64,000 bases of DNA from Trichaptum fuscoviolaceum. Lineage: Eukaryota > Basidiomycota > Agaricomycetes > Hymenochaetales > Trichaptaceae. The position numbers and the translations under genes are program-made. Numbering within the stretch: the stretch's first letter is position 1; the number at the start of each line of letters is the position of its first letter. The notes beneath the pieces were generated by a model. It made no database searches, was not told the origin of the DNA, and saw only the letters and a program-made list of their open reading frames with translations. Below are positions 1 through 64,000 of the stretch, piece by piece. The stretch is from contig CAJSYZ010000012.1 of NCBI GenBank assembly GCA_910574455.1, forward strand, positions 179,317 to 243,316, in the 5' to 3' direction.

Positions 1-1575
1 GTTTGTCTTAATTCCTATCTTTTGCTATGCAAATGCATGCACCAGCTTTCCAGGCAGCGGGCAGGACAAAATACCAGCGGGAAGGACGATATGTACAGAA
101 TAAAATAACCTATTACGTGCACAATGGACACCAGCACATACGCGAGCCCGAAGAGCGGCAAACTCAGAGCCCGTGAATCGGCCGCCCCATCCCGTTTTCA
201 CCGTGAGACACTCAGGCCAAGCGAGGCCTCACAGAAGATATAAGCCTGCGCACCTGCAGCAAAGCTGGCTTGGGCTTCTTGCACTCGCGCGAGAGCCCCA
301 GCTGTTCTCCTCCCGAACAGACGTCCAGAGTCGGGTCGCTCCCGCGGACGTCTGTGAGTGCATGGCGCCCTCTGCACCTCCTGGGATGGCACAGCATGGC
401 CTATCCCCCGCTCCGTCGGGATCTTCTTTATTGGGTGTTGGCTCTTCTGCACTTGGCTGTATTTGGTGGTGGTCTGGTAAGCTTCTTGCTGTCGTTTGTG
501 CTGCTCGCGATGATGCGTCTTTGTCAGGCGCGTGTCCTCGACGTCACGTCACTCTGGCTTGCCCTCGACGCCGCCATGGGTTTTAACTGGCGCGTATTTC
601 CATTTCCTTTGATTCCCACATGCTAATGTATACTTAGCACTTGCGACTGTCGCTATGCTTTTCTTACGCATTTAGGCTTGGGTTGGCGGGCGCCGCCAGG
701 CGCTCGGTAGGTCCTTTACTTCTCCCTTACGTCGCTTGCTTACCATTTCACCATAGTTACGTTTGGGTGTCCGATTTAAACTTGGGTTTTATATTCCCGT
801 GCCGTCGCTTTGCGTCAAAGATAAGTAATCATTAATATATCTGTCTCATTCTGTTTCTAACATTCCCATTCAGGTCATCGCAAAGCCTTTTAAAAATTCA
901 CTGACCATTGTCTTACAGGACTCCGCAGAACTGGATTATATTTTATTTCGTCTTCTCAGGCCTTGGCCCGGCACTTTTGCAACTCCTTATTTGACTTTTA
1001 CCACCCCACCGCACTTTTTATTTATTTCTTCTTCGTCTTGACTTGGATCCAGAGGGGGAACCTATGCTTGTCCGTACGGAGACTATGCCCGTTTGCGGCG
1101 CCATCTGGTTCGCCAGGTGTGCGCTGCTTCCCTTTTCAGGTAAGCCTTCTTCGGCATTCATCTTCTCTTCAACCGAACTAACTTGCCTACATACCCTCTC
1201 TGCCTACGCATCTCTATTGTGTCATGTATTAGTTATTATTGAATTGCATTAACTTTTGACTCGGAATTGATGTATGTGTGAAACATAAGATGTATTGAAT
1301 TCAAGTCTAATTTACATGGTGACCAGTTCGACTCACGGTCGTTGCGGGACATGCATGCGAGGATAAACTGTCGCCGGTTATCGGAAGAATGGGGTCACTC
1401 TTCTTGTCTTTCTTCTCCGTCGTCTTGCCTTGTTCTCGCTGCTCTCGTCAATCAGGTACGGGTGCTCAACGCATGTCTCCTATTAAGCACACAGCCCCGC
1501 TAGCCAGAGTCAAACATCGCAAACAAGCCGCTCGACACTCAGACACTGCTGGGCGCTGGCGCTGGCGCGTCGTCG

Positions 1576-1725
1576 ATGCTGCCGGTGTGCTACGACGATG
1601 GGCAGGATCTGAGCACGAAGCTCTTTGTGGTCTGCATCATTAAGGCACCTTCACGGCACAAGCGCGAAGATGTCAATGGCTTGCGAGAGCGGGCTAGACA
1701 AGAGCGAGTTGCCGCTGCCAATCTT
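1576..1725 (+). pseudogene. remnant of MYND-family gene, C-terminal exon (copy A)
   Basis: The frame starting at 1576 reads YDDGQDLSTKLFVV, closely matching YDDGQGLSTKHFVV in the last exon of the intact MYND gene at 61428-61500. DNA similarity continues for about 150 bp into the stretch that encodes ESDLPL in the intact gene. Nothing recognisable of the zinc-finger exon or the long first exon lies upstream, so this is a 3' fragment. It converges on the sedolisin gene. Confidence 0.72.
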
Positions 1726-1956
1726 GAGACGCGTGCCTTCCTTCTCTTTTTTCTATCTCCTCGAGCAAGCACGAGATCACTAGGCTATCTATTCTCACGG
1801 GACGATGGAAACCTTGCTTTCGACTGCGAACCAGTCGAGGACGGATGTTGCGAGCGTCATGACAACGAGCACGACGATATAGAACAGGGAACGAGGAAAG
1901 AGACACAATCTTTTCAGTCCGTGCGTCCGGAAATCCATTAAGATCTTACACACAAG

Positions 1957-3871
1957 CTACAGACTGATTGTAGAAAGGAGCTTCTGAAAGTCAGGTGTCC
2001 CAACACCTGTGACCGGATCCCATCCAGTAGCCGCTGAAAAGCCATCCGTACCACAACCAGGATTATTTCCTATATTTTCAAGTCAGATTTTATCTCGGCA
2101 CATTGACAATCAGCCTACCCTGTGTAATATCATTCAGCGCAGTCAACCCCACCGAGGAGTAAAGCAGCGGGTTTATAAATCCGAGGGGCCGCTCGCGCGA
2201 AGCAATGAGTCGGTCGTTCAGAAGCGCGATCACGCTAGCGACCGCTGGCGTGGCTGTATTGGAGTTCACGATGGTGTTGAAGAACCCGTCGAGTGCGACC
2301 TGGTAGAAGACGCCCTGCGCAGAGATGTCCGGGTAGGCACGCCCCGCTCGGTTGAAGAGCCCGGCGTTCAGCGTCCCGATGCGTGTGAGGTAGCCGCTGA
2401 CGGCGCCAAGCTGGTAGTTGGGCCGTAGGAAGACGTTTGAGAAGCCACCGGAGGAGATGCTGGCGCCGATCTCGGGAGAGATCCCGGTGGTCGCACCAAC
2501 GGATGTTATGAAGGGACAGCCGGCCGGGAAGGCTGGGACGAACGTCGTGCAGGACGAGCCACCTGGAATGGATTCAGATCCACCAACACCACCCGCTCCT
2601 GAGGCGTATAGCAACGTGATTCCTCGTACGCCGAGCTGCATGGCGGTGTTGCAGAATTGGCTATGCAATAAATGATTCAAAAATCTGCAGTCAAAAATGC
2701 GATAAACTTACATGTACATGTCCTCTGACACATCAGCTTCGTTCAGCGTCGTGATGGAGCTCGACAACACGGTGGGCGGTGTCGCCTGCTGTATCACAGC
2801 GTTCAGCAAGTCAATATGGCCCGAGAGCCCGTCGACATTGTTGGGCCCGACCGTGAAGAAGGTAATAGGGACGCCGGCGGCGACGGACCCTATGTATTCA
2901 ATGTCCACCACGGGTATGCCGGAGAACTGGTTCTGAGGATTCGTCCCGTTATCCACAGACTGTACGGCGAAGTCGAACGTCGCGGGAACGTCTGGTCGGA
3001 ATGTCTGCCAGAAAAGGCGCGCGTCGGAGTGCAGTGCGAACTCGTTCATGAACCCAGCTACGCCGGCTGTGTTCGAGGGCTGCGTCGCAGGTGTCGTCGG
3101 GATGTTGTAGAGCGCCTGCAGGCACAGCGGGATGATGTTGGTGCTGCAGAGGGACGGGACGGGCCCGGAAGCGGAGGCGTTGACCAAGGGCAATGGTTGG
3201 GAGGAAGGGAGGATTGTTGGTTCCTGTGCTACGATGTCCTCAAACCTTGACATAGTTAGTTCCAGGTATGGTGGAAGAATTATGAAGGAACTCACATGAC
3301 AGTGGGGTGGACTGCGTTCAGATGTCCCTTGAGCGCCGTAGGTATCGAGTAGTTCAGCGTGCGCACAACTTGTCGCCCAGATTGGGTGTGCTCGAACACG
3401 GTGAACTCCGCGTCGAACATTCTGTTGGCTTCAGAGACGGGGATGGTGAGTGAGACCCAGTCTCCGGATGAAGAGACCGGTTTGCTAGAGGCGTTGAACG
3501 GGGCCAGGAAATTGTTGACTAAGGAGACTGTCTCCGGCGTCGGCCTCACGAATTGATCGACCTACAGGAGTCAGATTAGAATTGCAAGGGACTCGAGAAG
3601 GCGATGAAAATCGTACTTCGTCCTGCGTAAGATACTGCTTGTACTGTGCACTCCCCGGCGTGCTGACAGCGTACAAAACGGCCTCGAGACCCGTGATATT
3701 GCGCGGCGCCAGGACAAGGCGGAGGTTCAGCACTTGATTAGCTGGTGCGAGACCCTTCGACACATAGCCAGCGGGAACCGCGTCGCGCTTCTCGTGGATC
3801 GACATCGGGGAGCCGTGAGCGACATGAGTGAGTGAGAGCGCAAGACAGGCAGCGACGAGTGAGAGAAGCAT
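1957..3871 (-). CDS. sedolisin-fold (S53) secreted protein lacking catalytic residues, copy A
   Basis: Model: complement(join(1957..2069,2119..2660,2712..3245,3296..3561,3617..3871)). It gives 569 aa with four introns of 49-55 nt and consistent phases. The ATG at 3871 is the start shared with copy B; an in-frame ATG lies at 3877. A signal peptide comes first, then an activation-type prodomain (about 25-180), then the sedolisin catalytic fold, ending with the calcium-site region (GWDPVTGVGTPDF) in the last exon. In the family the active site is Glu, Asp and Ser, with a further Asp at the oxyanion hole. Here the Glu position is Ile (about 284), the oxyanion Asp is Ala (about 374, SGAGG) and the Ser of GTSxxxP is Asn (about 486, NSNTATP). 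Only the Asp near 288 is kept. The fold is clear, but tripeptidyl-peptidase activity is not expected. Confidence 0.85.
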
Positions 3872-3940
3872 CCTCATCCTGAGTCTCCTTCAGACAGGTG
3901 CTTTGACTCAGATAGACGAATAGCACCTCATCTTGATGCA

Positions 3941-3947
3941 TTTTATA
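3941..3947 (-). promoter_or_regulatory. TATA box of sedolisin copy A
   Basis: The minus strand reads TATAAAA about 70 bp upstream of the start codon. It is conserved in copy B at 12155-12161. Confidence 0.55.
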
Positions 3948-4249
3948 CGCGGTAAGCTTAGTGCTGAAACTGAGCGAACGTCGACGATGGACAGGGACGC
4001 AGTTCAGATTTCACCTAGGCCACGAATAGATTTTGTTTTTGCGACCCGACGTCGACGTCCAGCTCTCCTGGTCCTGGTGCCTTCCAACGTGTTCTGAGTC
4101 TTCGTGCCGTTCTTCGAATGCATCGCCGCCAATCACCCGAGAAGCACGCATATCGCAGAGGTGAGAAGTCAAGATTCGAGAAGAAAAGAGTCTCGGGCTG
4201 TGGCCGAGTTGTGCAGCCGGTCTTCTTCGTCGCGTGACGTCACACACCA

Positions 4250-7200
4250 AATTTAGCTCAGATTTAGTTTAGGGCGAGCTGTAATTACTATATTTGGGCA
4301 GAATTCACACGATTTTGAAAAAACATCGCTAGTCCACGACCCCTTTGCAGTACATGCTGGTAAAGTGGCGCGGGCGAGCAGCATCTCCCCTGCGCTTTTG
4401 ATTTCTAGCTACTGACTACGGTTCCGGCGGTCGTCGTCTGCTGTCCGCTGCAGTCGAGAAACTGGAAGGCCGCACTCGCGCATCGCTGCATGCTGCAAAT
4501 TGCGCGTCGAGTCGAACATTGTGTACTGGAAGGCTGGGCTCGCGGGAGAGCCATGCATGCGAAACCATCGAATGCCGGTAAGTAACTGATTCTTATTGTG
4601 TATAAAGGCAATCTAACTCACGAGCTTTCAAGAAGACGAAGAGAACGCATACTGGCGCAGTCGTTGCGCACTGGAACACAGGTCTCGCGCGCAGACGGAG
4701 ACGAAGACATTGCATGCTGTCGCAATGGTTGCGCACTGGAGGCTGAATCGACGCAATGACGAAACTATTCTGCCGCCATCGCTATGCACTGGAAGGATGG
4801 TCTAAACGAGAATGTAAGTAAATGTCTGGGCTGTGTATTCAATGAATGAAACTCACGATCAGTCAACTCCCTTTGCGTCCGTCACGGCGAAGTTAAACAT
4901 AGCTACGGTACAAGCATATCAGCATGCAATCGGTGAGTAGTTCTGAATGTGTGACTTACAGTGTAGGCTTGAAGACGGTAGCACGGCAGTGTACAAAAGT
5001 AAGAGCGGAACCATCACGGGCGACTATGCCAGCATGCCAGCATAAGGAAAGTCTATGGTGCTCATCCCCGTTTCTCGCCATCCTTTATACCCATTCTCCT
5101 TGGTCTGTGCGTACCTTGCATTCCCATTCCGTCTGCGCAAGGCCTCGCTTGCGCTAGGTGAGTCCTACCCTGATCATCGCCAATCCGTTTGCTCGCTTAT
5201 GTGGTATACCCGCTGTTGTATTCCTTGTCGCCAACCGGCCGCGCGGCCAAACATATTTTACTTTGCGCATTCTGAATGCGCTGCCTCTGCAAAGGCCATC
5301 AGGCAGATGTCAATACATTGCCGTGCATGCTTGAATCAAGAAGACTTTTAGTTTAATGTGACGCTCACTGCTCATGCGCTTGGCGGACGGAGAAACATAC
5401 ATACTTTGTCTACCGGCATCACGCCAATCATCTGTCTGATCTCATTGCACGGATCCAGGTGTCGCAATCTTGGCTCTATTCTCTCGGCTATCTGCTGCAG
5501 CTTCCTCTGGTTGTCAAAAGGCTTTTCTGTTCGCCGCTTTCAGGGGCTCAAGAAACTGTGTCCTTCCGAGGTCTGAAGGGAGCTACAAATCAATGCTCTA
5601 ATGCGCTCAAAAGCGTCGCTCGCGCGCTTTCAATCCATATATACATTGCTTTGTTCGATCTCTTCTTGACTTTGTGGGGGCCTCTTTGGTCGTTGCACTA
5701 GATATCAGAGTCGAAACAGAATGTTCGGGAGAAGTGTGCGTATCTTCTCCTCGCTTATTTCTTACATGAGTAATGGAATACCACCCGTGTCGCTTCTGCA
5801 CTATATACATTACTGTCCCGGCGTTGCTTGGCGGGCTTCAATACCTGGGGTCTGAAGGGAGCTATAACTGGGTGCAACACATTTTGAATCAATGCTCAAA
5901 AGTGTTGCTCGCCCGCTTTCAATCCATATATACATTGCTGTGCAGGATTTCTTCATGGGGGGCCTCTCTGCTTGTTGCAGTCAGTCTCAGGGTGTCTCAG
6001 ACTGTTCGGGCTTCTAATCGCTTGTCTCTTACGTCCTTCAGCAAATGAGTAGTGGCATGCAGCCCGTGTCGACTCTCCGCTGCGCTAGAAAGCATCACTA
6101 ACAAGCTTGCAATGCATATATGTCCAGGCCTCGCTCGGCGGGCTTCGATACATATATATATTGATATTTTGGCATTTCTCGGCGGGCTTCAACGCCGGAG
6201 CACTCAGGGACACTGCGCCAACCGTCTGTCTGGATCTCAAGAGCTTCCCGTGCTTCAGCCCTGATGAATTGGTCAGAAGCTTACTCGGTTATTTGTTTGC
6301 AACACCCACGGGCGTCATTCTGTCCGTTGACTGGTCTGCTGGTCGATAGAATTCATTGCTTCGCTTGGGGTGTGTATCTCTTCTTCTGGGAATGAGAGTT
6401 AATCTCAATTTTATACTCTGGTGTTTAAGCTGCCAGTGGAGTCTGGGTATCTCTCATTGTGTCAAAATGGTGCAACCACCGCTCAGCGGGACGCAAAACA
6501 TATATACAATGTCTTGCTCGGGTTTCTCGAGACTGGAGGCTGACGCACGGAGCTGGAATTCTAAATACTTCAGGGGCCGTGCACCAATCACCCGTTTTTG
6601 GATCTGAGGTCTCTCTTGGAAGTCTGCTTCGGCTGAAATGCAAAGCTTCTAAAGCTTCGCATGCTGGCTATAATCGCAGGATTGGCTCCAAAGACGGTGG
6701 TTTCTGCAAATTTCACATCCCTTGGACTCCATCTCTCCTCGCCCACTTGTGATCTCTTGTGCATTGTCTACAGAGTCTATGATAGCTGCAAATTCATGAT
6801 TTCATCTAGCTGAATATCTCACCGGAATGCTCATCTCGATTTTGCATAAATTTCTGGAAAACTCACAAGCTTCTTTGTCCCTCAAGCATTAGCCGGTTCC
6901 TTTGTCGGCTAACTCTTGCACTTTACGTGCCAGTTCTTGATCCCGGGCTTTGCATGGGTTTCTTCAGTCGTCAAAAAGCCCATTCTCCCCGGGAAATGCT
7001 TGCATTGCAGTAGATTTAATCAAGTAAGAGAATGTCATATTACATGTCTCTGCAGCTGATCTGCGAGCAGCAGCATATAGCAAGTGATTATCTACTCATT
7101 GGGAGAAGCATGCAGGGTTGCTGCGCCAATCACCCGTCTGGATCTCGGGTCAATGTCTTCATGACATTGGCGAAAGTCTCCTCAGTACGTTAATCTGCGC

Positions 7201-8221
7201 TTAAAGTTTACCCTTCCGTGTGCACACACCACGGCAGTACATTTATGCATTGACTTACAAGTGAAGAATCATGTCAAGAAATGTTAAGCCTATACCATTA
7301 ATATTTGACTTCCAATGTGCTCAACGGACGCAAATTGCGCAAGGAAGGTTTGCAAAAGATTGTTACCATATTGGGAATGACAACGGCAGCAAACCGTCGT
7401 TTGCATGTTTCTTCCCTTCCATGTCAACCCATCTTGACACATTTCTTTCTGCACATTCTGGCAACATATTCTATGCTCGGGCGACACATGCGACGGCCAA
7501 GGGACGCAGATTCGGCGCAAAACGCGGCGGAAATAAAGAACTCGGCTAAATTGTGTCAATACGGCGTCTTCTGCACTTTCTGCCGAATTCTTCGTCCCCT
7601 GGCCTCCCTCTCCTTTCCGCTGTCTTCGAATACATGTCTGTATACTATGGGGGTATTTAATGACTCAGTAATGGATCAAAATCTGTGTTTCTGTGGCTGC
7701 AAATCATGCAACAATGCAGAGCTTCCAAATGTCTGCAGCAAGATCTGCCGAATTCCCTCTCCGCATCTTGCAGGCGCTATCAACCCTGGAGTACCAGGCG
7801 ACTAACATCCTCGGCTATACTGCACAATTTACGTGGTCCTTGGCTGCGAACCATCAATTTGGTCTCTCTGCAGCAAGACCTCCGCAAGACATTGTCTGCA
7901 TTTCCCTCAAGCAAATATTGATTTTATTTTGATAGCAGGCATCTAAAACTGTGAGTATCTTGAGCTGGAGATTTATTCCATCGTCGTACAGATGGATTGA
8001 CATGCAATTTTGCATACAACTGGCGGAATTCTCAGAATTTTAATGACAGTCTTCCATATCCATCGCAGAACTATCTGCCGCCAACCGGAGCTTGTTACAC
8101 CGGTTCTGGATGACACCTGGACCGCTCCACTGACCTGGGAGTGTTTCAAGATCGAAATAAGCGATGGTGGCCCGCTCAGCACACCGTACAAGCCCTCGAA
8201 TGAGTCTCATTTCTTCATAGC
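4250..8221. other. gene-poor spacer of decayed repeats
   Basis: No open frame here is supported as a gene. From 4380 to 4980 there is a loose series of units carrying CACTGGA and splice-like GTAAGT signals. From about 5390 to 7150 four diverged copies of a unit recur, each ending in a version of GCGCCAATCACCCGTCTGGA and several preceded by a CATATATACA stretch. Together they look like remnants of a tandem array, perhaps of a former gene family. Confidence 0.5.
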
Positions 8222-9792
8222 AGTTTGTATTAATTCCTATCTTTCTGCTTTGCAGATGCATGCGCCAGCTTTCCAGGCAGCAGGGAGGGCAAAATGCTGG
8301 CGAAGGAGACGATATGTCAAGAACAAAATAACCTATTACGTGCACAGTGGACACCACATACGCGAGCCCGAAGAGCGGCAAACTCAGAGCCCGTGAATCG
8401 GCCGCCCCATCCCGTTTTCACCGTGAGACACTCAGGCCAAGCGAGGCCTCACAGAAGATATAAGCCTGCGCACCTGCAGCAAAGCTGACTTGGGCTTCTT
8501 GCGATCGCGCGAGAGCCCCAGCTGTTCTCCTCCCGAACAGATGTCCAGAGTCGGGTCGCTCCCGCGGACGTCTGTGAGTGCATGGCGCCCTCTGCACCTC
8601 CTGGGATGGCACAGCATGGCCTATCCCCCGCTCCGTCGGGATCTTCTTTTTTGGGTGTTGGCTCTTCTGTTCTTGACCGTGTTTGGTGGTGGTCTGGTAA
8701 GCTTCTTGCTGTCGTTTGTGCTGCTCGCTGATGCGTCTTTGTCAGGCGCGTGTCCTCGACGTCACGTCACTCTGGCTTGCCCTCGACGCCGCCATGGGTT
8801 TTATCTGGCGCGTATTTCCGTTTTCTTTTGATTTCCGCTTGCTAATGCGTACCTAGCACTTGCGAATGTCGCTATGGTCTTGTTGCGCATTTGGGCTTGG
8901 GTTGGCGGCGCCGCCAGGCGCTCGGTAGGTCCTTTACTTCTCCCTTACGTCGCTTGCTTACCATTTCACCATAGTTACGTTTGGGTGTTGGATTTAAACT
9001 GGGGTTTTGTATTCCCGTGCCGTCGCTTTGCGTGAAAGATAAGTAATCACTAATATATCTGTCTCATTCTGTTTCTAACATTCCCATTCAGGTCATTGCA
9101 ATGCTCTTTAAAAATACACTGACCATTGCCTTACAGGACTCCGCAGAACTGGATTATATTTTATTTCGTCTTCTCAGGCCTTGGCCCGGCACTTTTGCAA
9201 CTCCTTATTTGAATTTTACCACCCCACCACATTTTTTATTTATTTCTTCTTCGTCTTGACTTGGATCCAGAGGGGGAACCTATGCTTGTCCGTACGGAGA
9301 CTATGCCCGTTTGCGGCGCCATCTGGTTCGCCAGGTGTGCGCTGCTTCCCTTTTCAGGTAAGCCTTCTTCGGCATTCATCTTCTCTTCAACCGAACTAAC
9401 TTGCCTACATACCCTCTCTGCCTACGCATCTCTATTGTGTCATGTATTAGTTATTATTGAATTGCATTAACTTTTGACTCGGAATTGATGTATGTGTGAA
9501 ACATAAGATGTATTGAATTCAAGTCTAATTTACATGGTGACCAGTTCGACTCACGGTCGTTGCGGGACATGCATGCGAGGATAAACTGTCGCCGGTTATC
9601 GGAAGAATGGGGTCACTCTTCTTGTCTTTCTTCTCCGTCTTGCCTTGTTCTCGCTGCTCTCGTCAATCAGGTACGGGTGCTCAACGCATGTCTCCTATAT
9701 TAAGCACACAGCCCCGCTAGCCAGAGTCAAACATCGCAAACAAGCCGCTCGACACTCAGACACTGCTGGGCGCTGGCGCTGGCGCGTCGTCG

Positions 9793-9942
9793 ATGCTGCC
9801 GGTGTGCTACGACGATGGGCAGGATCTGAGCACGAAGCTCTTTGTGGTCTGCATCATTAAGGCACCTTCACGGCACAAGCGCGAAGATGTCAATGGCTTG
9901 CGAGAGCGGGCTAGACAAGAGCGAGTTGCCGCTGCCAATCTT
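9793..9942 (+). pseudogene. remnant of MYND-family gene, C-terminal exon (copy B)
   Basis: Identical in arrangement to the fragment at 1576-1725, shifted by 8217 bp. It again converges on a sedolisin-fold gene. The fragment was therefore already truncated before the 4.2-kb duplication. Confidence 0.72.
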
Positions 9943-10173
9943 GAGACGCGTGCCTTCCTTCTCTTTTTTCTATCTCCTCGAGCAAGCACGAGATCACTAG
10001 GCTATCTATTCTCACGGGACGATGGAAACCTTGCTTTCGACTGCGAACCAGTCGAGGACGGATGTTGCGAGCGTCATGACAACGAGCACGACGATATAGA
10101 ACAGGGAACGAGGAAAGAGACACAATCTTTTCAGTCCGTGCGTCCGGAAATCCATTAAGATCTTACACACAAG

Positions 10174-12087
10174 CTACAGACTGATTGTAGAAAGGAGCTT
10201 CTGAAAGTCAGGTGTCCCAACACCTGTGACCGGATCCCATCCAGTAGCCGCTGAAAAGCCATCCGTACCACAACCAGGATTATTTCCTATATTTTCAAGT
10301 CAGATTTTATCTCGGCACATTGACAATCAGCCTACCCTGTGTAATATCATTCAGCGCAGTCAACCCCACCGAGGAGTAAAGCAGCGGGTTTATAAATCCG
10401 AGGGGCCGCTCGCGCGAAGCAATGAGTCGGTCGTTCAGAAGCGCGATCACGCTAGCGACCGCTGGCGTGGCTGTATTGGAGTTCACGATGGTGTTGAAGA
10501 ACCCGTCGAGTGCGACCTGGTAGAAGACGCCCTGCGCAGAGATGTCCGGGTAGGCACGCCCCGCTCGGTTGAAGAGCCCGGCGTTCAGCGTCCCGATGCG
10601 TGTGAGGTAGCCGCTGACGGCGCCAAGCTGGTAGTTGGGCCGTAGGAAGACGTTTGAGAAGCCACCGGAGGAGATGCTGGCGCCGATCTCGGGAGAGATC
10701 CCGGTGGTCGCACCAACGGATGTTATGAAGGGACAGCCGGCCGGGAAGGCTGGGACGAACGTCGTGCAGGACGAGCCACCTGGAATGGATTCAGATCCAC
10801 CAACACCACCCGCTCCTGAGGCGTATAGCAACGTGATTCCTCGTACGCCGAGCTGCATGGCGGTGTTGCAGAATTGGCTATGCAATAAATGATTCAAAAA
10901 TCTGCAGTCAAAAATGCGATAAACTTACATGTACATGTCCTCTGACACATCAGCTTCGTTCAGCGTCGTGATGGAGCTCGACAACACGGTGGGCGGTGTC
11001 GCCTGCTGTATCACAGCGTTCAGCAAGTCAATATGGCCCGAGAGCCCGTCGACATTGTTGGGCCCGACCGTGAAGAAGGTAATAGGGACGCCGGCGGCGA
11101 CGGACCCTATGTATTCAATGTCCACCACGGGTATGCCGGAGAACTGGTTCTGAGGATTCGTCCCGTTATCCACAGACTGTACGGCGAAGTCGAACGTCGC
11201 GGGAACGTCTGGTCGGAATGTCTGCCAGAAAAGGCGCGCGTCGGAGTGCAGTGCGAACTCGTTCATGAACCCAGCTACGCCGGCTGTGTTCGAGGGCTGC
11301 GTCGCAGGTGTCGTGGGGATGTTGTAGAGCGCCTGCAGGCACAGCGGGATAATGTTGGTGCTGCATAGAGACGGGACGGGCCCGGAGGCGGAGGTGTTGA
11401 CCAAGGGCAATGGTTGGGAGGAAGGGAGGATCGTCGGTTTCTGTGCTACGATGTCCTCAAACCTTGACATAGTTAGTTACAGGTATGGCGAGGGATTATG
11501 AAGCGACTCACATGACAGTGGGGTGGACTGCGTTCAGGTGCCCCTTGAGCGCCGTAGGTATCGAGTAGTTAAGCGTGCGCACGACTTGCCGCCCAGATTG
11601 AGTGTGCTCGAACACGGTGAACTCCGCGTCGAACATTCTGTTGGCTTCAGAGACGGGGATGGTGAGTGAGACCCAGTCTCCGGATGAAGAGACCGGTTTG
11701 CTAGAGGCGTTGAACGGGGCCAGGAAATTGTTGACTAAGGAGACTGTCTCCGGCGTCGGCCTCACGAATTGATCGACCTACAGGAGTCAGATTAGAATTG
11801 CAAGGGACTCGAGAAGGCGATGAAAATCGTACTTCGTCCTGCGTAAGATACTGCTTGTACTGTGCACTCCCCGGCGTGCTGACAGCGTACAAAACGGCCT
11901 CGAGACCCGTGATATTGCGCGGCGCCAGGACAAGGCGGAGGTTCAGCACTTGATTAGCTGGTGCGAGACCCTTCGACACATAGCCAGCGGGAACCGTGTC
12001 GCGCTTCTCGTGGATCGACATCGGGGAGCCGTGAGCTCCATCCGTGAGTGAGAGCGCAAGACAGGCAGCGACGAGTGAGAGAAGCAT
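10174..12087 (-). CDS. sedolisin-fold (S53) secreted protein lacking catalytic residues, copy B
   Basis: Model: complement(join(10174..10286,10336..10877,10929..11462,11512..11777,11833..12087)), 569 aa. The exon-intron structure is the same as in copy A and every frame is open. The same three substitutions (Ile for Glu, Ala for the oxyanion Asp, Asn for the nucleophile Ser) are present, so they predate the duplication. Exons 4 and 5 look identical to copy A, while exons 1-3 and the promoter differ by scattered substitutions. The signal peptide (LSLVAACLALSLT) is retained, implying secretion if expressed. The two intact frames argue against simple decay. A non-catalytic role such as binding or inhibition is possible but only inferred. 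Confidence 0.85.
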
Positions 12088-12154
12088 CCTGAATCTTCTT
12101 CAGACAGGTGCTTTGCTTCAGACGAGCAAACGGAAAGCGCCCCATTTTGATGCA

Positions 12155-12161
12155 TTTTATA
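12155..12161 (-). promoter_or_regulatory. TATA box of sedolisin copy B
   Basis: The minus strand reads TATAAAA 68-74 bp upstream of the ATG at 12087, matching copy A. Confidence 0.55.
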
Positions 12162-12429
12162 CTCGATAAGCTGAGTGCTGAAGCAAAGCGAACGTAGACG
12201 TCGGCCAGGGGCACAATCCATGACCACGAATAGCTTTCTTTCTTTTCGCGACCCGACGTCGACGTCCAGCTCTCCTGATCCTGGTGCCTTCCAACGTGTT
12301 CTGAGTCTTCGTGCCGTTCTTCGAATGCATCGCCGCATCGCCGTCAATCACCCGAGAAGCACGCATGTCGCACACCTCTGACATTTTGGATAGAGGTGAG
12401 AAGTCAAGGTTCAAGAAGAAGAAGAGGGA

Positions 12430-15400
12430 AGAGCCTTTGCGCGTGCGATACCGAGGGCGTACTAGGGCGTACTATTTTGGTGCAAGAACTATTTGAAGCG
12501 GAGACCTAAGTCGCGCCCCCTTTCCACTTCAGCTTCAGTTCTCCCATCGCCATTCGGTGGTATTCGACACGCGAGCCTGTTCTCACTGCACATCAGGGCG
12601 AACCGTGCAGAAGATCAAGAAGTATTTTAAAACGCTCTTGGCGAGGGGAACACAAGCTGACGTAGGAAGACCCAACTTCGATCGTAATAAACACTTCGAG
12701 AAAAGACCAGTCAGTATAAGCACTCACTCAGAAGCTCCAATACATATCTTACTATTTTTTCTCCAAATACTAGTATCATGTACTCTCAAAAGTTGTGATT
12801 TGAAATAAAGACAACGGACGTTCCAGATATACAACAGAAGAACGGAGGTCAGCTGCGTGACCGTCTTGTACCAGATCCAGTTCCATCCTCGCACTGTCTT
12901 GACCTGTCAGCGCTGAAACCACAGTATTTCGCGCCGTGAGTCGTGAGTTGTGAAACGTGAGTGTGGACTAGGTATCCACAGTTTGCTCTGCCAGTGACCG
13001 CCAAGACTCATGCGGGATCATACTGTAGTAGGCACTGGGCAGATCCTGTACACTGCAGAAGCACCATACCAAAGGTCCGGAGCGCGTGTCACGGTTTCAT
13101 GCGATAGATCATAGCTGGAATATCGCACTCGCTCGATCATGAATCATGAATCATGATGGGCTGATGAGCTGATCTGCATGTACGTGACCCAGTGTCCGGT
13201 GTCCGGTGTCAGACCATGGTGCTTCTCAATGGCAATTCTGTCCCCACAGAGATCCGGCATCAATGACTGAATCCTGCGTCCCGACGGATCACGCAAATAA
13301 TGGACAGAAACAAGGCACCGTGCCGTGACGCGAGCTCACATCAGTGATCGCTCGCAGAAAACGCCCCTGGCGCGTGCAGCTGCCAGTGATCTATAGCAAA
13401 AAACCAATCGACCGGTCCTGACTCCTCAAGCAAATCAGTCTTCCACCGTGGTCCGTGACCCACTCACACCTCGAGTAGCCAGTGCGGAGCTTGTCTTTTG
13501 CTCTGCGTGTGGTGGTGTGTGAAGCGAGTGTAGAGAAGAGAGAGGGAGGAGTTGCAAGACGTGCGTTGGCAGTAAGAGGGATGTGCACAGTGCGCGATAC
13601 AAGACAACACACCCTTGTTAACGCCGGGCCACACCCAATGGCTAGTCGAGTCGTCCGACAGTTAACACTTCCTTAAATGTTCCGTAATCTGTAATCTGTA
13701 ATCCGCAAGAACCCTCCCCACTAAGCCCGCAAGGCCGCGCAGAGAACGCTTTGAACTATCATATGGCGGGAAGGGGTTGACCTCGCCGAGCTCCCACTAG
13801 TGAGGGTACCGATCGGCTACTCATACATAGTTAAAGTCCGTTTGCGTTTGCGTTTCAGTCGTGTATTCGGATTTGGATTCATCGGATGCGTGGGTGAGGA
13901 GGAAGTAGGGCTCCGGACCATACCGTATACGCACACGGTTGTATACGGTTGTACGGGCTATACGGGTATTCTCAACATGTATTGAACGTTCTTAGAGATA
14001 CAATATCATACCTACTTCCTCCTGAAGCTTCAAATACGGCCCCAAAGTTGCCGTTCTGTGCGAGGCTCTTACAAAGTTAGAGCACTGGCGCTGGGGAACA
14101 TCGAGACTTCTCTGGCGCAAGCACCAGAGGAGTCTTGCATCCAACAATCCCGCAAGCTGCTGTTTGTTGTTGACAAGCTCCCGCGGACGATGTGTCCGAG
14201 CAAGAAAAGGAGCTTGCAAGGTTTGTGGGAGAAGTCGTCCTGGAGCTCGTTGAAAAGGCCCTTGCCCTAGAGCAACTTGGGCTACTAAGCGCAACAAGTC
14301 AAGCTTACCGATGAAGATTGTGCGGGACAATTTACTTACCCCATCTTATCGCCCTAATGAAGATTCCACACTTTATGCGTCAATCCAATAGCAGGCGCAA
14401 CCACATTTCGGGTGGCACGATGTTTGCCTCGTCCGATACATGTAGCAATCTGTTACTGATTCATTTGTCGGAAGTGTTGATTCGCGACATTCTTCAGCAG
14501 ACTCCCCGGTCGCCACGAGCACGACGGATGTGTATTCAATTAGCACATCGTCCTATGCAAGAAACCAGTATCAGAAAGCGTGATAGTGCCTCAGAATGTC
14601 AGCAAACGCAACCGCTTACCGGTAACTTCATAAAATCTTGAGGTTTTGCTGCGTCGACGGTAGAGACGCGTAGCTTTTGGGAGGTAGGAGAGTATATCGT
14701 ATGTATGAGAGGTAAGTAGCAAGGGGAGAAATGGTTGCGTGGAGTTAGCCAGCTGCGGTCTGCCTGAGAGGATGGAAGGTCAAGAGAGATGAGTTTCATT
14801 AGGGTCGTTCCGAGTCCGCGCCCGTCATGGTGCCCGTATTTGTCTGTGTTTGGTCACCACGGCCTCGGGCGACGCTCCGTTCTTCCAGCGATGCGATAAC
14901 ATGTCCTCCTCATTCTCTTGCCAATCTCATGCACGCTTCGTCGGTCCCAACCGCGAAGCTGATATCTTTATTGTCACAGATCACAGAACCAGCAATTTGT
15001 CATGGTTTATTCTATCACTATCTACACACCGACACATCGTCTCATCGAGTCATCGACACATCGACACACTGCTCATTGCTCGCCCGAGTCCCGATCCAGG
15101 TCTATGAGTGCGCAAACACGCATCCAACACGGACGTTCACTGAGTAACTGCACACCCAGTGCTCGCTGGTGCTGAAATTTGTTAATACCATTGAGTCTTT
15201 CGTTGTTGCAATTGCTTATACGTACTTCGACGCGCTTCGCCACGCCGCACAAAGAACGCGCACTTGCGCAGTCTATATAATTCCCATTTCCCAGCCTCAA
15301 TCAGCGACGACACAACTCTCTTTTCGTCTTCCCCACACGGCGGCGCTCCGCAACGCTCTGCGCTATAGGTTAAACGACAAAAGTAGCGTGCTAGCCTTGT

Positions 15401-16740
15401 CGATCGAACGTAGCATCCCGCAGTCCAGCAGTTTCCAATCCCGCCGATTTTCGCAAATGAGAGAGGCCAGTGGCATTCCGTCTGAAACTTGCATTTGTAT
15501 TTGTACTTGATCATCATCGGTTTGTTCCAGTGGTTCTTTTCGTCCTTGCTTCAGCACGGTATTTAATCTCTAAGTCCTTTGTCCTCTGAAAGAAAAACAC
15601 CCTTGCCACGGCGCTAGCAATGGCGGCGGTTGGCAATGACGAGTTGACGGTAGTCTTGTTCTGTCCTCTTTTCGTCTCCCAGCTATTCATCTCATCGAAC
15701 GATAACTGAGGACTCACGCGACAACGCGCGATCTACTCTAACGTTTTGATTTTGCAACTTTGGATTTTTTCTTGAAAGAAGTTATTCATGAATACCTCCT
15801 TCGTCCAAAGCATTACTCACATCATGATTATAGTCAACCAACCTTGAAGAACATTCCAATATGGGTTGGTGGAGGTCCGAAATGAATTGATTCCTCGAAG
15901 AAGGCTTTTCGATCAAGTTTGTCCCGAATTCCTGGATTCACGGTCCTTAAACCTTGAACGGAATGCACTGGCACAATATCGTATGTTTGATCTGAATCTG
16001 TTATTCCTCCTCGAGAACCACTGCTAAGAACAAATTTTCTCGAAGAGGACATGGACAATGTGAGGCAACAAATACGAGAACTCTCAACATGCTTCAACCC
16101 CTTTCGCGATAGCCTGTGCTGGATGCGCTGGATAAAGGTGATGTGGGTGCTATTGGCTGGAACTCGGTCAATGTGCCATGACCTCTGGTATGGTAGTCAG
16201 TGCATCTGAAAGTCATAAATATAAAACGGAACTCGGTTGGAGTACCAATGTAGATTAGAGAAGCTGTATAATGTTGTAAATCTGCAATTGACGCGCGAGA
16301 TGAGAGCTGGCCCGGGGTCCATGACTCCGTGATGCCAGTGGTACATGTGCGGAGAATGCCGGAGTCGCCGTGGGCAGGAGTTACCATCTTAAGCTACTAC
16401 TAGTAGTCGAACATCATAGCCAACACTCTGCTGGAGACGATTCACCATCGACTCTGACTCTGACGCGTGCCAGTGCGTCGCCCTCTCTTCTATGTCAATC
16501 CAAGCAGAATTCGGACAACAGATGTCCCTAAACTTGCGAACAAATGTTTCATATAGCCTATCGCAGGCAACTTGGGTAACTTATTCGCCGCAAAGACTTT
16601 TCTCTTTTGATATCTGGAAAGACTTGGAAGAATTCAGTTGACAATCAGTTGACATTCTCGCTCACTCTGGAGATGCTCGAAGTGTTGCCCGCATGCTCTT
16701 GACATTGTTGATTGAGCTTGCGCGTCTGAGAAGCTGGTCT
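12430..16740. other. intergenic stretch without a recognised gene
   Basis: Open frames are short, on both strands, and resemble nothing I know. A TGTATACGGTTGTACGGG-type stretch at 13920-13970 recalls the repeats inside the hAT MITE at 56979-57503 and may be a remnant. I see no RNA gene. The last few hundred bases (16741-17011) probably hold the 5' exon of the next gene. Confidence 0.5.
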
Positions 16741-17011
16741 TTATGGTATTAAAGGTGCGTGCGTCGACAAGGTCATGGCCGGACGTCCTCATTTTCCTCG
16801 CTAGCTGTCGCCATTTCCCTGCTAGGACAATACAAAACACCAAGAAACCAGAAGAGATGCCTCGGCCAGAGACTCTATTCCTTCTGCGCTATCTTCTTCG
16901 GACGGCTGGGATGTATGTACATGTCATCGATGTCTTTCCATCGTCACTCACAGCAATCCTAACCTTACCACGCAGGTCGCAGACGAGGGCATCAATAAAG
17001 CTCTTGACAAC

Positions 17012-19002
17012 ATGGAACGCTTTGCATCCGAATCCATTATTCCAAAAATTCATCGCGAACCACATTTTGACCTTGTCTGTGCATTTGTCGGGGAGGAAAT
17101 TCCACAAGAAGCTGTAGCCCGTAGGTCGGCTGCCCTCTACGCTTCCTACTGCTTTACCATCTTTCGAAACCTGAGGAGCTCTTGTGATAACGAGGAGTTC
17201 GTTCCATATGCGCACCGATTTGCACGAATGTGGTCATATGCTTTCGCGTGGGCGAGATATCTTCTCTGGACCATCGACCGCTTCAGCATCCGTGGTAAGG
17301 ACAAGAAATTATGCATCCAACTCGCCCGCGGCATATCCCACTTTCTGTCTACCTCAAGTCTTCTCAACGAGACGGTGGAGCGCTTGCGTGAAGAGAGCGT
17401 GCTGAACTTCATTGCGGACTTCTGGGCGATGGAATCCAATGTCCCGGAGATAATGGACGAGAAAGCTGATGCCCTCAACTCGTGTGCTTCCTGTGTCATT
17501 CGCACAGTCGAACTGGATATGTTGTTAGACAGGATACAAATGACGATTGGGACCGCAGAGAAGGTCGCACTACGCTCCATAGCAAACGCGCGGCTGTCAA
17601 TGTGGAGTATACCGCCCGGAGAGGCACCTGAGATCACCGGTCACTACGATGTGCTGTTTATGATGATCTTAAAGCAGCCGAACCACTCTATCAGCAAAGC
17701 TATCCTGGACGCGGGCGTTGTTCCTTTCTTATTCGAATCCTTGTCTCCAACGATTAACGGGACAAACCCGACCGACCTATCCTTCCATCACTGCAGTTGG
17801 ATCGCACTTTGCGCAATAACACTGCTCGGTATCTACCGCACTTCAAAAGATGGAGTGTCCTGGATGCGCCAAGGCTTTGAACACGACCAGGTTGGAGTGC
17901 TTTTCATGATGGGTAAACTTTTCGATCGTTTGGACCCATACGAGCAAAACTTTGTCTTGGACGCATTCTCCGAGATCATCCTTCCTAGCATGCATCTAGT
18001 CGATATAGCGTTACCCACGCTTCGAGGAATGAAAAGGTTCTTCGAGAATCGGAGCCAGATCGGAAATTTTCCGGCTAGATTCACACCCCTGTGGGCCGAG
18101 TTCGAGACATGTCTACTAGAGCACGCTATCCTCAGGCATACGCACAAGTTGGGATACTGGGATGTATATTGTGATAATGTGCGTCCTAATACCATTTCGC
18201 AACATATCGCGCTCACCTTCTCTCTCCTCAGGTCCTCTGCCACACGAAGATGTCGTTAGGTGCGCTCCGTCGATGTGCAGGATGCCAACTCGCAATGTAC
18301 TGCTCGCGACGCTGCCAAAGGTCCGCGTGGATCTCCGGTCACAGAACGGAATGCGGAGAGATCTCCAGACATGAGCGTACGTACATAAATCTACGAAATA
18401 ATCAATAAACATTATTGAGAAACCGTTCCTTAGACGCGCATGCTGCGATCTCAACAAACGATAAAAGCTACCTCCTTCACTGGGTTATCACTCACCTATC
18501 TCCCCTTGTCCCAGCTCTTCGCCGAATTGCTCACGTACAATTCCGTCAAACTCCTTTCGTGAAGGTCGGCATCTACGTGGACCTATGTCGTTGGCCGGCG
18601 ACAGTGCTTATGCATCGACTCCAGCAGGGTCTTAATATGGATGAGAGTCACGATATGCAGACACCGCACGCGATGTACTTCAGGGATCTGGCCATGAAAA
18701 GAGTCGACCAAGGAAACAGCAGCGCAACAATGCTGACGATCCGGTGCAAGAACAAGCGTGGCATAGGCCTGCACTATGCCATTGTGGATTTGGAGAAGGA
18801 CCCCTCTGAGATTCAGCGAAGGAACGGCGACTCGGCTAGAATGCGCTGCCGAGATCGTAACGGAAATCCTATCGTCGCGATGAGGGATAACGTCGATCTG
18901 CTCATTGAACAGTTAAAGAGGTCTGCGATTCGTGAAGAAAGGAATATATGGTCGCCTGGCTTTCTGTGGACTCACATTCGGGCTGCATTGAACATTGATT
19001 AA
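17012..19002 (+). CDS. MYND zinc-finger family protein 1
   Basis: Model: join(17012..18178,18232..18376,18434..19002), 626 aa from the ATG at 17012. A short upstream exon is likely, because an acceptor (CCACGCAG) lies just before and the paralogues have a few more residues. Exon 1 (about 390 aa) is a helical, ARM-like region of unknown function ending in YCDN. The 145-nt middle exon encodes a MYND zinc finger with pattern C-x4-C-x9-C-x2-C-x4-YC-x3-C-x5-W-x2-H-x3-C (CAGC, MYCSRRC, HRTEC). The last exon holds a family C-terminal module with SYLLHW and ATMLTIR. MYND fingers usually bind proline-rich partner peptides. No SET domain is seen, so methyltransferase activity is not suggested. Confidence 0.82.
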
Positions 19003-19221
19003 TTATCCGTCTAATTTCTGCACAACACGCATGTATGTACTTCAAATAATCTTGATACAAAACGAAAGATGTCCTCATTTGCATGTAAAATGTTTAAGAG
19101 AAAAACAAATATAAAATAGTGCGAAAACACTGGACACCCTGAAGAGCATTTGCTGATATTTTGAAAATAAAAACATCTTCCGATGAATTGTGAGGTAATG
19201 GAGCCGAATCTAGGCTTATTT
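19003..19221. other. 3' flank of MYND 1
   Basis: AT-rich sequence between the stop codon and the hAT-like element. Nothing else is seen. Confidence 0.5.
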
Positions 19222-19566
19222 CCGGCACCACAAATTTGCCGCTACCATTTGCCGCACCAGGTAGCGGCTGGTAGCAGCTGGTAGCAGCTGGTAGTGCTAC
19301 GAGGGCCGCATCTGATAAGTGGTGCGGTGCGGGGTGTCATAAGTGTTCCGGGTCCAGCAACGGCAACTTGAAGAGTGTGCCGTCTGACTGCCAGTGGGTG
19401 ATCTTGTAACTTATTATGTAAATCTGTATTGCGTGCAAGAAGGCTTTGGCGGATTCAAGTGCATCGAGTTCTATGTCAATAAATTCACAAAGACTTTTCA
19501 TCGTCTCCCTTCACCTCCTGCCAGTGTACATGTACCACTTTGTTTTATAGTTATATATCTTGATAC

Positions 19567-22023
19567 TGTTACGACCTGGGGGGAACCTGGGGGCCGGGGC
19601 GCGTTAGCGGCTTCCGGGGCAAGGCCTGGGAGAGCGCGCGGCAGCGGAGAAGGCGAAGGGGAACCGTTAAGGACGCTACAACGCCAACGGAGTCGCGCGG
19701 GGAGCGGGGCTACGGGGGCGAGACGCAAGGGGGCTCAAGGCGAGGACGGGACGGAGTCAGAGTCGAGGCGGGGAAGGCAGAGTCGAGGCGCGGGGAGACA
19801 GAGTCGAGACGCGGGGAAATGCCAAGCGGGATTCGGGCGGGAATCTGGATTCGTGCGGGAATCTGGATTCGGGCAGGGATCGCAGAGCGGGAATCGTTCG
19901 GGGCTTTGGCGGGAATTGCAGAGCGGGATTCTGGCGGGAATCTCAGAGCGGGATTCTGGGCAGGACTCAGAGCGGGATTCGCAGAGCGGGATCCGGGACA
20001 AGACAGAGACAAGAGAGCCAGAGAGCAGGCGTGCTCAGGACAGGAGCAGAGAGCTCAGGATAACCGGGATCTCGAGGCAACACTTCTGTTATCAGGAGGA
20101 GGTTCCCTAAGGAAGCACTCGACAAGAGGACAAAAGTGAGTGCTCCTTACGGTGGCGACAGGTATTTATCTACTGGGCAGAATCTACAGGGAACGGGCAT
20201 GCACAAACGCGCAACTAACTAGTTACACAATCTTGCTGGCGAAGGCCGCGCATACAGTGACGTGAATCCGGGATTCGGGATTCGGTGCGGGAACATCTGG
20301 GCAAGATCTAAGGGAACGAGCGTGAAGCATGGTCAAGTGGAACAAAGAGAACTAAAGGAATGTAATTGTGCGCGAGGTATCAAGCTGGCGCACAGGCAGC
20401 GGGGTAACGAGCGTGGGGGGCGGATGTAATGCATACATCGTCTCGGGATAAGTTGCAGGCAACTTCTGGCGTGGATCAGGGTCGCGAGGGATCGACAGGG
20501 ACCAACTTCGAAGAAGCCGGTGCTTCGATGTCGTAACGAAGCCTAATCGCGAGGCGCGCGCGGGGCAGGGCGACTAAGGACGAGGTTCGAGTCCTTGCGG
20601 ACAATGAGATCAATCCCGCACACGGGGTGGCGGGAATCTGGTCTACGGGCCAGGACAGGACGCTACTAACGAGACTAGTTGGCTGGCACGTGCGTGGCCA
20701 GGCCAATCACCTGGGGCTATCTCAAGACGAGGTTAGCATCGAGGAGCGGGGAAGCTAAGGGGTTTCCCTTGGACAACGGGAAACTCGCGCGATTCGCGAC
20801 GGGATCATGCAGGGAATCTGGTTCGGGTTTCGACCGGGAATCGAGTTCGGGTTTTGACTGGGAATCGAGTTCGGGTTTCGACCGGGAATCGAGTTCGGGT
20901 TTTGACTGGGAATCGAGTTCGGGTTTCGACCGGGAATCGTAGCGGGAATCTTTCGGGAATCAGAGCGGGAACTTAGCTGGGGTTGCGATGGGAATCGCGG
21001 CGGGATCGAAGGCGGGAATCCTGCGGGGGATTTGCACAGGGATTCGAGACGGGACGCGAGGCGGGAAACGAGCGGGATTTCGACTGGGATCGTGCGGGGG
21101 AAAGGAGCGGGATTCCAACCGGGAAGCGAGCGGGGTTTCTACCGGGAATGAGCGGGGGAGTCTGGCGGGACTCTAGTCTGGAAACGAGCGGGGGGAGTTT
21201 GGCGGGACTCCAACCTGGACGAGTGGGGGAGTCTTGACGGGACTCCAACCGGGAACGAGCGTGGGTTGCGGGATTTGTCAGAGAGGACGCTTGACAGCGT
21301 TCGCGGCGAGGCGGGATTCCTGGCGGGGCAGGCTGTGGACGAACAAGGGCAGGTCGAGAGGCACAGGATGTCGAAGGGGTTAGCTAGGGCACCGTGGCAG
21401 GATGAGCGCAGGGCAGGGTTCGTGACCGGGCAGGATTGCGGGACAGCAATCCTTGACCGCTGTCGTGTTGGCTTACTCAAGGCCAGACAGAGGTCGGCTT
21501 GGACGCAGTGGATCAATCTCCTAACTGCACTTCATGACTGTGGACGCGAGGCCGGGATCTGGTATCCGGGCATAGTCGAGAACCTACAAGGTCTGGGATA
21601 GCTATGGCTATGGCTATGGCTGTGGCAGGCTATGGCTATGGCTGTGGCTATGGTGAGTGACTTCGGGACTATGGCGAGGTACGGGGTTCGCTGGGGCGGG
21701 GAACAGAGCATGACGGGAGCGGGGAGCGAGCGGGGGATCATCCTAGAGTCGGGGGAACGACGAGGCGGGCTAGGGATGGATCGAGACGCGGGGACGAGGC
21801 GGGGGACTGACGAGGAGACGTGGGCGAGGACAAGCAGGGGCGAGGAGGTCGTAGCGGGGCGGAACTCTTAGCAGGAGAATGCATGGCGAAGCAGAGGTTC
21901 TTCTGGGATCAGAGAGCGGGGGATCCTTTCGGGGATCTTGCCAAGGTCGTGATTCGGGTTTCAGCATACCGGGTTCTGTTCGGGATTGCCTTAGACATGT
22001 TGGGGTCCTGGGGGATCCCGACA
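19567..22023 (-). repeat. 3' LTR of the retrotransposon
   Basis: GC-rich, 2457 bp. It is built largely from GGGAATC/GGGATTC-type repeats, including tandem units around 20816-20945 and a TATGGC run at 21600-21655. ORFs in it come from these repeats and are not taken as genes. Confidence 0.93.
20816..20945. repeat. minisatellite inside the LTR
   Basis: About four tandem units alternate GACCGGGAATCGAGTTCGGG with a GACTGGGAATC version. The same array is at 24772-24901 in the other LTR. Confidence 0.8.
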
Positions 22024-22042
22024 TTACCCCCCTCCAAAGGTG
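22024..22042 (-). other. polypurine tract
   Basis: On the minus strand TTTGGAGGGGGGTAA lies immediately before the TG of the 3' LTR, where plus-strand DNA synthesis of an LTR element starts. It fixes the element's orientation as minus. Confidence 0.8.
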
Positions 22043-22215
22043 CTACTCCGGAGCACCAAAGGATTAGAGTAGTCTTTAGCTTTTCCGTACTAATTATCCA
22101 ATACTTAATAACCATAATCATAACCAAGGCGCAGAGTCTTTCGGGATTTCCGTCGAGAAACCATTATTACCAACGCGGGACTAAACATAATCCGAAAAAA
22201 AATTTGCGGGGGAAT

Positions 22216-23400
22216 CTACCGGGTTTTGACCAAAATTCGCGCCAAAGGGCGGCTTTGCTTTCGTCGAGGCGTGCCTTTCCCACCAAGCTGGGGAGAGGCA
22301 GTCAGTTTGCCTAGGCGGTCGGGTTTCGCAAGGACCAGGGGCGGGGACGAAGCGGGGGTCGAGGGCGAGACTTCAGGCAGGGTGGCCTCAGGGGGCCCTT
22401 CCGGGATCGACTGGGACTGGGCTGGACGGGATTTTCGGTGCAGGAAATCTACCAAAGTTCGGGACGCGTTTGCTTGTGCTTGTGCAGCACCAAACAGTCG
22501 TTCGGGAACAACGGGGTCGAGCGGGGTCGGGATCGAAGCGGGAACTGGTTCAGGGACCGGGGAAACAGGTGCGGGAACTGGAGGCACGGCGGGAGAAGCT
22601 GGGGTCGAAGCGTCTGGAGCGGGGGACGTGACAGTCGGGACCGGGGCGGCAGTAGACGTTGACGGGATCGTTTGCAGGTCAGAGATGCATACTTGTATCA
22701 AACCCTGTAGGAGGCTTTCAACTTCGTGACGCAGGAACTGGCTGAACGCGGGATCCGTGTCTTGGACTATCCGGGTGCAGTGGGGCACCATTCGGGTCAG
22801 GACTTGGGCAACGCGGCTCAACATGGCGGGAGACGGTTCTGAGGCAGCGGGGGCGCGGGTTTCCGGGGCAGAATCCGAGGACGTAGCTTGGACACCTATC
22901 GTCGCAAACTGGCGTTTCGGGCTAGACTTCCGGGGTGCGACCTTTGCGGGAGGAGCGGCTTTTTTCACGGGAGGCCTTTCAGCACAATCGCGAATTAAGT
23001 GGCCCTTTGTTCCACAGTAGAAGCAGAGCCCCAGTTTTCGCCTTTCATGCCTATCAGCAGCAGAAAGGGTGCGCTTGGTCGAGGACGGGATTCGGGGAAC
23101 CGTAGGACGGGGCATCGTGGCACGGGGCGGGGCAGTCGGACATGCGGGAACCAAATGTTCGTTAGAACCGCAGTAGAAACAGAGGCGCAGTTTACGGCGC
23201 AGTTCACGAGTTTCTGGAGACGATGTCTGGGACGCAGGGCGAGAGCGGGGACGAGGTGCTACCGAGGCTGGGGAAGTTGACCGGGACGTGACTGGCGAGG
23301 CAGGGACAGAGACAAGCCGGGGGAGCTGGACAGCAGGTGACTGTGGCCGGGAATTGCTCGAGGAAGACGAGCGCGAAGAGCGGGAGTCTGACGCGGACAT
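22216..23400 (-). CDS. gag-like protein with two CCHC zinc knuckles
   Basis: A 394-aa frame from the ATG at 23400; the frame is open further upstream, but that part lies in the leader. Residues 1-70 are Ser/Arg/Pro-rich. Two zinc knuckles of the retroviral type C-x2-C-x4-H-x4-C follow, at about 74-87 (CFYCGSNEHLVPAC) and 126-139 (CFYCGTKGHLIRDC). A short helical stretch (about 210-250) and a Pro/Ala/Val-rich tail complete it. The knuckles should bind RNA during particle assembly. They sit near the N-terminus, whereas gag proteins usually carry them at the C-terminal end, and no pol frame follows. It is the only coding capacity of this LTR element. Confidence 0.8.
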   Translation of the reverse strand: MSASDSRSSRSSSSSNSRPQSPAVQLPRLVSVPASPVTSRSTSPASVAPRPRSRPASQTSSPETRELRRKLRLCFYCGSNEHLVPACPTAPPRATMPRPTVPRIPSSTKRTLSAADRHERRKLGLCFYCGTKGHLIRDCAERPPVKKAAPPAKVAPRKSSPKRQFATIGVQATSSDSAPETRAPAASEPSPAMLSRVAQVLTRMVPHCTRIVQDTDPAFSQFLRHEVESLLQGLIQVCISDLQTIPSTSTAAPVPTVTSPAPDASTPASPAVPPVPAPVSPVPEPVPASIPTPLDPVVPERLFGAAQAQANASRTLVDFLHRKSRPAQSQSIPEGPPEATLPEVSPSTPASSPPLVLAKPDRLGKLTASPQLGGKGTPRRKQSRPLARILVKTR

Positions 23401-23504
23401 AGCTATGCGGGGATTTTTGTCGAAGTCCGAAAAAAAAAGAGTCGGGTAAAGAACGTAGATTGTTGCCAATCCTGGTTACGGTAAGCTTTAGACTTTTGTC
23501 CTAA

Positions 23505-25979
23505 TGTTACGACCTGGGGGGAACCTGGGGGCCGGGGCGCGTTAGCGGCTTCCGGGGCAAGGCCTGGGAGAGCGCGCGGCAGCGGAGAAGGCGAAGGGGA
23601 ACCGTTAAGGACGCTACAACGCCAACGGAGTCGCGCGGGGAGCGGGGCTACGGGGGCGAGACGCAAGGGGGCTCAAGGCGAGGACGGGACGGAGTCAGAG
23701 TCGAGGCGGGGAAGGCAGAGTCGAGGCGCGGGGAGACAGAGTCGAGACGCGGGGAAATGCCAAGCGGGATTCGGGCGGGAATCTGGATTCGCGCGGGAAT
23801 CTGGATTCGTGCGGGAATCTGGATTCGGGCAGGGATCGCAGAGCGGGAATCGTTCGGGGCTTTGGCGGGAATTGCAGAGCGGGATTCTGGCGGGAATCTC
23901 AGAGCGGGATTCTGGGCAGGACTCAGAGCGGGATTCGCAGAGCGGGATCCGGGACAAGACAGAGACAAGAGAGCCAGAGAGCAGGCGTGCTCAGGACAGG
24001 AGCAGAGAGCTCAGGATAACCGGGATCTCGAGGCAACACTTCTGTTATCAGGAGGAGGTTCCCTAAGGAAGCACTCGACAAGAGGACAAAAGTGAGTGCT
24101 CCTTACGGTGGCGACAGGTATTTATCTACTGGGCAGAATCTACAGGGAACGGGCATGCACAAACGCGCAACTAACTAGTTACACAATCTTGCGGGCGAAG
24201 GCCGCGCATACAGTGACGTGAATCCGGGATTCGGGATTCGGTGCGGGAACATCTGGGCAAGATCTAAGGGAACGAGCGTGAAGCATGGTCAAGTGAAACG
24301 AAGAGAACTAAAGGAATGTAATTGTGCGCGAGGTATCGAGCTGGCGCACAGGCAGCGGGGTAACGAGCGTGGGGGGCGGATGTAATGCATACATCGTCTC
24401 GGGATAAGTTGCAGGCAACTTCTGGCGTGGATCAGGGTCGCGAGGGATCGACAGGGACCAACTTCGAAGAAGCCGGTGCTTCAATGTCGTAACGAAGCCT
24501 AATCGCGAGGCGCGCGCGGGGCAGGGCGACTAAGGACGAGGTTCGAGTCCTTGCGGACAATGAGATCAATCCCGCACACGGGGTGGCGGGAATCTGGTCT
24601 ACGGGCCAGGACAGGACGCTACTAACGAGACTAGTTGGCTGGCACGTGCGTGGCCAGGCCAATCACCTGGGGCTATCTCAAGACGAGGTTAGCATCGAGG
24701 AGCGGGGAAGCTAAGGGGTTTCCCTTGGACAACGGGAAACTCGCGCGATTCGCGACGGGATCATGCAGGGAATCTGGTTCGGGTTTCGACCGGGAATCGA
24801 GTTCGGGTTTTGACTGGGAATCGAGTTCGGGTTTCGACCGGGAATCGAGTTCGGGTTTTGACTGGGAATCGAGTTCGGGTTTCGACCGGGAATCGTAGCG
24901 GGAATCTTTCGGGAATCAGAGCGGGAACTTAGCTGGGGTTGCGATGGGAATCGCGGCGGGATCGAAGGCGGGAATCCTGCGGGGGATTTGCACAGGGATT
25001 CGAGACGGGACGCGAGGCGGGAAACGAGCGGGATTTCGACTGGGATCGTGCGGGGGAAAGGAGCGGGATTCCAACCGGGAAGCGAGCGGGGTTTCTACCG
25101 GGAATGAGCGGGGGAGTCTGGCGGGACTCTAGTCTGGAAACGAGCGGGGGGAGTTTGGCGGGACTCCAACCTGGACGAGTGGGGGAGTCTTGACGGGACT
25201 CCAACCGGGAACGAGCGTGGGTTGCGGGATTTGTCAGAGAGGACGCTTGACAGCGTTCGCGGCGAGGCGGGATTCCTGGCGGGGCAGGCTGTGGACGAAC
25301 AAGGGCAGGTCGAGAGGCACAGGATGTCGAAGGGGTTAGCTAGGGCACCGTGGCAGGATGAGCGCAGGGCAGGGTTCGTGACCGGGCAGGATTGCGGGAC
25401 AGCAATCCTTGACCGCTGTCGTGTTGGCTTACTCAAGGCCAGACAGAGGTCGGCTTGGACGCAGTGGATCAATCTCCTAACTGCACTTCATGACTGTGGA
25501 CGCGAGGCCGGGATCTGGTATCCGGGCATAGTCGAGAACCTACAAGGTCTGGGATAGCTATGGCTATGGCTATGGCTGTGGCAGGCTATGGCTATGGCTG
25601 TGGCTATGGTGAGTGACTTCGGGACTATGGCGAGGTACGGGGTTCGCTGGGGCGGGGAACAGAGCATGACGGGAGCGGGGAGCGAGCGGGGGATCATCCT
25701 AGAGTCGGGGGAACGACGAGGCGGGCTAGGGATGGATCGAGACGCGGGGACGAGGCGGGGGACTGACGAGGAGACGTGGGCGAGGACAAGCAGGGGCGAG
25801 GAGGTCGTAGCGGGGCGGAACTCTTAGCAGGAGAATGCATGGCGAAGCAGAGGTTCTTCTGGGATCAGAGAGCGGGGGATCCTTTCGGGGATCTTGCCAA
25901 GGTCGTGATTCGGGTTTCAGCATACCGGGTTCTGTTCGGGATTGCCTTAGACATGTTGGGGTCCTGGGGGATCCCGACA
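23505..25979 (-). repeat. 5' LTR of the retrotransposon
   Basis: 2475 bp, identical to the other LTR except for a few substitutions and one additional 18-bp unit near 23780. The length difference between the two LTRs is exactly that unit. Confidence 0.93.
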
Positions 25980-26515
25980 GATACATTAACACTCATTGGA
26001 CTTTGTAGTAGTCTATAATCACAACTGTTGCTGTTCTAATTGTCTGTATATACTTATTATGAATTTAACAAGACTTTGCATATGGACAAGATCATGCATG
26101 AGATCTACAACTGAATAGTTGGCTGTCCAGTAAGTGAATGAGAGGCAGTGTCAGTGCCTGAATCTCATATGCTTTAGAGATGGTCGGGACCCCGGTGCGG
26201 CTCTGTATGCAGCCGTCTGACTCTGGTGCGGCCCTCGAGTGGCTGTGGATGCAGCCTGGTAGTGGCCCAATTTCAAATGGAAGCGGCCCAATTTCAAATG
26301 GTAGCGGCCCTATTTCAAATGGTGCGGCTCCATTGACAAACTGCTGCTACTTGTAAGACTTCACTGTATTGTAATTGGACAATCAATTGGACTTTATTAT
26401 TTAACATATTTTAACTATTTTATCATTGGTGCCCTGAGAGCGGCCTTGCTATCAGTCAAGCCGCTACCAGCCGCTACCTGGTGCGGCAAATGGTAGCGGC
26501 AAATTCGTGAGGCCG

Positions 26516-27150
26516 GCTTATTTCATTCCGGGGCTTCGACTACCGTTCACTGCAAGGCACAGAGTAGGCAGATCCGAGATCCCTAGTGACTAGTACGACA
26601 TTTCGATGGGGCAAAGAAGCTGATATAGCTACATTGTATGATGTCTTGTCTATCAGTACTACCCGTATACTTAGGCTGTCGATGTTCGCGAAACGCGAAG
26701 GAGGTACTAAGGCGTACAAATATAAACAAATAGTGCGGTGATTGACCCTGACGCTCGCCTTCATTTCGACCTGCAAAATTCTCGTCTCTTCTCGCACTAT
26801 CCACCCGGTAAAACCTCGTCTTCTTAGCGTCACGCTCAGCTTCTTGTGCGTATGCTGAACTTTACTGAAATATGTGGTTTCATACCAAAGTACCGTTTGA
26901 CATGGACTTGTGTTGTGTATTAGGATGGCGAAGCAACATCCCTACATCCTGTATTATCTCAGGCTGTACTAGGTGTTTTGCGCATCGCTTATTGTTATTT
27001 GAACTGACAATTTTCAGTGCATCTTAGCAGCGCGACTTATGAATTCCGCCCGGTGACGTCATACACAGTTGTGGACAACGACGCGAGAAATCTCAAGTCG
27101 TGCAATACTCATCGGCATTCCATCGCACCACCTTCAACGAAAACATCAGC
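26516..27150. promoter_or_regulatory. upstream region of MYND 2
   Basis: No gene is seen. A perfect CRE/ATF palindrome TGACGTCA lies at 27054-27061, about 90 bp before the likely start codon. The same octamer occurs at 4235-4242 upstream of sedolisin copy A. Its function is inferred from the motif only. Confidence 0.3.
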
Positions 27151-29219
27151 ATGCTCAGCAACTTTTTGCACGAGGAAAGCCTAGTAAGTATAGCCTTTAA
27201 AAGCATGAATATTAGACGCGTAGCGCATGCGCTAGGGGAGAAAGTCGGTCTTGTCTCTTCGTTCTCACAAGATAACGCGGCTGAAGAAATTCATTCACAG
27301 ATCGACAAAGCAAGAGATGGATCGTTAGAAGATCTCGCATCTGTCGCAAAGATATTATGTGACAACCTCAAAGTACCTCTTCCGTTCAACGTTCTAGAAA
27401 ACATCGTCAGTCTAGCGAGCAAGTACTTGTCAAAAGATCCACCGTCAGAGGGAGATTATTCCGGTCCAGCTCTTCGGATGGGAAAATTCGCTTGCCATTC
27501 ATTCATAGCTATGCAGTGCGTACATTCTCATGCGCGTCTTATTCCCTTTGGCTTCGGATTCGAGAAAGTATGGCCCCAAGCCTTCTCATGGACATACTAC
27601 CTTCATTCTTTCATCCGTCACGTCCACCAACACAGATCGGATTCATCGGAAACAGCAGATAACTCAGAGCTCAGCATCCATTTTGCGGAGAGCATAGCTG
27701 CGTTTATGAAAATCTCAGCCAGCTGGACGTTTCTATATGAGACGCACTTTCACAGAGACGACGTCTTCGACTTTATCGTGGCATTTTGGGCAACGAAAGA
27801 TGTCCCGCGGGAGATATCAGACCGAGCCACGGAAGTACTCACCGTCCAGCTGGAAATTTCACCCGAAAGCAGGCGGCTCTACATCCTCGAATCGATGCTA
27901 TCCCATTTTGAATCGCCGCAAGCGACCGTAGCTCTTATGATGGATCGCACGCGGGTGGCACAGTCTAAGATGGGTTGCGAGGCAATGACAATACACTTCG
28001 ACTTGTTGTCCCTCCTTATTCATAGGGAGATTGTGCACCCAATATCCAATGGCATCCTATCAGAAACACCGGTGGCATTTGTTCTTGCGTCTCTGTCGTC
28101 CGTATTGGAAGCAAGAGATTGGTCATTTAATGACCGCCAGCACCTTGTGAAGATCTGTTTACGGATCGTGCGGTCGATCTATACTTATGCCGGCTCTGGC
28201 AAGCACTTCATAGTTGCGCAGGCTTTGGATTGCGGTCTTGTCGAGGCCTTGTATAAAATCGGACAGGAATTCACCAACAGTCTTGAAGACGCTAGTCTTA
28301 TATGTGACGATATAATTCCCTTGTCTGTGATAAGCAAGGCAGTTTATCAGGCTGCATACCGCGGCTTCTTGAATTTCTCAAGAAAGCTTGGCAACCAACC
28401 GTTTAACCTTCTATCTCTTCAAGGAAGGTTTGGCAGTAGCTGGAACAATTTGGAGATACGCATGCTAGAACTCGTAGTTATGCAGCACATGTACGCGCGC
28501 GGCATTCATACCGAACTCGTCTATTGCAACAATGTGAGACTTCCAGTCTTCCGTGCAAATATTGTGTACGCTAATGTTGTTTATAACAAAGTCATTGTGT
28601 CCCATTAAAGACACTCTTAGATCATTCAAGAAGTGCGCTGGCTGCAAAATTGCCACCTACTGCTCACAACCTTGCCAGAGAACATCTTGGAAGTCTCACC
28701 ATAGGCTTGAATGTGAAGGAATTAAGATGGAGCATCGTACGCTGTTTACAATCGACATTCGGTCATGTTCTAACACCCTTCACAGCGCACAGTACTGAAC
28801 TTCCGAAATGCAACGAGTCATTTCTATTATACTGGGCCCATGCTCAGATAAAGCGGGATTTTCAATCCATTTTTGAACAAGCAAGACTCAGACATCCGTA
28901 TCACAGATTTGACCAGATAGCTTTTTGCGTACAAGCGAAGGTTGGCAAGCCAGTGGATATCTCGTTCTATCCCCTCGTACCATCTCCTCTCTCTTTCCAT
29001 TATTACCAAGTTGGAGCTGAAAGTACGCGCGAGAGGCATTTCCAGAAGCTTACGCTACAGAGAAACGAGAGGGGAGACAAAGACGCAGCGATGGTCATGA
29101 TTCGGCGCAGTGATGGGTGGTCCACTGACATCAATATGTTTGTTGTTAGTCTGGATAAGTCGAATGTCAGTCCTCCAGGGTGTGCCTTGTTGCCTATAGA
29201 TCAAATCAGTGAACAGTGA
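27151..29219 (+). CDS. MYND zinc-finger family protein 2
   Basis: Model: join(27151..28533,28592..28736,28786..29219). The frame is open before the first ATG at 27151. A possible in-frame 117-nt intron (27184-27300, GTAAGT...CACAG) would shorten the N-terminus to match MYND 3. The helical N-terminal region contains the family pattern FxxxWPQAFSWTYYL and ends in YCNN. The middle exon is again exactly 145 nt and encodes C-x4-C, CAGC, YCSQPC and HRLEC. The C-terminal module has SFLLYW, then QRNERGDKDAAMVMIRR and SLDKS. The tail is shorter than in the paralogues and stops at SEQ. Downstream there should be a convergent sedolisin, but the 18.7-kb transposon begins 145 bp after the stop. Confidence 0.82.
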
Positions 29220-29364
29220 AGTGGGTAGAGCCGTCCAGCACGTTATGGCGAAAGCGGCACACTTGGAGGTGAATTTCTGGAATGTGAAGCTTATTAGAAA
29301 ATATGTAGATAGGTACATCAAAGGCCTTTGACTGACAAATGAAATCTGTCAGATATTATCTCGG

Positions 29365-29870
29365 CATCACCGTCCCGGCGGAAATCTGATAACAGCCTTG
29401 TAACACGCTTATTAGTGCATTATAAGCCCATATAACACCCTAACATGTGTTATAATATTTTTTTCCCTGATAACTGTCCTCAAGCAAGGTTACAAGTGTA
29501 TGATAACGTAGTTACAATGTATGATAACCTTATATATAATTACAACACTCTCGTAATGTTATGAACGATTACAACATTACATAATGGTTACCGATCGATT
29601 GTAATGAAATCATAAGGCTTATCGGGACTTGTCATATCCAAATAAGAGTTATTAAAGGGATAACACTTATTCTGTGTTACAAGTAGCTTATAAGTGGCAT
29701 ATAACTATTAGAGTGACATGATAACCGTCTCCCAAGCTTGCGACTATTTTAGGTATCAGACCGGTCACGTGGTGTTATAAATGACGCAGGATATATTTAG
29801 AACACATATGTTTTAATAACATGACATGTAATATTTGTCTACGCTGTCATAAAAAGATCTACATATAATG
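29365..29870. repeat. left terminal and subterminal repeats of the large transposon
   Basis: Starts with the inverted terminus CATCACCG, followed by many short TTATAA, TTACAA and ATAACC words, likely transposase binding sites. Confidence 0.6.
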
Positions 29871-29899
29871 GAATAAAAAATAGACGTCGGATCGGAGGG

Positions 29900-31907
29900 C
29901 TAGTTGCTACGAAGTGCATTAAGAATTTCCGCTGCCACACCATCGCCGTCGCCGTCGCGAGGAGCATGGTTGCCAACGTTGTCGGAACTCATATATAGAT
30001 GCCTAGCTTCGCATCAGTAACAAGTCCGGCAAAGACATATTTGAGCACTTACACATTCCAGATACCAATGAGGCGCTTCAGACTGACCGCGTCAAAATGG
30101 CGAAGTGTATTGACGATGTGGTCATATAGGTCAGCATACGTGTGACCCTTTGCTCCGGCGTGAACCGACAACTGGGTTTCAGTAGTGAGCGCATAGCGGG
30201 TCTGACAAAATATTAACAAGAAGGACACCTGACCTAAAGTACTGACACTTACCAGTACAACTGTATATGCAATGAATGGAATGGTAACCGACTTTATATT
30301 GAACTTCGCAATGAGTCCTCTATTGCTGCGTCGCGCAGAGCGAACCTTTTCTTCGCCAGCTTTCAATCCGAATCCAAGTACCGTTGCAACCTGTATTAGA
30401 GCACAATATTAGATAAAGAACACGAAGAGAATTATTCATTTAATGTAGAGGATACTCACTTGCAATAGTAATTCGGACTCCAACCATCCGACAAGCAGGT
30501 CCTTCGGATCTCCCGTCACCAGAGCTATCTCGTTCTTGTACATATAAAGACCGTAGTCAATTGTTGACATCAATATTTCGCCTTCCTTGATCTTCCTAAT
30601 AACCCTGTCCCCGAAATCTTAAGTGAATGTGTCTTACTATGGAGTGATAGAACTACGTACTCTGGATCATTAACATTGAGTTTAACCAACACGAGAAGAC
30701 GCAAGCAATGGTCATGCTTGAGGCCCCGTTCTAACTTGTCTATCGGTAAGGCGGGCACAAATTTGTATATGCCACCAATGACACGCTTGATGTTTCTAAC
30801 ATCGTCTGTGCGCGCGTCGTTTCGGCCTTTATTAATCTAACATATGAATATGCGTTTACGAGACATCAGAAATGTGCCATACAAAAGAGTGAGCAGCTTA
30901 CTTTACTACAAATGGAATTGAAGTTGCCTTGCGCTAGCCTTTCTCTGATGTCCGGGATGATTTTCAAAATCTCCTCGGCAGAGAAGGCAGCAAGCCGATG
31001 CCTTAATGAAGGAGATATTACCGTATGAATAAACAGAATTCTGAATTAGAGGGCTTACTCTTCCGTGGTGTCCGGGTCATCCAGGTCAACGTATAGACCT
31101 ATGTCGAAGATATCGAACATAGTGTGGGTAAGATCAGCGAAGCGGACGCAGACCCTACCCCTACTAACAAGACTTCGTTTAACATTCCTATGTAAAGCAT
31201 AAATTGAAAGATAACACGCATATGTATTATTGAGCATGAGCTTACCTGACTTTACGTTTGCGCTTTCCCTTTCCCTTATCCTCGACCTCTGATTCGTCTT
31301 CGGACTCCGTCTTAGACTCAGTGCCCGGCTCATTCTCTGTTTCCGTCCCTGTCTCCGACTCCGACTCCGTCTCGGACTGGCGTCGACGACGACGACGCTT
31401 GTCTTTGCGTTTACCCTTGCCTTTGTGCTTGTGCTTGTGCTTGTGCTTGCTGTTGCTGCTGCTGCTGCCGCCGCTGTTGCTGCTGCTGCTGCTGCTGCTA
31501 CCGATGTTGTTGCTGCCGACGCTGTTGGAATTGCTGACGCCGTTGGAAAACGAATTACCTTGGGTCGGCGCCGCAGACGGACCTCCCGGGCTCACGACGC
31601 CGGGCGCAGAAAGACCTGGGCGCACCGCAGAGGGAAGCCGCAAGCTCTGCAAAGGGTCATCAGGTAATTCATCCCATTGAGAGCCCGACCCGCCATTATT
31701 AGAGGCGAAGGGACTGGAATGTTGGCCAAATCCGCTTGGAGTGGATCCAAGTCCTTGTACATTACCTTCCGGACCATGGGGACCGAACCCATCGTACCGC
31801 GCAGGTGTCGACGGAATCCGTCCTTGGCCTTCGGTGCGTGATCCGTACGCGAAGGATGGTGTCGGTGTCGGACCTTGTTGTCCAAATGGGGAACGATGGA
31901 AGTTCAT
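29900..31907 (-). CDS. DUF6698-like protein (transposon cargo)
   Basis: Model: complement(join(29900..30002,30053..30201,30253..30390,30460..30604,30661..30836,30902..31001,31059..31187,31246..31907)), 533 aa. All eight exons join in phase. The first about 220 residues are low complexity: Ser/Asn-rich, then a KHKHKHK-type basic stretch, then a Glu/Ser-rich acidic stretch, suggesting nuclear or nucleic-acid association. The rest shows the order of conserved blocks I associate with DUF6698 of Agaricomycetes: RVCVRFADL, KGRNDARTDDVRNIKR, HDHCLRLLV, GWLESELLLQ, then VTIPFIAYTVVLTRYALTT. Function is unknown. It lies downstream of the Spt5-like gene on the same strand within the transposon and shows no disabling mutation. 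Confidence 0.72.
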
Positions 31908-32403
31908 CGGGGCGGGGGAAGGCGGGAGTCGGTGATTGTGAGGCGGAGATGAATGTGGGACACTTCTAAGAAGCGACGGAGGTGCTAAAACGGGGCGTTT
32001 ACGTTTTTATGGGCGCTCCGAGGTTCAACATAAACAACACGTCAACAAAACAACACGTGATCGCGACGCGTCGGACTACACTTACGAATTTTACTTTATT
32101 TGGTATTTTCCGCATGTCTCGACTCGGAGTTCTGTGCATTGTTTGGAATTAGTAACTTGTCTTTTAGTAATTGAAAGAAAATGTGACTTACCTGACATTG
32201 AGTCCAGAAATCGGTCGGTATTGCAGCTTGAATACCCACATTAATGTGGTCGAGTCTTACCTATGCTATCTTGTCATCGACATTCAAAACGAACTTGAAG
32301 TCCGAGTCGAACAAAGACAATGATTAGGGAAGAAATTGACATTACATTGTAACTACATAAATACATATAAATTATTACAGTCCGAGTCCGTCTCTCTTAA
32401 TGT

Positions 32404-32909
32404 CTATAATGCAGGGGGGCCCGCCTGTACAGTGGTTACCCGAGTGACACTATCTAATGGATACAATTTCGCAGCCTTTTTCTTCGCCTTCTCATCCAAG
32501 GTACAGAAAGTCCCCGTCCGTGTCTTCCCTTCTCGTGCCGAGTGAGAGGGATACACAACTCTCCCAGAGTCTTCACCTCGAATTACCAACGCCAGATCGC
32601 CCTTCTTAAGACCAGGAATGCAAGTTTCGAGGCTGAGCAAGGGAACATATTCGTCCTTCATTCTCAGCCCATCCTGTGTCCTATACGTCAGGCGTACGTC
32701 TGCCATTCCTCTCCGAGCCTGCGTTTCCATCGTCGTCCATGCCATTTTCCCATCGACTCCCCGCGGACTCTCGCAAGCCGCCTTAAACCTGAACACCACA
32801 TGGTGTGTAAGGACAATTTGCGAGAACCACTCACTGAAGACGAAATCGAATGGCGTCGGTTGTGTTGGCGGTCTCGCTCGATTGCATTCCTGCCTGACAT
32901 TGCTAGGCC

Positions 32910-32944
<35 letters not shown>

Positions 32945-35172
32945 ATCGTGCTCGTGTCCTCCGCGCTCAAAATGTCCGAAGGAGGTGGAGGGGTCACTGC
33001 CCTGCGGGTCCTTGGACGTCGTTTACCGTATAGGTGGTAGTAGACTGTCCACAGGGACGACAAGCCACAGATACCCGGGACCGGTGGTCCGTCGAGATAG
33101 TGACGCGTTTTCCTGTATAATAACTATGAGCATTGAGTCGGTCTTGAACAAGTTTGACACTTACATTGATATGCAATGAGTCGCAGGAAAGTGATATACT
33201 CTCGCCGAATTGTCGAATCGTACAAGAGCTTCACCCTTTGCATTCGTGCCCACAAACTCCCCGAACTTCTTGAACTTCGCGTCGCCACCAACGAAGACGA
33301 TGTGGTCGCGAGTCGGCAGGGTGTCAATGTATCGAGGCCCTGGCGCCATCACAGCCGAGTTAGCCTTGTCTGCGTCTGTGACTTTCCGCACCGTCGCGAA
33401 CCCCTGGTCGACGTACGTCTTGAAGCGACGCTTAATCTCGTCGATCTCAGAGACGTGCTGATGATCGATAGTCAACCATACATCGCTTGGTTTGTAGCCA
33501 GAATTATGAGTGAAACAGCTAGAATAATGAGCTAAATAACTTACGTCGCGATCAAGTCGGATGCTGCAAATGCAGACCGCCCATGCATTCCCTTGTGTTC
33601 TACAAGGAACTGAGTGCCATCGTTGACACCCACCACGCGACCAAAACGAAGCAACGGTCGCACGTACACCAACTTATACATGGCTGGGTGCAATTTTTTC
33701 CCCCCTCCAGCCTTCATTGTTGCGATTGTTGGTATGTTGCGCATTCGCGAGCTTTGCACGTCCGGTATCATGAACGCTTTAAGATAGCAAAACTAAAAGG
33801 ATAGTCAGAAACTCGTTAATATCACAATATCGAAACACGCATACCGTTTCGTTGGTTTCGCTGTCCACGAATGACACTTCGCGTTCTTGTATGTCCACGA
33901 CAATGCCACTATGTCCTTTCAAGGGACCCATAACGCACGAAATGGTGTCCCCGACGTTGAAAGCTCTCTCGAGTTCAACCATGGAGACCTCATTTTCACT
34001 TCCGTCCGAACACAAAATACGGACACTTTCGTTGTCCATCCTCTTCACGACACCGTCCTTTCCTTTCAACGAACCGCTTGTAACTCTCACCGGATCGGCG
34101 ACACGAAGCAGGGTCTTATTTGTCTCGCGCAGTGTGTCGATACCCGCCATCGTAAAGAATACGAGTTCGTGCGCAGTCGGATCGCAGTTGTTCACGAAGT
34201 GAAGTCCTTGTACGTTGAGGACGCGCAGTCCGTTGGACAGATAGACCACGTCTCGAATACGAAACGTGCCTTGGATTGGACCGGGGACCAGCTTCTTATG
34301 CCCAAGGGCGCGTAGAGCTTGAGGGGACCTCTCGAGACCTCTGACGGTCGTTTCTGATCCGTCGGGCCAGATCCTTGGAACGACGGCCAAGCAAATCTCA
34401 TCCGTGTCTTTCGACGAGTTGATGACCCGGCCGACGTCACCAACGTATCGTCCTTGACGAATACGGACCCAGGAGTTCCACTCGAAGTCGGCGTTGGACT
34501 TGTTCGTCGTCTTCAGTCGATCCTCCAAAAGTTGTCGATCAAGGGCACCCAAAGGCAGAATTGCCCGATGGACGTAGGCAGAGCTGATCGCCCTCGCCCG
34601 CAAACGGATGAGCTCGTCTGCCGCAATGTCCGACGGACAGGAGACATATACTCGTCCTTTGCCCCACGGAGTTGCAACAGCGGTCATGAAGTCATGTAAT
34701 ACTTCCTTCATGCGCTTTGCCGTCATCTCTTCCTTTCCGACCTATAGCAACGTTAGGAATACGGCTGACATAGATTACAATTGAAGAACTTACGCGTACA
34801 GGCACCACCCACCAAGTGCTCCCAACATCTGTGTCGCCCAACGTACTAGTAGCTGGCTTTGTCCTCAGAGACACAAACTCTGCCAACAGCCTGGCTTCGT
34901 CTGCTTCTATCTCGTTCGCAGCTCAATCTAGATATTTGACGGTGAATTCTGGCGGTCGTATATCGTCAAAGACTTCGTCTTCGACGACGAAAGGCACTGT
35001 AATCCATGTCAGAATAGAATAACCATAATTAACTTCTAAATTGACCTTCATCGTCCGACTCTTCATCCGAGTCCTCATCACTGCCGACATCCGCCTCGAG
35101 GTCGAGGTATTGCGCGACAAGGTGGTCGACACGTCGACGTTTCGTCGGTCGTTCCAATTCTATGTCAGACAT
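32404..35172 (-). pseudogene. Spt5-like NGN/KOW protein with a premature stop
   Basis: Model: complement(join(32404..33112,33165..33485,33545..33792,33845..34741,34794..34996,35046..35172)), 834 codons. The start has a basic patch (RPTKRRR) and an acidic stretch, as in Spt5. An NGN-type domain (about 98-165, WWVVPVR ... GKGRVYVSC) follows, then at least three KOW-type motifs (VRIRQGRYVGDVGRV, LKGKDGVVKRM, LKGHSGIVVDI) and a last one near the C-terminus (VIRGEDSGRVV). Spt5 is the elongation factor that clamps RNA polymerase II. This copy is shorter and lies inside a transposon, so it is a mimic or derivative rather than the housekeeping gene. An in-frame TGA at 34923-34925 falls between the acidic region and the NGN domain, and I found no intron that removes it. 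Everything downstream is open, so the break is recent or bypassed by an internal start. Confidence 0.75.
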
Positions 35173-36042
35173 GTTTCAGGTCGAATAATTTATTTTCAGA
35201 GCTAAGAATGAAAATGAATCGCACTTCTTAGTGCGCATCTTACTCGTTGTCTCTCACATGATCTTACAGGTTAAATTATAGATAATTATTTGAGCTTCAA
35301 TAATATGAATAAAGTCTGAAATAATCGAGATAGCAAATTAGTACAACAACTGACACCCGACGACGACGACGACGACAAAACTCTCAAAGCGCCCTTCCCA
35401 ATTTAGTCGATGATGGGGGAACGGAAGCAAAAAGATTCCGGCAGATTCCGTATGGTGCGTTGACTTTGGCAAGTGCGGACCACCGTGAGACTACATGTCC
35501 GTACTAGTAGGAACTGGTACTGGTCAGTTCTCACCATTCTGTTTTAGGATCTCATATTCACACAGTGCTCCCCACTTGCCAAAACCCGCGCACCCTTCGG
35601 GTTAAGCCGAACCTCTTTTGCTTCCGTTCATCGTCCATCTCTCCTTTCGGATAGGGGTGAGGGCGTCGGCGACATGGGGTAGACAAGGGTGCGACACAGG
35701 TAAGTAAGACATTCCTGCTGACTCTGGATGACTCACTAACATAAAGGACATGCTTGCAGCAAGAGCGGAGGAGTTGGAGGACTCATTTTTTATGATGAAC
35801 GAGCTCATCAATAAAGGGGAGGGGGTTCGGGGTGAAGTAATTAAATAATAGTAAATTAATGTACTGTAAAGTTGGTCAACAGTGAACGACTGTTGAAATT
35901 TACTACAAATTGTTGGCTTGCAAGAATTACAAACGTGGAAACGAGAGAGGAATGAGAGACTCGGATAGAAGTAGAAAAATAGATGGGAATTGTGTGGACA
36001 GTGAATAAATGGGAAAGAAGTTATGCCGAGACAGTGAGCTTG
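35173..36042. other. spacer between the Spt5-like gene and the transposase
   Basis: No gene is seen. There is a short GAC microsatellite at 35358-35376. The stretch at 35420-35760 contains no supported frame. This is the region into which both minus-strand genes border (5' side of Spt5-like, 3' side of the transposase). Confidence 0.5.
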
Positions 36043-38947
36043 CTAAAGTCGTGCTCGTGGTTCATTGTCAATGTCAAGGTAATCTTCATCTTCACCTTCG
36101 CCTTCATATTTGTATTCATCTTCTTCTCCAGATTCAAGCTCTACTTCTTCATCTAAGTTATTGAGTTCGGCGTTCGCATTTGCGTTGGCGTCAATGGACT
36201 CGTCGTCTTCGAATTCGTCCGTGTTGCCAAAGAGATCGACTACTCCGTCAGTCTTGACTAACGAAGGAGGGGCGCGAACAGAACTGTCGACGTGACCGAC
36301 GCCTAGCCCAATGTACCTCATGAACATATCGCGGTCAACGAATCTGTTCAAGACATGATTAGTTACTCGTGAGTTTTTTTTGCGTCGACTGTCTTAGTAC
36401 CTATTGACGTAGAAATTAACATAGTCTCCTTCTTCTGGGCGGAACTGCGACTCCGGTAGAAGGTCCATTGTTCGCCCAAACTCATAGGCCGGAATCAAAT
36501 GGCAGCCTCGAATCACTGTTGCAGGATCAACGAAGCCGAATGGCTCGTCCTCTCCACCGAACGGGACGAAACCAACGCGGTCAAGCTGGTCGTATGCATC
36601 CCCGCCTTTCCATTCGGGATCGAGACCAAGCCAACGAACCCACAAGAATGCAATACGTTCCTTCTTGGTATTGGTAGGTGCATGTGTGACGTTTAAATGA
36701 TAAATGCCAACGACTCTTGCATACCAGAACGGATGTTCACTGTCATCCTCGTAAGACGGGAGCATATATCGCACTTGTCGCCGACGGCCTTGACAATGTC
36801 TCGGTCCCTTCGTACATCGTAAGTCGTGTAATTAAATTGTGCAGTCGCATGGGAATATATTGAGTCGTGTTCAATCATTAGCGATTCCCGATCCTCGAAA
36901 GTGAAGGGGAGATCCTCTTCAGCAAGATCCATGTGGTGTAGACGTGCGAGACAATGGTTCTTGAGACGACGTATGAAACTCTATGTCAAATGTGAGTGAG
37001 AGAAACAGTCTTTTAATTCATTGTCTATCTTACCTTGCATGCGGGCTCATTGGAGTTATTTAACAGCCATGGATGCAGTCCGACTTTGTTCTTTTCTTCC
37101 TTGCCAATCACACAATGCATCGTAAGCTGTGCCTCATTCTCACTCGCACTGGCAGTACGAGTTCGCACGTCACCTTTGACAAGAAGAGGTATACCAAGAG
37201 ATTCAAGGATTCGGCCTTTCCAATGCATTTCATTGTCGAATGAATCGATTTTCACTAACTGGCCGGTAGCGTCTACTTTGGATGTCGACTTGTATCGACT
37301 TTTAGCACGACGGTGTTCGTGTTCGCCCTGTGAAATGCATATGCTGATGAGGTGAGTTATGTTCGAAAAAAGAAATGGCGTACGATTTGAGTTGAATAAT
37401 TGTCTGTAGTGCCCGAGTACTCAATTTCAGGAACGTAGTCTCCTATGAAATGGACCTTGGGCTTAGTGAGTGAGAACGTGAATTTTTTGCGCGATGGATT
37501 CTGAACAGTTGTCGCAGCAGAAACGGCTGTGGGTTGCCCACCGAGAGGAGCCAGTGTCATGGTGTCCGATGCCCTACCTACGCCTTCGCGTCGTGCTTGA
37601 GCACGGATCCTAGACTGAGCCTCCCTCGCTGTTTCTTTAGTGTCGTAATGCGGACAAATGTTCCGTTGAAAGTTTCGCAGCTCCTGTCCCAAGCGCACCG
37701 TCGACCGCCTTAACAAAGTTAGTGTGAGTTCAGTGTGTAATCGGAGTTTCGCTAATCCATGCCAGGTCAGAATGACGAATAAGAGGGTGCTGATCGGCTT
37801 GTTATGATTGTCCTGGAAGAGCCCCATGAAACAGGGAATTGAACACTGAAAGATCGTCAATCGATAGCCAGTAAGTTATTGCATTTCTCGCACCTGTAAT
37901 AGGTCCTCGAAGTCCCGTGCGGCTAACTTCTTCATCTCACTAACGTTGTCAGAGAATCGACGAATCCCGTAACCCGAGACACCGAACGGAGGGGCAACTG
38001 CGTATCTACGCACACCGTTAGGATAATGAATTCGGTCGATAGGGTTCAAATTCTGACAGTTAGCTTTACCCCCTTAGGGGTACCTCTTAGATAGGGACTC
38101 AGAGGGGTCTGAGTGCGTGCTAAGTGGGCCCAAAATCCGTCACTATCCCAAAGACTTAGTTTGGGAGTCCCACAAATTCTTTGGGATTGCCAAAGTAATA
38201 AAGACTATTGGGAATCCCATTTCATGGTAATTTGGGACTCCCAACGCGGATTTGGGGCACCTAAGTATTATGGAGTTGGGATTCCCAAGGAACATGTATT
38301 TGGGAATCCCACAATAGGCTTGCAAGCCAGCCATTAGTGTAGTGTTGTAGTAACGGCTGGTACGACTCAATCAGAAGTGGCCGAGTCACCACAATTTGAC
38401 CGATTTGGTGTTGTCTTCCATTCACAAGAGCCTCCACAGCTTGGTATTTCTTTAAGAGACAATTCCTGTGTGCAAGCAAGAGCTAGAGCAGATGAAGCTT
38501 CTTCGTAAGAACAATGCAGATGATGAGGCGCTGTTTTGTGATATAAAGATCTCCCAGCAAGAATGCAGAGAGCTTGAGTATGAGTACATGAATGAGGTTC
38601 TTTGGAGGCCGTGCTCTATCAGCGATACGGAAAAGCAAAGGCTAAGGATGTTACGACCTGGGGGGAACCTGGGGGCCGGGGCGCGTTAGCGGCTTCCGGG
38701 GCAAGGCCTGGGAGAGCACGCGGCAGCGGAGAAGGCGTGGGGAACCGTTAAGGACGCTACAACGCTAACGGAGTCGCGCAGGGAGCGGGGCTACGGGGGC
38801 GAGACGCAAGGGGGCTCGAGGCAAGGACAGGACGGAGTCAGAGTCGAGGCGAGGACCCGGGATAGGAATATCCCGAAGCAGAGTCGAGGCGCGGGGAAGC
38901 GCACAGAGTTCGCGGAGCAGAGGATCACGCGGCGGGATTTCAGGAGC

Positions 38948-41941
38948 AATCACCCAATGGTGTATCTTCTGAAAATAGCCCATATTATCGGGTGAATGAT
39001 TCATTCGGATGAATTATTCACATGAATCATTCAATATTATATAGATAATAGTATACATTTTATGGAAATCATTACTGAATGAGTCATGAATCATTCACAA
39101 GACAGCAATTATAATATTTGCAATTTAATGAATATAACCTCATGTAAGTATATTTTTTATACAGTGAGCTAATTGGAGGTAGACAGTCTCGGGCTCGCTC
39201 GATGGTGATAAAGGTGATACCATCTTTGTCAGATGCCGAGTTTAGAGACCATCTTCCTCACGCGCGTTCCGCGTGTGCGTGTACAAATCAGCATTCAGAC
39301 GTGCCTCCAGCTTCGCAAGCATCACAAACAAATCGACGCCAAATTTCACCACGAACTGCGGACGCACCCAATGTGCCTGGTGGCCCAACATACGCCATTC
39401 GTGTCGCGCAGAGTACGGGTCATGCTTTGCAAGCGGTGTCGCTTTTCTGTTCTTCACGTTCTACTATGAGAATTCTGGCGAAGCGTGCTGTGTATTGTTT
39501 TCGGGTAGAGGCGGCACTCACCTTTCTGTCGATGCGCAGTTGAAGAACACATGTGTCTGGCCGTAGTTCATGTTCTCCGATATGGCTAGTACAATCGTAT
39601 TCTTAGAAGTGAGATGGCCAATCGTGTGCATATGGATAGGTAAAGGAGAGGATAACAAATTAGCGGGAAATGTTGAGATGTCTTAAGCAGTGAAATGTGA
39701 CGCACTCTCTGCCTTTAGTTAAATCCGCTTCTCCCAGATGCTCGCAGGCCCAGCACAAACCACATAATCGTCCTATTTGTCCCTACCCCATCATTGCCCA
39801 TCCTGCGCCATTGCGACTGCGCTTGTGGGACACCCAGGTGTTCCGTATGAGCATGCGGCGTTCCTAAGCGAAGTCCATCGTCAACACTCCGAGGAAAATA
39901 CAGTTGAAGACTAGTCTTCTAGATGCACAGGAGGGAACGGTGGCGACATAACGTATGAAAGGGAGGGAACATCGGAGGAGACGGATGGCGAGAGGGACGT
40001 GGCGCTCAGGGAAGGCGGAGACGAGGAAACAGTGCAGTATGCTCGCCATGGCAGAGGCTCCTTGTCAGGATTGAGGACATGAAAAAAGGAGAATCAGTAA
40101 GATGGCGAAGATAGTGAGAATAAGAGACTTACTTTGATATCAATGGGGACATCAGAGTCTTCGAACATAGTAGGAAGAACGGAAAGAAACAAAGGAAAGT
40201 CCGAGTCGACGGCAAACGCGCCTTTCGTGTGGTACACTGGCAGTGGCACGGGATCACGTGACACGAACACTCGGTGACCACTGACCACTGGCCACTCTGC
40301 CTTTCGCAAGACACTCTGTCACGAACCAAACTGGGAAATAAGGCACTGAACTGGGATTTTAGCCATTACACTAAAAGAGCCATGTTGTCAGGTTACTGAC
40401 AACTGTTCCCAGCGCTATTTAAGGTGTTCAAACATTAGGATTTCTCCAAATCCTAATATTACCTCCCTCTCAAAGACCCCCTCCCGCCGTCGGGAGAGGA
40501 CACCTTCTCGAAATAGCCGCCCCCCACCCATTTCCCTTTTGGGTGTAAGCCAAGGAACAGAGAGGACCCTCCGTGGCAATATTAAGAATCCGTCATTAAT
40601 ATTGCACACCCCGGGACTTGAACCTGTGACCTTGTTAACCTGACAACCTGTCACGAACCAAACTGGGAAATAAGGCACTGAACTGGGATTTTAGCCATTA
40701 CACTAAAAGAGCCATGTTGTCAGGTTACTGACAACTGTTCCCAGCGCTATTTAAGGTGTTCAAACATTAGGATTTCTCCAAATCCTAATACACTCCTTCG
40801 CACACGCAGTCGTCGTATGTCCCAACCTCTTCCAGCTCGACATCTCACTCTATGGCCGCGGCTCACCTGAGCACCAGACGAAGCACGCGACGCCGGCACC
40901 TTAGCCTTGTTGCACTCAGGACCGTGGACTCGTCGCTGAAGCTCGCCAATTGGACCGACGAGCATGTGAGTCAAAGGTTTCCTCCGAACATGGAGTCTGC
41001 TGATCATTCATTACTGCTGTTCAAGCCTGCCGAAGGTCAGTCTGAACTTCCAGTCTCGTCCAAAGATGAACTTCACTAACTAGCTGTTGTAGAACTCCAG
41101 TCACTGCGCTCTTTGGAGTTGGAACGGGAACCGGCGCCTGCGCTCCTCAGTTGATTTCTGCGTCAGTATGGCTCATCTTTGGAATCGCTTTTCTATTCTG
41201 ACATGCACTGCGGCCGTCGAGGCAACTTCAATACACACCTGCGATCGCTTACGGGAATTCAAGCTCGAAAATGCCTTACCGTCACCTATCGCTTTTAATC
41301 AGCTCCCGACAGGTGTCGAACACATGGCATTCTCAGCTGGCCGGTCACTGTGAAGGAATCGCAGAACCTGGCGGCGGTTACGGTTCAGCTTTGGGATGAA
41401 GGCGAGAAGCATCCTATGTTCACAGTCTGAAGATCGCCTATGCTATGAATGGAGTAGCAACCCGGAGCACAAGCTATGTACAGCGGTTCCGTGCAATGGT
41501 TGTGAGTGATATATTTGTACTCATATTTTTGACAATCCTTTACTCATTGACCAGCAGCGTGGTGTTCCGATCCTTATCACCACATTCCTTTACTCAAGGA
41601 AACCTGCGAACTTGCGCACTCTGCTTTATGTCACCATCAACATGATTGACGCCTGTAAGGCACCTCATCACAAATGCACAGAATCTGATGGGAGGTTTTA
41701 TTCCCTCACTTGAATCATTCACTAAGTCTGTGAATCATTCCTTAGTTTTGCTGTAAATATTATACTGGTTATGGAATTTAATACAAGTGAATGATTTTGT
41801 GCAAGAACTATAAATTGAATCATTCATAAAAATCACTCATCTGAGAAAATCATTCACATCCTTCACATGAATCATTCATCTGAGTGAATCATTCACCCGA
41901 TAATATGGGCTATTTTCAGAAGATGCACCATTAGGTGCCTG
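38948..41941. mobile_element. hAT-like element inside the solo LTR
   Basis: Flanked by an 8-bp direct repeat TCAGGAGC (38940-38947 and 41942-41949). The ends are inverted repeats of more than 50 bp, sharing ATCTTCTGAAAATAGCCCAT and continuing through ATTATCGGGTGAATGATTCA. The terminal few bases are imperfect. GAATGATTC words repeat over about 200 bp inside each end. The 2.99 kb contain a TRIM-like insertion and unrecognised sequence with short open frames; no transposase is seen. Confidence 0.82.
40317..40790 (-). mobile_element. TRIM-like miniature LTR element
   Basis: Two 142-bp direct repeats (40317-40458, 40649-40790) that I read as identical flank 190 bp. A 5-bp target duplication CACTC flanks the whole (40312-40316, 40791-40795). 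On the minus strand each repeat starts TATTAGG and ends GTTCGTGACA, and a purine tract (GAGAGGGAGGTAA) precedes the 3' repeat, as in LTR elements. The minus strand also carries a tRNA-like A box (TAGTGTAATGG) in the repeat and a B box (GGTTCAAGTCC, 40615-40625) in the internal part. It has no coding capacity. Identical repeats mean a recent insertion. Confidence 0.8.
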
Positions 41942-42207
41942 TCAGGAGCGGGAAATCTGGAGCGGGGGATCTTACGCGAGAATCGCGACCGGGAATCTCA
42001 GAGCGGGATTCTTGCGGGAATCTCAGAGCGGGATTCTGGCGGGGAACTCAGAGCGGGATTCTGAGCAGGACTCAAGGCGGGATCGCAGAGCGGGATCCGG
42101 GACAAGACAACGACAAGAGAGCCAGAGAGCGGACGTGCTCAGGACGGGAGCAGAGAGCTCTGGGTAACCGGGATCTCAAGGCAACACTTCTGTATCAGGA
42201 GGAGGTT

Positions 42208-42292
42208 CCCTAAGGAAGCACTCGACAAGTCAGCATTGTAAAACTACACTAGAGACAAGACGGAAACACACCTAAGGAAGCACTCGACAAGA
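42208..42292. repeat. short insertion with local duplication in the solo LTR
   Basis: CCTAAGGAAGCACTCGACAA occurs twice around about 40 bp of sequence absent from the other two LTRs. Confidence 0.6.
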
Positions 42293-45004
42293 GGACAAAA
42301 GTGAGTGCTCCTTACGGTGGCAACAGGTATTTATCTACTGGGCAGAATCTACAGGGAACGGGCATGCGCAAATGCGCAACTAACTAGTTACACAATCTTG
42401 CGGGCGAAGGCCGCGCATATAGTGACGTGAATCCGGGAACCGGGATTTGGTGCGGGGAACATCTGGGCAAGATCTAAGGGAACGAGCGTGAAGCATGGTC
42501 AAGTGAAACAGAGAGAACTAAAGGAATGTAATTGTGTGCGAGGTATCGAGCTGGCGCACAGGCAGCGGGGTAACGAGCGTGGGGGGCGGATGTAATGCAT
42601 ACATCGACTTGGGATAAGTTGCAGGCAACTTCTGGCGTGGATCAGGGTCGCGGGGGATCGACAGGGACCAGCCTCGAAGAGGCCAGTGCTTCGATGTCGT
42701 AACGAAGCCTAATCGCGAGGCGCGCGCGGGGCAGGGCGACTAAGGACGGGGTTCGAGTCCTTGCGGACAATGAGATCAATCCCGCACATGGGGTGGCGGG
42801 AACGAGGTCTGCGGGCCGGGACGGGACGCTACTAGCGAGACTAGTTGGCTGGCACGTGCGTGGCCAGGCCAATCACCTGGGGCTATCTCAAGACGGGGTT
42901 AGCATCGAGGAGCAGGGAAGCTAAGGGGTTTCCCGTGGACGACGGGAAACCAGCAAGATTCGCGACGGGATTCGAGCGGGGAATCGAGACAGGGTTCAAC
43001 TGGGAATCGAGACAGGGTTTGATCGGGAATTGTAGCGGGATTCTTTCGGGAATCAGAGCGGGGACTTAGCTGGGGTTGCGATGGGAATTGCGACGGGATC
43101 GAAGGCGGGAATCCTGCGGGGGATTTGCGCAGGGATCCGAGACGGGACGCGAGGCAGGAAACGAGCGGGATTTCGACTGGGATCGTGCGGGGGAAAGGAG
43201 CGGGATTCCAACCGGGAAGCGAGCGGGGTTTCTACCGGGAATGAGCGGGGGAGTCTGGCGGGACTCTAGTCGGGAACAAGCGGGGGGAGTTTGGCGGGAC
43301 TCCAACCGGGAACGAGTGGGGGGAGTCTTGACAGGACTCCAACCGGGAACGAGTGTGGGTTGCGGGATTGTCAGAGGGGACGCTTGACAGTGTTCGCGGC
43401 AAGGCGGGATTCCTGGCGGGGCAGGCTAGGGATGAGCGAGGGCAGGTCGAGAGGCACGGGATGTCGAAGGGGTTAGCTAGGGCACCGCGGCCGGACGAGC
43501 GCAGGGCAGGGTTCATGACCGGGCAGGATTGCGGGTTAGCAATCCTTGACCGCTGTTGTGTTGGCTTACTCAAGGCCAGACAGAGGTCGGCTTGGGACGC
43601 AGTGGATCAATCTCCTAACTGCACTTCATGACTGTGGACGCGAGGCCGGGATCTTGTATCCGGGCATAGTCGAGAACCTACGAGGTCTCGGGATAGCTAT
43701 GGCTATGGCTATGGCTGTGGATATGGTGAGTGACTTCGGGACTATGGCGAGGTATAGGGTTTGCTGGAGCGGGGGACAGAGCATGACGGGAGCAGGGAGC
43801 GAGCGGGGGATCATCCTAGAGTCGGGGGAACGACAAGGCGGGCTAGGGATGGATCGAGACACGGAAACGAGGCGGGGGACTGACGAGGAGACGTGGGCAA
43901 GGACAAGCAGGGGCGAGGAGGTTGTAGTGGGGCGGAACTCTTTAGCAGGAGAATGCATGGCGAAACAGAGGTTCTTCCGGGATCAGAGAGCGGGGGATCC
44001 TTTCGGGATCTAGCCAAGGTCGCAATCCTGGGTTTTGGTATACGGGATTCTGTTCGGGATTGCCTTAGACATGTTGGGGTCCTGGGGGATCCCGACAAAG
44101 GATGATCAGTTTGTCACTGACGTCGTAGACAAAACACAGCACCTTCCGAACTGGCGCTCTAGGCAATGAGTAGCCTGTTCGCAATTACAAATAGCAAGAC
44201 GGTCTTGCTCGTTCTGTTGCACAAAATGAGTGCGGAAGCAAGTATTGCAGTGCCTGCTAAGGCTGCAGATCGAAGAGGCAGAAAAGCGCACACTTGAACT
44301 ACAGATGATTCAAAAGTTTCCCATTCTCATTGCCGTTTCAAAGAAGGGCTCAGGCAAGACAGCACAACTCTTGCAGTACCTTCACAAGGCCGTGTACACA
44401 GCAAATAGGTAGTCCTTCTCGGAGCCGGATCTTGCTAGTTAATTTGCATTAATTATTGATGATGCTCATTAGCAAGCATTAAGTACAGACATTCTTCGCT
44501 GATTCAATGCATTCCAATTTCCCCACAAGCAGGCTTTGACAGCACTATATAATCTCCTTATTACTATATTCACTGTATTTTTAGTTACTTAACCTTAATA
44601 TATATCTCTTACCCGTTGTTGGGATTCCAAAATTCTACTGTTCAAGCGCACAACCTTTGGGATTCCCATGTTTAACCACGCATGTAGACGTGGGATACCC
44701 AAAGATGCAATGGGAGTCCCAAATATAACTTGGGTGACCCTCGGAAAGTTTTTGGGTTGTCCAAAACATACTTGGGAGTCCCTGGTGCGCATCCAGGGAT
44801 CCCAAAATATGCTTGGGATACCAAGGCACTGACATGGTATCCCCAAAAAATTGCCATTGACTTGGGTTTCCCGGTAGTTCATCATGATAGTGTGCAATGA
44901 TAGTATGATCTTATATGCATTCCCTCTTGAGGTGCAAGCAACTATCTATGTAGTAATATATGAATATAAACCAAAAAAAAATGAAGGAAAAATAGACGGA
45001 AAAT

Positions 45005-45103
45005 GACTGCACATAGACGGACTCGAACCCATGCAAGAAAAAACTAATCATAGAACAATTGAATTTGATTAGAACAAGAACGTATAACCATTACTCCAGT
45101 CTT
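45005..45103 (-). other. tRNA-like remnant
   Basis: The minus strand has a perfect B-box sequence GGTTCGAGTCC (45019-45029) and an A-box-like TGGAGTAATGG (45088-45098) about 80 bp upstream. The stems do not pair well enough for a working tRNA, so I read it as a tRNA-derived (SINE-like) or decayed sequence near the right end of the hAT element. Confidence 0.35.
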
Positions 45104-47599
45104 CCTCTGTTCATGACTTAATTGTGAATTTATATGACAATCATTGCTACTAGTATGATATTACACTCTTCTACGTTGACTTACATATTACAGTACTTAT
45201 AAATATGTCATTCTTTGGGTACCCCAAGACATATATGGGATATCCAACAATAACTTAGTTGGGATACTTACATATTTTGATGCCACTTAGGGCGCACTCA
45301 GACCCCTCTAAGTTACTATCTAAAAGGTATGCAAGAGGGGGTAAAGAGTACTGAATTCTGACCTGCTATTAACTTGACGTATGTATTCGTCTCCTCGTGC
45401 CTCCAGAATTCTGATCAAATGCGCAAACACATTCTTGAATAGTCCGAGTTCAACCTCGTGCAAAAGATCGACACGAAGCATCTTGAAGAAATCAAATCCA
45501 TGATCTGAAAGCGTGGCGGAGAATGCATTCTAGACGGCGAGTTGTCAGGACGGGTGAAGATTTAAAAGATTGCTATACTTACCTCCGTTGGAACCAGTGA
45601 GCGCCCTTTCAATAAATTCTCTACCGCAGCACTTTTCAATCCGAAGCCATTATTATAGACAAACCGTCTGGCGCTTTGGATATCGTATCTATATGCGTCG
45701 TTGTCTTTGCGAGCATGTCGAATACGATTCTTCATGTCAGTGACCATGCCAAGCTTAGGTATCGATGTCTTTTCCACCAGACAGCGCGGGCAAGGGCAGT
45801 CCCCGTTGTCCCGGATAGTCGATATTAAGACTCTAATATCGAAAGTTAAGCAGGCAGAGCTCGGGAAAGTTAAGTAACTCACTTCTCTGGATAATCTGCA
45901 GAATAACTAAAGATTCGCGGAAAGATTCGGCGTGTAACGCCATCCGAGCATTTCAGTACAATGCCATACCGGTAGGCGTGCAGAAACTCTTCGTCTTTAA
46001 GGAGTTCTTTCCATGCTGCGTGAAATAGCTCACGGCGGCAATAGGCAAGCAAAGCTGATGAGGCTGACTTCGAAGTAGTAAGTTTTGCTATGACCTCTTC
46101 CACCTTTTTCTTTAACTATTGCATACATCATTAGTATAACGCATCGGAAAAGGAATGGGAGACCCTCACAGATGGCAGATAGGCAAGGTGGAGTAATGCC
46201 CGATTACCAGGCTTCGCGCGTTCGTACTTCGACTGATTTCCAAAGGCCATATAGATAGGCCACAATTTTGCCTGTCCAAACTCTGCAAGATGGGTTGAGT
46301 CGGACCAGAACATCAAGCCTGCGATCGCTCGAGGATAACTATCAATTTCGTTATCCGGTAAGACGATTTTCTGTATGTTTTGATGTTCTTCTAACCATGA
46401 GTCTGACATGTAGAGCTCATCATAAACTCTACTTGGCGGGTCCATCGATCCTGGTCTTGACCACCACTGGCAATATGGTTCGAAATTGAAATCCTTGGCG
46501 GCCGGCGAACCCGTAAAGACTGTGCGTATGAGAGGTAGTATCGGGCGGTACCAAAAATCATTCACTTGGAATTGGGTATTGGCAGCAGTATCTTGTGTGA
46601 GTTATCATTCTCTTGTCCTTTTAGATTAGACGGAATATCAATAGTTAAACTGCCCTTGCGCCAGCCGTGCTTTCCTTCCTCCCATGGCTTGCAAGAATCA
46701 GCCGTCTTGTCCCTTAGAGCATCGAAGTTGATGTCTTCGATGTCTTCGTCATTTATAAGTGGGCTAAGTCGAACAGTTCGGAATAGGCTTGACAAGGAGG
46801 TTGTGACCCGGTTGTAAATAGAAGTAAGGTGAGCAATTCGGAAGGCTGATAAGTTCGGATATGGGCTGATAGTTTCTGCGATAGTCTCTTCTAAAGTCTC
46901 GTCATTGCTTTGTGCGGCGCCTGCATGGTTGGGAATCGATGTCGGCTCTGACTGATATTCTCTCCATAGCCCAAAGGCGTTTGCAAGTGTTCTGCGGACA
47001 AATTGAGTGGCCGGCTCTGGTTCTGGTTCTGATTCTGGCTCAGGCACGGGCATTGGCATTGGCATTGGCTCTGGCTCATGCTCATGCTCTTGATCAAGGT
47101 CCGTTGTCTGCATCTCCTTTGCAGCTCTTTCTAACGCTTCCCTTTTCAGTTTCGCAAGTCTTCGGGCTCCTGCGTTAGACAGCTTTGGACCTTCAGGCTG
47201 CCTTTCAAGAATGAGCCGACTTGGGCGTTTGACGCGATGGCCACGACCCATTGGAGGGGTGGGTGCGCGAGGAGGTATGCTGGGTCCATCTAGGTCCATT
47301 TCCATAGGTACTGACATGTCCTTATTTTAATTAACGTGTCAATCGCGTATGCTTCAACAAGATGAGACGCGACGAACCTCAATTGTGGGATCGGATAGCA
47401 TGGAGACTACCTGTCGCGCCGCCCTTTCCCTTTCCTCAGCGAGTCTGTCTTGCTTCTCCATGAACTCCTCGTGCCGACGCTTGAGTCCAAGTACTCGCAA
47501 TTTAACGCCTTCACAATTTTTTTGATGGACTGTGTAAGCCCTTTGAGTCATATGAGGGCCAGGATTCCTGCATTTTGGTGCAGTGCAGTACATAGTGTG

Positions 47600-48091
47600 A
47601 TCTTGTGTAGACAGTCGTTTACTGTGTGGTAGTACAGAATAAAGATTTTTAATGACTTTGTGAAAACTTTAAGGACTGATTACTCTGAGACATATGAGAC
47701 ATGCCCCCACTGTCGGAATCAAGGTCCGGTTCCTGACAGCGTGCTTAAGCTTAATATATTATGCCGCTCCGATAACGGCGTTGTAACTTGGTCATAACAT
47801 TGAACCGACATTACAAGGCTCGAATAAGTCTTACGATCCCACAAAAGGGTCTTAGATCACTTGTCAACCCGTTATAATGCTTTTCTAATATTATCTATGG
47901 TTGTTAATTTGTAATTAATGTCATATAATGTTATGGACGCCTTGTAATGGCATTACAAGTGTGAAATAAGAGTTATTTATTATTATCATACGGTTACAAG
48001 TAACCAAAAGGGCTTATAGACGCCTATAAGGCTATTACAACTGTCCGCAAGGGTTACAGTGTTTCGCAACATTTCCGCCTTCCCGGTGATG
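47600..48091. repeat. right terminal and subterminal repeats of the large transposon
   Basis: AT-rich with repeated TTACAA, ATTACAAG and CTTATA words, ending in CGGTGATG, the complement of the left terminus. Confidence 0.6.
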
Positions 48092-48652
48092 GGCACATTG
48101 ACAATCAGCCTACCCTGTGTAATATCATTCAGCGCGGTCAACCCCACAGATGAGTAAAGCAGCGGGTTTAGGAATCCGAGAGGCCGCTCGTGCGCAGTAA
48201 TGAGTCGATCGTTTAGAAGCGCGATCACGCTAACGACCGCTGGCGTGGCTGTATTGACATTCACTCCTTCGACGAATAACCCATTTAGTACAACCTGGTA
48301 GAAGTTGTCCTGGGCAGAGATGTCTGGGTAGCCACGCCCCGCTCTGTTGAACAACCCGGCGTTTAGGGCTCCGATGTGTGTGAGGTAGCCACTCACTGCG
48401 CTGAGTTGATAGTTAGGCCGTAGGAAGAGACTAGAAAACCCGCCTGAGGAAAGGTTAGCACCGGTTTCCGGAGAGACTCCGGTTGTTGCACTGACAGAAG
48501 TGTTGAAGGGACAGCCAGCAGGGAAGGTCGGGACAAACATCGTGCATGATGGTTCACCAGAGGGCAGAGATACACCGACACCACCACTTCCCCATGAGTA
48601 AAGCAACGAAACTCCTCGTACGCCGAGCTGCATGGCGGTGTTGCAAAATTGG
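48092..48652 (-). pseudogene. sedolisin copy C, exon 4 only
   Basis: Positions 48114-48652 correspond to exon 4 of copies A and B (539 versus 542 nt). They keep the splice acceptor before CCAATTTTGC and the donor GTAGGCTGATTG. The protein still shows NTAMQLGVRG and NTATPAVVSVIALLND, with the Ser position again Asn and the oxyanion Asp replaced by Ser. Exons 1-3 are absent upstream. Intron 4 is cut by the large transposon at 48092, and I could not find exon 5 on the other side. More diverged than A and B, it predates the 4.2-kb duplication. Confidence 0.85.
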
Positions 48653-49913
48653 CTGTACATCAATGACCACAAATCGACTGGCGTATCGAGTCGCTTCCTA
48701 TTCAGTGAAGTGTTCGAGGATGTTCCGAATGGAGACGAAGGAAAGAGCAACGATCTCTCCGAGAACAATATCTGGATGTAGATATGAGTCTGTCGGAGGC
48801 TGGTTCTGCTCAATGTGTACAAGCCACGTCATAGGCGACAGCGTGAAGTCTTGTTGGCATATCCTTGGCTTTCTTAGCGAGATCATACATATGCATGAGT
48901 GACCCATCCCGGGCTTGCTTTAGTATCTGTGGTCGAAGATTGAGGTGAGTGAGGCACGAGTAGATTGGATAATATGCATATGCGTACGCACGTTGAGTGA
49001 GTCAGAAGTCGATATTCTGTTTGAAGTACCAGCATCATGATCTGCCATCTACTCCTGTAGTTCTAGTGTAACAATGGGTCCTTTAAGGAAAACAGGAGTT
49101 GTAGGGGGTAGAGTGCGGGGAATAAAGACGTAGAGAATCGACGAACAGCAGTCATCACTCCATGAATATATGTATTGTTTCGCTCTTCAATAAAAGCGTA
49201 TACGGGTTACCAAGTTCAGTTGTGTCGACCTAAATTACTAGACTGCTAACCTCCTTTTTAGCTATCTAAGAAGATCAAGAACCATTTGCATGCGATAAAG
49301 CAACCGAGATGCCATTGGCATACTGTACTTAGCAGTTAACATGCAGGAATACGAGTCTCCCAGATTTTTCTTGCATTGACATAGAAGACAGTCGATGAGA
49401 ATCATGTTGAGTTGACTGAACGTTATTCTTCTTTGCAAAAAGCATGACAGTCGGGAGAAATAAAGAAAAGAAGAAGCCGTTACGTGAAAGAGACTGCCGA
49501 CGTGCCGAGAAGCCAAATGAAGTAAGGCGGCACGGTCGGTCTGCGAATGGCGTCATCCGGCCGAGGATCACTGCTCATTGATTGGCTGATTTTGTTGCGA
49601 GCTGATGACGACAGGCTCGGAATTTCTCGCAGGGGTGTCCCGAGCTCTGGGCTCTCTTTACTTCCAAATCTTCTCTTTTCTCGCCGACTGTCATCCTTTT
49701 TGCAAAGAAGAATAAATTAAGTTCCTCCACTTCTAATTTGAAATCTAAAAAGACAGCTTTAGCGATTCTCTGCCACTGGCAGTGCCGAATTTCCGGTGAC
49801 CCAATCGGCCTGCAGGTATTAGTATTTATTTCCTCTTCATTTCCAATATCATGATCGCCGTTGACGACAACAAAGATCTGCATTTATTACCGACGGAACG
49901 CCCGATGATGCTC
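48653..49913. other. intergenic stretch with a fold-back repeat
   Basis: An open frame at 48698-48907 (minus, ending SIRNILEHFTE) is not recognised and may be a piece of another gene. At 49423-49473 and 49670-49716 lie inverted arms of about 45 bp sharing TTCTTCTTTGCAAAAAG and ATGACAGTCGG, about 200 bp apart. No other gene is seen. Confidence 0.5.
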
Positions 49914-51274
49914 TCATGGAGCATTGACTGGATTCCAGCTTATGGCTCCCGCATCACCTTTATCCAACGAATCGAGAGCGGACATGTCTTCCTCGGAGAG
50001 CTCAAAGTCAAAGACATCAGCGTTTGAGATCACGCGTTCTGGGTGCGATGACTTAGGGAGTGGGATGAACCTGTATGCGTGAATAAGCGGTCAATATTAC
50101 TTTTTACTTGCTAATGAGCTGACCCTTTCTGCAAAGACCATCTGATCAGAACCTGTGCCGGGTCTCTTCCAATCTATTCAAGAGCAGCCTGTTAAAGTCA
50201 CGTCGTGGACTTGAGGATGATCCAACTTGCCTTCTCCACTATTCTCTGTAGAATCGGATTTGTAAAGTACCCGCGCAGGAGGGGACAGAAAGCCTGAACG
50301 ACGATCCCGTGTGAGCGACAGTACTCCACTATCGGCTTTTGTTGATTGAACGGGTGAAGCTAGAGGGCAGGGAAGTGACCAAAAGGATAAGACGATTAGT
50401 TGCAAAGTAGTGATTGTTTCCCGGAAGCAAGATTACCAACCTCGATCTGATTGACAGCGGGTGTCTCTAACCCGGCCTCCCTGATTTCCTCCAGGTGATG
50501 CACTCCACTAGTATTAATTGCTTAGCGCCACTGTCAACTGCACTGTTGAGCGAAGATATTACCCACTAGTTGCTGACACCGACTGTCCTTATCTTCCCCT
50601 CGTCTCTCTTCCGGAGAAGCGAAACGTACGTCTGGAGCCGCTTCTCCTTCCCGGATAGCGGTGAGTGGCTGAGGTAGAGGTCAATATAGCCTTCGAGTCA
50701 TGAGCTTAAAGATTGGGTCGAGGACGGCACTCGAGGGGGCTCACTGAATACTAGTTTAGCTAAGCTCTCCTCGACGACCCGCAGGGTTGACTCCGACCCA
50801 TGCAGGTTTTGATATATCTTCGTTGCTAAATGGAGGCCAAGATCAGTTGAGAGAGTTTAAAGATCCCCATCAGCGCATTCATTATCATCACCGCTATGAA
50901 AGATTTAAAGGGTCGAAGAGAAAGTAGCGGTGAGAAGCCCAACGCAAAGAAAGTTGCAATGTCGTCACTCAGAGCACTCACTCACAAAGACGTCCTCCCT
51001 CTTCACACCACTCTGCCGGACGGCTTTACCCACATCTAGCTCATTCGCATACATCTGAGCGGTATCGATGTGCCTTTAGTTGAGCGCGGGCTTGTGAATT
51101 TTTGCTCCGTATAGCTTGAAGATAACAAACATGCTCAACGAACCGGTAGCCATGTTTAAGAGCGGCCTCGACTGCCGGAATGCAAGAATGGTTTTGATAC
51201 ACTCCGAGACCAAGGATCGGAAGATCATATCCTGATGATAGTTTGACTGTTGACGACAGTGTTAATCGCGCCAT
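49914..51274 (-). CDS. aldo-keto reductase
   Basis: Model: complement(join(49914..50070,50124..50173,50231..50359,50441..50507,50567..50690,50745..50825,50982..51073,51144..51274)), 276 aa, all exons in phase. It is a cytosolic NAD(P)H-dependent carbonyl reductase of the AKR fold. The catalytic tetrad is complete: Asp and Tyr in [10 protein letters not shown], Lys in VTTKIYQ, His in [10 protein letters not shown]. Cofactor-end motifs are also present: [39 protein letters not shown]. The length is normal for the family. Intron 6 (50174-50230) appears to use a GC donor (GCAAGT); no frame-keeping GT alternative was found. The substrate cannot be told from sequence. Confidence 0.9.
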
Positions 51275-51779
51275 GGGAGTTGAAGTGAGAAAGCATTTTA
51301 AGTGAGAAATGCAATACCAAGGCCAGGCGCCGCTCTCAGGCTACCGGAGTCCGACTTGAACCCTGATTACGTCACTGGCAGTAAAACGGAAAGAAACACA
51401 ACTTCCAGTTCTCTTTTCATAATTCTAGTTAAACATACTCTTCTCTTTACCGTCCTCAAGTTTTAGGCTCTGACCATCTAATTATAGTGTAGGTGGTCGG
51501 TTTTACGCAGTAAATAACATATATAGACTAATAAAAACAATACAATGTCTATGCCAGACTACTGGATCGGATACATGAGTATGCCACTAGATGATTCTCA
51601 AATGGAGCCCACGAACATATTGTTCAGGAGTATATAATGTATAGAGAACGGAGAGCGTTCATACGTGCGACAGAAATAGGCTTCGAGTTGGACGAAGTAA
51701 GACAGTATTGTCGGGAGAATGTCAGAAGGCAATGAGAGAAATAGCCCGGATTCCGGAATCTGTGGCTAGGAGAAGGCAG

Positions 51780-52479
51780 CTAGTCAAGTGAGACCTCGAT
51801 GCAGCCGATTGCGAGGAGGCCGGAGCCTGCGAGCAGTTTAACAGTAATCAACAAACAGAATAGGCATTCAGAATCTCGGATCAAAAGTCCAGCGTACCGT
51901 ATGATCTGTCGCAGCAAAGCGAGACTTTTGCGCTAAGAGAAAAAATCACATCCGTCAAGATTGGTTTTTGATCAGATCAAATGGTGCGCCCACATACCAG
52001 ACATCGACGCCGCGCCTCGCGAGCTTGGCATAGCTATCGTGCTCGTCGTGGTCATCATGCGCATCGTCATCACTGTCATCGTCGCCATCGCTATCACTAT
52101 CGCTATCACCATGCCTGCCCCCGTCCGAGTCGTGCCCCGGTTTCGCAAACCGGAACCGGGACCGGGACGCAAGGCCGCGCTTCTTCATCTTCATCCTCCT
52201 GTCCCGCCCGTGGCCAAGGCCCACGATCGCATCGCACGTGAGGCCGACGCCGAGGCTCTCCTCCGCGACGCTCAGCTCGACCTTGAGCAGGTCGATGAGG
52301 CCCGACGCGGCGCTCTCGTGGGGCGCCTTGAGCGAGTCGCAGCACACGAGCACCTTGGGGCACGTCGACCCCGGCGGGAACTTTGGAGGCGGCGGCGGGG
52401 GGTACGCAGACGGCTTTGGCGGGTGCGCGAGCGCGGGAACGGTGAGCGCGGTGAGGAAGAGGAAGATCGGGAACTGCAT
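51780..52479 (-). CDS. class I hydrophobin with an unusually long acidic C4-C5 loop
   Basis: Model: complement(join(51780..51826,51898..51932,51998..52479)), 187 aa. A signal peptide (FPIFLFLTALTVPALA) and a Pro-rich linker (PKPSAYPPPPPP) precede the eight hydrophobin cysteines: C40, C46-C47, C82, C161, C167-C168, C181. The C-x5-CC spacings are canonical, and GLLAIGC is the usual end motif. Hydrophobins are secreted and self-assemble into coats at air-water interfaces. The loop between the fourth and fifth Cys is 78 residues, far longer than usual, with a basic part (RMKMKKRG ... SRSRFRFAK) and an Asp/Ser/His-rich part (DSDSDSDGDDD ... HDDHDEHD). The 35-nt middle exon matches the second hydrophobin at 55086, so the two are paralogues. 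Confidence 0.85.
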
Positions 52480-52600
52480 TGCGCTGATGCGTATGGGGGT
52501 TAAGTAAGGACTGTGATGGATGTAAAGAGTGTAGATGCTAGCTGGGCTGCGAGTAAGCGTAACACGGGGCACGAATGGCAGCATGCGCTGCGGGCATGGG

Positions 52601-52606
52601 TTTATA
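52601..52606 (-). promoter_or_regulatory. TATA box of the long-loop hydrophobin
   Basis: The minus strand reads TATAAA about 120 bp before the ATG at 52479. Confidence 0.5.
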
Positions 52607-53380
52607 AGTGCAAGGCGTGCGCAGACACGAAGAGAGAGCTCCCTGCACGACGACCTTCCCTCTTCCCGGGATTCTTCTCAAAGAGAAAAATGAAATCCAT
52701 CATCTTCGCGAGTTCGATGGAGAGCGAAAATCGAGCCTAAGGAGGTAAAGTCGTGAGACGCTGTTGCCCAAAAATAGCTCAACTTCCAATCAACCAGAAA
52801 GATTAGGCCCTTTTCTACGCCCAGAAGTACGCGAAATGGACGCTTGGCGGTTTTCAGAGAAGATAGATTTGATATATCGCCGCAGGGAAAAGCCAATCTT
52901 CCATGTTTGGGCGGACTTTAGTTCGAACTTCGAGATCCGGCGCCTCGGCTTTCCGCTACTAGGTCCACCTTTTTGCGGAAGAGTGGACAGAGTCAGAAAG
53001 CTTTATGTTGTCAAAGACTAAATGAGACTACATAGAGAGGTTCGGTGAGTTGTTGTCAGTGAAGGTGATGGAAAGAAAAAGGAAGACGATTGTACTTTCG
53101 AGTTTTCGCACGCCGAAAAACTCCCGACGCAGGAGGCTCCGAGTCCGACCAAGGTTAAACATCGCTCGGTTTTCAACTGTAATGATTGATGTCACACAAT
53201 CATGCTACTTATTATCTTAAGACTATACCAAAAACCGAGACATATGACCTCTGGTACCTTCATGACCTCGGAGTTCCACTGCGACTTCCATTCAGCGGTA
53301 AGGATAAAAGGGAGCTCTATCAGTGGGCCATAGGTGACTTCCAATGTCTCGTTTTTATTCGATTCACTGGCTAGCAAAAT
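52607..53380. other. intergenic region
   Basis: Upstream region of the hydrophobin and 3' flank of the methyltransferase. No gene or repeat recognised. Confidence 0.5.
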
Positions 53381-54388
53381 CTATTCGAGCCCAAACGAAG
53401 CGACCCACACATCCATCGTGGATAGTTTCTCTCCCCTATCCTTGACAGCCTGCGCACTAGCCAAAGCCGAGTCCCGCATAGCCAATATCACCGCCTTCTC
53501 CCTCTCATCCTTGATGATCTCCTCGACCTCTTGCACGAACGCCGTGTCCCGCACACTCCACACCTCCCACGCACCATCCTCCAAGCCCTCGACCGGCGGC
53601 GCCGTGCGCTCTGCCAGCACCTTCATGCCGTCTGCCGCGGCCAGCGCCAGGTCCCTGATCCGAGACGGCGACAGGATCGTGCGGATGTTGCTCGTGCTCG
53701 TCCCCACCGGCTTCCGGCACTCCAGATTCGTCTGCGTCAGCGCCGCGAGCACGTGCGGCACCGCGCTCGGGCGCGTCGCCGTCAGCGCGTACTCCGCGAC
53801 GCAGATCCGGCGCGCGTGCTGTGCGGCGAGCGCGAGTGTCTCAGAGATAAGCGCGGGCGAGGAGAAGTAGAAGAGCGAGTGCGCGAGGACGATGGCGTCG
53901 TACACGTACGACTCTGGGAGCTGTCGGAAATGCGAGACGGGGTCGATCTGGAGGAAGGTGATGCGCGGGCCTATAGCGGACGATTTGAGGTACGCCTGCG
54001 CGTCGCCCAGCGTCGTCGGAGATCCTGTTCTCGCACCACCATCAATAATCGTTTTATAATTTGCTATCTATCTGAAAATAAAAAACACAGCGCGCGCACC
54101 GTAATCGAGGTCTGCAGGATCAATCGCCGTGACATGGCCGCTCTCACCGACGGCAGTCGCGAGGACCGCCGTGCAGTCGCCCTGGCCACAGCCGATCTCG
54201 AGCACCGACTCGCCCGGGCTGATGTCCCAGAACTCCGCGAGCGCGATGCGGTGCTGCGCCTGGTGCGTCGCGACAGCCAGGTACCCTGGCTCTGCGTGCC
54301 CGTATGCGATGAGGCGGGCGATAGCGTCTGTTGATGCGGAGAGCGGACTCGGAGAGCGCGCGGGCTCGATTGCTGCTGAGGAAGACAT
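53381..54388 (-). CDS. class I SAM-dependent methyltransferase
   Basis: Model: complement(join(53381..54024,54100..54388)), 310 aa, one 75-nt intron. Motif I VLEIGCGQGD (about 62-71) and the acidic motif HVTAIDPADLDY bind S-adenosylmethionine. A later strand, YDAIVLAHSLFYF, is the usual motif IV position. It resembles fungal small-molecule methyltransferases. The acceptor substrate is not evident. It lies between two hydrophobin genes on the same strand, but nothing in the sequence links it to them functionally. Confidence 0.82.
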
Positions 54389-55085
54389 CGCGCGAGAGTG
54401 TTGTTTACTTACTGCCAGTGAATGATTAGAAGAATGGAAGTCTTTTTATCTTGACTTTTCGATCAAAACGAGTCATAGCTTGCGGGCAGGGAAGACAGGA
54501 AAGCCACGTGGGACGACGCAAGCCGGATTAGCGCTTTTGATGCAGTCCTCCCGGCCAAGAGAGCTAAACGCATCAATGGTCCATGAGCTGCAGATATACC
54601 TTCTCATATGCACACGAAGATAACCGGCCGAGTCATACCGGCAGATCCTTTGCTCCGGACAATGAGTACGAGTCATATCATAAATGTGTCATGTCGTATC
54701 CAATATTGCCATCATCAAAACAGTTACAAGACCATTCGTACAGGAAAAAAATACAGCCTCACTTCGGCCACGTACACTACGCACTGGCAGTGACGACATA
54801 GCAAACTGACAACCGTCACGGTCTAACAGAAGAATATTTGTCGTGAAAAATCCGTTCCTAGGAAGAGAACCAAGATAACCTTTATAATCTCATTTGTGTG
54901 TAACGTTCAACGAAGAAGAAATCAAGGAGCTGAGCTGCAGGTACTGTATACTGTATCACGAGCTCTGAGAGTACAGTAAGCTTGATGAGCGAGGAGTAGG
55001 CCAACAACACACGGAAGATTATATGACTTACTCATAGTGCTGCAGGAATTGTCACTCTTGTCTCTTGTGCATCGAGTAGTTCTGA
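54389..55085. other. intergenic region
   Basis: Upstream region of the methyltransferase and 3' flank of the hydrophobin. No supported gene. Confidence 0.5.
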
Positions 55086-55579
55086 TCAGAAATCAGAGCA
55101 GCCGATGGCCAGGAGTCCGCCACCTACGGAACGAGTCAGCATGCTCCAAAGTATCACACACTTTGCATAAGTTACGAACCGAATTCTTTCTCGCAGCACA
55201 CAGTCTTGAAAATACTTTTTAAAAAAAGAAAGGCATGTATTAGCCTCATCATACACACCGAGCCCACGAAAGCCCGGAAGGCAGAGGGAAAGGAGGTTGC
55301 TCACCACTCCAGCGTCGAGTCATCGCGCTTGAGCAGGATCGGGCTGCACGTCAGCCCGACCTCGAGCTTCGCTTCCGCAGAGGTGAGGTGGACGCCCAGG
55401 AGGCCGAGCAGGCTCTTCGTCGACAGCACGTCAGAGCTCGACGTGCTGAGGCAGCAGAACAGCTCCTCCCCGCACTTCTTCGGCGGGGGCGGTGGGGGTT
55501 TGGCGGAGGGCTTGGGGTTCGGCGTGCCCAGGGCGAGCGCGGCGAGGAAGACGGGGAGGAGGACGCTGAGGAGCTTCAT
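55086..55579 (-). CDS. class I hydrophobin
   Basis: Model: complement(join(55086..55123,55180..55214,55305..55579)), 115 aa. It has a signal peptide (LLSVLLPVFLAALALG), a Pro-rich linker (PKPSAKPPPPPP), then cysteines C36, C42-C43, C78, C92, C98-C99, C112. Both CC pairs follow C-x5, and the C4-C5 loop is 13 residues, as in ordinary class I members. The hydrophobic stretch LLGLLGV and the end motif GLLAIGC are typical. The fifth Cys is created across intron 1 (TG|T), which is why the unspliced frame looks like half a hydrophobin. Intron 2 uses a GTTCGT donor. It is a paralogue of the long-loop gene at 51780, sharing the linker and the 35-nt middle exon. Confidence 0.88.
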
Positions 55580-55752
55580 GGCGATTGCGTGCGTGTGTCG
55601 CGGGCAAGGGCGCAGGCAAGGGAGAGGGAGAGGAGAAGGTGGCCAAAAGGACGAGGTTGGCTACCGTTTCGTGACGTTCCGGGATACGAGCGATGGGGGA
55701 TCAACTGCAAGGCACGACGGGATCGCACCGCGCACCATTCTCATGCGTCGCC

Positions 55753-55758
55753 TTTATA
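55753..55758 (-). promoter_or_regulatory. TATA box of the hydrophobin
   Basis: TATAAA on the minus strand about 175 bp before the ATG at 55579. Confidence 0.5.
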
Positions 55759-55759
55759 C

Positions 55760-56970
55760 ACCCCTCGGGCGTCAAAGCGTCAAAGCCTCAAGCCTCAAGA
55801 ATCCAGACGAGGGAGGGAGGGGGGGAGCAAGCGCGGCCAGGAGGACCCTGCGCAGTCCCACAGCGGCCTGTCCAGATGTCCATCCATCCATCCAACACAC
55901 AGACCCGTTGATGGCGAAGAACCCCTCTCAAAGTGCGAACTGCGCGAGGCGAGGCGCGGGTCGAGATGCCCGCCTGCTGCGAAGAAGCGTTTGCCGAGGT
56001 TGGCTGCCAGTGATTGAGGCACGGCTCGCCCAAAATTAGAGGCTCTAGGTTCTGGGTTCAGGATCTCCTGATCGACGCCAATCATCTGCAACGATCGAAG
56101 GCTGACGCATCCTTCGCACGCTGGCAGCGACCTTGAACAACAATAAGCTTGTTTGCCATTATCCATCCCTTTAACAGCCTTCGTACGCTCAATGAGCATG
56201 CTGGAGAGAGGGTAGAGAGCATCGCTCACCTTGCAGAGCATTGCATGCGCGCGCTGCGCATTAACACAATAGTCGCCCGCGGGCCAAGACCGGACTTGGT
56301 AAAGAAGACATCTTGATAGCGAAGCGCTGTTGCTTAGCTGTAAGCACCGTAATCAGCGCACTATTGTACCCCGATCATACGTACCTTGCTTCTTACGTTT
56401 CCCCGTACCGCAGCCGCCTATCGCAAGTGCATCACCTTCCAACCATGTTTCCTCTTAGCTAGCGACCAATCTCCAGTTCATTCAGCAATTCCATGTCTTA
56501 GATCCTTGCGTGCGCGCAGGAAAGGGTGTTTAACGCAGTTGCGAAACTTGTCTGAAGGGATAGGACAGCGATGCCTCCGGGCCAGACACGTCGCTTCGAG
56601 ACCTGTTACCCACACGCTGTACAACAAGCCGTTCCTTTTTTAATCATCCCTTATACGCTCCGGAAGTATTCGACTGCCTGCGCACGGACGCGTCGAGTTG
56701 CATCTTTGCGGTCCCGGCCCTACACGAAGCATCAGCACGGAATTAGAGTCGTCTGGCCTTGGGCTGAATGGGAAAATCTCAGCTTACATGCTTCAAGTTG
56801 TTGCTACTATGCGCCCGGTTGACCACTCAAGAGCTCGAAATTCGGGCGATGGGGTCCATCAAACTAGCAGACGGCGTGGCACGACTTGGAAGCAAGCCAT
56901 AGATACTGCAAATGTTTAGCGCTTTGTGTGGGGAAGGTCATCCATGTCGTTGTCGGTCGATGATTAACTT
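55760..56970. other. intergenic region
   Basis: Short frames only. No gene, RNA or clear repeat recognised. Confidence 0.5.
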
Positions 56971-56978
56971 GAACAGAG

Positions 56979-57503
56979 TAGGGCTCGCCAACCGCCCGTA
57001 TACGGTTACGGCCGTAAAACTAAACCTGGTTACGGTTACGGACGTAAAAATACGGGCCGTAATTTTTTTCTCGCGAGTCAGTTACTACGGAACGGTACGG
57101 GACGTATTACGGCCGTATACGGCAATAGACGAATTTTTTTAGTTTATCGCTCTAAAATGGCAATTTCACCAAAAATAGTCATGCCCTTAACGGGCATTAT
57201 TATGTTTTACATTTTGCGTGCCCGGTGAGAGGCACACATGCCATGCCAAGTATAGAAATGATGGCAATACTGACCCGAACAGGTGCCTTCGACGTCGGAG
57301 CGGGGCTTTGTGTCCAAAAAAAACTCAATGACTTCGACCCTCAGCTGCTCGAACCCGTACCGTAACCGTATACGGGACGTAATTTGGGCTCCCGTTACGG
57401 TTACGGCCGTAAAATTTTCCCTCCGAAACCTGTTACCGTACGGTTACGGCCGTACCGTAACCGTCCCGTAAACCATAAATTACGGGACGGTTGGCAAGCC
57501 CTA
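56979..57503. mobile_element. hAT MITE with palindromic CCGTAAC-type repeats
   Basis: 525 bp flanked by a perfect 8-bp duplication GAACAGAG (56971-56978, 57504-57511). The ends are inverted repeats TAGGGCTCGCCAACCG and TAGGGCTTGCCAACCG (minus strand). The subterminal 130 bp on each side consist of GTATACGGTTACGGCCGTAA-type words. There is no coding capacity. Confidence 0.9.
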
Positions 57504-57613
57504 GAACAGAGTGCGGCGCGACTCCGACGACTCGGAGTCGGCCGGGGCTGCGCGTGACTGTGACGCTTAACTTGAAGCATCGTCACGCTGGTTACTCAGG
57601 CTATGGGACCGTA

Positions 57614-59330
57614 GAATTTGGTGCGCGATTGGTGTGCAGGATTTAAGTAGTGTGCAGGGTCTCGTGGCAGTGCCCTATGCCAGCCAATGGCATTCCTGCC
57701 GAAGCACGCCCCTGAATCAATCAATCAATCAATTGTATTTCCCATTTCTATACAAGATTTCCTCAAGTTGTCCTGGACCATGCACACCAATGTCCGAATT
57801 TGTCCGAATTTCTGCTCGCCACTATCCAAATGCGTCCTAGACCCTTCACGCCAGCTAAATATGGCAATAGGGTCTGAAGCTTGCATAATTCATTTTAATT
57901 ACTGTATGTATATTATAATGCATATTAAACCATATTCCCAAAGCTCATGTATAGTAGCTGTACTTTCCAAGATTAATGAACTCAAGTCTGTTGACTAATA
58001 GGCTCCAGGACCAGTAATAAATAGTGGGTGACTTTCGGTAGGCTTTCTGTATTTTTACAGATTAGATGCGACCCTTTATGGCACCGTCGCGAAGTTTAGC
58101 AATGTCCCTTTCCTATGGATTCAAAGACCCCGGCACAGATAAACACTGCCTCCATTGCCTTTTCCAACCATCTAAAAATCTGTATTCTATTCCGCAAGCC
58201 TACGGAAAGTCACCCAGTGAATGACAAGAATATAGGGAAATGCCCTAGCTAGTAGAGGCTTTGTGCCTGATGGTTGCCTAATATACTCCGTGCCTGCTCA
58301 CCAAAGCTCATTTGCGGAAGGACTCTTCTCAATAAAGTCCCTTTATGGGCAGACATTTCACACTAAACCCCCTTTTTGGTTGTCCCCTTTGCCTATCTCG
58401 GATACTCCTATATACAGTCTTGGACGGGTCTTTGAAACACCACATTTAAAGCCTTCAGATTTCTTAGTTTTGGATATATTTTCTTAAATGTTTCGTGCTA
58501 TATGTATAGCATATGTACTAAAGATCTCAATTCCAAAGTTTGGCGTGCATAGAGACAGTCTTACAGGTGGAAATAAATAACAAAGATTTTGGTCATTTTA
58601 CGGGCCTCGTAGTCCTTGAAACACACTTTTTCCCACGAGTCTTGTGGACATCTCTTTCTCAAGTTCAAATACCCAGAGTACATTATATGCATTTTGACCT
58701 CATATTTCATATTAGACATGTATTATCGACATACACATGAAGTTTTATATAGTTTGAAGGCAAAACTAAAGTTGTAGAGCTCAAATGGTGGGTTGGCTAG
58801 ATGCAATTACCCAATTAGGAAGGTAGAGGATTTTCGGACATTAAGAGCCAACATAATCATTTTGTGCTTGCACTGAGAGATTCTAAGACCGAATTGCCAT
58901 AATTCTTGCATATTTAGAGTTCGGTATCTACAGAGGAGTTTTATACACTATAGTTACAAGATATATGGTAAGAGTAAAGGAGCAATGAATTGTTTGCATA
59001 TTTTACGCTCCTTTTGGAAATTTGTAAACTTACAAGAACTGACACTGTTTCATCCATATCTCAAGAGCAACTGGAGCAATTAGCTCCAGTTTTTCACTGC
59101 ATGCTGTACTCATATCATAGTAATATAATAAAGCTTCAATGATATAAAAATGAGCTGTGGTACCGAAGAAATGCAAAGTGTCTCATACACCGTGGGTGTT
59201 TCAAAGACCCATCCAAGACTGTACATGTACTTTCGGATGAACCCTTCACACCAATTCCATTTCAAGTTATGGGTAGACCCTGCACACCAAAGTTTACTTA
59301 AGGCTTGCACACCAATTACACACCAAATTC
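57614..59330. mobile_element. long inverted-repeat element, family unknown
   Basis: The left end GAATTTGGTGCGCGATTGGT continues GTGCA...GTGTGCAGGGTCT. It is mirrored at the right end on the minus strand by GAATTTGGTGTGTAATTGGT and the same GTGTGCAGGGTCT. I see no target duplication and no transposase. A second inverted pair (CAGTCTTGGACGGGTCTTTG at about 58420 and its complement near 59200) lies inside. Confidence 0.6.
58025..58216. mobile_element. small MITE nested in the previous element
   Basis: 192 bp with inverted ends TGGGTGACTTTCGGTAGGC and TGGGTGACTTTCCGTAGGC. Confidence 0.6.
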
Positions 59331-59485
59331 AGGCAGCCCGTTGCGTGACATCAGACCGCGTTTTTCAAGTCGATCAATTGGTGCGATCTCCCCGCGGGGC
59401 TTTGGTTCAAACTCTTCAAAAAAGACGCCCGAAATTCAAGATGGGTCCCAAGCCTCACAAGTCCGTAACTTCAGCGCGTTCTACC

Positions 59486-61698
59486 ATGTCAATCAAGGAG
59501 GTGTGTCTACTCTGTTACTCAGTATAATTTCCTTTCTTTGAAACGCAGTAATTGCAGATGATCGATAACGCTAGAAAAGGCTCTCATTCTCATATAACTT
59601 CTCTAGCTGATATGACCTATGAGGAGGACTCATTCCCAGAGGAGCTCTATGAAAGCCTTGTCGACTTGGCTGCCGAGTACGTCGCGAAGCCGCTTCCCGC
59701 TGATAGAAATCAGGCTCTCCGGCTGGCTAAATCGATCTCCTGTTCGTTTGAGATCATTCGGTATCTACTTCAGAATTCAGTCGAAAAGCCTGGTATCGCA
59801 GACGGCTTTCTGCGGATATGGCCAAAGGTTTTCACATGGGCACAAGAGGTCAGTCGGTATCTACTTCAGAGGTCAGTCGAAAAGCCTGGTATCGCAGACG
59901 GCTTTCTGCGAATATGGCCAAAGGGTTTCACATGGGCACAATATCTTCGACTGGCCATAGCCCATATGCACGAGAAGGATTTGGACGACGCCGGGGCAGA
60001 GACTTGTGTAGAACTCGCGGCGGGAATCTCAGCGCTCCTCGCAGCGGCCACCTCATACTCGCAGACGAGTGGAAACAACATCCTGGATCAAAAGGTGTAT
60101 GACTTCGTTGCGGAGTTCTGGGCCGCAAGGTACATTATTCAGGTGGAGCAGGAGGCCGCAAACGCGTTGCGCGCCTTCAACTTTCTCGAGAACGAGTGCT
60201 TGACACCTCTCGTCGACGCCGTGGCGGCCCATTTCGGTTCCTTACATGACGTTGTTGTTCTTGCGAAAATGCGCGCACAGGACGCGCTGATCGACGCTGA
60301 TTTGGTGGCGATGTCGGCCCACTATGGCGCTTTGGAGCTGCTGCTACGCGAGCTATGCTGGAATCCTGCCCACCATGCGTTCGTGCATACGGACCTTGTT
60401 CCCCTCGTCCTAGACAGCATGTCCTTTCTACTGGATGCGACGGACGAGAGCTTCGATGACCGACATGACCCCCTTGTGATCTGCCAACATATGATTGCGT
60501 CGATCTATTCATTGCCCAATGCGGGACATTCCTACGTCCTTCATAGTTTTCGGCACGGGCTTGTCGATACATACCTCAAGATTGGTCGCATCTTCAACTC
60601 CTTCGAGCCGGATGATCAGATGGTGGCATTGGACATGTTCGCGCTCGACATCCCCACGGTTATGCACCTCAAGCCAGTCCTGGAGTCTGCACGGCAAGAT
60701 ATGACGAACTACTCGAGAAAACAGGAGTATAAACAGTCTTGTACTACACATTTGGAAGGCGATTTTAAAGTCGTTTGGCAAGACTTCGAGGTTCTCGTTA
60801 TGGAGCATTCCATTTTGAGGCGTATTCATGCATTAGAAATCCGAAGAGATTATGTCTATTGCGGAAATGTGCGTTCATTTATGCATTTCCCTCCTCGACG
60901 TCTCTCTTAACCTATGTTTACTACTCTAGGCAGCATGCAATACGAAAGGTCCGCCTCGTAACTTCATGAGGTGTGCAGGTTGCAACCACGCTATCTACTG
61001 TTCGCAAGCATGTCAGAAAGCATCGTGGAAAGCGAACCATTCATTCGAATGCAACAATATCAAGAAAGATGAATGTACGACACTCCTTTGATATATCTAA
61101 GCTTACTACGGTACTCACAACTTAGGCAGCCCGCCGCTCAAAGATTCGCCGACACGACAAGAATTACCTTCTGTTCTGGGCTCTTGTACAGATCAGACGA
61201 CATCTCCCGAGCATCAAAAAAGCCGCTGCCGTGCAGTTTCCCGGTATAACATTTGACAGAATCGCATTACACGTAGGGATGGTGCACTGGCCTATGCAGG
61301 TGCTGATGCGTCCTCTCGGATGTGAGCTATATGACGACGATTTGCTTGGTCAGGATGATCCAGGCGCCATGCACTACAGGACTCTCGCCCTGCAGAGAGT
61401 TGAGCGCGGAGACGGTGAGGCGACGATGCTTACCATTCGCTACGACGATGGACAGGGTCTGAGCACGAAGCACTTTGTCGTCAGCCTCGACAAGTCGCTT
61501 GCGGTACGAGCAAAAATGGGTTGGGAGTCACAGCGAGAGAGCGTTCTAGACGAGAGCGATCTGCCCCTTAGGGCTGTCCCGGATGACGTGGATGAGATCA
61601 TCGATATCATTCAGAAGACTGCAACTCGACGGAGATCAAGTGTATGGACACCCGGACTTATAGAAGAATGCGTTGATGACTATTTCAAGAAAGGGTAG
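59486..61698 (+). CDS. MYND zinc-finger family protein 3
   Basis: Model: join(59486..59500,59558..60868,60930..61074,61130..61698). Exon 1 (MSIKE) is tentative; the other junctions keep the frame. The helical N-terminal part contains an internal 32-residue tandem duplication (RYLLQ ... WPKVFTWAQ repeated). The 145-nt middle exon encodes the MYND finger (C-x4-C, CAGC, YCSQAC, W, HSFEC). The last exon carries NYLLFWALVQI, then QRVERGDGEATMLTIR, STKHFVVSLDKS and a tail ending in RSSVWTPG. The tail is shared with MYND 1 (NIWSPG). It is the closest relative of the fragments at 1576 and 9793. Confidence 0.85.
59762..59953. repeat. 96-bp tandem duplication inside MYND 3
   Basis: Two nearly identical 96-bp units in frame, encoding two 32-residue copies. 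Confidence 0.85.
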
Positions 61699-62098
61699 AG
61701 ATTCTGCAGTGTATATCTAGAGTACATAAGATGCGAGTAGTACTTATTAGATATTCTTATCAGGAGACTAACACTCTAATAAATATTGACACAGCACGAG
61801 GAATCGGAAAGGGAAAGGTGCAGGACCCGCGAGGGAAGCGCGTACAAGGCACGAGTCGCGACGCGACGCGTACGAATTAACTTGAAGACCACGTGACTCT
61901 TATCTGAATCTGCGCTGAAGCAGTAAAATTTTATCCGAGACGCCTTGCCTCTACACCTCGTCCGATAATGAGGGCCTCTCATGCTCGAATCTCTTCAACC
62001 AACGATGGTCTCCCTTTCACATATGTTCAGAAGGCTCGTCCACTTTCCATCCCTGATTCCTTGCTATCTCAGAGCTCACGCAGAACCGTTTACAATAG
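61699..62098. other. intergenic region between MYND 3 and MYND 4
   Basis: Contains the promoter and probably the first small exon of MYND 4, ending at the acceptor ACAATAG before 62099. The exact start codon could not be decided. Confidence 0.4.
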
Positions 62099-64000
62099 TT
62101 GGTTGACGAGGCGAGACGCGGCTCTCATGCTCATTTGGCTACAGCTGCCGCGATGACGTTCGACGAGCGCGTCCCCCCCATAGGTCTTCAAGGAGACCTC
62201 TTCGATATGGCGGTTGACTATATCTCCAAATGTCTCCCACAAAAAGAAGACTTTTCTCGGAAGACAATACTGGACTCTGTACCCATTTGTTCGGCTTTCC
62301 AAGTTCTCCGAAATCTGCCTATGAGCTTCTTCGATACTTCCAGGCCTCAAACCAGCTTTGCGCAATTGTGGCCTCATGCGTTCTTATGGGCAAAGTATCT
62401 TTGGCAAGCCGCAGGCTCTCTCTCAAGCAAAGACGATGAAGACATCTGCAAGCAGTTCGCAGCTGGGATTGCCAGCTTTTTTGATACTACGGCGAGATGC
62501 ATCCAGACATGCGAGAAATTTCTCATCGACGCTGAGATGATCGGCTTCGTACTGGAGTTCTGGATATCGAAGGACCTTGTTGCGGACGTAAGAACCCACG
62601 CAGCCCACGCAATGAACTCCTACCATGCCCTCACTGGCTATCAAAGTCTAGACGTGTTCTACAAGACGATTCCCACGTATTTCGAGTCCCCAGACGCCCT
62701 CGCCGCCTTTGCGATAAGTCGTGCTAGAGACGCGCGGCACAATGTGGACTTCCAGACGATGCCCGCACACTATGGCGTACTCTATCTGCTCCTTCGCCCG
62801 TTCTCGGCCCATCCATCCCGCACAGCCCTCCTTGAGAAAGGCGTCCTTCCATTTGTCGTTGACTCATTGTCATTCACACTGAATGCGACATACAAACCGT
62901 TCGAATCCCGTATGAACACCCTGAGGTATTGTCTCACAATCATCCAATCGATATGCGGGACATCCGACGCCGGAAATCCACACTTGCCGCGTGGATTGAG
63001 ACACGGGCTGCTCGAGGCGTATTTCAAAGTCGGCCAAATTCTCACTCGCATCGATGAAGATGAGCGCGTTGTCGCTACCGATATACTGACCAAGTATATC
63101 CCTGTATTTTTGCACCTGAAGCCAGTTTTGCAAGCCGTACATCAGGGAATGACATGCTATACACGAAAGTTAAGGAACCGCCCATTTGACACCGGATCGC
63201 TCCAGGGTGGATTCAAGGATATATGGGAAGACTTCGAGATTCTCACGCTCGAACATTGTATCTTGAGACGCATCCATTCCTTGCGAGGTCGAGAATGCAA
63301 TGTGTATTGCGGTTATGTATGTCTTTTTACTCTTCCCCTAATTATCGTGATATAACTAATGCGGTGTCTTATGAAGTCGCCTTGCCCATACAAAGGGTCC
63401 TTAATAAGCTTATTCAGATGTTCCGGGTGCAACCAAGCAATGTATTGCTCTCGGAAATGCCAAAGGGCATCCTGGAAAGCGTGCCACAAGGTAGAATGCG
63501 GGAGCATAGCGGGAGAAGAACGTGCGTGGACTATACATTTTCGTCTTCAAGTACAAGGGTCTTAACTTCTCATATTACTGTCATCATGATAGGCTTACGT
63601 GCGGAGGTGCGCAAGTGCGAAAAGAGCTACGTGCTGCATTGGGCCCTCGTACAGGTAAAACGTCACCTTCCCGGCATTCGCCAATCTGCCGCTAGGCGGT
63701 GCCCGGATATCCCGTTCGAAAAGATTGCTCTGATCGTGAACCTGACTGCCACGCCAATTAGAATCTTCGTAGATGCGATCGAACGCGTATCGCGTTCTAG
63801 TTCGCTCAGGCAAACGGAGAAGCCGGAAGCGCTGTACTGTGGGGAGTTGGTCTTACGGAGAATTGAGCGGGGAGACAAGGACGCGACGATGCTGGCGATC
63901 CGATATAGTGTCGGGCAGAGCATCTGTACCAAATTCTACGCCATCAGTTTGGATAAGTCTTTCTCCACGGAAGGAACAACTGCTGGGTGGAAATCGAAGA
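62099..64000 (+). CDS. MYND zinc-finger family protein 4 (runs off the window)
   Basis: Model: join(<62099..63316,63377..63521,63593..>64000). The first coding bases follow an acceptor and there is no ATG there, so a short 5' exon lies upstream. The N-terminal region begins DEARRGSHAHLA, parallel to DNARKGSHSHIT in MYND 3, and ends VYCGY. The 145-nt exon gives the MYND finger (C-x4-C, CSGC, YCSRKC, W, HKVEC). The last exon shows YVLHWALVQV, then RRIERGDKDATMLAIRY and SLDKS, and is cut by the window edge. The intron positions are the same as in MYND 1-3. Confidence 0.83.

Follow-up and report, generated by a model that had tools for sequence, protein, structure and literature searches.

What does a relative of the transcription elongation factor Spt5 do inside a DNA transposon? 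The question was raised by a 64,000-nucleotide stretch of contig CAJSYZ010000012.1 of Trichaptum fuscoviolaceum (hereafter the window; positions are counted from its first letter), in which a first-pass annotation had described an 18.7-kb Plavaka-type transposon with an Spt5-like and a DUF6698-like gene. On balance, we consider it somewhat more likely than not that this element belongs to a three-gene PlavakaB-type cut-and-paste lineage (transposase, DUF6698, Spt5-like), in which the Spt5-like protein acts as an elongation or anti-silencing factor. All genomic counts given here refer to one genome.

The boundaries of the element were examined on the DNA level. Positions 29365-48091 form a Plavaka transposon with the ends CATCACCG...CGGTGATG and a 2-bp target duplication. 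Comparison of the flanks placed the duplicated GG at 29363-29364 and 48092-48093; the left junction reads GG followed by CATCACC, and the right junction GGTGATG followed by GG. The left terminal inverted repeat (CATCACCG...GGCGGAAAT, 29365-29385, plus strand) pairs with the right one (48071-48091, minus strand) over 21 nt at 81% complementarity, and the same pair of ends is found at C8:3811435-3835722 and in four elements of 1.0-1.2 kb. The outer 450 bp on either side (29365-29814 and 47642-48091) are rich in TTACAA/TTGTAA, with 14 occurrences compared to a shuffled mean of 1.2 (maximum 7, 500 shuffles). A diverged relative on C6 gave 8 compared to a mean of 0.8 (maximum 4). The inverted ends and subterminal arrays of the first-pass annotation were thus both recovered. 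The DNA fold of the left end was uninformative.

PlavakaB transposons are described as having a Plavaka transposase domain, 5'-CATCA..TGATG-3' ends and 2- or 3-bp duplications (Kojima 2025, PMC12730594), and in these described respects the window element is alike. Ends of this type were found in the window element and its relatives, and the duplication was 2 bp in seven of the eight elements examined (GG in the window, TG on C8, GC on C6, and GA, AA, TA and TA in the four short elements). The eighth, C11:23-34k, has putative ends only and no exact duplication, and it was therefore left out of the bounded elements. The PlavakaB motifs sought in the transposase were C(2)C and H(3-4)H between the second D and the last E; a CPRC can be seen at 45565-45906.

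The size of the element needed correction. An insertion of 7.3 kb at 38058-45353, with 95-bp inverted ends (78%) and a 9-bp duplication AATTCTGAC (38049-38057 and 45354-45362), interrupts the transposase gene and lies outside the transposon's own gene set. Since this nested insertion is missing from the second copy of the element (C8:3811435-3835722, about 99% identical, duplication TG), the element proper measures 11.4 kb. The Plavaka-type identity proposed earlier was retained, and the length of 18.7 kb was not. In addition to the nested insertion, the window copy carries small frame-breaking indels in the transposase gene and an in-frame stop in exon 2 of the Spt5-like gene. The C8 copy is free of these small lesions, that stop included, and has its own 12.9-kb insertion in the transposase gene. 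Because both full copies are broken, the window family may be dead. Among the 72 substitutions between the two copies, 38 were CpG-type transitions, while 27% of C/G bases lie in CpG; this excess is as methylation would give.

Between the ends lie three multi-exon genes, all on the minus strand as the first-pass annotation had it. The Plavaka transposase gene (36043-47593; borders inferred by hand) is split by the nested insertion and by further frame breaks. Of eight transposase stretches scanned, two exons matched PF18759 (Plavaka) above the cut-off (E=1.7e-17 and 6.6e-9), and the remaining six gave no relevant match. The DUF6698 gene (29900-31907) is open in the window copy and encodes 533 aa in eight exons, with borders inferred by hand (31246-31907, 31059-31187, 30902-31001, 30661-30836, 30460-30604, 30253-30390, 30053-30201 and 29900-30002). 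Its protein matched PF20414 at E=1.1e-33 (117.2 bits, cut-off 23.7). The Spt5-like gene (32404-35172) has six exons, likewise bordered by hand (35046-35172, 34794-34996, 33845-34741, 33545-33792, 33165-33485 and 32404-33112), and encodes NGN, KOW1-3 and a C-terminal module.

The same three genes were found in the same order in the C6 relative, which has matching ends of its own. At every locus where this transposase is represented by more than a fragment (15 of 15), transposase, Spt5-like gene and DUF6698 were present in that order and orientation; the count leaves aside five single-exon fragments, Plavaka matches at 27-30% identity and the bulk of a candidate list in which 123 of 834 were scored. 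The five single-exon fragments had neither the Spt5-like gene nor DUF6698 alongside. As both genes are enclosed by matching ends with target duplications in each of two diverged families, they are members of the transposon, as had been proposed, and the reading of a host gene that had simply been duplicated next to transposons was ruled out. The latter reading is also contradicted by the host Spt5 gene, which occupies a single separate locus (C6:895k) where the C-terminal module was not found. Plavaka copies that exclude the two genes, named in the first-pass annotation as evidence against membership, occurred only as short deletion derivatives and, judged by location, as distant Plavakas. These distant Plavakas comprised sister elements, which have DUF6698 and gave no Spt5-like match, and other lineages at 27-30% identity. 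In view of the sister elements, the Spt5-like gene is dispensable for transposition itself.

Each of the 19 DUF6698 matches had this transposase group or its sister within 25 kb, and 16 had it within 10 kb, compared to a mean of 0.12 (maximum 2) at 10 kb in 2000 uniform draws, a model that does not include transposon clustering. Comparison with solved structures gave no convincing match (best E=0.6). When the Spt5-like and DUF6698 proteins were compared with protein databases, no relative was found at E<=0.001; one of these searches scored only the 7997 candidates with most words in common. The comparison of DUF6698 between the window and C6 elements uses three of six exons, the other three, for which an unsuitable frame was taken, having no match. 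TNPA of En/Spm binds subterminal repeats, and by analogy DUF6698 may be the second transposition protein of the lineage, possibly binding the subterminal TTACAA repeats.

We also analyzed the Spt5-like protein. Pfam profiles on the C8 copy detected KOW (E=2e-10), with KOW5_SPT5 and KOW4_SPT5 above their cut-offs, and the Pfam NGN model by itself did not detect NGN. A profile of 17 sequences (A1) aligned NGN followed by KOW1-3 with residues 214-505 of the SPT5 chain 5oik_Z (E=3.8e-37), and NGN and the first three KOWs stand in the same order in host Spt5 and in eukaryotic SPT5. The SPT5 matches end at about residue 424 of 833; the later KOWs and C-terminal repeats of host-type Spt5 were not found, nor did any part match the C-terminal half of Spt5. 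The exon at 32404-33112 instead encodes the protein's own C-terminal module, which follows the Spt5-like gene at 44 of 53 loci and has no match at the host Spt5 locus. The end of the SPT5 match and the absence of the module at host Spt5 identify the gene as an Spt5-derived paralogue, not an Spt5 orthologue. The NGN-KOW1-3 core has thus been kept, and a family-special C-terminal module replaces the rest. The single-sequence structure predicted for exon 3 had a mean pLDDT of 35.5.

The intron at 34742-34793 is in phase 0, and its position and phase are common to host Spt5 and Helitron-associated copies; the position was shared by host Spt5 and all five element genes looked at. At the level of sequence, homology and this shared position show descent from an intron-bearing Spt5 gene. 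A retro-copy origin was ruled out by the retained introns, one at a position common to host Spt5. Profile A1 also matched the plant RDM3 chain 8hyj_W, at E=1e-11, far below the Spt5 chains, a match that would suit a silencing adaptor resembling Spt5L/KTF1 of the plant RNA-directed DNA methylation pathway and used either by the element or against it. KTF1 carries Argonaute-binding GW/WG repeats. Such repeats are absent from the Spt5-like protein, with one GW/WG in 833 aa, which rules out a KTF1-like Argonaute hook and makes the adaptor reading most improbable.

Besides host Spt5, the genome contained 52 Spt5-like loci, of which 15 lie in these Plavakas, 27 near Helitrons and 4 near KDZ elements; the company of Helitrons and of some KDZ elements had been missed by the first-pass annotation. 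Under uniform random placement, which takes no account of transposon clustering, the 27 of 53 near-Helitron loci (four weak, on the opposite strand) compare to a mean of 0.67 and the four near KDZ to 0.18, and on this model chance proximity was ruled out. Helitrons without a same-strand Spt5-like match numbered 4 of 27 within 20 kb and 9 of 27 within 10 kb. Helitron-associated copies on C11 and C8 were 99.5% identical over 2.8 kb, about 2 kb of it beyond the Spt5-like gene; this shows only that the gene sits inside a longer repeated unit, in an alignment that does not reach the Helitron ends. When 24 Spt5-like sequences from elements were placed in a tree with host Spt5, those associated with Plavakas and those associated with Helitrons were intermixed, with weak deep nodes (UFBoot 49-77).

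Gene capture is known from Helitrons (Castanera 2014, PMC4289320), and some Helitrons and the sister Plavakas do without the Spt5-like gene. Both observations would fit a host Spt5 copy taken by chance by Helitrons and Plavakas and carried without benefit. However, dN/dS was 0.12-0.46 in seven of eight pairs (highest for C11 vs C8:2461k, 0.46; the eighth pair was saturated), well below 1, and we regard such passenger capture as quite unlikely for this reason. It is also opposed by the one C-terminal module common to 44 of 53 loci, by the place and strand kept in all 15 Plavakas, and by a recent exchange tract. This tract, of about 780 bp (32765-33542), is nearly 100% identical in exons and intron to the otherwise diverged C6 element and reflects recent exchange or gene conversion between the two. 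The dN/dS values and the tract suggest that the Spt5-like gene is a functional, exchanged module, and its position beside unrelated kinds of transposon suggests that it helps those transposons to be expressed.

The NGN-KOW1-3 core of Spt5 sits on RNA polymerase II. The Spt5-like protein may accordingly be pictured as riding the polymerase across its own element, where it would displace or supplement host Spt5. The polymerase would thereby pass the long, intron-rich, silenced element DNA, and transposase would be made despite silencing, the Spt5-like protein serving as an element-borne elongation or anti-silencing factor. The kept core, which in Spt5 binds polymerase, the missing match to the C-terminal half of Spt5 and the many copies per genome could also indicate a protein that competes with host Spt5 genome-wide; instead of serving its own element, it would disturb transcription-coupled silencing by dominant interference. 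This is a proposal, and the host would pay a high price if an essential factor were disturbed so widely; we consider it rather unlikely. A part in transposition itself, such as a link with replication or with chromatin at the ends, is suggested by the presence of the gene near transposases as well as rolling-circle Rep-helicases. Plavaka and rolling-circle elements have no transposition chemistry in common, but both need to be transcribed, and a transpositional role appears improbable compared to the elongation or anti-silencing role.

Bacterial specialised NusG paralogues, namely RfaH, LoaP and the plasmid-borne ActX, serve long, often horizontally acquired operons. They resemble the case proposed here in being dedicated NusG/Spt5 paralogues and differ in being bacterial. 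In fungi, TET/JBP dioxygenase genes are described as carried by many transposon superfamilies, Plavaka and Helitron included, with an order conserved within some families and a presumed anti-silencing role (Kojima 2025, PMC12730594). The PlavakaB families described in that paper occur with or without a TET/JBP gene, and its main text does not mention KOW, Spt5 or DUF6698. For Helitrons, capB, a captured gene of Pleurotus ostreatus HELPO1.2 also present in other basidiomycetes, is described as lying downstream of RepHel and having no known function; RepHel had the same orientation in the species listed, apart from A. mellea, whose scaffold ended at the gene (Castanera 2014, PMC4289320). Both capB and the Spt5-like gene are Helitron-associated; in that description of capB, no domain was recognised.

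One possibility, which we hold tentatively, is that a dedicated elongation factor of the Spt5/NusG type is shared and exchanged among transposons of three unrelated superfamilies (Plavaka, Helitron and KDZ), where it would drive transcription of the elements across silenced chromatin, as a eukaryotic counterpart of RfaH/LoaP, and that DUF6698 is a second, DNA-end-recognising protein of one Plavaka lineage. For DUF6698, the finding provides a home, as all 19 matches in this genome lie in or beside these transposons. Among chromatin genes exchanged between superfamilies of fungal transposons, TET/JBP is the best-described case we found, and the Spt5-like gene would be similar in being one regulatory gene passed between unrelated superfamilies. 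As an elongation-factor paralogue it would, if the proposal is true, be a second traded gene, acting at elongation and not at DNA methylation, with 52 loci in this genome compared to three TET/JBP matches. The Spt5-like family may also identify unnamed Helitron-captured genes of mushrooms, and the proposal, if true, would prompt the new question whether transposons bring along polymerase-processivity factors of their own to overcome silencing.

The first-pass annotation had described an 18.7-kb Plavaka transposon with inverted ends in the window, which is C12:179317-243316 of a 59.1-Mb genome of 12 contigs (C1-C12; positions in kb where marked k), the one genome analysed. Its 21-nt ends lie at 29365-29385 and 48071-48091 and are flanked by GG on each side. 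Genome searches for paired ends, using the outer 396 and 392 bp of the element as queries, found both ends paired at one other place, C8:3811435-3835722 (the C8 copy; 99% identical, duplication TG). Four short elements of 1.0-1.2 kb on C9, C11, C2 and C12 also kept both ends, with duplications GA, AA, TA and TA, respectively. The ends and duplications match those defining the PlavakaB group in Kojima 2025 (PMC12730594). The subterminal arrays likewise held up: TTACAA occurs in 14 copies in 900 bp against a shuffled mean of 1.2, and the array is also present in a diverged relative, the C6 element.

The claimed length did not hold. The window copy contains a 7.3-kb insertion at 38058-45353, flanked by a 9-bp duplication and bounded by 95-bp inverted ends, a layout that we take to be MULE-like; no transposase was recognised in its three scanned open frames. 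Because this insertion is unrelated to the surrounding transposon and missing from the C8 copy, the transposon itself is about 11.4 kb long. The C8 copy is split near the matching position by a different, LTR-retrotransposon-like insertion of 12.9 kb (within C8:3803001-3843000; TG..CA ends, 5-bp duplication ACGAC). An 11,435-column alignment of the two copies shows 72 substitutions. CpG-type transitions make up 38 of these, and CpG accounts for 27% of C/G bases; this share is as methylation would give. Within the nested insertion, 76-bp inverted ends (91%) at 38951-39026 and 41862-41937 may mark a further element of ~3 kb, a 149-bp direct repeat occurs at 40310 and 40642, and 41940-44110 holds degenerate GC-rich CGGGA-type repeats, partly ~35 bp apart. 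On the right flank, a minus-strand open frame at 48094-48828 continues into the transposon end; by eye it resembles a sedolisin/tripeptidyl-peptidase fragment, but it had no Pfam match at E<=0.01.

The three co-oriented multi-exon genes that had been proposed (transposase, Spt5-like and DUF6698) were recovered, all on the minus strand, with Plavaka, KOW and PF20414 matches. These are predicted models built by hand from splice signals, with no transcripts behind them. The DUF6698 gene (533 aa; PF20414, 117 bits) has an open reading frame in the window. The Spt5-like gene (~833 aa) is interrupted by an in-frame stop in the window but not in the C8 copy, whose model is uncertain in its last few residues; the C8 version matched Pfam KOW, KOW5_SPT5 and KOW4_SPT5, each over cut-off. 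Small frame-breaking indels in the window transposase gene are also absent from the C8 copy, and a Plavaka match exceeded the cut-off in two of eight transposase stretches scanned.

Genome searches then took as queries four transposase exons from the window (scoring 115 of 335 candidates), the Spt5-like protein and PF20414 (37 of 37 scored). The co-oriented order transposase, Spt5-like, DUF6698 was found at at least 15 loci: C12 (window), C8:3834k, C11:32k, C3:3541k, C7:2561k, C8:4267k, C8:3184k, C3:4359k, C1:152k, C6:352k, C1:579k, C8:2327k, C9:922k, C8:2457k and C9:3116k. In the C6 element (C6:350586-361975; the two ends agree at all 18 bases compared, duplication GC) all three genes lie inside the ends; with the window family, this places the genes inside bounded elements in two diverged families, and the Spt5-like and DUF6698 genes belong to the transposon, as had been proposed. 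In a third family (C11:23-34k) the ends are putative only. Five isolated single-exon transposase matches (C9:2707k, C10:760k, C7:1503k, C7:3673k, C5:2395k; 44-63% identity) had no Spt5-like or DUF6698 match nearby in the protein and PF20414 searches; they were counted as fragments, outside the 15/15 tally. Three sister Plavakas (C12:1453k, C6:644k, C3:33k; transposase identity 40-42%) have a divergently oriented DUF6698 gene and no Spt5-like match in the genome search, and going by these, DUF6698 may be the older partner. For the other Plavaka matches listed from the exon search, identity to the query was 27-30%. Merging of the 42 DUF6698 matches gave 19 loci. Each lies no more than 25 kb from one of the 18 transposase loci, and for 16 the distance is at most 10 kb (uniform placement at 10 kb: mean 0.12, maximum 2 in 2000); of the three farther ones, two belong to the window and C8 elements, in which nested insertions lie. 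At C3:4345k and C3:4352k (4345070-4352190), complementary DUF6698 domain parts lie ~6.4 kb apart on the same strand and may be one insertion-split gene. Three TET/JBP matches occur in the genome (C3:5436k, C8:4k, C9:1761k), none near the 18 Plavaka loci.

The Spt5-like family extends beyond Plavaka. The protein gave 103 genome matches, merging into at least 53 loci (87 of 107 candidates scored; family counts are lower bounds), five of them short and weak (E about 7e-4). One is the host Spt5 (C6:895k), the sole locus with a Pfam NGN match. Among the at least 52 others, 15 lie within the three-gene Plavakas, 27 have a Helitron Rep domain (PF14214) no more than 20 kb away, and 4 have a KDZ transposase no more than 4.1 kb away; random means were 0.63, 0.67 and 0.18 and maxima 4, 4 and 2, respectively (2000 uniform draws each, ignoring transposon clustering). 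Six have no such assignment, one of which (C4:2149k) has, by eye, another Plavaka match ~10 kb off. By eye, a PIF1 helicase match lies no more than 12 kb from every one of the 27 Rep loci. The Spt5-like gene is on the same strand within 20 kb at 23 of 27 Helitrons and within 10 kb at 18. Four of the 27 Spt5-like matches near Helitrons (C1:1262988, C4:3360637, C4:3561004, C8:2045608) are weak, on the opposite strand and 4.2 kb from Rep; their Helitrons also have the stronger gene, and these matches may represent a second gene that has diverged. One Helitron family has ~8.4 kb between Rep and the Spt5-like gene in seven of its eight copies and 15 kb in the eighth, and a C11 and a C8 copy share 99.5% identity across the 2.8 kb compared, ~2 kb of it past the Spt5-like gene. 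From this spacing and the repeated unit, rather than mapped ends, we infer that the gene is carried inside Helitron and KDZ mobile units.

The protein has an Spt5 core. A profile of exon-3 translations from 17 of the 24 loci in hand matched SPT5 chain 5oik_Z 214-505 (E=3.8e-37), a human segment that we take to span NGN, KOW1, KOW2 and KOW3; comparison with host Spt5 gave the same order, and residues directly before exon 3 complete the NGN start (W.V.VR|GKE). Among 20 solved-structure matches of the C8 protein, the 14 best were Spt5 chains. Reading by hand placed the intron before exon 3 at one position and in one phase in host Spt5, the window gene and all four other element genes examined (C6, C11 and the Helitron-associated C8:3522k and C5:5362k), which argues that the gene was captured with its introns. 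The last 150-170 residues of the protein make up a C-terminal module that the window version has in common with one associated with a Helitron (40% identity, E=4e-45). At 44 of 53 loci this module lies no more than 4.5 kb downstream, and it has no match at host Spt5; Pfam named nothing in two Helitron-associated C-terminal stretches. The module also occurs with no Spt5-core match just upstream at C7:5405k, C12:144k, C9:4255k, C12:449k and C5:4443k.

Exon-3 dN/dS was low, 0.12-0.46, in seven of eight pairs, some Plavaka, some Helitron-associated and one joining a KDZ-associated gene to an unassigned relative; saturation affected the eighth. Between the window and C6 elements, pS was 0.61-0.88, near saturation, in the transposase (4 exons used) and DUF6698 (3 of 6 used), and 0.00-0.33 in the four Spt5-like exons. 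Nucleotide identity in 100-bp steps was 77-92% over 33.6k-35.5k, introns included, dropping to 42-70% at each border of the Spt5-like gene; at 32765-33542, inside the gene, there are identical runs of 146, 185 and 434 bp, with most of the breaks due to microsatellite length. An Spt5-like gene exchanged between diverged elements, perhaps at two different times, would leave this pattern. A tree mixed Plavaka- with Helitron-associated genes, with weak deep support.

Trading of TET/JBP genes among transposon superfamilies is described in Kojima 2025 (PMC12730594), whose main text mentions no KOW, Spt5 or DUF6698; nor does that of PMC12810828 mention KOW or Spt5. Castanera 2014 (PMC4289320) reports Helitron-captured genes of unknown function; one of them, capB, is found alongside RepHel in several basidiomycetes and is a candidate for identity with the Spt5-like gene. 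A literature search on DUF6698 found nothing, and among the papers listed in searches on Plavaka, Helitron, KDZ, KOW and Spt5 none was seen to describe a transposon-borne Spt5; subscription papers and Repbase reports fell outside this scope, so an earlier description may exist.

DUF6698 may act as a second transposition protein, with the TTACAA array as its candidate binding site; TNPA of En/Spm is the comparison model for binding of subterminal repeats. For the Spt5-like protein, a role in transcription is suggested because Plavaka and rolling-circle elements have no transposition chemistry in common and both need to transcribe long genes under silencing, and because specialised bacterial NusG paralogues serve long or foreign operons. 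Eukaryotes do have specialised Spt5 paralogues, as indicated by a report on Paramecium of a development-specific Spt4-Spt5 complex that acts on non-coding transcription (PMC8934623). The transposon-borne protein would bind Pol II and may aid transcription of the elements through silenced chromatin.
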